Assembly: GCA_024642545.1 (NCBI GenBank) | Contig: JAHEAW010000005.1 | Location: 1 to 42,267, forward strand | Direction of reading: 5' to 3' | Source of the DNA: Erythrobacteraceae bacterium | Lineage (GTDB): Bacteria; Pseudomonadota; Alphaproteobacteria; Sphingomonadales; Sphingomonadaceae | Length of the DNA: 42,267 nucleotides | Shown: one piece after another, positions 1-42,267 of the stretch | Layout: every line of letters starts with the position of its first letter | Position numbering within the stretch: the stretch's first letter is position 1 | The notes under the pieces: generated by a model | Database searches by the model: none | The model's input: only the letters and a program-made list of their open reading frames with translations | Told to the model about the DNA's origin: nothing | Program-made: the position numbers and the translations under genes

Positions 1-140
1 GTCAAATGGTCTGGCCACGGCAGTGAAGACGGGGCCGAAGGGGTTTTGGCTTGCATGGTCGTGAAAACGGTTCACGAAAGCTGATTTTGCTGTAACCACT
101 GCCGCAATCAGATGACCGATCCCAGACACAGGACATATTT

Positions 141-1247
141 ATGAAGACTCGCGCCGCCGTCGCGTTTGAAGCCAAGCAGCCGCTTGAGATTGTCGAGCTT
201 GATCTTGCAGGCCCCAGGGTCGGCGAAGTGCTGGTCGAAATTATGGCCACCGGTATTTGCCATACCGATGCCTACACGCTGGACGGGCTCGACAGCGAAG
301 GCCTGTTCCCCAGCATTCTGGGCCATGAAGGCGCCGGGATCGTGCGCGAAGTGGGCGCGGGCGTAACCTCGGTCGTACCAGGAGACCATGTGATCCCGCT
401 CTACACGCCTGAATGCCGCCAGTGCAAAATGTGCCTCAGCGGCAAGACCAATTTGTGCAGCGCGATTCGGGAGACGCAAGGACGAGGGCTGATGCCCGAT
501 GGAACCAGCCGCTTTTCCTACAAAGGGCAGACCATCTTCCATTACATGGGCTGCTCGACCTTCTCCAACTTCACCGTCCTGCCCGAAATCGCCGTGGCCA
601 AGATCCGCACTGACGCGCCTTTCAAGACCAGCTGCTATGTCGGCTGCGGGGTCACCACCGGGGTCGGCGCTGTGGTGAATACCGCGCAAGTGAAGCCTGG
701 CGACAATGTGGTGGTGTTTGGCCTGGGCGGCATTGGTCTGAATGTGCTGCAAGGGGCGAGGTTGGCTGGTGCTGGCCGCATTGTCGGGGTTGATATCAAT
801 CCCGCGCGGGAGGAATGGGGCCGCAAGTTCGGCATGACCGATTTCGTCAATCCCAATGATGTCGGCAATGTTGTCGAACATCTGGTCAATTTGCTCGATG
901 GCGGGGCTGATTATAGCTTCGACTGCACCGGCAACACCGATGTCATGCGCCAGGCGCTCGAATGCTGCCACAAGGGATGGGGAACCTCGATCATCATTGG
1001 CGTGGCCGAAGCGGGCAAGGAAATTTCGACCCGCCCGTTCCAGCTGGTGACAGGCCGCAACTGGCGCGGCACGGCATTTGGCGGGGCCAAGGGCCGCACC
1101 GACGTGCCCAAGATCGTCGATTGGTATATGGACGGCAAGATTGCCATTGACCCGATGATTACCCACACACTGACGCTGGACGAGATTAACAAGGGCTTCG
1201 ACCTGATGCATGCAGGGGAAAGCATTCGCAGCGTCGTGATTTACTGA
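141..1247 (+). CDS. frmA: S-(hydroxymethyl)glutathione dehydrogenase / class III alcohol dehydrogenase
   Basis: 368 aa; [20 protein letters not shown], Zn-binding [15 protein letters not shown], and [16 protein letters not shown] typical of class III ADH. Confidence 0.96.
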
Positions 1248-1270
1248 ATTACCAACGAGGAGAGTATCTG

Positions 1271-1645
1271 ATGTATAGTCACATGATGGTCGGTTCGAAT
1301 GATATTGGCCGGTCCAAGACATTCTACGATGCCACTTTCACCGCCATTGGCGGCAAGGAAGGTATCACCGACGACAAGGGTCGCCTTGTCTATATGCACA
1401 ATGGCGGTGTCTTTATCGTCACCCCTCCGATCAACGGTGAACCGGCGACGGCGGGCAATGGCTGCACAATCGGCTTTGCCATGAGCCCCGAACAGGCTGA
1501 TGCATGGCACGCGGCAGGCGCAGCCAATGGCGGCACGGCGATTGAAGATGCGCCCGGCGTGCGCACCGGCGGCATGGGCAGCCTTTATCTTGCCTATCTG
1601 CGCGATCCGGATGGCAACAAATTGTGCGCGCTGCACCGCATGTAA
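1271..1645 (+). CDS. VOC (glyoxalase/bleomycin resistance) family protein
   Basis: 124 aa beta-alpha-beta VOC pattern (MYSHMMVGSNDIGRSKTFYDATF... YLRDPDGNKLCALHRM); sits between frmA and S-formylglutathione hydrolase. Confidence 0.85.
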   Translation: MYSHMMVGSNDIGRSKTFYDATFTAIGGKEGITDDKGRLVYMHNGGVFIVTPPINGEPATAGNGCTIGFAMSPEQADAWHAAGAANGGTAIEDAPGVRTGGMGSLYLAYLRDPDGNKLCALHRM

Positions 1646-2490
1646 TGAGCGGACCGCTCGAACCAATATCGCAAAATCGCAGTTTCGGCGGGGTGCAGGG
1701 GATTTATGCCCATGCCTCCGCCGAAACCGGTACGCAAATGCGTTTTTCGGTCTATGTGCCCGATCATGCAGTCGGCACGAAATTGCCGGTTCTGTGGTAT
1801 CTCTCCGGTCTCACTTGCACTCACGCCAATGTCACCGAAAAGGGCAGCTTTCGCGCAGCCTGTGCACAGCATGGAATCATCTTCGTCGCGCCTGACACCA
1901 GTCCGCGCGGGGATGAGGTGCCGGATGACGAAGCGTATGATTTTGGCCAAGGCGCAGGCTTCTATGTCGATGCAGCGCAGAAACCATGGGCCAGGAATTT
2001 CCGCATGCGCAGCTATATCGAGCGCGAATTACCCGCGCTGGTGGCAGAGCATTTCCCGGCAGACATGACGCGGCAAGGCATCACCGGGCACAGTATGGGC
2101 GGCCACGGCGCGCTGACCATAGCGCTGCGCAATTCAGGCCGCTTTGCCTCGACCAGCGCCTTTGCGCCTATTGTCAGCCCGCTCAATTGCCCGTGGGGCG
2201 AGAAGGCGCTGAGCGGCTATCTCGGCCATGATAAAACCGCGTGGCGCGAATATGACGCCTGCGCCCTGATCGAAGACGGCGCGCGCTTGCCCGGCTTGTT
2301 GATCGACCAGGGAACGGCAGACAATTTCCTGTCCGAGCAGCTGAAAACCGGCCTGCTGGCTCTCGCCGCCAAAAAGGCGGGCATCCCGGCGACAATCCGG
2401 ATGCAGGAAGGATATGACCATTCCTATTATTTCATCGAGAGCTTCATGGCCGAGCATGTGGCTTGGCATGCGGAGCGGCTAAACGCTTAA
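1645..2490 (+). CDS. fghA: S-formylglutathione hydrolase
   Basis: Esterase-D type alpha/beta hydrolase: PVLWYLSGLTCTHANVTEKG, GHSMGGHGAL nucleophile elbow, DHSYYFI; ATG at 1645 overlaps the preceding TAA by 1 nt (ORF track start 1624 is upstream of the likely start). Confidence 0.95.
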   Translation: MSGPLEPISQNRSFGGVQGIYAHASAETGTQMRFSVYVPDHAVGTKLPVLWYLSGLTCTHANVTEKGSFRAACAQHGIIFVAPDTSPRGDEVPDDEAYDFGQGAGFYVDAAQKPWARNFRMRSYIERELPALVAEHFPADMTRQGITGHSMGGHGALTIALRNSGRFASTSAFAPIVSPLNCPWGEKALSGYLGHDKTAWREYDACALIEDGARLPGLLIDQGTADNFLSEQLKTGLLALAAKKAGIPATIRMQEGYDHSYYFIESFMAEHVAWHAERLNA

Positions 2491-3080
2491 CGCCGCACCT
2501 CGAACACCGCATATTCAGCGCGCCAGTTTGCGCCGGTGGGGCCGATTTCATGATCGCCTGCAAAGAACCAGCTGCGATCGACCGACAGCCCTTTTTCGCG
2601 CAGCAATTCACGGAAATCGGTCACTGTCACATGGTGGATATTCTGCGTTTCATACCAGCTGACCGGCAAGTGGCGGGTGACCGGCATCCGCCCCCTGAGC
2701 AGTAGCGCAGCGCGCATCCGCCAATGCGCGAAATTGGGAAATGACACAAAGGCGCGGCGGCCCACGCGCAGCAGCTGGTCAAGCATCAGATCGGGTCGCT
2801 CGGCGGTTTGCAATGTCTGGCTGAGGATCGCAAAATCAAACGCGCCATCGGGATAAGCCAGCAAGTCGCGGTCGGCATCACCCTGCACCACGCTGAGCCC
2901 GCGCGCCACGCAGCGTTCCACTTCTGCCGGATCAATCTCCAGCCCGCGCGCATCGACCTGCCGCCTATCGCGCAGCACCGCCATCAGCGCCCCGTCACCG
3001 CAGCCGATGTCGAGCACCCGGCTCCCGGGTTCGATATGCTCGGCGATCACTGCAAGGTCAGGCCGCAGGGAGGTGGTCAT
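2487..3080 (-). CDS. metW: Methionine biosynthesis protein MetW (class I SAM methyltransferase fold)
   Basis: 197 aa; [12 protein letters not shown] motif; 4-bp overlap with metX. Confidence 0.93.
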
Positions 3081-4189
3081 TCGAGGAAGCCCTTCACCAC
3101 CCGGTCAAGCGCAGGCACATCGAGCAGGAAGCTGTCATGCCCGAACGGCGCAGAGAGTTCGACAAAGCTGACCGCAGCGCCCGCTGCGTTGAGCGCATGG
3201 ACCACGTGGCGGCTTTCTGCCGTGGGATAGAGCCAATCGCTGTCGAAACTGACGAGGCAGAAGCGCGCTGCGGTGCCGGCGAACGCCTTGGCCAGCTGCC
3301 CGCCATGCTCTTCCGCCAGATCGAAATAATCCATCGCGCGAGTAATGTAGAGATAGCTGTTGGCATCGAAGCGGCGAGTGAAGCCACTGCCCTGATAACG
3401 CAAATAGCTTTCCACCTGAAAATCGGCATCGAAGCCGAAGCTCTTGGCTCCGGCGCTGCCATCGGCCTTGTCCTGCAGGCGCCGCCCGAACTTCTCGGTC
3501 AGGCCCGCTTCCGACAGGTAGGTTATATGCGCAGCCATCCGCGCTACGGCCAGCCCAGCGATGGGCCGCTGTGCCTGCGCGTAATAGTCACCATCCGCCC
3601 ACGCCGGATCGGCCATGATTGCCTGCCTGCCCACTTCGTGAAAGGCGATATTTTGCGCAGAATGGCGCGCCGTTGTAGCGATCGCCAGCACGCGGGCGGC
3701 ACGGTCAGGAAAATTGGCCGCCAGGCTGAGCGCCTGCATCCCGCCCATCGATCCGCCCACCACAGCGTGCAACTGCGCGATTCCGAGCCCGTCGAGCAAG
3801 CCGACAAGACCGCGCACCATGTCGCGAATGGTGATGACCGGAAACCGCATCGCGTAAGGCTGGCCATCTGCTGTCGGGCTGGCCGGCCCCGTGGTGCCCA
3901 TGCAGCTACCGATAACATTGGCACAAATGACGAAAAAGCGATCTGTATCAATCGGCTTGTCAGGCCCAACCATCCGTTCCCACCAACCGGGCTTGCCTGT
4001 CAGCGGATGTGTGCTGGCCAGATATTGGTCACCGGTCAGCGCGTGGCACACCAGAATGGCATTGTCTTTCGCCGCCGACAGCGAGCCGTAGCTTTCATAG
4101 GCAATCGTCACCCCGGCCAATGTCTCGCCGCTGTCGAGCAGCAGGCTGGCGGGAAGAGTTACCTGGTTCGGGGCGGTTTGCGGGGCCAT
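3077..4189 (-). CDS. metX: Homoserine O-acetyltransferase
   Basis: 370 aa; [22 protein letters not shown] nucleophile elbow, FGHDSFLLD catalytic His region. Confidence 0.95.
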
Positions 4190-4283
4190 TGGCGGGGGAC
4201 TTGGGGCAGGCGATGCATCCTGTCAATCGGCTGCGCAAACGGGCTGTCAATGTGCCGGGAAAGCCGCTATTCGCGCCGCCACG

Positions 4284-5396
4284 ATGGAACAGCATTCTCA
4301 GGCCCGGCCCACGCCAAAACCGTGGATTGATGCGATTGACGCCTATGTGCCGGGGCAGGCCCGCGGCGGCGATGGCCGTGATCTGGTCAAACTGTCCGCC
4401 AATGAAAACCCGCTGGGTTGCAGCAAGGCGGCACTGGCGGCCCTGGCAGAACCGTTCAATCCGGCCTTTTATCCTGATCCTGATGCGATGTCGCTGCGCA
4501 AAGCAATTGCCGAGGTGCATGGCCTCGACCCGGCGCGGATCGTGTGTGCGGCGGGCTCGGGCGATCTGCTGGGGCTGGCGGTGCAGGCCTATGCTGGACC
4601 GGGCGATGAAGTGCTGTATTCGCGCTTCAGTTTTTCGCTGTATGAGATTGTCGCACGGCGTAGCGGCGCAGCGCCGGTCGAAGCACCAGACACAGATTAT
4701 GCAACCGACGTGGACGCACTGCTGGCGCATGTGACGCCCGCCACCAAAGTGGTGTTTGTCGCCAATCCCAATAATCCGACTGGCACTTATCTGCCCGCCA
4801 GTGAGATCGCCCGGCTGCATGCCGGCCTGCCCGCGCAGGTGCTGCTGGTGCTCGATCAGGCCTATGCCGAATTCCTTACCGATAAGGATACAGCGGATGG
4901 CGGCTTCGCTTTGGCGCAGCGCCATGAAAATGTGCTCGTCACGCGCACATTTTCCAAGATTTACGGGTTGGCGGGCGAACGAATCGGCTGGGCCACTGGA
5001 GCGCCCGGTGTGATTGCTGATCTCAACCGTATTCGCGGGCCGTTCAATGTTGCGCAGAGCAGCCAGATGGCCGCGCTGGCAGCGCTGGGCGATCAGGCTT
5101 TTGTGCAGCACACTTGCCAGCACAATGCGCGCGAAATGACACGGCTCGTGGCAGTCATCGACAGCCTCGGCAATCATGGGCTGCGCGCGGTGCCGAGCAA
5201 GGCCAACTTTCTGCTGGTGCTGTTTGAAGGTGCTGTAACCGCGCAGCAAGCGCTGCATGGCTTGGCTGAAGCAGGCTATGCGGTGCGCTGGCTGCCCGGA
5301 CAGGGCCTGTCCCACGGCTTGCGCATCACGATTGGCACCACAGATCAGATGGATGATGTCGCTTATATTCTGCGCGCGCTGGTGGAAGGCGACTGA
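4284..5396 (+). CDS. hisC: Histidinol-phosphate aminotransferase (class II PLP)
   Basis: 370 aa; [38 protein letters not shown]-lysine region. Confidence 0.95.
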
Positions 5397-6313
5397 TGGC
5401 CATTTCACGCGTTGCGATAATCGGTTTGGGGCTACTGGGCGGATCGGTCGGCCTGGCGATTGGTGAATTTCTGCCAGATCTTACCACTACCGGCTTTGAC
5501 AGTGACCCGGCCACGCGTGCACGCGCTGGGCACCGCGCACTGGTCGGCACTGTCTGCGGCAGCGCTGCAGAAGCGGTGGCCGATGCTGATCTGGTAATCT
5601 TCTGTGTCCCGGTTGGATCAATAGTGTCGGCAGCCAGGGAAATCAGGGACAGCCTGCCTGGGCATACCATCATTTCCGATGTCGGTTCTTCCAAGCAGAC
5701 AGTGGGTGAAGCGCTGGCTGCCGCTCTGCCGAAGCATACGATAATTCCCGCGCATCCCGTTGCGGGGACTGAGCGCAGCGGGCCGGATGCCGGCTTTGCC
5801 ACCCTGTTCCAGCACCGTTGGTGCATCCTCACCCCCGGCCCCGATGTGCCGGCAGAAGCAGTTGCTGACCTGTCAGCCTTCTGGGAAGGGCTGGGCGCGC
5901 GGATCGAGGTGATGGACGCGGCGCATCACGATCTGGTGCTGGCGGTGACCAGCCACATCCCGCATCTGATTGCTTACACCATCGTTGGCACTGCATCCGA
6001 TCTGGAAGAGGTGACGCGCGGCGAGGTGATCAAATATTCAGCGGGCGGTTTCCGTGATTTCACGCGGATCGCGGCCTCTGACCCCACCATGTGGCGCGAT
6101 GTGTTCTTGCATAATCGCGGCGCTGTGCTGGAAATGCTCGGCCGCTTCACCGAAGACCTAACCGCGATGCAGCGCGCGATCCGATCAGGCGACGGGGAAG
6201 CACTGTTTGACCTGTTCACGCGCACCCGCGACATCCGCCGCTCAATCATCGAAGAAGGACAGGACGATGCTCGCCCCGACTTCGGCCGTGCCGATCATGG
6301 CGAGAATGACTAG
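5396..6313 (+). CDS. tyrC: Prephenate/cyclohexadienyl dehydrogenase
   Basis: 305 aa; IIGLGLLGGSVGLAI Rossmann, HPVAGTERSGPDAG, SHIPHLIAY; start overlaps hisC stop. Confidence 0.92.
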   Translation: MAISRVAIIGLGLLGGSVGLAIGEFLPDLTTTGFDSDPATRARAGHRALVGTVCGSAAEAVADADLVIFCVPVGSIVSAAREIRDSLPGHTIISDVGSSKQTVGEALAAALPKHTIIPAHPVAGTERSGPDAGFATLFQHRWCILTPGPDVPAEAVADLSAFWEGLGARIEVMDAAHHDLVLAVTSHIPHLIAYTIVGTASDLEEVTRGEVIKYSAGGFRDFTRIAASDPTMWRDVFLHNRGAVLEMLGRFTEDLTAMQRAIRSGDGEALFDLFTRTRDIRRSIIEEGQDDARPDFGRADHGEND

Positions 6314-6322
6314 CGGCCCAAC

Positions 6323-7006
6323 CTAATTCAGGGCATTTATCGCGGCTGTCACACGCGCTTCCACCTCTTCGCGCGGCAAGCCGGGCGGGATGGTTTCACC
6401 AATGCGATAAGTGATCGTGCCGGGGCGCTTCCAGCGGCGGTGGTAAAGCGGTCCGCTGTTCACTGCAATCGGGACGACTGGCAAGCCGATCAGCTTGTAA
6501 ATTCCGGCAAAACCCGATTGCAGTGGGGCCGGTACGCCATGCGATACCCGCGTGCCTTCGGGATAAATCACCAGCGGCCGCCCGGCGGCTGAATGTTTGC
6601 GCGCTTCGGTGATCATGGCGCGCAGGGCCTTTGCCCCCTTGTCCCGCTGAACAAAAATCATGCCATAAGCGCGAGCGGCGCGGCCCCAACCAGGGATCAA
6701 CGACAATTCATGCTTGGCAAAGGTGACCGGCAGATCGAACATCGCAGGGGCATCAATCGCTTCAAAGAAACTTTCGTGTTTGACCGCGTAAAGCACCGGT
6801 TCGGCCGCATAATCACCGTCAATCTTCACCCGAATCCCCAGCAGTACGCACAAGCAGGCCCGGTGATAACGCGCCCAGCCCGCGACTGTCCGGCGCAGGG
6901 CCCCCATGCCGAAGGGGATTGCCATGACCGAAGCCAGCACGTAAAAAATGCTGCCCGCGTAGAACAGCGGGTAGAACAAAATATTGCGCAGAATAACGGT
7001 GATCAT
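6323..7006 (-). CDS. plsC: 1-acyl-sn-glycerol-3-phosphate acyltransferase
   Basis: HESFFEAID (HxxxxD-type) and YPEGTRVSHG motifs; Met at 7006 preferred over the ORF track start. Confidence 0.88.
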   Translation of the reverse strand: MITVILRNILFYPLFYAGSIFYVLASVMAIPFGMGALRRTVAGWARYHRACLCVLLGIRVKIDGDYAAEPVLYAVKHESFFEAIDAPAMFDLPVTFAKHELSLIPGWGRAARAYGMIFVQRDKGAKALRAMITEARKHSAAGRPLVIYPEGTRVSHGVPAPLQSGFAGIYKLIGLPVVPIAVNSGPLYHRRWKRPGTITYRIGETIPPGLPREEVEARVTAAINALN

Positions 7007-7013
7007 GCTGCGA

Positions 7014-7559
7014 TCATGCTGCGGGCCACAGCCGCGCAAGCTGGCTGGCGATCAGTTTGTTATATTCAAGGAACAAGATCCGGAAGGATGGCTGTGACGG
7101 GACAGCATCTTCCACCACTGTCACATGATCTGGCAGCACGCGCCGCAGTTCCTGGCTGGCGCGCCACATGTGCCAGTCTGTCGTCACCAGCCGGACCGAA
7201 TGATGGCCATTTTGCGCCACCCAGCCCTGAATCTCCTTGGCGTTGCTGCGCGTGTCAACTGCCGTATAGCCCAGGGTGACGCAGCACCGCATGGCCTTGA
7301 CCGGCACGTCAAATTCGGCTGCAAACTCTCTCGGTTTCACTTCCGGATCCACCCCGGTTACCAGCATCCGATGCGCCTTTTTCAGACGCAGGACTTCCAG
7401 CCCGCGCTCTATCCGCCCGGCGCCGCCGGTGGGCACGACCACAGCATCGGTCGTCGGCCCGGCAGCGGTGATGGGGGCAGGACCCGGCAGGGCCAGCACA
7501 AACACAGCGAACCCCGCAGCCCACACAATCAGCAGCCCGGCGGCTGCGCGGCGGATCAT
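7014..7559 (-). CDS. YdcF/ElyC family (DUF218) membrane-anchored protein
   Basis: N-terminal TM then VVVPTGGAGRIERGLEVLRL... TRSNAKEIQGWV... RLVTTDWHMWRASQEL typical of DUF218; start at 7559 overlaps ftsX stop by 4 bp. Confidence 0.85.
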   Translation of the reverse strand: MIRRAAAGLLIVWAAGFAVFVLALPGPAPITAAGPTTDAVVVPTGGAGRIERGLEVLRLKKAHRMLVTGVDPEVKPREFAAEFDVPVKAMRCCVTLGYTAVDTRSNAKEIQGWVAQNGHHSVRLVTTDWHMWRASQELRRVLPDHVTVVEDAVPSQPSFRILFLEYNKLIASQLARLWPAA

Positions 7560-8488
7560 AGTATGCGCCGCAGCGTGGACAGCACCGTTAGCCGCGCCGT
7601 CAGAATAGCAATCAACACACCTGCCAGCGGGATCGCTGCCAGCAGCCCCCAATCGATCATGCCCAGCCCGCCGCCTGCAATCATCCCTGAATCGAGCCCG
7701 ACAAACTGGCGGCCCAGCACAATCACTGCCGCCAGCCCCAGCGCAAGACCGACTGCCCCGCCCATCGCAGCATCAACGCCGATCGAACGCTGAAAGATGC
7801 GCGCAATCTGGCTGTCCGTTCCGCCCAGCAGATGAACCACTTCAATCGTGTTGCGGTTTGTCCCCAGCGCGCTGCGCGCCGCCAGCCATACCGCTGCGGA
7901 ACTGGTCAGACCCAGCAAGACCACCAGCGCAACTGCAAGATATTGTAGCGAGGATATGGCCGCAAACACCGGCTGCAGCCAGCTCGACTGGGCATCGATC
8001 CGCGCCGCCGGGGCAACGGTTTTGAGCAAGCTACGAATTCTTTCGATCCGGGCGGGCGTAACATCGCCGCGCAGCCGCAGATCGATCAGCGCGGGGACAG
8101 GAATAGCTTCGCTATCGGTACCCGCACCCAGCCACGGTTCCAGCAAACGGTCCAGTTCGGCATCGGGAACGCGGCGCACCGCAGCGACCCCAGGCTGGCG
8201 CAGCAACAGCGCCGTCGCCGCTTGCGCCTGCTTGCTGCGCTGCGCGGCAGATGCCTCGACAATCTGAATGGTCGCTCCGCCTGAAAGATCGCGGCGCGCA
8301 CTTTGTGCCAGATTGTTCAGCGCCAAACCACCCGAGGCAGCGATTACTGTTAGTGTGACCATGATCGCGATGACCCACGGCATTGGCCCGGCCAGCCGCG
8401 CCTGCGGTACCAGCTCTGCTGCGCGGCGACCGCGAAACGGCGAAAAACCGCGGCCGGCGGAGTTATCAAGAGTGGGCGGGCGCTTCAA
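7556..8488 (-). CDS. ftsX: Cell division protein FtsX-like permease
   Basis: 310 aa with TM segments and FtsX-type EVVHLLGGTDSQIARIFQRS; 4-bp overlap with ftsE. Confidence 0.88.
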   Translation of the reverse strand: MKRPPTLDNSAGRGFSPFRGRRAAELVPQARLAGPMPWVIAIMVTLTVIAASGGLALNNLAQSARRDLSGGATIQIVEASAAQRSKQAQAATALLLRQPGVAAVRRVPDAELDRLLEPWLGAGTDSEAIPVPALIDLRLRGDVTPARIERIRSLLKTVAPAARIDAQSSWLQPVFAAISSLQYLAVALVVLLGLTSSAAVWLAARSALGTNRNTIEVVHLLGGTDSQIARIFQRSIGVDAAMGGAVGLALGLAAVIVLGRQFVGLDSGMIAGGGLGMIDWGLLAAIPLAGVLIAILTARLTVLSTLRRIL

Positions 8489-9231
8489 AAGCCATCCCCG
8501 AAATCATCATCGGCCCTGACTTCGCGGCGCGGCGGATAGCGCAAGGCGCCGGTCGGATCGGACAATCGCCCCTTGTCGAGCCGCATGATAAGCGATTCGG
8601 GCACTTTCCGCAGCAAATGCACATCATGGGTTGCCACAATCACGGTTGTGCCAAGGCGGTTGAGCGCTTCGAACAGGCGCAGCAGCTTGAGCGCCATTTC
8701 AGGATCGACATTGCCGGTCGGTTCATCGGCCACCAACATTTCAGGCCTGCCAATCACGGCCCGGGCAATTGCGACGCGCTGCTGTTCCCCGCCTGAAAGC
8801 GCGGCAGGCTGCGCGTCCATCCGATGCGACAAGCCCACCCATTCGAGCATATCGGTGACCGGTCCGCGCAAATCCGCTTCGCGCACGCCCGCAACGCGCA
8901 GCGGCAGTGCAACATTGTCGAACGAAGAAAGATGCGGCACCAGCCGGAAATCCTGAAACACCACCCCGAGCCGCCGCCGAAAAGCGGGCAAGCGCGCGCG
9001 CGGCAAGGTAATCACATCGGTGCCAAACATCGAGATCACGCCGCGCGAGGGGCGCTGGGCGAGGTAAAGCAGCTTGAGCAGCGAGGTCTTGCCCGCCCCG
9101 CTGGCTCCGGTCAGAAAATAGAAACTGCCGGGATACAGCGTGAATGACACATCGCTCAAAACCTCGCGGTCAGTGCCATAGCGCAGCCCGACATTACCGA
9201 AGGTGACGACTTCGCCCGACGCGTCAACCAT
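8485..9231 (-). CDS. ftsE: Cell division ATP-binding protein FtsE
   Basis: Walker A GASGAGKTS, signature LSGGEQQRVAIARA, Walker B MLVADEPTGNVD; Met at 9231 preferred. Confidence 0.9.
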   Translation of the reverse strand: MVDASGEVVTFGNVGLRYGTDREVLSDVSFTLYPGSFYFLTGASGAGKTSLLKLLYLAQRPSRGVISMFGTDVITLPRARLPAFRRRLGVVFQDFRLVPHLSSFDNVALPLRVAGVREADLRGPVTDMLEWVGLSHRMDAQPAALSGGEQQRVAIARAVIGRPEMLVADEPTGNVDPEMALKLLRLFEALNRLGTTVIVATHDVHLLRKVPESLIMRLDKGRLSDPTGALRYPPRREVRADDDFGDGF

Positions 9232-9432
9232 ATCGCACCTCTCCCGCTGACGCACGATGGACGGCGGCACTGGTTTGGCGATTATTTGGGCCAATTGTCG
9301 GAAAAACGGCTGCAGCAGGCATGATCAGGGCTCTATAGCTATGCTTCGGTGTGGAAAAAAGCCATCCAATTCCCTACTAAGCAGCAACAAGCCTTGTTGC
9401 GATTCAATGCTCGCCCTAAGGTTTTGTTCACC

Positions 9433-10239
9433 ATGATCATTGCCTGTCCCGCTTGCGCAACGCGTTATGTCGTTCCCGATAGCGCAGTTGGCGTGGATGG
9501 CCGAACAGTCAGATGCGCCAAATGCCGCCATAGCTGGTTCCAGGAAGGCCCCGTGCTGGAACGCCCTGTTGCAGGGGCTGAGGCAGGAGCCGGGGCCGCA
9601 GCAACCCCCGCTGCCGAAGAAGCCGCGCAGGCTGAAGTGCAGCCCGATCCGGGCGCCGCAGCGGCTTCGCCGTCAGCTGATTACCCGCCTGCGGCCGATG
9701 AGGCCGCAGCGCCGCCGCCGGTTATCGATGCAGCGCCGCCGCCGCCAGTGACGGATGCTTATGAAGAGCCTGAAGGATCGCAGTTTGATTACGAGCCGCC
9801 CTTTCGCGGTCGGCGCAATCCTCTGAAATTATGGACCGCAGCGGCAGCCATTTTTGCCCTGCTGGCCTTCGGCACCATCGCGGCGGTCAGTTATTGGGGT
9901 CTGCCGGCGTGGGTACCGGTCAGCCGACCGACCTTTGCTGCGAACCAGCCCGATCTGGTGCTGAACTTCCCGCCCGCGCAGCAGGACCGGCGCACACTGC
10001 CCAATGGCACGGAGTTTTTCGGAGCGAGCGGCACTGTCACCAATGTCGGCCGGGTATCGCACAAGGTTCCATCGATCCTGATCGTGCTGCGCGATGAACG
10101 CAACCGGATCGTTTATAGCTGGGAAGTGGCCCCGCCCAAGCCCACGTTGGCCCCGGGTGAGGTTGCCACCATCAACGAAGCGGTGACCGATGTCCCCCGC
10201 TCTGCCAAATTTGCCGAAATTGGCTGGAAGCCCGACTAA
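9433..10239 (+). CDS. Zinc-ribbon (MJ0042-type) domain membrane protein with Ala/Pro-rich linker and DUF3426-like C-terminus
   Basis: MIIACPACATRYVVPDSAVGVDGRTVRCAKCRHSWF (CPAC..CAKC), low-complexity linker, one TM, C-terminal NVGRVSHKVPSILIVLRD; start at 9433. Confidence 0.88.
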   Translation: MIIACPACATRYVVPDSAVGVDGRTVRCAKCRHSWFQEGPVLERPVAGAEAGAGAAATPAAEEAAQAEVQPDPGAAAASPSADYPPAADEAAAPPPVIDAAPPPPVTDAYEEPEGSQFDYEPPFRGRRNPLKLWTAAAAIFALLAFGTIAAVSYWGLPAWVPVSRPTFAANQPDLVLNFPPAQQDRRTLPNGTEFFGASGTVTNVGRVSHKVPSILIVLRDERNRIVYSWEVAPPKPTLAPGEVATINEAVTDVPRSAKFAEIGWKPD

Positions 10240-10270
10240 ACCAATCGCTGCGCCTGCGGAATTTCCCGAC

Positions 10271-10501
10271 TTAGCTGAACTCAATCCATGTCTTGCCGCT
10301 GGGATCCTGCGTCCGCTGCGGTGCCACCGCCCCTTTGACTGTCCCGCTTGACAGCGCGATCGTCGTCGCCGCGAGAATAGTGACGCTGGCAGTGGCCTGC
10401 ACCGCCACGCCGTGTGCAGGCGTGCTGGCATTCCTGACTGCAGGAGCCGCAGTTTGCGCCAATGCACTTGCCAGAAGAAAGATTGCTGCCCCGGAAGCCA
10501 T
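10271..10501 (-). CDS. Small putative exported protein
   Basis: 76 aa with hydrophobic N-terminus and ALAQ-type cleavage site; upstream in-frame stop fixes the start; isolated, no recognised family. Confidence 0.4.
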   Translation of the reverse strand: MASGAAIFLLASALAQTAAPAVRNASTPAHGVAVQATASVTILAATTIALSSGTVKGAVAPQRTQDPSGKTWIEFS

Positions 10502-10703
10502 GCAGCTTGGTTACCGCCACGTTTACCGTGTTCGCAAGGAAATCGTTTACCCGGTCCCGCGCCGGGACAGGCCGCATCGCAAAGTTCAATCGGGCCTTGG
10601 TCTGCGCCTGCGGCAACAAAATGTGGGAAGATCAGTCAGACACTTGTGCATAGCTGCCGTTTGCCTTTGCAACTAAGGCACAATAGATTGAGAATATTAC
10701 GCT

Positions 10704-10726
10704 TTGCAAAACTTGCCTCTTGCAAA
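10704..10726. promoter_or_regulatory. Tandem TTGCAAA elements upstream of efflux operon (candidate operator)
   Basis: TTGCAAA at 10704-10710 and 10720-10726, 16-nt centre-to-centre. Confidence 0.3.
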
Positions 10727-10844
10727 TTGTGCTTACCTTTGGTGAACCTGCATAAGGGAAATAGGGGGAACGGCAATTTCTTTGGAAGAGCAAAAAGGGC
10801 TTACTCGTGCGCAGCCTTCCGGCGGCCCCGCCGCCCCATTGAGC

Positions 10845-12257
10845 ATGCAGCGTTCAGCCATTGCTGCTCTGGCCTTGCTGAGCTGCGGCCTGGCGGCATG
10901 CGCCGGCCAGGTGAGCGAGACTGATCTGCCGCCCACAAATATTGCGCTGCCCGGCCAATGGAGCGCTGACAACGCGCCTGATGAAAGCGATATTTCGCGC
11001 TATTGGCAGTCGCTTGATGATCCGCTGCTGACTCAATTTGTTGATCAGGCCGCCAAGAACAATCTCGATATCGCGCAGGCCGCTGCGCGGCTGGCGCAAG
11101 CGCGCGCTAATCTTTCTTCCGCCCGGGCCGCGTATCTGGCGCAGCTATCGCCCCAGTTTGGGGCGCAGCGCGATGTGGGCGACTTTGCCAGTAAAACGGT
11201 TCAATATTCAGTCAGTGCAAACGCCAGCTGGGAACTGGACCTGTTCGGCAGAATCGGCAATTCGGTGGGCGCCGCGCGGGCTGACCTTGCAGCGTCCGGC
11301 TTCTCGCTGAGCGATGTGCAGCGGCTGGTGATTGGCAATGTCGCGCTGGCGACCATTTCTGCGCGTTCAACCGCGCAGCAACTGGCTATTGCGCGCGACA
11401 CCTTGACCAATCAGGATGATAATCTCCAGATTGCCCGCTGGCGGCTTCAGGCCGGTCTGGTGCCTAGCCTCGATGTCGAGCAAGCCCGGGTGCAGCGGTC
11501 GCAGACCGCCGCCAGTATTCCCGCGCTGGAAAGCAACCTTGCAGCCACCGCCAACGCAATCTCCACACTGATCGGCGAGCCGCCCGGGCACGTGCTGGCC
11601 ATGCTCCAGACCGCAGCGCCGGTGCCAACGCCCCCTGCTGCGCTTGGTCTGGCGGCACCGGCTACCGTGCTGCGCCGCCGGCCGGATGTCCGTGCGGCCG
11701 AATATGCCTTGCTGGCCGCAAGCAAGCGAGTTGGCGTGGCCAAGTCACAGTTGTTGCCGCTGGTGCAGCTTAGCGGCTCAGTCGGAACCGGTTCAACTTC
11801 GCTCACTAATCTGTTCAATATCATCACGGGCAATCTGTTTGGCGGGATCACCCAGCTGTTCTTTGATGGGGGGCGCACACAGGCGCAGATACGCGGCGCA
11901 AAGGCGGCGGCTGATGGCGCGCTGGCGGCCTGGCGGCAGACGATCTTGCAAGCACTGGAAGATGTTGAAACCAGCGGTGCAGATTTGCGCGCATCGCGCG
12001 CGCGGGTCGCGCTATTGGCCGATGCGCAGGATGCTGCTGAAAATGCCGCCGTTCTCGCACGCAGCCAATATCAGGCCGGACTGACTGATTTCCAGACCCT
12101 GCTGACCGCCGAAAACCAGCTGCTGTCAGCGCGCAATTCACTGGTCGCAGCAGAAGCTCAGCGGGCCAGCGCTTTTGTGCGTCTTACGCAGGCGCTCGGC
12201 GGCGGCTGGACGGAAACTGACAATATAACCGATACAGCGCAAGGAATGCCGCAATGA
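10845..12257 (+). CDS. Efflux transporter outer membrane lipoprotein (NodT/OprM/TolC family)
   Basis: Lipoprotein signal MQRSAIAALALLSCGLAAC; OMF repeats (SYWQSLDDPLLTQFVDQA, ELDLFGRI, LRRRPDVRAAEYAL); ORF opens at 10782, start at 10845 fits the signal peptide better. Confidence 0.93.
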   Translation: MQRSAIAALALLSCGLAACAGQVSETDLPPTNIALPGQWSADNAPDESDISRYWQSLDDPLLTQFVDQAAKNNLDIAQAAARLAQARANLSSARAAYLAQLSPQFGAQRDVGDFASKTVQYSVSANASWELDLFGRIGNSVGAARADLAASGFSLSDVQRLVIGNVALATISARSTAQQLAIARDTLTNQDDNLQIARWRLQAGLVPSLDVEQARVQRSQTAASIPALESNLAATANAISTLIGEPPGHVLAMLQTAAPVPTPPAALGLAAPATVLRRRPDVRAAEYALLAASKRVGVAKSQLLPLVQLSGSVGTGSTSLTNLFNIITGNLFGGITQLFFDGGRTQAQIRGAKAAADGALAAWRQTILQALEDVETSGADLRASRARVALLADAQDAAENAAVLARSQYQAGLTDFQTLLTAENQLLSARNSLVAAEAQRASAFVRLTQALGGGWTETDNITDTAQGMPQ

Positions 12258-13573
12258 CTGACACATCCCCCATGGACGCGGAAAGTGTCGAGGAATTTCT
12301 GGGCGAAAAGCCCCGCCCCAAATGGCGGCGTTGGGCCAAATTTTGGGTGCCCGGGCTGATCCTGTTGCTGTTGGTGCTGGCCATTGCGCGTTGTTCGGGC
12401 GGCGACAAGGGGCCGCAGTACATCACTCAGCCAGTGGCCGAAAACTCGCTCAATCTGACGGTCACTGCGACCGGCAATTTGCGGCCCACCAATCAGGTGC
12501 AGGTCGGTTCGGAAATTTCCGGCCGGATCGATAGAATCAATGTCGATGTGAATGACCATGTCACGCGCGGCGAAGTGCTGGCGCAGATCAACACTGACAT
12601 CATCGATGACCAGATTGCGCAGGCCCGCGCCAATCTTTTTGCCGCGCAGGCATCGGTCAAGCAGGCGCAGGCAACGCTCACAGTCGATACAGCGCAGCTT
12701 GGGCGGCTGGAAGACGTGTATAAGGTGTCAGGCGGCAAGGTCCCATCCAAGACAGAGCTTGATGCAGCGCGCGCCAATGTTGCGCGGGACAAAGCGGCGG
12801 TTGCTTCTGCCCATGCCAATGAAATGGCGGCAGGCGCAGCGCTTTCCTCCAGCCAGACAACCCGCGCCCGTGCCGTCATCCGCTCGCCCGTTTCAGGCGT
12901 GGTACTGGCGCGCAAGGTCGAACAAGGGCAGACCGTGGCTGCTTCGTTCAACACGCCAACCTTGTTTGTACTGGCCGAAGATCTTTCCACGATGCAATTA
13001 CGCGTGGCCATCGATGAAGCTGATGTCGGCCAGATCAAGCCGGGTCAGAAAGCAGATTTTTCGGTAGATGCTTATCCGGGGCGGCAATTCCCTGCCCGGG
13101 TGGAGCGGATTGACCTTGCTTCCAATACGACCTCGGATGACACCAGCGCGGCCAGTTCGGCCAGCTCCAGCGCGGCCAGCACTACGGTAGTCAGCTATGA
13201 AGCGCGCTTGTCCGTCAGCAATGCCGATGGGCTGCTGCGGCCCGGCATGACCGCCACTGCGACCATCGCAACCGAAAGCACCGGCAAGCATTTGCTGGTG
13301 CCCAACGGTGCCTTGCGATTCAAACCGGACGACAAGCAAAAGTCCAAGGGCGGCGTTCTCAACCCCAAAATCGGGCTGGAACTCAATGACCAGAAGGCCG
13401 GCATTGGCATCGGCAGCGAACAGCAGGTGCAGATCTTGCAGAAGGACGGCACGCTCAAAGCGGTCAAAGTGGTCACCGGGCAAAGCGATGGGCGCCTGAC
13501 CGTGGTCTCTTCGCCCGATCTGAAGGCAGGAATGAAGGTCGTTACCGGGGTCAAGGCGGCTGGCAGTGACTGA
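12254..13573 (+). CDS. MacA-like periplasmic adaptor (HlyD/MFP family)
   Basis: 439 aa; N-terminal TM, GNLRPTNQVQVGSEISGRI, SPVSGVVLARKVEQGQTVAAS; 4-bp overlap with OMF gene. Confidence 0.93.
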   Translation: MTDTSPMDAESVEEFLGEKPRPKWRRWAKFWVPGLILLLLVLAIARCSGGDKGPQYITQPVAENSLNLTVTATGNLRPTNQVQVGSEISGRIDRINVDVNDHVTRGEVLAQINTDIIDDQIAQARANLFAAQASVKQAQATLTVDTAQLGRLEDVYKVSGGKVPSKTELDAARANVARDKAAVASAHANEMAAGAALSSSQTTRARAVIRSPVSGVVLARKVEQGQTVAASFNTPTLFVLAEDLSTMQLRVAIDEADVGQIKPGQKADFSVDAYPGRQFPARVERIDLASNTTSDDTSAASSASSSAASTTVVSYEARLSVSNADGLLRPGMTATATIATESTGKHLLVPNGALRFKPDDKQKSKGGVLNPKIGLELNDQKAGIGIGSEQQVQILQKDGTLKAVKVVTGQSDGRLTVVSSPDLKAGMKVVTGVKAAGSD

Positions 13574-14288
13574 TGCCCCGCTGATCGAACTGGAAGGCAT
13601 CACCAAAACCTTTGGCACCGGCCCGGCTGCGTTTCAGGCGCTGAAAGGCGTGGACATGACCATTGATCGCGGGGATTTTGTCGCAGTGATGGGCCCATCG
13701 GGATCGGGCAAGTCGACTACTATGAATATTCTTGGCTGCCTGGATATTCCGACCACCGGCATCTTCCGGTTCCGCGGAATGGAAGTGCAGGCGCTGACCC
13801 GCGACCAGCGCTCCTTGCTGCGGCGGCGCTATCTCGGCTTTGTGTTTCAGGGCTTCAACCTGCTGTCGCGCACGTCGGCGCTGGAAAATGTCGAGCTGCC
13901 CCTGCTGTATCGCGGGGAAAGCAAAGCCCGGCGGCGCGAAGCCGGGTTGAGAGCGCTCGATATGGTTGGGTTGGTCCCCTGGGCTGACCATTCACCCGCT
14001 GAATTATCGGGCGGCCAGCAACAGCGCGTAGCCATTGCACGGGCGCTGGTGACGGAACCTGATGTGCTGCTGGCAGACGAGCCGACCGGCAATCTGGACA
14101 CCGAACGGTCAATCGAGATCATGCAACTGCTGAGCGAATTAAACGCAGGCGGGATTACCATTTTGATGGTCACGCATGAGCAGGAAATGGCCAGTTTTGC
14201 GCGAACCATCGTGCATTTCCGTGACGGTGTGGTGGAACGGGTTGAAACCGGGCATCGGGCTGGTACGCCAGTTGGGGGACGCGGCTGA
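13566..14288 (+). CDS. MacB/LolD-type ABC transporter ATP-binding protein
   Basis: Walker A GPSGSGKST, LSGGQQQRVAIARA, LLADEPTGNLD; overlaps adaptor gene. Confidence 0.94.
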   Translation: MTDAPLIELEGITKTFGTGPAAFQALKGVDMTIDRGDFVAVMGPSGSGKSTTMNILGCLDIPTTGIFRFRGMEVQALTRDQRSLLRRRYLGFVFQGFNLLSRTSALENVELPLLYRGESKARRREAGLRALDMVGLVPWADHSPAELSGGQQQRVAIARALVTEPDVLLADEPTGNLDTERSIEIMQLLSELNAGGITILMVTHEQEMASFARTIVHFRDGVVERVETGHRAGTPVGGRG

Positions 14289-15493
14289 TGTTCGGGATCA
14301 TGGGCGCCACCCTGCTACTGTCACTGCGCGAAATCCGCCGCCATTTGCTGCGCTCGTTCCTGACCACGCTGGGCATCATCATTGGCGTTGCAGCCGTGAT
14401 TACCATGGTCACATTGGGTAAAGGCGTCACCGCGTCGATCCAGGACCAGATATCCTCACTCGGTTCAAATGTTTTCATTGTGTTTCCCGTCCGCGCAGAG
14501 CGGGGCACCCCCCGCCCGTTCAAGCAGGACGATGTCGATCAGGTGGCGCAGCAGATTGCCGGGGTAGTGGTCGCTGCCGGGGCCGCCAATTCAAGCGCGA
14601 CCGCGTTTCACAACGGCCAGAACTGGACCACTTCGGTCAACGGCGTGAATGACAGCTTCTTGCAGGCCCAATCAATCTCGCTCACACAAGGGCGGATGTT
14701 TACCCCAGCTGAAGAAACCGCCGGGCAGAACGTCTGCATTCTTGGCCCCAAGGTGCTGGCGGCAATCTTCGTGCCCGGGGTCAGCCCGCTGGGTGAGGAA
14801 ATGCGGCTCAACTCGGTCCCCTGCCGGGTGATCGGTGTGCTGGAGGAACGCGGCGAAGGCGGCGGCGGACAGGATCAGGATAATGTCGTGATGATGCCGC
14901 TCAAAACCGTTCAGCGACGCTTTACCGGCAATGACAAGCTGCAGTATTTCGTGGTCAAATATGATGCTTCCTATGACAGCAAGGTGATTCAGAATTCATT
15001 GGTTGACCTGCTGCGGCAGCGGCGTTTTCTGCAGGACGGGCAGGATAATGACTTCAACATTGTCGATACTGCGCAGGTCAATCAGGCGCTGGGGGCAGCG
15101 ACCGGGGCGCTGACCGCGATGGTGGCCGCAATTGCTGCGATCAGCCTGCTGGTGGGCGGGATCGGGATCATGAATATCATGCTGGTGTCAGTGACCGAAC
15201 GGACCCGTGAAATCGGCATCCGGCTGGCGATTGGGGCGTTGGCGCGCGAAGTGCAATTGCAGTTCCTGACCGAAGCGGTGGTGCTGTGTTGCCTTGGCGG
15301 AATGGTCGGTATCGCGCTCGCCTTTGGCTTGTCCTATGGCTTGTCAGCCGCAGTCGATGTGCCATTCGCATTTGATCCGACAATCAATGTGATGAGCTTT
15401 TTATTCTCTGCCGCGATGGGTATCATCTTCGGTTATTATCCCGCCCGGCGCGCATCCCGGCTCGACCCGATCGACGCGTTGCGGCACGAATAA
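14288..15493 (+). CDS. MacB-type ABC transporter permease
   Basis: 401 aa; four predicted TMs, MacB_PCD-like periplasmic region, VGGIGIMNIMLVSVTERTREIGIRLAIGA. Confidence 0.94.
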   Translation: MFGIMGATLLLSLREIRRHLLRSFLTTLGIIIGVAAVITMVTLGKGVTASIQDQISSLGSNVFIVFPVRAERGTPRPFKQDDVDQVAQQIAGVVVAAGAANSSATAFHNGQNWTTSVNGVNDSFLQAQSISLTQGRMFTPAEETAGQNVCILGPKVLAAIFVPGVSPLGEEMRLNSVPCRVIGVLEERGEGGGGQDQDNVVMMPLKTVQRRFTGNDKLQYFVVKYDASYDSKVIQNSLVDLLRQRRFLQDGQDNDFNIVDTAQVNQALGAATGALTAMVAAIAAISLLVGGIGIMNIMLVSVTERTREIGIRLAIGALAREVQLQFLTEAVVLCCLGGMVGIALAFGLSYGLSAAVDVPFAFDPTINVMSFLFSAAMGIIFGYYPARRASRLDPIDALRHE

Positions 15494-15523
15494 GCCAGCC
15501 ACGGATAAACATGCGACAAATAT

Positions 15524-15555
15524 GGCCCCCAGCCAACTATGAGAGGCTGGGGGCC
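15524..15555. terminator. Hairpin between convergent genes (bidirectional terminator candidate)
   Basis: Perfect 11-bp inverted repeat GGCCCCCAGCC / GGCTGGGGGCC, 10-nt loop, between macB permease (+) and ALDH (-); no obvious T-tract. Confidence 0.6.
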
Positions 15556-15598
15556 GGTGTGAAATCGGTCATCCGCCGCGATGGGCGGCCCAACCCGC

Positions 15599-17020
15599 TC
15601 AGCTGGCGCCGGTCAGCGATTTGACTTCCATGAAGTCGCGCAGCCCGTGGACGCCTGCTTCACGGCCATTGCCCGACCGCTTGTAGCCACCGAACGGTGT
15701 GCCTGGCCCCGGCCCCCAATTGTTAACAATCACCATGCCTGCGCGCAGGCGCGGGGCGACTTTGCCCGCTTCTACCGGGTCGCCGGAAATCACCGCAGAC
15801 AGGCCATATTCGGTGTCATTGGCGATCCGGACGCCTTCATCCAGATCATCATATTTCATGATCGTGACGACCGGGCCGAACACTTCTTCCTTGGCGATCC
15901 GCATGTCGGGAGTGACGCCGCTGAACACAGTCGGCTTGATATAATAACCGCGATTGACGTTAGCAGGCAGATCGGGGCCGCCCACTTCAAGCTTGGCACC
16001 TTCGTCAATAGCGGACTGGATCAGCCCGCGAATCTTGTCATGCTGCGCCTTGTTGACCACGGGGCCAAGATGCGGGCCCTCCACCATTGGATCACCCACA
16101 GTCTGGCTACCCACGATCTTGGTCGCGACTGCAATCGCTTCCTGTTCCTGGTCCTTATGCACCAATACGCGGGTCGGCGCGATGCAGCTTTGCCCTGAAT
16201 TGACCATCACGCCGCTAATGGTTGGCGGCAGCACAGTTTCCAGATCAGCTCCGGGCAGCACCAGATTGGGGGACTTGCCGCCCAGTTCCTGATGGACGCG
16301 CTTGACTGTATCGGCGGCTGATTTGGCCACCATGATACCCGCTCTTGTCGAACCGGTGAAGCTGACCATATCAATGCCGGGATGGGCCGAAATAGCGGCG
16401 CCGACAGTCGGCCCGTCACCTTGCACCAGATTGAATACGCCAGGCGGCACGCCTGCTGCGTCCATCACTTCAGCAAAGATAGCCGCATTGCCGGGGCATT
16501 CTTCCGATGGCTTGAGGATCATGGTATTGCCCGCCGCAATCGCCGGTGCAACCTTGAGCGCGATCTGGTTCAGCGGCCAGTTCCACGGGGTAATCATGCC
16601 AACCACGCCAATCGGTTCATACATGACCGTGGCGGCGCCTTCCTGCTGGACGAATTCGAAATTCTTGAGCGCTTCGATCGTGGGCAGGAAACCGCCCAGG
16701 CCAGCCGGTGCCTGCGCGCCGCTGGCGACACTCAGCGGTGCGCCCATTTCAGCTGCGACTGAGCGCGCGATGTCGGGCATACGCTTCTTATATTCCTCAA
16801 CGATCCGGCCCATCAGCGCGAGTCGTTCGTCGCGCGAAGTCTGGCTGAAGCTTTCAAACGCGCGCTTGGCAGCCGCGACAGCAGCATCGACATCCGCGGC
16901 TGTGCCCAACACGATTTCGGTAATCGGTTCTTCGGTAGCCGGGTTGATGACCTGATGCGGCGTTCCGCCAATCGAATCGACCCATTTCCCGTCGATGTAA
17001 TTTTGCTTGTAGCTGTCCAC
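15599..17020 (-). CDS. Aldehyde dehydrogenase family protein
   Basis: 473 aa; TPWNWPLNQIALK, SFTGSTRAG, LELGGKSPN-like HQELGGKSPNLV, NSGQSCIAPTR catalytic Cys. Confidence 0.95.
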   Translation of the reverse strand: MDSYKQNYIDGKWVDSIGGTPHQVINPATEEPITEIVLGTAADVDAAVAAAKRAFESFSQTSRDERLALMGRIVEEYKKRMPDIARSVAAEMGAPLSVASGAQAPAGLGGFLPTIEALKNFEFVQQEGAATVMYEPIGVVGMITPWNWPLNQIALKVAPAIAAGNTMILKPSEECPGNAAIFAEVMDAAGVPPGVFNLVQGDGPTVGAAISAHPGIDMVSFTGSTRAGIMVAKSAADTVKRVHQELGGKSPNLVLPGADLETVLPPTISGVMVNSGQSCIAPTRVLVHKDQEQEAIAVATKIVGSQTVGDPMVEGPHLGPVVNKAQHDKIRGLIQSAIDEGAKLEVGGPDLPANVNRGYYIKPTVFSGVTPDMRIAKEEVFGPVVTIMKYDDLDEGVRIANDTEYGLSAVISGDPVEAGKVAPRLRAGMVIVNNWGPGPGTPFGGYKRSGNGREAGVHGLRDFMEVKSLTGAS

Positions 17021-17150
17021 TTTGACTTCTCCCAGTGATTGACGGGCGTCCCGATTGGAACGGCCTGAACTCTCGTCCTACATGTTGTGTCTTGCCACGT
17101 ATTTCCAGTGGAGTCGGCAAAAATAGGCAAACCCCGTGATTTCCAGCCGG

Positions 17151-18185
17151 TCAACCGCCGGTCATGGACATGGGCCGCGCCACAGCAGGTTCAGCGCCCG
17201 ATGCCGAGATTGCAAAATCATGCCGCTCCGGCTTCGCCCGCATCGCTTGGTCCAGCGCGTTTTGCAAAGCCTTATCGTCGCGCAAATGATGGCGCATCAA
17301 CGCCCGCAAATCGATGTGATCATCTTGCCCCAGGCACATATAGATGCGCCCGGTGCAGGTCACACGCACGCGGTTGCAGCCGCTGCAGAAATTATTGGTC
17401 AGCGGCGTGATGAACCCGATCCGCCCGCCCGTTTCGGCAACATCGGCATACCTCGCCGGGCCGCCCAGATCATCGCTGCGGCCCACATCTTTTAGCGTGA
17501 AGCGCTGCTCCAATTGGTCGCGGATCGCAGGCAGTGGAATGTATTGATCGAACCGGTCTTCACCGGTTTCCCCCAGTGGCATGACTTCAATCAGCGTCAG
17601 GTCGATTCCGCGCCCATGCGCCCATTCGGCCAATGCCGGGATCTGACTGGCATTTTCATGTTTGAGTGCGACGGTGTTGAGCTTGACCTTCAGACCGGCC
17701 GCCTGCGCTGCATCAATGCCGCGCAGCACAGCCGCCAGATTACCGCGCCGGGTGATCCGCGCAAATGTGTCTGGTTCAAGCGAATCGAGCGAAATATTGA
17801 CCCGGCGAACGCCGGCTGCGGCAAGATCGGCAGCATATTTATCAAGCTGGGTAGCGTTGGTGGTGAGCGTCAATTCGTCCAGCCCATGTCCCAACTGCTC
17901 GCCCAGTTTGCGAAACAATTGCATCACATTGCGCCGGACCAGCGGCTCCCCCCCCGTCACGCGTATCTTGCGAACGCCGCGCGCGATGAAGGCCAAGGAC
18001 AAGCGCTCAAGCTCTTCAATCGTCAATAGTTCGGCGCGCGGCAGAAAATCGGGCTGCTCAGCCATGCAATAGCTGCAGCGCAGATCGCACCGGTCAGTCA
18101 CCGACAGCCGCAGATAGCTGATCCGTCGACCAAACTGGTCAATCAGTGGGGAATGGGCGGTCATTGCGTCAGCCATACCAGACAC
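17151..18185 (-). CDS. moaA: GTP 3',8-cyclase (radical SAM molybdenum cofactor biosynthesis)
   Basis: CDLRCSYCM radical-SAM cluster, [21 protein letters not shown] second FeS cluster, C-terminal GG. Confidence 0.95.
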
Positions 18186-18191
18186 AGCGCC

Positions 18192-18965
18192 CTATAGGCC
18201 ACCAGTTACATACAGGCACTGCCCGGTAACCCAGGCCGAAGCAGGCGAAGCCATGTAAACTACTGCGGCGGCAATATCTTCTCCCGAACCATAGCGGCCC
18301 AGCGGGACCCCGATCTTCCTGAGCAGTTCAGCGCGCTTGGCTTCATCCCCAGTGCCCATGCACTCATCAAAATTCTCGGTCGGGGTCGGCCCCGGTGCAA
18401 CCGCATTGACCCGGATTGCGGGGGCGAGTTCCCGGCTGAGCGTCGAAGTCAGGCTGTTCACCGCTGCCTTGGCCGCACCATAAGGGCCGTTCTTGACCTG
18501 CGGCCCGGTTGCCGAGCGGGAGGAAATATTGACGATCACACCGCCGTTAACGCCCATCTGCCGCGCAGCAGCCGTGGCGCCCATCCACACCGCCTTGAGG
18601 TTGAGTGCAATCTGTGCGTCAAAATTTTCTTCCGGCGTACGCGTAAGGTAGCGCGGAGTCCCATCGGGAATGCCGCCCGCGTTGTTGACCCAAATGGTAA
18701 GCTTTCCAAAGTGAGCCACCGCCTGTTGCGCCAGTGCCTCCAGCGCAGCGGAATCGGTTGCGTCGGTGACCACTGGTAGCGCTCTGCGCCCGGTAACCTC
18801 AATCTCACCCGCAACCGCTTCCAAATCACTCTGCGTGCGCGAGGCCAGCACCACATCAGCCCCGGCCTCGGCTAGCGCAATTGCGATCGACCGGCCGATG
18901 CCTTTGCCCGCCCCGGTCACCACGGCAACTTCACCGTCCAGTCGGAAACGTTCAAGAATGCCCAT
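18192..18965 (-). CDS. SDR family oxidoreductase
   Basis: 257 aa; TGAGKGIG, NNAGG, Ser..YGAAK catalytic motif. Confidence 0.92.
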   Translation of the reverse strand: MGILERFRLDGEVAVVTGAGKGIGRSIAIALAEAGADVVLASRTQSDLEAVAGEIEVTGRRALPVVTDATDSAALEALAQQAVAHFGKLTIWVNNAGGIPDGTPRYLTRTPEENFDAQIALNLKAVWMGATAAARQMGVNGGVIVNISSRSATGPQVKNGPYGAAKAAVNSLTSTLSRELAPAIRVNAVAPGPTPTENFDECMGTGDEAKRAELLRKIGVPLGRYGSGEDIAAAVVYMASPASAWVTGQCLYVTGGL

Positions 18966-19041
18966 AGATCATCTGCCTGTTCTGGGTTGTTTCGGCCAGT
19001 CAATGCAAGTGGCCTGCTGCAGCGCTGAAGAACACTGTTTG

Positions 19042-19052
19042 AACCGATAGTG
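19042..19052 (+). promoter_or_regulatory. AACCGATAGTG element in divergent SDR/E1-alpha promoter region
   Basis: 11-bp string identical to one at 25435-25445 upstream of the TonB receptor; an inverted GCACTATC copy lies at 19132-19139. Confidence 0.3.
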
Positions 19053-19237
19053 CAGCTTGGATCAGACAGAATTGCCCGCTTGGCACCGGGAAACTAGCAA
19101 ATTGAGGTATGGGAAGAGCGCCAGCTTCCCCGCACTATCATTCACGCGAGACGCCCGCCGGGAAACGTGTGCCCGGATACAAGATCATTCGAACCCGCGC
19201 CAACAAGCAGTGCCCGACAGTAAACCGAGAGGTATAT

Positions 19238-20209
19238 ATGCAGCTAAGCCGAGAAGAATTGTTGCAGGCATATCGCCGCATGAAAGTCATCCGCGAATTT
19301 GAAGAACGCTTGCATGTCGAGATCGCAACCGGCCAGATTGCTGGGTTTACTCACCTTTATTGCGGGCAGGAGGCTGTAGCGGTTGGGGTGTGCGAACATC
19401 TCGATGCCTCGGACAAGATCGTTTCAACCCATCGCGGCCATGGCCATTGCCTGGCCAAGGGCTGCGATGTCGATGGAATGATGAAGGAAATCTACGGCAG
19501 CCGCGAGGGCCTGTGCAACGGCAAGGGTGGCTCGATGCATATCGCTGATGTCGACAAGGGTATGCTGGGCGCAAACGGCATCGTCGGTGCAGGTGCGCCG
19601 ATTGCAGTTGGCGCTGCGCTCTCGCTCAAGCTGGACGGCCAGGGCAAGGTCGCAATCACCTTTTCAGGGGACGGCGCATGCAACCAGGGCACCACTTTTG
19701 AGGCAATGAACCTCGCCGTGGTCACCAAGGCCCCGTGCATTTTCGTGTTCGAAAACAACCATTATTCCGAACATACCGGCTTTGAATACGCGGTCGGTAC
19801 CAACAAGGACATTGCCAGCCGCGCGGAAGCATTTGGCATGAAAGTCTGGCGGGCGGATGGCACTGACTTCTTCGCTGTCTATGAAACCATGCGCGACGTG
19901 CTGGAATATGTTCGCGACGGCAATGGACCGGCCGCAGTAGAATTCGATACAGAGCGCTTCTTTGGCCATTTCGAGGGGGATCCGCAGAATTACCGCGGCA
20001 AGGGAGAGCTGGAACGGATCCGCGCCGAGCGCGATTGCTTGACCAATTTCCGTCAGAAAGTGGCCGATGCCAAACTGCTGGAAGGAACAGTCCTTGATGC
20101 CATCGATGAAGAGGTGCTCGACCAGATCGATGCAGCGGTTGATGCCGCCAGGGCTGCCGAGCGCCCTCAGGCCGAAGACGTCCTGACCAATGTCTATGTA
20201 ACCTATTGA
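19238..20209 (+). CDS. TPP-dependent dehydrogenase E1 component, alpha subunit (pyruvate/acetoin dehydrogenase-like), module 1
   Basis: THRGHGHCLAKG, GNGKGGSMHIAD, GDGACNQG...NN TPP motif; start MQLSREELLQAYRRM at 19238 (ORF track start 19109 too early). Confidence 0.93.
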   Translation: MQLSREELLQAYRRMKVIREFEERLHVEIATGQIAGFTHLYCGQEAVAVGVCEHLDASDKIVSTHRGHGHCLAKGCDVDGMMKEIYGSREGLCNGKGGSMHIADVDKGMLGANGIVGAGAPIAVGAALSLKLDGQGKVAITFSGDGACNQGTTFEAMNLAVVTKAPCIFVFENNHYSEHTGFEYAVGTNKDIASRAEAFGMKVWRADGTDFFAVYETMRDVLEYVRDGNGPAAVEFDTERFFGHFEGDPQNYRGKGELERIRAERDCLTNFRQKVADAKLLEGTVLDAIDEEVLDQIDAAVDAARAAERPQAEDVLTNVYVTY

Positions 20210-20225
20210 GCAAGAGGCGCGAGAA

Positions 20226-21236
20226 ATGACCAAGATGATGTACCGCGATGCTGTACGCTCCACGATTTTCGAAGAAATGCAGCGCAATGAAAATGTCGTC
20301 GTGCTGGGCGAAGACGTAGTCGGCGGTATGGGCACGGCAGGCGGACCCGAAGCCATCGGCGGGATCTGGTCAACTTCAACCGGTTTCTATGATGCGTTCG
20401 GCCCCGACCGGGTGATCGATACACCCATTTCGGAAAGCGCCATTGTAGGTGCCGCAGGCGGGCTGGCGCTGGCCGGAAAGCGTCCGGTCGCCGAGCTTAT
20501 GTTTGCCGATTTCATCGGTGTCAGCCTTGACCAGATCTGGAACCAAATTGCCAAGTTCCGCTATATGTTTGGCGGCAAAACGACCTGTCCAGCGGTGATC
20601 CGTATGGCTTATGGCGCAGGCTTCAACGCCGCTGCCCAGCACAGCCAGTCGGTCCACCATATCCTCACGTCCATGCCGGGGCTCAAAGTGGTCATGCCAA
20701 CCACGCCGGCCGATGTTCGCGGGCTGCTGCGCGAGGCCTTGCGGGGCGATGACCCGGTAATGTTCCTTGAACACAAGATGCTCTACGGGGTTGAAGGAGA
20801 AGTGCCCGATGGCGACTACACCATCCCCTTCGGCCATGCGAAGCTGACCCGCGCAGGCGAAGATGTGACGCTGGTGGCGACCGGCCTGATGGTCAGCCGC
20901 TGCGAAGCGGCCGCAGACGCGCTGGCAGAGGAAGGGATTGGCTGCGATGTACTCGATCTCAGAACCACCAGCCCGCTTGATGAAGAAGCCATTCTCGACT
21001 CGGTCGAAGTCACCGGGCGGTTGGTGGTGGTCGATGAGGCGCCGCAGCGCTGCAGCCTCGCCACCGACATTGCCGCTCTGGCAAGCGAAAAGGCGTTTGC
21101 CAGTCTGAGGGCCCCCATTCAGATGGTCACTGCGCCGCATTCGCCTATCCCCTTCGCGCTGGAACTGGAGCAGGCCTATCTGCCATCGGCGGACAAGGTA
21201 CAGGCGGCTGTCCGCAAGGTCCTGGATTGGCGGTAA
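20226..21236 (+). CDS. TPP-dependent dehydrogenase E1 component, beta subunit, module 1
   Basis: 336 aa; VLGEDVVGGMGTAGG, DTPISESAIVGAAGGLALAGKRPVAE, AAQHSQS. Confidence 0.94.
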   Translation: MTKMMYRDAVRSTIFEEMQRNENVVVLGEDVVGGMGTAGGPEAIGGIWSTSTGFYDAFGPDRVIDTPISESAIVGAAGGLALAGKRPVAELMFADFIGVSLDQIWNQIAKFRYMFGGKTTCPAVIRMAYGAGFNAAAQHSQSVHHILTSMPGLKVVMPTTPADVRGLLREALRGDDPVMFLEHKMLYGVEGEVPDGDYTIPFGHAKLTRAGEDVTLVATGLMVSRCEAAADALAEEGIGCDVLDLRTTSPLDEEAILDSVEVTGRLVVVDEAPQRCSLATDIAALASEKAFASLRAPIQMVTAPHSPIPFALELEQAYLPSADKVQAAVRKVLDWR

Positions 21237-21246
21237 GGAACGTCTG

Positions 21247-22659
21247 ATGAGCAAGCTACGCGCCTTCTGCATGCCCAAATGGGGCATCGAAATGTCCGAG
21301 GGAACCATTGCCGAATGGATGGTGCAAGAAGGCCAATCGGTCGCCAAGGGCGACCTGATCTGCCTGATCGAAACTGACAAGATCACCAATGAAGTCGAAG
21401 CTGAACGGCCCGGAGTGATCGCTCGCATTATTGAACCTGCGCGCGACGAGGCGATACCTGTTGGCGCGCTGCTGGCAGTCATCGGGGACGAGGCCGCAGC
21501 GAATGACGAAGTGGATGCATTTGTGTCCGGCTTTGCGCCTGCGCAGGGCGGTATCAGTAGCAATGCCAAAAAGGGCGGGCCAGCCAAACCTGCCGCAGCA
21601 TCGCCAAAGCCTGCGATGAAGATAGAAACCAACCGTCCGATCAGCCCCAAAGCGCTGGCTTTGGCCGAAGAGGAAGGCGTTGATCTGGCCTTGGTCGAAG
21701 GATCTGGCCGAGGCGGGCGGATAACTTTTCAGGATGTCCATCAGCATATCCGTCCGGCGGTCCAACCGGTACTCAGAGGCCCGGCAAAGCTGCCCGCAGA
21801 GGATTTGGCGATCTTCGCCTCCCCGCTGGCGCGACGCCTTGCCGCCATTCACGGGGTTGACCTGGCCACGCTGGTTGGCACCGGGCCGCGCGGGCGCATT
21901 TCGAAAAATGATGTGCTGAGCGTTGCCGAGCCTAAGAGCGGCGGGCGCCGTGATACCAACTTCAGTCCGGTCGCAAATGAACCTATCGTTGTGCCATTTG
22001 ACAAGGTCCGCAAGGTTGTGGCCCGCCGCCTGACCAGCGCCAAGCAGGATATTCCGCATTTCTATCTGCGGATTTCGGTTGCGGTCGACGAATTGCTGGC
22101 GCTGCGCAAAACCGCCAATCTGGTCCTTGGGGTCAAAGCCACGCTCAATGACTATCTGGTGATGGCAAGTGCCAAGGCGCTTGCGCAGCACCCGGATATC
22201 AACGTCCAACTGCACGGCGAGGAGCTGCACAAGTTTCCCCATGCCGATGTGGCGGTGGCCGTTGCCTCACCCAAAGGGCTGGTCACGCCGATTGTGCGGC
22301 AGGCAGACCGGATGCGGATCGAACAGATTGCTGCCGCCACCAGCCAGATGATCGACAAGGCCAAGCAGGGACGGCTGTCGTATGAAGATATGGATGGCGG
22401 GACCTTTACCGTATCCAATCTGGGTATGTTCGGGATCGAAGAGTTTGCTGCGATCATCAACCCGCCGCAGGGCGCAATCCTGGCGGTAGGCAAGGCATCG
22501 CGCGTACCGGTCGAGCTGGACGACGGTGATCTTGCCTTCGAAACACAGATCAATTTGACCTTGTCGGTTGATCACCGCGCGATTGACGGGGCTGCAGGTG
22601 CGCAGTTCCTGTCGACGATGAAAGAGTTGATCGAAGCGCCAGAGCAGTTGTTCGGCTGA
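21247..22659 (+). CDS. Dihydrolipoamide acyltransferase (E2) with lipoyl domain, two peripheral-subunit-binding-like domains and catalytic core
   Basis: 470 aa; lipoyl ETDKIT; two PSBD-like segments (21631-21750 and 21814-21927); catalytic DHRAIDG. Confidence 0.94.
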   Translation: MSKLRAFCMPKWGIEMSEGTIAEWMVQEGQSVAKGDLICLIETDKITNEVEAERPGVIARIIEPARDEAIPVGALLAVIGDEAAANDEVDAFVSGFAPAQGGISSNAKKGGPAKPAAASPKPAMKIETNRPISPKALALAEEEGVDLALVEGSGRGGRITFQDVHQHIRPAVQPVLRGPAKLPAEDLAIFASPLARRLAAIHGVDLATLVGTGPRGRISKNDVLSVAEPKSGGRRDTNFSPVANEPIVVPFDKVRKVVARRLTSAKQDIPHFYLRISVAVDELLALRKTANLVLGVKATLNDYLVMASAKALAQHPDINVQLHGEELHKFPHADVAVAVASPKGLVTPIVRQADRMRIEQIAAATSQMIDKAKQGRLSYEDMDGGTFTVSNLGMFGIEEFAAIINPPQGAILAVGKASRVPVELDDGDLAFETQINLTLSVDHRAIDGAAGAQFLSTMKELIEAPEQLFG

Positions 22660-22705
22660 CAGGAAGACGCGCCTCAAGGCTCGTTTCCTCTCACTCCCGA
22701 CCTTC

Positions 22706-22741
22706 AAAAAAGAGCGCCTGTGAACCCAAGTTCACAGGCGC
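22706..22741 (-). terminator. Rho-independent terminator of TonB receptor gene
   Basis: Perfect 12-bp stem GCGCCTGTGAAC/GTTCACAGGCGC (22714-22725, 22730-22741) with 4-nt loop, followed on the minus strand by a T6 tract. Confidence 0.88.
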
Positions 22742-22767
22742 CAGTGCTAACCTCAGGAGAGGAAAGC

Positions 22768-25314
22768 TCAGAAGTGGAAGCTGGCTTCCACGAAGACTTG
22801 ACGGCCCCGGTTCTTGCTGAGGATGACATCATCACCCACCGGAATGCCGAATGGATTGGCACCGGGCAGGAACGGGCGCCCGCCGGAAGAACTGGTCCAG
22901 ATCTTGTTGGTCAGATTGACACCAATCAGCGAGAGCTTCCACCGGCCATCCGGATCGCCGATCGAGATATTCCCGTCAAAGGCGACATAACTGTCCTGCT
23001 TGTAGTCAGTCAAAGACGTCTGCGCAGTGTAGAAACTGCCACTGTAGATGGCATTGCCGCCAATCCCGAATTGCAGGCCGTCGCTAACTGGAACCGAATA
23101 ATCGAACGCGATATTGCCCGAGAATTTCGGCGCCCGCGCAGCATCACGGCCATTGAGGTCAACCCCGGGCGAGGTGATGAAGCTGCTGGTGTACTTTGTA
23201 TCGAGCAGCGACAGGTTGCCTGACAGGTTCAGCCCGTCTGCCGGGGTCCGCCAGCTCCATGCCACATCCACACCTTTGCTGGTCACCTGACCTGCATTAA
23301 GCGTGATAAACTGGATCGCGATCGGGTCAAAGTTCTGTACCTGCAGATCCTTGAACACATAATAGAAGGCGGTCGCATTCAAAGTCACTGTGCGGTTGGC
23401 CAGTTCAGACTTCATCCCGACTTCGCCGCCAATTGCCTTTTCAGAGCCGAACTTAAGCCCCTCAGCCACAGCCTGGCGCACCGCCGGGTCTGGACTGCTA
23501 AAGCCGAGCAGCGAGTTGGATGGCAGCGCCGAGTTATCAATCCCGCCAGATTTGAAGCCAGATTTGAACGATGCGAACACATTCACTTCTGGAGTGAGTT
23601 TGTACCGCAACGTAACTTCGGGGGAGAAATTACTGTCCCTGAATTCAATCGGTCCGGAGAAGAAGCCGCTGCTGATAAATGCCGGCGTCGCAGACAAGAA
23701 AGCATGCACATAGGGGACCGTAATCGTGCTGACCTTCTTTTCCTTGGTCCAGCGAACCCCGCCAGACAGCTGAAGTTGATCAGTCAGATCCAGAATGGTG
23801 CTTCCAAAAAACGATAGGGCGTCGGTCTTTGTTTCCTGTATCTTCTTGTAATCGAACGTATATCCGGTAATCGGATCAGGTGCAATTAATGAAATGTTGA
23901 CCGCATTCTGCGATGTGTCAAAGCCAAATTTGCGCCATTCGTAATATGCGCCCAGCATGAAATTGAACATCCCGTCATTGTGGCTGGTCAGCCGCAATTC
24001 CTGACTATATTGCTTCAGCGTATTGCGCGGATCGCTGGTCCCGACGCCCAATGGAACACCTGGGCCATTTGCCGCTGCAAGTGCGGGCGCAATGTCGGCC
24101 ACGGTCAGCCCCGGAATAGGGGTGAAGGCAGGCCCAACGCCGGCATAGCTGTAATTGTCGACATCGGTTGCATCAAGATCAACATAACCCGTTGTCGAGG
24201 TGAAGGTCAGCTTGTCGGTCACGTCGAAATTGAGCAGCAAGCGCCCAAACAGCAGATCGGTCACGCCAAACGGAACGCCATTATAGCCCACTGCCTTGGA
24301 TGGCTTTGGAACCGAGGCAGCCAGTGGCGGCGCTGTATCGGGCAAGAAATAAGTGCCGTCCTTGGTATTACAGTCATAGCCAGCCGGAATGATAATCGCA
24401 CCGCTAAACAGAGAAACCGGATCAGCGATCCCATTGGCACCACAATAGATATCTGATTGCTGGATCGCGCCGTCATTGGTACCGCGATAATATTGCACCT
24501 TCAGATTGGCATCAAAGCCTTCGACCGGCTTCCATGCCAGCGTAGCGCGGCCCATGAAGTTGGTCAGTCCCCGTTCCTTGTTCACAGCAGGCGTGTTTGC
24601 CTGAAGGGTCACGAAGTCCTTCACATCATTATATTGTGCCGCAATTCGGATCCCCAGGGTGTCGGTCAGCGGTCCGGATATATATCCGCCGACCGTGTAA
24701 CCCTTCTCCTGAAATTCGTAATTGGCTTTGCCGCCCATTTCCCATGTCGGGGTCGGATCGTTGGAACGAATGGCGATAACACCGGCAGTTGCGGACTTGC
24801 CGAAGAACAGCGATTGCGGCCCCTTCAACACGTCGATCTGTTTGGTGTCGATAAAGGCTGACTGCACCATGCGCATGGTGCTGACCTGAACCCCATCAAA
24901 ATCAAACGCCACGGCGGAATCAAATGCGGCGGAGATATTGGAAGAACCCACCCCGCGCAGCGAAAGCTGGCCCCCGGAGCCTGAACCGCCCACCTGAACA
25001 TTCAGCGTTGGTACCCGGTTGACCACATCGCCTACCTGCGTGACGTTATATTTTTCCAGCGTGGCCCCGCCGATCGCAGTCACCGTGACCGGTACATCCT
25101 GCAAGGTTTCAGCCTGACGCCGGGCCATGACGATAATATCATTGCCGGTGGTCAACGGTGCCTGTGCAACCTTGACGTCAGCCTTGGATTTGGTCGCGGC
25201 ATCCTGCGCGCGGGCAATGCCTGGCATCGCCAACATTGCAGCTCCTGCGGCAGTGCCCAGCAAAATCGGGCGAAGAGTGCGTGCAAGACGGTCTTTGGGT
25301 GTATTCTCAGACAT
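22768..25314 (-). CDS. TonB-dependent receptor
   Basis: Signal peptide, TonB box/plug region (DIIVMARRQAETLQDVPVTVTAI), beta-barrel ending ...VFVEASFHF; Met at 25314 (MSENTPKDRLART). Confidence 0.95.
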   Translation of the reverse strand: MSENTPKDRLARTLRPILLGTAAGAAMLAMPGIARAQDAATKSKADVKVAQAPLTTGNDIIVMARRQAETLQDVPVTVTAIGGATLEKYNVTQVGDVVNRVPTLNVQVGGSGSGGQLSLRGVGSSNISAAFDSAVAFDFDGVQVSTMRMVQSAFIDTKQIDVLKGPQSLFFGKSATAGVIAIRSNDPTPTWEMGGKANYEFQEKGYTVGGYISGPLTDTLGIRIAAQYNDVKDFVTLQANTPAVNKERGLTNFMGRATLAWKPVEGFDANLKVQYYRGTNDGAIQQSDIYCGANGIADPVSLFSGAIIIPAGYDCNTKDGTYFLPDTAPPLAASVPKPSKAVGYNGVPFGVTDLLFGRLLLNFDVTDKLTFTSTTGYVDLDATDVDNYSYAGVGPAFTPIPGLTVADIAPALAAANGPGVPLGVGTSDPRNTLKQYSQELRLTSHNDGMFNFMLGAYYEWRKFGFDTSQNAVNISLIAPDPITGYTFDYKKIQETKTDALSFFGSTILDLTDQLQLSGGVRWTKEKKVSTITVPYVHAFLSATPAFISSGFFSGPIEFRDSNFSPEVTLRYKLTPEVNVFASFKSGFKSGGIDNSALPSNSLLGFSSPDPAVRQAVAEGLKFGSEKAIGGEVGMKSELANRTVTLNATAFYYVFKDLQVQNFDPIAIQFITLNAGQVTSKGVDVAWSWRTPADGLNLSGNLSLLDTKYTSSFITSPGVDLNGRDAARAPKFSGNIAFDYSVPVSDGLQFGIGGNAIYSGSFYTAQTSLTDYKQDSYVAFDGNISIGDPDGRWKLSLIGVNLTNKIWTSSSGGRPFLPGANPFGIPVGDDVILSKNRGRQVFVEASFHF

Positions 25315-25434
25315 GATTATCCTCCCCTTGGGCCGCTGCAGCTTCTGCGCCACATGTCTCGCCCGAGTTGTTCCACAAGCGCATTCGATTGCCCGATCTT
25401 CCTACGCCGGGCCTTGCGCTCATACATTTAGCAA

Positions 25435-25445
25435 AACCGATAGTG
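25435..25445 (+). promoter_or_regulatory. AACCGATAGTG element upstream of TonB receptor
   Basis: Identical to 19042-19052; next to palindrome CCGTAG-ACG-CTACGG at 25449-25463. Confidence 0.3.
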
Positions 25446-25448
25446 GTA

Positions 25449-25463
25449 CCGTAGACGCTACGG
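25449..25463. promoter_or_regulatory. Perfect palindrome CCGTAGacgCTACGG upstream of TonB receptor
   Basis: 6-bp arms with 3-nt spacer, nested inside AGTGGTACC (25442-25450) ... GGTATCACT (25478-25486) near-inverted repeat. Confidence 0.35.
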
Positions 25464-25481
25464 CATTGTGACTTTTTGGTA

Positions 25482-26780
25482 TCACTGGGCTAAAGTGCGT
25501 CCTGCCTGACGCATCAATGCGATACGCGGATCCCTGGGCCAGACCCAGCGTTCATCGATCACTTGCTTGACCCTGAGTTCGGGCGGAACCTGCTCGATAC
25601 CGATCATCTTGTCGCAGTGTTGGTGGAAGCTGTAGATGCGCGCTTCCTGATAGCTTAGCGGTACGCTTTTGAACCCGGCGCTTTCCATCGATTGCTGGAT
25701 CGCTTCGCCAAACTGTGTGTCCTCCAGAATGATCTGGCTCATCTGCCTGCCGCCCGGCATGGCCTCATCTGGCACAGTCCATAAATCGGGCGGCGGCCCA
25801 TCGCCCCAGTCAAGTGCCATGGTCACCAGTTCCAACCGGGTGGTGTTCAGCGAAGTCGGCCAGAACAGCAGCGGCGGCACGAAATAATCCGACAGCGGAG
25901 AAACCCAGTTGGGGAACAGGGTATAACTCTGCGTCGCAGTACTGCCGAGTTCGCCCACTGTTTCAATCCGCTGCCAGTTCGGTGGACTCTCGATCGCGCG
26001 GACATGCGCGCGGTCCGTCTGGCGCGGCGCGGGAGCCAGCATCCGTGCGTGCCCATTGGGGTAGAAACTGTTGAAATTGCGCTGCGCGTCGACTAGCGGG
26101 GCGACGGTCTCCGGGTGGATGTAGGGCACATGGTAGACCTCCATATTGGCCTCCATCGCAACCTTCCAATTGCACTTGAGCTCAAAGCTGTGCCGCGCTG
26201 CAAGGCGGATTTTGTCAAAGCGAAATTCCACCCATTCATCGGCCAGCGGCCCAAGCCATTCGGTCAATGTTGGCGCATCGGCATCGAAATTGACAAAGAT
26301 CAGATTGCCATAGGCCTCGCAGCGCACCGGATTGAGGCCGCGGCACGCCATATCAAGATTGCCGAAATCCTGCCGCTGCGGCACGCCGACCAGCGAGCCG
26401 TCGGTTTTGTAAGTCCAGTTGTGATAGCCGCACATCAGCCGCGGCGCCCGGCCGCGCGGTTCGGTCACCACCGGTGCGCCGCGATGGCGGCATGTATTGT
26501 AAAACGCACGGACTTGCCCATCCATTCCGTGGACGATGATGATCGGATCGCCCGCATTGTGCCAGGTCATGTAACAGCCAGGTTCAGGGATCTCGTCAAT
26601 ATGCGCGGCGAACAACCAGCTCTTGCGGAAGATATGTTCGCATTCGAGGCGGAAATATTCTTTCGAGGTATAGCGTGCAGCGGGCATGTCAGGCAGGTCG
26701 GGAAAGCCATCAGGCGGCGCGCGGCGCTGCCCTTCCCATTCCATCATCTGCTTGAACAGCGCGATGTCCTCGTCGGTCAT
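25482..26780 (-). CDS. Rieske aromatic ring-hydroxylating oxygenase, alpha subunit (1)
   Basis: CRH...CGYH Rieske motif (YNTCRHRGAPV...LMCGYHNWTY); EANMEVYHVPYIHPE iron-site region; Met at 26780 (MTDEDIALFKQMM). Confidence 0.93.
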   Translation of the reverse strand: MTDEDIALFKQMMEWEGQRRAPPDGFPDLPDMPAARYTSKEYFRLECEHIFRKSWLFAAHIDEIPEPGCYMTWHNAGDPIIIVHGMDGQVRAFYNTCRHRGAPVVTEPRGRAPRLMCGYHNWTYKTDGSLVGVPQRQDFGNLDMACRGLNPVRCEAYGNLIFVNFDADAPTLTEWLGPLADEWVEFRFDKIRLAARHSFELKCNWKVAMEANMEVYHVPYIHPETVAPLVDAQRNFNSFYPNGHARMLAPAPRQTDRAHVRAIESPPNWQRIETVGELGSTATQSYTLFPNWVSPLSDYFVPPLLFWPTSLNTTRLELVTMALDWGDGPPPDLWTVPDEAMPGGRQMSQIILEDTQFGEAIQQSMESAGFKSVPLSYQEARIYSFHQHCDKMIGIEQVPPELRVKQVIDERWVWPRDPRIALMRQAGRTLAQ

Positions 26781-26801
26781 GGCGCGGATATACCAAACAA
26801 G

Positions 26802-26817
26802 AGTGCAGCATCGCACT
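26802..26817. promoter_or_regulatory. Palindromic AGTGC-N6-GCACT in divergent Rieske-1/SDR promoter
   Basis: 5-bp arms with 6-nt spacer; shares AGTGCAGC with the 19049-19056 site. Confidence 0.3.
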
Positions 26818-26907
26818 GTCACAATAATCAAGCGGCATGCTCGAAATTGACAATGGAGCAATCCGTTCACCCGCCTAATCTACCCGCAAAGCAAAGGGAG
26901 AGAATGA

Positions 26908-27666
26908 ATGGCCGGCCGAGTCGAAGGTAAAATCGCACTGGTAACAGGCGGGGCAATGGGGCTTGGAAAGGCTGATTGCGAGCGGCTGGCGGCGGAAGGC
27001 GCCAAAGTGGTGGTGACCGATATTGATCTTGCCAAGGCACAGGCGGTTGCCGATGCCATTGGCGGCGTCGCATTCGAACAGGACGTGCGCGATGAGGGGC
27101 GCTGGCAGGAAATTTTCGCGGAGGTGGAAAAGCTGCATGGCGGGCTGGATATTCTGGTCAACAATGCTGGAAACGTGATTTTCGAGGATGTCGAAACCTG
27201 CACGGCCGATAATTTCCGGCTCCATCTCGATATTCATGTGATGGGCACATTCTTCGGGTGCAAATATGGCATTCCGCTTATGGACCGCTCAGGCGGCGGG
27301 GCGATCGTCAACATGTCCTCCACCGCATCGCTGATGGGCTATGGCTCGATCATTGCTTACACCGCAGCAAAAGGGGCGATCCGGTCGATGACCAAATCGA
27401 TTGCCATGCATTGCCAGGATAAAGGCTACGCGATCCGCTGCAACGTGCTGATGCCGGGCGGGATCGAAACGCCGATGGTGCAGGCCGTAAGCGGGCGGCC
27501 CGGGCAAGAGGTACCCGTGCCCGAAGGCGTGCTGCCCAAGGAAGCGCTGGGCGCGCCGAATGATGTCGCCAATATGGTGCTCTTCCTCGCTTCGGACGAG
27601 GCGCGGTTTCTGACCGGCGTGGAGATTCCGGTCGACAATGGATTGCTGGCCCGGCCAGAGCGATGA
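26908..27666 (+). CDS. SDR family oxidoreductase
   Basis: 252 aa; TGGAMGLGKA, NNAGN, Ser..YTAAK. Confidence 0.93.
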   Translation: MAGRVEGKIALVTGGAMGLGKADCERLAAEGAKVVVTDIDLAKAQAVADAIGGVAFEQDVRDEGRWQEIFAEVEKLHGGLDILVNNAGNVIFEDVETCTADNFRLHLDIHVMGTFFGCKYGIPLMDRSGGGAIVNMSSTASLMGYGSIIAYTAAKGAIRSMTKSIAMHCQDKGYAIRCNVLMPGGIETPMVQAVSGRPGQEVPVPEGVLPKEALGAPNDVANMVLFLASDEARFLTGVEIPVDNGLLARPER

Positions 27667-28967
27667 AGCTGCCGCCCGGCCTGCTCACGCCAACGCGCGA
27701 AGGGCCGAATTACCGTTATTATGTGCTGACATTGTTGACCTTGACCTCGTTGTTCAGCGTGGCCGACCGGCTGGTATTTTCGATCCTGATGCAAGACATC
27801 AAGACAGAATTCGCCCTGTCGGACACCCAACTTGGCTTGCTGGCGGGGGCTGCCTTTACCATTACCTACATCACCTTTGGTTTTCCTGCAGCACGCTTTG
27901 CCGATCGGTCCAACCGCAAGCGTATCGTTGCAGCGGCCATCTCCGTGTGGAGTGTTGCCACTGCGCTATGCGGGCTGGCCACCGGATTCTGGTCCCTGTT
28001 TCTGGCGCGGATTGCAGTGGGTATGGGAGAAGCAGGAAGCGGCCCCTCCTCCCAGTCGCTGATCGCCGATTATTTCCGGCGCACGGAAATGGCCCGCGCC
28101 ATGGGTTTTCTGACGATCGGGGCAACCGTCGGCACCGCATTCGGCCTGATCGCCGGGGGACTGCTGGCACAGGCCTTTGGCTGGCGCTGGGCTTTTGTCC
28201 TGTTCGGCTTGCCCGGGCTGGTGCTGGGCGTGTTCCTGTTCGCGACTGTAAACGAGCCGCTGCGCGGGCGGTACGCTCCGCCCGGTGCCTCGACCATCCA
28301 GCTACCGATCCTGCAGACCCTGCGCTCGTTGCTTTCCAACCGTGTCTATATGGGCGTCATCCTTGGCTTCGCGGTCCAGATCATGATCGGCTATGCGATG
28401 GCGATCTGGATGCCCGCGATCATGCTGCGCAACTTTGATGTCGATACCGGCCATGTCGCAATCTATCTGGGACTGACCTTTTTGCTCGGCGGCATTCCCG
28501 GCCCAGTCATCGGGGGCTATCTTACAGACTGGATGACTCGGTTCGACGAACGCTGGCGCGCGCTGCTGCCGGGCCTTGTCAGTCTGCTGTGCCTGATCCC
28601 TCTCTGGCTGAGCCTCAATGCCGGGGCGCTCTGGCTCTTCCTTGGACTGTTCGCGCTCAGCTACGGCATATTCGTTTCCAGCCAGGCACCAATCCTTTCC
28701 TTGCTGCAAGCATGTGTGGAGCCATCACAGCGCGGTTTTGCGGTCGCCTTTGCCCTGTTCTTCAACAATCTCATCGGACAATTGGTAAGCGCAGCAATTA
28801 TTGGCGCGCTGAGTGACCATTTCACTCCTGCACATGGTCCGTTTGCACTCAATCTGTCAGTGTTTCTGGTATGCCTCGCAGCCGGCTTGCTGGCGATGGT
28901 GATATTCGTCTGGACCGCTGCGGCAATGCGCAGGTCGGGATATCTTGCCCGGCTTGCGGCAGGGTAG
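27663..28967 (+). CDS. MFS transporter
   Basis: 434 aa, multiple TM segments; motif-A-like GFPAARFADRSNRKRI; 4-bp overlap with SDR. Confidence 0.93.
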   Translation: MKLPPGLLTPTREGPNYRYYVLTLLTLTSLFSVADRLVFSILMQDIKTEFALSDTQLGLLAGAAFTITYITFGFPAARFADRSNRKRIVAAAISVWSVATALCGLATGFWSLFLARIAVGMGEAGSGPSSQSLIADYFRRTEMARAMGFLTIGATVGTAFGLIAGGLLAQAFGWRWAFVLFGLPGLVLGVFLFATVNEPLRGRYAPPGASTIQLPILQTLRSLLSNRVYMGVILGFAVQIMIGYAMAIWMPAIMLRNFDVDTGHVAIYLGLTFLLGGIPGPVIGGYLTDWMTRFDERWRALLPGLVSLLCLIPLWLSLNAGALWLFLGLFALSYGIFVSSQAPILSLLQACVEPSQRGFAVAFALFFNNLIGQLVSAAIIGALSDHFTPAHGPFALNLSVFLVCLAAGLLAMVIFVWTAAAMRRSGYLARLAAG

Positions 28968-29066
28968 CCACCCGGCCGAGGCACCAAAGCTGCTATTTTT
29001 GCTGATTAACGGCCCTGCCAGGATGGTTTACCGCTGGGTCAATATCAAGACATAGGGAGTGAAACG

Positions 29067-29831
29067 ATGGATCTGGGACTTAAAGGCAAGAAAGTCATCA
29101 TGAATGGCGGTGCACATGGGCTCGGCCTCGCCTCGCTCAAACATTTTGCTGCCGAAGGGGCCGATGTTGCCTTCTTCAGCCGCAAGCAGGACAAGATTGA
29201 TGCTGCAAAGGCCGCCATCGACAAGGCGGGCAGCGGCAAAGTGTTGGCCGAAGTGTTCGACATGGCGGACAATCACGAAGGCTATAAGGCGTGGCTGGCC
29301 AAGGCTGCGGATGATCTCGGCGGCTGCGATATCTTCGTCCATATGGCAAGCTCATCGGGTACTGGCGGCACAGGTGACTGGCAACAGGGCCTCGATATGG
29401 ACATCATGGGTGCAGTGCTGGGGGTGGAAGTTCTCACCCCTCATCTCGAAGCGTCCGATTGCGGATCGATCGTCTTCATGTCCTCGACCGCCGCGTTGGA
29501 GACATTTGTCGCGCCGCAGGCGTTCAATGCGCTCAAGGCTGCACTGATAACCCATGCTTCACAACTTAGCCAGGCGCTGGCCGGCAAGGGCATCCGGGTG
29601 AACACAGTTTCGCCCGGCGCGATCTACTATGAAGGCGGCAACTGGGAGATGATCAAGGGCGTGGTACCGGCCCTGTATGAAGGCACTCTGGCGAAAATGC
29701 CCACCGGCCGCTTCGGCGAGCCTGACGAGGTTGGCAAGGCCGTGGTCTTTGTCGCCAGCCCAGCGTGCCCTTACATGACCGGGGCAAATATTGTCATCGA
29801 CGGCGGCTTTACCCAGCGCGTCCAGTTCTGA
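29067..29831 (+). CDS. SDR-like protein with non-canonical catalytic motif (FxxxK)
   Basis: 254 aa SDR fold; NGGAHGLG nucleotide motif; QAFNALKAA in place of YxxxK; C-terminal TGANIVIDGGF. Confidence 0.9.
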   Translation: MDLGLKGKKVIMNGGAHGLGLASLKHFAAEGADVAFFSRKQDKIDAAKAAIDKAGSGKVLAEVFDMADNHEGYKAWLAKAADDLGGCDIFVHMASSSGTGGTGDWQQGLDMDIMGAVLGVEVLTPHLEASDCGSIVFMSSTAALETFVAPQAFNALKAALITHASQLSQALAGKGIRVNTVSPGAIYYEGGNWEMIKGVVPALYEGTLAKMPTGRFGEPDEVGKAVVFVASPACPYMTGANIVIDGGFTQRVQF

Positions 29832-29842
29832 CCGCGCTGGCG

Positions 29843-30847
29843 ATGGCAGCCGACCAGCTCCGGGACGCCCCATCGCGGGCCGAGATAGACCGCGCGACTT
29901 TGCGTGACATCTATACGCGCACGATGAAGGTCAATCGCACTGACGAAAAGTTCCGCGCACTGCTGATGGAGGGCAAGGTGGCGGTTATGTACTATTGCGT
30001 GCGGGGACAGGAACTGGTGTCCGCAGCCGCGATGACCGCGTTGACCGATGATGATTATGTGGTGTGCACCTATCGCGGGCAGGGGGAACAGACTGCCAAA
30101 GGTATCCCGGCGGAAAAATGGTGGGCAGAATGCCTCGGCAAAGTAACCGGCACCTGCAAGGGCAAGGGCGGCACGATGCACATTACCTATCCTGAAAAGG
30201 GGATCATGGTCACCACCGGTGTCGTCGGATCGGGCCTGCCAATTGCCAATGGCCTGGCCATGGCATCGCAGAACAATGGTGACGGCCGGGTAACGATGGT
30301 CAGCTTTGGTGATGGAGCAGCCAATATCGGCGGCTTTCACGAAGCCATGAACATGGCGGCATTGTACCAGCTGCCCATCGTGTTCCTGTGCCAGAACAAC
30401 CGGTATGGTGAGCACACGGCTTTTGCCGATCACACCGCCAGCCCCAGTATTGCGGACCGGGCTGCGGGGTATGGGATGCGCAGCATCCATGTGGACGGCA
30501 ATGACGTGCACCAAATGTATAATGCCGCCAAACTGGCGGTTGACCGCGCCCGTGCCGGTGAAGGCCCAACCCTGATTGAGGCAATGTGTTACCGCATGAT
30601 GGGGCATTTTTTCGGAGCCGATTTCTCCTACATGCCGCCCGAACATCTGGCTGAAATGAAGGCAGAGGACCCGCTTCCGAAATTGCGCGCTGTGATGCTG
30701 GACCGCCAGTTCACTGAGGCAGAGTTGGACGATATTGTTGCACAAATCGATGCAGAAATTGACACCGCAGTGGCAAGAGCGCTGGCAGCCGATTTCCCCG
30801 ATCCGCATGAGCTCAAAGTCGATGTGTTCGAAGAGGAGATGCCGTAA
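29843..30847 (+). CDS. TPP-dependent dehydrogenase E1 component, alpha subunit, module 2
   Basis: TYRGQGEQTAKG, GKGGTMHITYPEKGI, GDGAANIGG...NN TPP motif; Met at 29843 (MAADQLRDAPS). Confidence 0.92.
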   Translation: MAADQLRDAPSRAEIDRATLRDIYTRTMKVNRTDEKFRALLMEGKVAVMYYCVRGQELVSAAAMTALTDDDYVVCTYRGQGEQTAKGIPAEKWWAECLGKVTGTCKGKGGTMHITYPEKGIMVTTGVVGSGLPIANGLAMASQNNGDGRVTMVSFGDGAANIGGFHEAMNMAALYQLPIVFLCQNNRYGEHTAFADHTASPSIADRAAGYGMRSIHVDGNDVHQMYNAAKLAVDRARAGEGPTLIEAMCYRMMGHFFGADFSYMPPEHLAEMKAEDPLPKLRAVMLDRQFTEAELDDIVAQIDAEIDTAVARALAADFPDPHELKVDVFEEEMP

Positions 30848-31845
30848 TGACCGGCAAGCCTCCGCAAATCACCATGGTTCAGGCACTCAATCAGGCGATT
30901 GATGAAGCCATGGCAGAAGATGACGGCGTGTTCTGTTTGGGCGAAGATGTCGCGGCCAAGCAGGGCGGCGGTGTGTTCAAGGTCACCTCGGGCCTGACCG
31001 AAAAATATGGCACGCACCGGATTCGCGCCACGCCAATTTCGGAGACTGCGATTGTCGGCGCTGCTGTGGGTGCCGCACTGGCTGGGCAGCGGCCCATTGC
31101 CGAAATCATGCTGATGAATTTCGTTGGCGTATGCATGGACCAGATCGTCAATCACGCAGCCAAATTGCGTTTTATGTCGGGCGGACAGACCAATGTGCCG
31201 CTAGTCATTCGCACCACCACCGGGGTCGGGGTCGGGTTTGGCGGGCAGCATTCCGATATGCTGGAAGCGTGGTTCGCGCATGTCGCGGGGATTCGCGTCG
31301 TCACGCCGTCAAACGCCGCCGATGCCAAAGGACTGATGCGGTCGGCCATCGACAGCAATGATCCGGTGATCTTCATCGAGAATATCCTGTGCTACGGGCT
31401 CAAATCAGACGATCCGGGCCCCGGTTACCGAGTCCCGCTGGGCGAGGCGGCAATCGCGCGCGAAGGCAGCGATGTTTCGCTCATTACGTATGGCCGCACA
31501 GTGCTGGACGCGCTCGCCATCGCCGATGAAATGGCCAGCGTGGGGATTTCGGTCGAAGTGGTCGATCTGCGCACCATCGCCCCGTATGACGAAGAAACCG
31601 TACTGGCGTCGGTGCGCAAGACCGGCCGCGCAATCACTTTGCATGAAGCTGTGCGTCCTTATGGCACCGGCGCAGAAATGGCCGCGACCATTCATGAGAA
31701 GCTGTGGGGCAAGCTCAAGGCGCCCGTGTTGCGTATTGGCGGGACATTTTCGCCCGTGCCCTTCGTTGCCGCGCTGGAACAGGCATGGATCCCGACCAAG
31801 CCGGAGATTGTCGCGGCCATCCGCAGTTCAATGGAAAATGGTTGA
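30847..31845 (+). CDS. TPP-dependent dehydrogenase E1 component, beta subunit, module 2
   Basis: 332 aa; GEDVAAKQGGGVFKVT, ATPISETAIVGAAVGAALAGQRPIAE, GGQHSDMLEAWFAHV; overlaps E1-alpha stop. Confidence 0.93.
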   Translation: MTGKPPQITMVQALNQAIDEAMAEDDGVFCLGEDVAAKQGGGVFKVTSGLTEKYGTHRIRATPISETAIVGAAVGAALAGQRPIAEIMLMNFVGVCMDQIVNHAAKLRFMSGGQTNVPLVIRTTTGVGVGFGGQHSDMLEAWFAHVAGIRVVTPSNAADAKGLMRSAIDSNDPVIFIENILCYGLKSDDPGPGYRVPLGEAAIAREGSDVSLITYGRTVLDALAIADEMASVGISVEVVDLRTIAPYDEETVLASVRKTGRAITLHEAVRPYGTGAEMAATIHEKLWGKLKAPVLRIGGTFSPVPFVAALEQAWIPTKPEIVAAIRSSMENG

Positions 31846-31848
31846 ATA

Positions 31849-32079
31849 ATGGCGGCGGAAATCAGGGTGCCGAAGCTGGGCATGAGCGCGCTCGAAGTAG
31901 TTTTGTCCGAATGGATGCATGCCGATGGGGAGCGAGTAGCAAAGGGCGACGTGATATATCTGGTCGAAACCGACAAGACGACGACGGAGATCGAAGCGCA
32001 GGCTTCAGGGGTGATCCGGCAAATGGGCATAGAAGGCGCGACTTACAGGGTGGGTGACCTGATCGGGACCATCGAATGA
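31849..32079 (+). CDS. Stand-alone lipoyl (biotin/lipoyl-attachment) domain protein
   Basis: 76 aa, entire ORF is one lipoyl domain with ETDKTT; 3 nt after E1-beta stop; no PSBD or catalytic core. Confidence 0.9.
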   Translation: MAAEIRVPKLGMSALEVVLSEWMHADGERVAKGDVIYLVETDKTTTEIEAQASGVIRQMGIEGATYRVGDLIGTIE

Positions 32080-32089
32080 GGCACAGGAT

Positions 32090-32491
32090 ATGAGCGAAGT
32101 GGCAAGGCCGGCCCAATTGCTGGCCGAAATTTATGGATTCGCTGGCGCGCAGGACTGGCAGGCAGTGGCGGCGCGGGTACACCCCGAATTCACTGTCTAT
32201 GAGGCAGAGTGTCTCCCCTTCGGCGGAGAATGGACCGGTCCTGATGCACTGCAACGCGTCGCCACAGCCATGTATGGCACGTGGGCGAAAGCAGTGGTCG
32301 ATATTCATGAGATTGTCGGCGGGGAAACATGGGCCGTGGTCGTGCTCAGCCTGACTATGACATCAAAAAAGACTGGCCGCACTTTCACCCAGACGGTCAA
32401 CGAAGCAGGACGCTTCGAAGGTGGATTGCTCAAGGATCTGCGAATCCATTATTTCGATGCCGCCGAGGTTGCTGCCGAAGCAGGCGAATGA
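32090..32491 (+). CDS. NTF2-like / SnoaL-like domain protein
   Basis: 133 aa; ...VHPEFTVYEAECLPFGGEWTGPDALQRV pattern of SnoaL-like proteins. Confidence 0.75.
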   Translation: MSEVARPAQLLAEIYGFAGAQDWQAVAARVHPEFTVYEAECLPFGGEWTGPDALQRVATAMYGTWAKAVVDIHEIVGGETWAVVVLSLTMTSKKTGRTFTQTVNEAGRFEGGLLKDLRIHYFDAAEVAAEAGE

Positions 32492-32510
32492 TTGCGGCGC
32501 ACGCGCCAGG

Positions 32511-33428
32511 TCAGTATGGCTGGCTCCAATCCCACTGCTGCAGCCATTCGTGCATCGGGGTCAGTTTCACATCAAGTAATTTACGCGTTTCGTCAGGGTC
32601 CACGACCAGTGGGCTGACCGCCTGATCGTTATAATAGCGGTAGAATTTGGCCATGCCTTCATAGATGCTGAGCGGCGCAACCGCGCGCGACCCGGTGACC
32701 AGCTCGCTCATCCGCGCGGCAAATTCATCGGGCGTAATGCTCTGGAAGCGGACTGGCTTGCCCAGCACCGCAGTCAGCCGTGCGGCGACTTCATCACCCA
32801 CCAGTGCTTCAGGCCCGCCAACTGCGACATGTTTGCCATCGGCAGCATCGGTGCCGAGCGCGGCAACCATATAGGCAGCAACATCATCCAGGCAAATCCA
32901 GCTGACCTTCAAGTCCGGTGCCGCCGAATAGGCGAACACGCCCCGGTTGACGATCGAAGGCTTGCTCCACACGCGAATCATGTTGTTCATGAACACGACC
33001 GGTTCAATAAGGACACACGGAATGCCGGTTTCCAAGAGCGACTGCTCGATATCACGCCGACCGTCATGCGCAGTCAGATCAAGATCATGGTCAGCGATAA
33101 AGCAGCTGGTATTAAAGACAATTTTCTTGAGGCCAGCCGCTTTCGCGGCCTGCGCGATATTGCGGCCATAGGATGCTGCAATTCCGCGGTCGAATTCAAA
33201 CGGTAAATGCATCGCCAGTGCATCCTGCCCGGCAAATGCCTGCGCAAGTACGACCGGATCGGTGATGTCTGCTGTCACGTAAGGCAAGTCAGGAAAAGGG
33301 CTGGCGGCCAACGCATCGGCGCGGCGCACGCCAGCGGTGACTATATAGCCCCCTGCCTGGAGCGACTGCACCAGCGGAATTCCCTGGTCCGCGGGGGCGC
33401 CCAGTACGATTACCCTATTGATCGCCAT
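32511..33428 (-). CDS. NmrA-like/atypical SDR NAD(P)-binding protein
   Basis: 305 aa; VIVLGAPADQGIPLVQSLQAGGYIVTAGVRR; downstream of Rieske-2 on same strand. Confidence 0.87.
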   Translation of the reverse strand: MAINRVIVLGAPADQGIPLVQSLQAGGYIVTAGVRRADALAASPFPDLPYVTADITDPVVLAQAFAGQDALAMHLPFEFDRGIAASYGRNIAQAAKAAGLKKIVFNTSCFIADHDLDLTAHDGRRDIEQSLLETGIPCVLIEPVVFMNNMIRVWSKPSIVNRGVFAYSAAPDLKVSWICLDDVAAYMVAALGTDAADGKHVAVGGPEALVGDEVAARLTAVLGKPVRFQSITPDEFAARMSELVTGSRAVAPLSIYEGMAKFYRYYNDQAVSPLVVDPDETRKLLDVKLTPMHEWLQQWDWSQPY

Positions 33429-33441
33429 GAATTATCCCAGA

Positions 33442-34860
33442 TCAGCCAGGCAGCTCGCCATTGATGAATTTCATCAGCGTTTGCTGGAAGTGGCGTACCC
33501 GGCTGTCCTGATACGCCCCCAATTCCATAAGGCCGTTTGACGATGCCTTCATTCCGGTCTGCACATGCGGCAAGTTGGCCATATCCTGATCAAACACTTT
33601 GGCCAGCGCTTCACCCATCACATCATTGGCCCAGGCGAAGGGTTCGTCATCGGGAATTTCCAGCTTTTCAACCGCCCGCGGGCGCTCGCCGTCCTTGGGC
33701 TTGGGCATCAGCACACGGATTTCCATCGTGCACCAATCGGGCGTATCGCCCGGCAGCCAACGATACAGCAGTGTCGGAATATAGCCGATCCATGGCGAAA
33801 AATTGGGAAAGATATTATAGGTGAAATTGTCGAGCATTTCGGAATCGGACTTGTCCGAATAATCGAGCCCGTATTGCTCGGTAAAACCCTTGCGGTTGGC
33901 ATCCGCCAGCACCTTGCGGGCGTGGAACGGATCGTTGGGATCGAGCACAATATCATCGCCGCTGGCGCTGAAGCGGCGGTTGGTTTCTGCATCACTACCG
34001 CCAGAAAACTCGTTCATCTTGTCGAGGATATATTGTTGGTCCTTGCCGGTGATATGCGGTGAGAGCGTGCCCGATGGCGTAATCGCACGGTTGAAGAAAT
34101 CGCCGAAATGATCGTAGCGAGTATTTGCATCACCCAAAAAGGGCAGCAATTGCGGGTGCGTGGTTACCGAATGCCACGCTTCCATGAACGCTTCTGCCGT
34201 GGCCTTCCAATTAGCGGGAATTCGCTTGGACACCCACATCGCGGTGAAGCGGTCCTGCATGTCATAGCGGTGATAGTGATCGGCCACCGGCCCCAACCAG
34301 TCGGTAAACTCGGGCAACGAATTGTTTTCCGTGATCATCACGAAGCCCTGCCACAGGTTCACGCGCACTTCGGGCAGGCTCATGTCCTTGCCTTCGAGAT
34401 GCTTGAAGTCCCATTCGCAGGGGATTTCCTTCAAACTGCCATCATTCTTCCAGGTGAAACCGTGGAACGGGCAGCGTAGCTGGCTGGTGTTGCCCGCCTT
34501 GGTTCGCAGCTTGCGTGCGCGGTGCAGGCAGACGTTGTAAAATGCGCGCACTGCGCCGTCTTTTTGCCGCACCAGCAGAAACGATTTGTCATTGATGTCG
34601 AACACCACCGTATCGCCGGCGTCAGGCATTTCATCTTCGCGCGCGGCGAACAGCCACACATTGGGCCACATCTTCTCCCGTTCGAGCCGGGCAAATTCCT
34701 CGCTGATATAAGGCTCAACCGACAGCGGATCAGTTGACATCGGAGCCAGCGATTCTTCGAACAGATAGTCAGGCACGCGCCTGGTATCCGCTTCCAGCAT
34801 GTCAGTATAACTTATGCCGGGGCAACGGTCATCGCGATCAATCTTGGTAGTCTCATTCAT
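33442..34860 (-). CDS. Rieske aromatic ring-hydroxylating oxygenase, alpha subunit (2)
   Basis: CLH...CPFH (YNVCLHRARKL...LRCPFHGFTW); AFMEAWHSVTTHPQ iron-site region. Confidence 0.93.
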   Translation of the reverse strand: MNETTKIDRDDRCPGISYTDMLEADTRRVPDYLFEESLAPMSTDPLSVEPYISEEFARLEREKMWPNVWLFAAREDEMPDAGDTVVFDINDKSFLLVRQKDGAVRAFYNVCLHRARKLRTKAGNTSQLRCPFHGFTWKNDGSLKEIPCEWDFKHLEGKDMSLPEVRVNLWQGFVMITENNSLPEFTDWLGPVADHYHRYDMQDRFTAMWVSKRIPANWKATAEAFMEAWHSVTTHPQLLPFLGDANTRYDHFGDFFNRAITPSGTLSPHITGKDQQYILDKMNEFSGGSDAETNRRFSASGDDIVLDPNDPFHARKVLADANRKGFTEQYGLDYSDKSDSEMLDNFTYNIFPNFSPWIGYIPTLLYRWLPGDTPDWCTMEIRVLMPKPKDGERPRAVEKLEIPDDEPFAWANDVMGEALAKVFDQDMANLPHVQTGMKASSNGLMELGAYQDSRVRHFQQTLMKFINGELPG

Positions 34861-34962
34861 GGTGAGCGGTCCGTACTCTTACTTTGTGCAGTATCCTCTT
34901 AGCCTGTGATGCCACATCCTTACCTCCAGGTATCCTAGCGTAACTGTGAGTAGGCGAAAATT

Positions 34963-35502
34963 ATGGGACAACATGCTGCAGGGCTGACCGGTCTAGGGCC
35001 GGTGATGCAACTGGCCTTCGTGCCGAGTGACTTTGACGCTGCTGTTAGACATTGGACCCAGACCATGGGCGTCGGGCCGTTCTTCATGATGGAGAATATC
35101 CACCTTGAAGACATGCGCTATCTGGGCGAACCGACCGACGCTGTATTCAGTCTTGCACTCGCCTATTGGGGCGATATGCAAATTGAGTTGATCAGGCCAG
35201 AAAACGACGCGCCATCGATCTATTCAGGTGAATATTGCGTACGCGACGGGCTGCATCATACGTGCCTGCTGCTCGATGACATTGCTGATGCCTATGCGGC
35301 CTGCAAACGATACGGCGCGAAAATCCTCGTCGAAGGCAAGGTCCTGCCTGAGGGTGCAGTAATCTATGCTGATCCGGGCACCGGCCCCGGTCATATCGTT
35401 GAAATGCTGCAACTTCAGCCTGGCACGCTCGAATTGTTTGGCATGATCAAGCAGGCTGGAATTGGCTGGGACGGCAGGGACCCGCTTCGCCCATTGGGCT
35501 GA
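34963..35502 (+). CDS. VOC family protein (glyoxalase/methylmalonyl-CoA epimerase-like)
   Basis: 179 aa; LAFVPSDFDAAVRHWTQTMGVGPFF..., MQIELIRP, GLHHTCLLLDD, GHIVEML. Confidence 0.85.
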   Translation: MGQHAAGLTGLGPVMQLAFVPSDFDAAVRHWTQTMGVGPFFMMENIHLEDMRYLGEPTDAVFSLALAYWGDMQIELIRPENDAPSIYSGEYCVRDGLHHTCLLLDDIADAYAACKRYGAKILVEGKVLPEGAVIYADPGTGPGHIVEMLQLQPGTLELFGMIKQAGIGWDGRDPLRPLG

Positions 35503-35529
35503 GGCCTCCCTTCGAAGCACCCACGCCGT

Positions 35530-36375
35530 TTATTCGCTGGCGCCAAGATATCCAAGTTGGCCAGCCTTGAAAATCGCTTGCGCACGGTTCACCGCATTCA
35601 GCTTCTCACCGGCCCGATGGATATGATAGCGGATCGTTGCATGGCTGCGGTTCAGGATCATGCTGATTTCCATATCCGTCTTGCCGATCGCGGCCCACCG
35701 CAAACATTCGACTTCGCGCTTTGACAGCACGCAATTGGTCGGAATCCTGCGCTTGGTCCGCATCGCCTGAACATAGCCGGCAATAAACCGCCGCATAACC
35801 AGACCGAGCAATTCACCATGCTCGGAAAATTCCTGCGACAGGTCGGTCTGATGCCGGTCGATCGGCACAAAACTGTTCGCTGAAATCTGTCCGAAGGGCA
35901 AATGCACCGGGATCACAATGGCTGCCTCACAGAGTGAGCGCTTGGAAAAATCATGCAGCTCAATCTCGTCCAGATAGGTATTGTGCCACAGGCTATAGAA
36001 ACCTTCTGAATTCACCCAGAACGGCTCACTTTCATAGCGGCAAGCCCGTGGCAGCGGCGAATGAAGCGCGAGGCGATGGTCTTCCCACCAGCGGCGGCCT
36101 TCTTCCAGCCAGCCGAACACATCGGCATTGAGAATTGTCCCGTCACCATCGGTCATGGGTTCCTTGGACGAGATATCGTCACACGTGCAAACCCTCAGGC
36201 CCCGCTCTTCTGCGATATCCCTGAGCGCGACAGCAGCGTCGTAAATATCCTCTATGCACCGAACCGTTACGGATTCGACCAACGACTCGAGTGGGAGTCG
36301 GTCTCTGGTCGCACGGAGTTCTATAACTTTAGCTGCCATATTTTGAACTATCCTCCAATCGCCGCAGATGCACAA
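35530..36375 (-). CDS. LuxR-family transcriptional regulator (C-terminal GerE HTH; N-terminal sensor possibly autoinducer-binding-like)
   Basis: VLSKREVECLRWAAIGKTDMEISMILNRSHATIRYHIHRAGEKLN; start may be 36375 or 36339. Confidence 0.87.
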   Translation of the reverse strand: MCICGDWRIVQNMAAKVIELRATRDRLPLESLVESVTVRCIEDIYDAAVALRDIAEERGLRVCTCDDISSKEPMTDGDGTILNADVFGWLEEGRRWWEDHRLALHSPLPRACRYESEPFWVNSEGFYSLWHNTYLDEIELHDFSKRSLCEAAIVIPVHLPFGQISANSFVPIDRHQTDLSQEFSEHGELLGLVMRRFIAGYVQAMRTKRRIPTNCVLSKREVECLRWAAIGKTDMEISMILNRSHATIRYHIHRAGEKLNAVNRAQAIFKAGQLGYLGASE

Positions 36376-36425
36376 GGGGATTCACAGAAAACATTACTAA
36401 ATCACATCGCATTTTGAAACGTAAA

Positions 36426-37628
36426 TCATAATCCCAACACTGATTTGGCAATAATATTCTTCTGGACTTCGTTTGAACCACCAAAAATTGTTGAGGCCCG
36501 ATTATTGAGATAACGGCCCATTGCCACTTGTGCTGCATCGCTACCAATCGGTTCGGGCGCTTCATTTCCGTAAAGCGGGCGTTCGAGCGGCAATTGCAAT
36601 GCATCATAGCCAAGCAATTCCAAGCGCAGTTCATCCACCCTCTGCCCCAGATTCGCGCCTAGCAATTTGGTGAGCGATGTTTGCGGGCCCGGAGTGCGGC
36701 CTTTGGCAAGTTCAGCCAGAATGCGCAGCTCGGTCACTTCCAGCGCCTCTGCCTCGATCCGCAACCGGGCGATCTTTTCGCGGGTAGCCTGATATCCACC
36801 CAAAGCACCGTTCAGGCCCGAGGGTTGCTGCTCGGCCAGCGCAGTCAATTCGTCGATATTCCTGAGCAAACGCGGCGCAAAGCACGATCCGCCGCGCTCA
36901 TTCTCGAGCAGGAATTTGGCAATTGTCCAACCTTGGCCCTCTTCCCCGATTCGATTGTCGACAGGCGTTCTGGCATCGGTGAAGAACACCTGATTGACCT
37001 CGTGATCTCCTGACATCGACACGATCGGTGAAACTTCGATCCCTGGCTGATCCATCGGGACCAGCACAAAGCTGATGCCTTGCTGCTTCTTGCCGCTGGA
37101 ATCTGTCCGTACCAGTGCGAATATCCAGTTTGCGTGATGCGCCTGTGTGGTCCAGATTTTGGACCCGTTTATGACATACTCGCCACCTTCACGCCGGGCG
37201 GAAGTCTTCAGCGAAGCCAGATCAGAGCCGCTACCTGGTTCAGAATAACCCTGACACCAGAAATCTTCTGCATTGAGAATTCCAGGCAAAAAACGCTGCT
37301 TTTGTTCAGGCGTTCCAAACGCACAAATTACCGGACCAACCAGCCGCAAACCCATGATCGACAGCGAAGGCGCACCCGCCAAGGCGCATTCCTTTTCGAA
37401 AATGAACTTCTGCGTAGGCGTCCAGCCGGTCCCGCCATCCTCGACCGGCCAGAAATAGGCCAGCCAACCTTTTTGATTGAGAATCCGGTGCCATTCGAGC
37501 CCAATGTCGGGGTCGACAAACACCCCTGGGGATCGGCGCGCGCCATCGCGCAGCCGGTCCGGCAAACTGTCCGCAAGAAAGCGTCGCACTTCGTCCCGAA
37601 ACGCCAGGTCCGCTGGCGAAAAATCCAT
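36426..37628 (-). CDS. Acyl-CoA dehydrogenase (FadE-like) 1
   Basis: Start MDFSPADLAFRDEVRRFLAD at 37628; CQGYSEPGSGSDLASL, FGGSNEVQKNIIAKSVLGL; upstream ORF extension overlaps ThuA gene and is rejected. Confidence 0.93.
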   Translation of the reverse strand: MDFSPADLAFRDEVRRFLADSLPDRLRDGARRSPGVFVDPDIGLEWHRILNQKGWLAYFWPVEDGGTGWTPTQKFIFEKECALAGAPSLSIMGLRLVGPVICAFGTPEQKQRFLPGILNAEDFWCQGYSEPGSGSDLASLKTSARREGGEYVINGSKIWTTQAHHANWIFALVRTDSSGKKQQGISFVLVPMDQPGIEVSPIVSMSGDHEVNQVFFTDARTPVDNRIGEEGQGWTIAKFLLENERGGSCFAPRLLRNIDELTALAEQQPSGLNGALGGYQATREKIARLRIEAEALEVTELRILAELAKGRTPGPQTSLTKLLGANLGQRVDELRLELLGYDALQLPLERPLYGNEAPEPIGSDAAQVAMGRYLNNRASTIFGGSNEVQKNIIAKSVLGL

Positions 37629-37638
37629 ATCCACGAGA

Positions 37639-38397
37639 TCAGTCCCCTTCGCGCATTGCCCAGCCGATCCCGCGTCGTAGCAGATCGTAATAGACATCGT
37701 AATTCCACGCGCACATTTCCTTATGCGGGTAGAAATCCTGCATCCCCGGCAGATCATAGTGGCCGCGGCAATGCCCCAGCGCATTATACACAATGCGGCC
37801 CTCACCAATGTCCCTGATATAGAGGACAGGAACCACTGCATTGTCCCACTTGTCCTGCACAAAACCGGTCGCCTCGCCATCAAACCTTGTATGCATCAGG
37901 GTATGAATATCAGCCGTGGTGTTGGACAAATAGAGCTCATCGACAATCTCGAAATCATCAATTCCGCGCGTCAGTTCATGGTCCCGGTCAGCCACCTCAA
38001 TAGTGAATTTGCCGATCGGCGGATGCGCCTTGAACTGGGTGCCGAGCATTTCCATCACGTCCGGGCGAGTGTCAGGGGCATCGACCAATCCATCTTCGGT
38101 AAAGACGAGAATCGAATTGGTACCATGCAGTGCAAGCCACTTGCCGCCCTTCTCGAGCCACGCGCGGATCGCCCTTGCCTCTACCTCACTGGGCATCAGA
38201 TCGCAGGTATAGCTGATCAGGAACCGGCACTGGTCGAGCCGCGCCGTGTCAGCGTAATCACAGGCCACAGTGGTCCGAATATGCGGATGCTCGGCCAGCA
38301 GCTTGAGCACTTCCAGCCGCGCATGATCGATATCGTGATACTTGCCCGCCGCGACAAAATGCGCGTCAATTCTGGTTGTAGGTTGTTCGCCCATCAT
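37639..38397 (-). CDS. ThuA-domain (class I glutamine amidotransferase-like fold) protein
   Basis: AIRAWLEKGGKWLALHGTNS, YHDIDHARLEVLKLL, YNALGHCRGHYD; start near 38394-38397. Confidence 0.83.
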   Translation of the reverse strand: MMGEQPTTRIDAHFVAAGKYHDIDHARLEVLKLLAEHPHIRTTVACDYADTARLDQCRFLISYTCDLMPSEVEARAIRAWLEKGGKWLALHGTNSILVFTEDGLVDAPDTRPDVMEMLGTQFKAHPPIGKFTIEVADRDHELTRGIDDFEIVDELYLSNTTADIHTLMHTRFDGEATGFVQDKWDNAVVPVLYIRDIGEGRIVYNALGHCRGHYDLPGMQDFYPHKEMCAWNYDVYYDLLRRGIGWAMREGD

Positions 38398-38398
38398 C

Positions 38399-39169
38399 TT
38401 AGTCCCTGATCGATCCGCCGCCATCGACAGTAAAGTCGCAGCCGGTTGTAAAGCTGGCATCATCGCTGGCAAGGAAGACAACGGCACGCGCCACTTCTTC
38501 CGGCTCGCCAATCCGGTTCATCGGATGGGTTGCGGCAAAGGCGGTTTCGACTTCGTCGGGCGACATTGGACCGGCATTCTGGTAGCGTACATACATCGGT
38601 GTGCGAATGGCGCCGGGATGAACCATATTGGCGCGAATGGGAACGCCCCGTGAAGCGCAATCGAGCGCTATTGAACGGGTCAGCCCGACGAGTCCCGCCT
38701 TCGAAGCACTATAAGCGGCAACAAATGCGGCTGCGCGCAGCGCGATCATCGAGCCGATGTTGACGATCGCGGCTGGCTCGCCCGCCGCTTCCATCGCTGG
38801 CAGAGCAGCACGGCAGCCATAATACGGACCGTTGAGATTGATATCGATGGTTCGCTGCCACGTATCGAGCGGACCGTCGACGACATTGCCGGGTTCAGAG
38901 ATGCCTGCGATATTGCACAGCACGGTCAACTTGCCAAAGCGTGCCACCGTTGCTGCAACGGCCCTGTACCACTGGTCAAGATCGCGCACGTCAAGCGCGA
39001 ATGCTTCGGCATTCGCGCCTAATTCCTGGGCAAGCTTTTGCGCCTTGTCGATCTGGACATCGCATAGCATCACGCGGCCGCCTTCGCTCACGATCTGCCG
39101 CGCAACAGCAGCGCCGATTCCTTCCGCGCCGCCTGTTATCAGCGCAACTTTGCCGCTCATCCGTCCCAT
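38399..39169 (-). CDS. SDR family oxidoreductase
   Basis: 256 aa; TGGAEGIGAAVA, NIAG, Ser..YSASK. Confidence 0.93.
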   Translation of the reverse strand: MGRMSGKVALITGGAEGIGAAVARQIVSEGGRVMLCDVQIDKAQKLAQELGANAEAFALDVRDLDQWYRAVAATVARFGKLTVLCNIAGISEPGNVVDGPLDTWQRTIDINLNGPYYGCRAALPAMEAAGEPAAIVNIGSMIALRAAAFVAAYSASKAGLVGLTRSIALDCASRGVPIRANMVHPGAIRTPMYVRYQNAGPMSPDEVETAFAATHPMNRIGEPEEVARAVVFLASDDASFTTGCDFTVDGGGSIRD

Positions 39170-39178
39170 CGTCTGCTC

Positions 39179-40324
39179 CTAGCGCTGAAGAATAGCCACG
39201 CCCGAAAGGCCCGGCGCGCCATAGACATGGCTGTAAGCGGTCTTGGGGCCATCGGGCACTTGCCGTGCCCCGCCCCGGCCGCGCAATTGCTGCACGTTTT
39301 CATAGACCTGGCGCAGGCCCGATGCCCCGATTGGCTCCCCGCAAGCAAGACAGCCGCCGTCAGTATTGACCGGCAGACTACCATTCAGCTCAGTTCGCCC
39401 TTCGGCCAGCCACACTTCCTGTTCGCCGTCCGCACAAAAGCCGTTTTCAGCCATATGCATGATCTCTGCGCCCGATTCGGTATCCTGCAACTGCGCCACG
39501 TCGATATCTTCCGGACCGATTCCGGCAATTTCAAACGCCGCCCTGGATGCAAGCTCGGTCGGCTTTCCGCCGCCTTCGACGCTGATGCCCGGTTGGAACA
39601 CTTCAAAACTGTTGGGCGGCCGCGTGCGCACTGCGACACTGGCAATCCGCACACCGTCTGCACCCAGTTCGCGCATTTTTTTCTCGCTCGCAAGAATCAG
39701 CGCAACGCCGCCCTCAGCGGGCGAGCAAAACATATATTTGGTCAGCGGATCATTGATCATGGGCGCGTTCATGATCGTGTCGAGATCAATCTCGCTGCGC
39801 CGCCAGGCATGATCGGTCTTCGCCCCGTTGCGAAACGCCTTTTCCGCAACCCGTCCCAGCGTTGTTCGCGTAATGCCATGCAACTGCATGTAGCGCTGGA
39901 TCTTGAGCGCGAAGAATTGCGTGGTCAGCATCATCCCGGTCTGGCCGTACCATTCGGGCAAACCATAGGCCTTGGGGTCGGCATTGAACGCTCCCCGGTC
40001 ATGCTTGTCGAAGCCTGTTGCGATGGCAAGATCATACGCGCCCGAAGCCACCGCATATTGCGCCGAAGCCAGCGCACTGCCGCCCGTCGCGCAGCCATTG
40101 GCGACATTGATGAACGGCAGGCCAGTCAACCCCAGTTCATTGACCATCACATCAGCAGAGCCAGACGAGGCGGACCCGCCATAAGCACATTCTATATCCG
40201 ACCAGTCGAGCCCGGCATCGCCCAATGCCTGACGTACTGCAAACACACCTTGTTCGCGGCCTGAACGCTCAGGCGTCCGGCCGAACGGGTGAATACCCGC
40301 GCCGATTATATAAACATCGCTCAT
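39179..40324 (-). CDS. Thiolase-like / SCP2-type (lipid-transfer) thiolase-fold protein, candidate retro-aldolase
   Basis: 381 aa; NVANGCATGGSALASAQ, GGCLACGEPIGASGLRQV; canonical GHP His and C-terminal Cys absent; paired with DUF35. Confidence 0.88.
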   Translation of the reverse strand: MSDVYIIGAGIHPFGRTPERSGREQGVFAVRQALGDAGLDWSDIECAYGGSASSGSADVMVNELGLTGLPFINVANGCATGGSALASAQYAVASGAYDLAIATGFDKHDRGAFNADPKAYGLPEWYGQTGMMLTTQFFALKIQRYMQLHGITRTTLGRVAEKAFRNGAKTDHAWRRSEIDLDTIMNAPMINDPLTKYMFCSPAEGGVALILASEKKMRELGADGVRIASVAVRTRPPNSFEVFQPGISVEGGGKPTELASRAAFEIAGIGPEDIDVAQLQDTESGAEIMHMAENGFCADGEQEVWLAEGRTELNGSLPVNTDGGCLACGEPIGASGLRQVYENVQQLRGRGGARQVPDGPKTAYSHVYGAPGLSGVAILQR

Positions 40325-40728
40325 GAGCTGATCTCCGGCCGAAAGGCGAATGTGCTGTGGCGGTCATTGAAAGGCACGATGCAGAATTCCATCGGCATAC
40401 CCAGATTGAGCTGATCCAGCGTCGCCCCGACAATGCGGGTTTCGACAATCACTTCGCCCGGAATTTCAACGTAGCCCAGCAAATAGGGTTCAAAATCCTG
40501 CGGTCCCTCACCCGGCCCTTCGTAAGGCGATTTGGGCCGGAAATCCTGACTGGTCCACGACCACAGCCGTCCACGCCGCGGCAGCGGATGACGCTCAACC
40601 CCGGTGGCTGCATCGCCAGTGGGCATGGGAAACACCACTTTGCCGCTGGGGAGTTTGCCCGCGACCAGACGGGGGCTTTCTTCATCGGTCCACAGTTCCG
40701 GGTCGATTGGCTCTAGTGCGCCCATCAC
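40321..40728 (-). CDS. DUF35/OB-fold domain protein lacking zinc-ribbon cysteines
   Basis: 135 aa; OB-like RGRLWSWTSQ...PYLLGYVEIPGEVIVETRIVG; immediately upstream of thiolase (4-bp overlap). Confidence 0.82.
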   Translation of the reverse strand: MMGALEPIDPELWTDEESPRLVAGKLPSGKVVFPMPTGDAATGVERHPLPRRGRLWSWTSQDFRPKSPYEGPGEGPQDFEPYLLGYVEIPGEVIVETRIVGATLDQLNLGMPMEFCIVPFNDRHSTFAFRPEISS

Positions 40729-41816
40729 GCTGCCTCCGCATAATGAGTGAAGCTGGCACCGCTATCCCCAAACAGTTTTTCCAGCAGCAAAGCGCGCTTA
40801 AGCGCATGGCCGATAGCGAGTTCATCGGTGATACCCATACCGCCGTGCATCTGCACTGCCTCGCGCCCGATGAGGAGCGCGTTTTGGGCAACATAACTCT
40901 TCGTACCGGACGCAAGCTGCGACCATAAGGCTGGGTCAGAACGATCTGCCAGCGCCGTCCTTAGCAGCATCGAGCGCGACTGCTCGAGCGCGGCATAGCA
41001 ATCCACCAGCCGATGCTGCAGCACCTGGAAACTGCCGATGGCGACCCCGAACTGTTCGCGCTGCTTCACATAAGCGAGCGTTTCATCGAGCAATCGCTGC
41101 CCAAGGCCAAGCAGCTCTGCCGCCGCCAACAGACGCGTTTCGGCGATGGTCATATCAAATCCGCTCTGGTCAAGATCCAGTTTAGCCGCACCTTCCAGCT
41201 TTACAGCCCGCAGAAAAACCTCGCCTGCGTGACTACCGTCAACCGCAGCATAGGGCCGAACCTCCAGACCTTCGGCACCTGCCGGGACGACCAGCAGCGT
41301 AAGCGCTCCGTCAAGATTGGCCGTGACAATGAATATGTCAGCAATTGCTGCACCAGGCACGAATGTCTTCTCGCCATGGAGAACAAAGCCGCCGCCGCCG
41401 CTCGTTTCTACGCGGGTCTGGCAAGGCATCAGATTGAAGCGCTGAGCGCGCTCGGCAAATGCGAATGCGGCGATTTGCGAACCTTCGAGCACGTCTGAAA
41501 GATATGTCTTATCGCCCCCACGCGCGAGCAGCATGGCAGGCAAAGCGCCGTTTTCCAGCCACGGATCTGGAGCATTTCCGGTACCCAGCGCTTCGGCAAT
41601 CACCGCCAGGTCAATCAGCGATCCACCCATCCCGCCCACTGCTTCATCTGCCGCCAAAGCGATCAGGCCAAGCTCGGCCAGATGCTGCCAGCGGCTGCGG
41701 TCATAGCCGCCCGCCATGCGGCGCAGCACCCGCCGCGCCGCAACATCGACCGGCGCGACGAATTTTTCCACTGCCGCCTTGAACAACTCCTGTTCTTCGG
41801 AAAGGTCGAAATTCAT
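40725..41816 (-). CDS. Acyl-CoA dehydrogenase 2
   Basis: 363 aa; MNFDLSEEQELFKAAVEKFV, QMHGGMGITDELAIGHALKR. Confidence 0.93.
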   Translation of the reverse strand: MNFDLSEEQELFKAAVEKFVAPVDVAARRVLRRMAGGYDRSRWQHLAELGLIALAADEAVGGMGGSLIDLAVIAEALGTGNAPDPWLENGALPAMLLARGGDKTYLSDVLEGSQIAAFAFAERAQRFNLMPCQTRVETSGGGGFVLHGEKTFVPGAAIADIFIVTANLDGALTLLVVPAGAEGLEVRPYAAVDGSHAGEVFLRAVKLEGAAKLDLDQSGFDMTIAETRLLAAAELLGLGQRLLDETLAYVKQREQFGVAIGSFQVLQHRLVDCYAALEQSRSMLLRTALADRSDPALWSQLASGTKSYVAQNALLIGREAVQMHGGMGITDELAIGHALKRALLLEKLFGDSGASFTHYAEAA

Positions 41817-42267
41817 GCAGCTCGCTCGAAAGTCAGCGGCAGTTTGGTAACGCCGCGCAGCAGGATATTGGGCAGGACCGTAATACCATCTGGGTCTGCC
41901 AGCTGAAAGTTGGCCAGCCGCGCAAGAATTTCGTCAAAGGCAACGAACATCTCCTTGCGGCTGAGCATATTGCCAACGCACATATGCGGCCCCTTGCCAA
42001 AGGCGAGGTGCGCACGTGCATTGGCCCGTTCAACATCAAACGTATCGGGATTTTCGAATTTTGATGGATCGCGATTGGCGGCGGCATAGCGCAGCTGGAG
42101 CATTGACCCAGCCGGAATCGAAACGCCACCCAGTTCGCTATCCTGCTTGACCACACGCCACATGCCTGCAGTGGGCGTTTCATACCGTAGCGCCTCTTCG
42201 ACCATATTCTGGATCAGCTTGGGATTGCGTCCACCAGCAGCTGCCCTGGCCTTTTCCATCTGCTCCG
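41813..42267 (-). CDS. Cytochrome P450 (C-terminal part; N-terminus outside window)
   Basis: EEALR (ExxR) K-helix, HLAFGKGPHMCVGNML heme-binding motif; frame open to the window edge. Confidence 0.95.
   Translation of the reverse strand, partial: EQMEKARAAAGGRNPKLIQNMVEEALRYETPTAGMWRVVKQDSELGGVSIPAGSMLQLRYAAANRDPSKFENPDTFDVERANARAHLAFGKGPHMCVGNMLSRKEMFVAFDEILARLANFQLADPDGITVLPNILLRGVTKLPLTFERAA

Follow-up and report, generated by a model that had tools for sequence, protein, structure and literature searches.

Two unlike peripheral-subunit-binding domains in the E2 acyltransferase of an acetoin/pyruvate-dehydrogenase-like operon

We found that the E2 acyltransferase encoded in the window, the whole 42,267-nucleotide stretch of Erythrobacteraceae DNA analysed here, truly carries two peripheral-subunit-binding domains (PSBD1 and PSBD2; Table 1), the usual number being one. 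Judged by their sequences, the two are not copies sharing one function. We tentatively propose, giving the idea slightly less than an even chance, that the E2 of this E1-alpha/E1-beta/E2 operon splits docking, with PSBD1 receiving its own E1 and PSBD2 a shared E3; we infer both the partners and their simultaneous binding. In such a scheme, the E2 of an acetoin/pyruvate-dehydrogenase (PDH)-like operon would divide docking between two unlike PSBDs on one chain: PSBD1, acidic or neutral as is typical of the subfamily, would dock the operon's own E1, and PSBD2, a basic domain of PDH E2 type, would dock the E3 encoded elsewhere in the genome. With two specialised sites, each E2 chain could carry E1 and E3 at once.

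Table 1. Genes and domains of the two E1 sets and the tandem-PSBD E2 (window coordinates)
Feature	Position	Strand	Support
E1-alpha (E1a1), PF00676; true start probably 19238, where relatives begin	19109..20209	+	
E1-beta (E1b1), PF02779/PF02780; Arg295, codon 21108-21110	20226..21236	+	
E2 acyltransferase, 470 aa: lipoyl / PSBD1 / PSBD2 / catalytic domain	21247..22659	+	Pfam, AlphaFold2
Lipoyl domain, aa 1-80; lipoyl Lys45 in ETDK	21247..21486	+	PF00364 aa 7-79
PSBD1, aa 131-166, acidic; Leu137 replaces usual Arg/Lys	21637..21744	+	PF02817, AlphaFold2, Foldseek
PSBD2, aa 189-225, basic, PDH-type	21811..21921	+	PF02817, AlphaFold2, Foldseek
2-oxoacid dehydrogenase acyltransferase catalytic domain, aa 246-469	21982..22653	+	PF00198
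Second E1-alpha (E1a2)	29765..30847	+	
Second E1-beta (E1b2); Lys at position matching Arg295 of E1b1	30847..31845	+	
Stand-alone lipoyl protein, 76 aa, adjoins 3' end of second E1 pair	31849..32079	+	PF00364, 58.1 bits

Two domains in one acyltransferase and their spread

The protein has the hallmarks of a 2-oxoacid dehydrogenase E2, namely a lipoyl lysine (K45, invariant in 48 aligned sequences; PF00364, 57.5 bits), a catalytic domain with the DHRxxDG motif (PF00198, 254 bits; D442, H443, R444, D447 and G448 invariant in the alignment), at least one PSBD and an adjoining cognate E1. Its score of 385.2 bits against the NCBIfam equivalog for pyruvate dehydrogenase E2, TIGR01349, lies below the required 445. 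The two PSBD-like segments recognised in the initial annotation, whose coordinates proved accurate to within a few residues, both match Pfam E3_binding (PF02817) above its curated cut-off of 23.7 bits: PSBD1 with 44.7 bits (E 5.6e-11, aa 131-164, DNA 21637-21738) and PSBD2 with 62.3 bits (E 1.8e-16, aa 189-224, DNA 21811-21918).

AlphaFold2, run with 48 aligned sequences (mean pLDDT 87), folds both segments with the same helix pattern, at residues 134-143 and 161-168 in PSBD1 (pLDDT of the block about 84-96) and at 193-202 and 220-226 in PSBD2 (85-92), and leaves residues 101-118 unfolded; the tandem segment modelled alone reached a pLDDT of 85. In a Foldseek search of this segment against the PDB, the best 29 matches were all PSBD entries or PSBD-containing, nearly all with probabilities near 1, and the E-values were weak (best 9e-3) because PSBDs are tiny. 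In a phmmer search, PSBD1 hit 1w4i (query 133-180), and the matches of PSBD2 were E. coli PSBD entries. The first segment, which AlphaFold2 and Foldseek both assign the PSBD fold, is thus no unfolded linker, as the initial annotation had allowed it might be, and HMM score, predicted fold, Foldseek and conservation together rule out both a linker and a chance match.

Each domain holds invariant or nearly invariant residues, and mean pairwise identity is 0.61 for PSBD1, 0.66 for PSBD2 and 0.61 for the catalytic core, against 0.24-0.34 for the linkers. With dN/dS values of 0.15 for PSBD1 and 0.18 for PSBD2, PSBD1 is, by these measures, evolving under the same constraint as PSBD2, and its conservation and dN/dS rule out a recent decay.

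The architecture is not confined to this genome, as the related loci and the sampled genomes both show. Among 65 related loci (L006-L070), mostly from Sphingomonadales and about 45-68% identical, 64 have the complete pair 57-63 residues apart; in 57 of 66 sequences, the starts of the two domains are separated by 58 or 59 residues. The exception, L031, has PSBD1 cut down to a 20-residue remnant, and L070 has an altered E2 C-terminus; each may reflect an assembly error or a real change. We estimated the frequency of tandems from a sample of 57 alphaproteobacterial genomes, one per family, and a phylum sample of 60 genomes. Of about 120 PSBD genes in the former, six (about 5%) encode more than one PSBD; they include E2s of the same subfamily with three PSBDs in tandem (L098, 2575-4164) and with two (L102), as well as two-PSBD E2s of PDH type (L099-L101). 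The single tandem of the phylum sample was again alphaproteobacterial, and a second sample added further tandem E2s (L114-L118). Tandem PSBDs are therefore an uncommon yet recurrent variant; that typical E2s have one, as initially noted, is right nonetheless. The published descriptions of E2s that we consulted give one PSBD per E2, and our literature search found no paper on tandem PSBDs, an absence that is no proof that none exists.

A tree of the catalytic domain supports a sphingomonad-centred tandem clade (95/85), to which the single-PSBD Eilatimonas is sister (98/87). The number of PSBDs changes about 8-9 times on this tree, at least four times on well supported branches, and gain and loss are therefore not separable. 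The PDH-type tandems of other Alphaproteobacteria (L099, L100, L101, L114, L117, L118) are a separate, or else an older, instance of this architecture.

Candidate partners of PSBD1 and PSBD2

PSBDs have a basic helix 1, which is linked with E3 and E1 docking (PMC6270654, PMC9974300). Across 40 E2s of the window's clade, mean net charge is -2.95 for PSBD1 and +3.95 for PSBD2. At the position that we take to be the equivalent of B. stearothermophilus Arg135 and human E2 Lys276, PSBD1 has Leu in 39 of these 40 sequences, whereas Arg or Lys stands there in 35 of the 40 PSBD2s and in 30/30 single PSBDs of other E2s. PSBD1 is still a PSBD by fold and profile, because the basic helix-1 residue marks the usual docking surface and not the Pfam family. 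In a second clade PSBD1 is near neutral (-0.23), and most members keep Arg at the 135 position. PSBD1 and PSBD2 each score about 45 bits better on their own model than on the other's. The closest single-PSBD kin, the PS1 clade and Eilatimonas, have an E1 of the same subfamily next door, and their only PSBD is closer to the PSBD1 model, by 28-34 bits; of the PDH-type PSBDs tested, nearly all prefer the PSBD2 model. Mixed or weakly PSBD1-like scores were obtained for L081, L098, L102, L104, L107 and L115. The opposition of an acidic PSBD1 and a basic PSBD2 across close relatives thus probably reflects different partner enzymes.

Two alternatives have to be weighed at this point. Both PSBDs could accept E1 as readily as E3 and only add docking sites per chain, as the similar, mostly basic or neutral copies of the PDH-type tandems and the triple PSBDs of L098 might suggest; we consider this improbable for the subfamily, in which the two domains are separate clade-wide sequence types, of opposite net charge in the window's clade. 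Alternatively, PSBD1 may have lost docking and serve as a folded spacer, or bind something else, for example the oppositely charged PSBD2 of a neighbouring chain. Its missing basic helix-1 residue would agree with such a loss, but PSBD1 is as conserved as the catalytic core, with the low dN/dS given above, and its type is the sole PSBD type of the nearest single-PSBD kin, which leaves this explanation little probability.

A second line of evidence for split docking comes from the partner enzyme. E1a1 and E1b1 lie directly upstream of the E2, and the same E1 pair is found in nearly all 65 related loci. At E1-beta position 295, 73 of the 75 proteins of the subfamily have Lys or Arg, against Asp or Glu in all 35 E1-betas from outside it, mostly PDH-type, the largest charge difference among 326 columns; position 305 is His in 75/75 versus Asp in 35/35. 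Elsewhere in the same genome, the residue equivalent to 295 is Asp in the PDH E1-beta and Glu in the BCKDH-like E1-beta. Position 295 aligns with Asp289 of human E1-beta, which Korotchkina and Patel reportedly found in 2008 to pair with Lys276 of the E2 PSBD, and presumably is a PSBD docking contact by way of this human residue.

A docking pair of reversed polarity, in which the acidic PSBD1 meets an E1-beta contact turned basic and E1 docking is thereby separated from E3 docking on PSBD2, is conceivable, though we regard it as rather unlikely. The idea that the residues at PSBD position 135 and E1-beta position 295 were swapped one for one holds only partly: L072, L077, L081, L115 and the bulk of the second clade depart from it. 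L077 and L081 have Lys at 295 yet a single basic PSBD, and L115 has Asp alongside an acidic PSBD1. The second-clade E1-betas of L052 and L057 have Asp, and their PSBD1s lie at the basic end of the clade. With only three independent contrasts on the tree, the association between E1-beta and PSBD1 cannot reach significance. The opposite assignment, E3 on PSBD1 and E1 on PSBD2, would set the basic PSBD2 against Lys or Arg at E1-beta 295, and we hold it to be very improbable.

No E3 gene lies in the E1a1/E1b1/E2 operon; this genome encodes E3 next to its PDH E2 and next to its 2-oxoglutarate E2. Together with the charge split, the PSBD1-type domains of single-PSBD kin and the change at E1-beta 295, this makes split docking the best reading of the sequences. 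The recruitment of E3 plus E1 proposed in the initial annotation thus stands as the preferred reading, now backed by the PSBD charge difference and by E1-beta 295, with each partner assigned tentatively. Also in its favour, E1 and E3 binding to the PSBD are mutually exclusive in bacteria (PMC2880790), and one PSBD sits on the two-fold axis of E1 (PMC2663715). Against it stand the exceptions and the small number of contrasts given above, and the single-PSBD kin, whose lone PSBD1-type domain has to serve E3 as well.

The second E1 set and its neighbourhood

The window holds a second E1 pair, E1a2b2, and the PSBD pair might let one E2 core serve both this pair and E1a1b1, as had also been suggested from the window alone. 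This version gains from the basic residue at position 295 in both E1-betas, where the genome's PDH and BCKDH-like E1-betas have Asp or Glu, and from the lack of a PSBD or acyltransferase gene beside E1a2b2. However, E1a2b2 has a lipoyl protein of its own, the second E1 type is absent from all 65 related loci within the 6 kb covered on each side, and a second-type E1-alpha (at least 45% identity) was found in 14 of 45 genomes with a tandem E2 and is missing from the other 31. The second E1 can therefore not explain the PSBD pair in general, and we find the two-E1 version distinctly improbable; in this particular genome, the second E1 might use the tandem-PSBD E2 core.

A short lipoyl frame follows the second-type E1 pair in 12 of 18 related loci examined, and the triad of E1-alpha, E1-beta and lipoyl protein recurs in sphingomonad genomes without an adjoining PSBD or acyltransferase. 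In another E1 of this genome (G000 C170; L105, 1204-3390), E1-alpha and E1-beta are fused in an open frame of about 730 aa, with no E2 seen beside it.

Rieske oxygenases, SDRs, an aldehyde dehydrogenase and a thiolase are encoded near the E1/E2 genes and suggest a catabolic cluster. Around both E1 sets, between 22768 and 36375, lie a TonB-type receptor-like ORF, an MFS transporter gene, several SDR genes and those of two Rieske oxygenases; many related loci likewise have SDR and Rieske genes next to E1/E2 genes. A SnoaL-like protein of 133 aa (32090-32491, + strand) is encoded between the lipoyl gene and an NmrA-like gene.

Comparison with known systems

It is a classic problem how, in bacteria, a common docking site on the E2 core can serve both E1 and E3. 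If our reading is correct, two unlike docking domains would make the occupancy of E1 and E3 independently variable in one chain, and the paired charge change would provide a docking pair that is orthogonal to the standard one.

With acetoin-dehydrogenase-type operons, the operon described here shares the MPKWG-type lipoyl motif and separate, adjoining genes for E1-alpha and E1-beta; the NCBIfam equivalog for acetoin dehydrogenase E2, PRK14875, matches only aa 5-223 of our E2 and, with 104.7 bits of the 307 required, stays far under its cut-off. Bacterial single-PSBD E2s of PDH type, such as that of G. stearothermophilus (PDB 1w85, 1ebd), have the same order of lipoyl, PSBD and acyltransferase domains and the same PSBD fold, and their usual basic helix 1 is also present in PSBD2. 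Our E2 differs from them in having two PSBDs, of which PSBD1 is acidic and without the usual Arg or Lys. The alphaproteobacterial tandem PDH E2s listed above likewise have a PSBD pair separating the lipoyl from the catalytic domain, but both copies belong to the PDH type and most are basic or neutral, unlike those of this E2, and the partner E1-beta at L099-L101, L117 and L118 keeps Asp, unlike E1b1. The mammalian and fungal pyruvate dehydrogenase complexes, composed of E2 and E3BP, would likewise resemble the Erythrobacteraceae system in having separate docking sites for E1 and E3, if split docking is the right reading. There the sites are on two proteins, whereas here both are on one catalytically complete E2, which would then be the single-protein counterpart of the mammalian division between E2 and E3BP.
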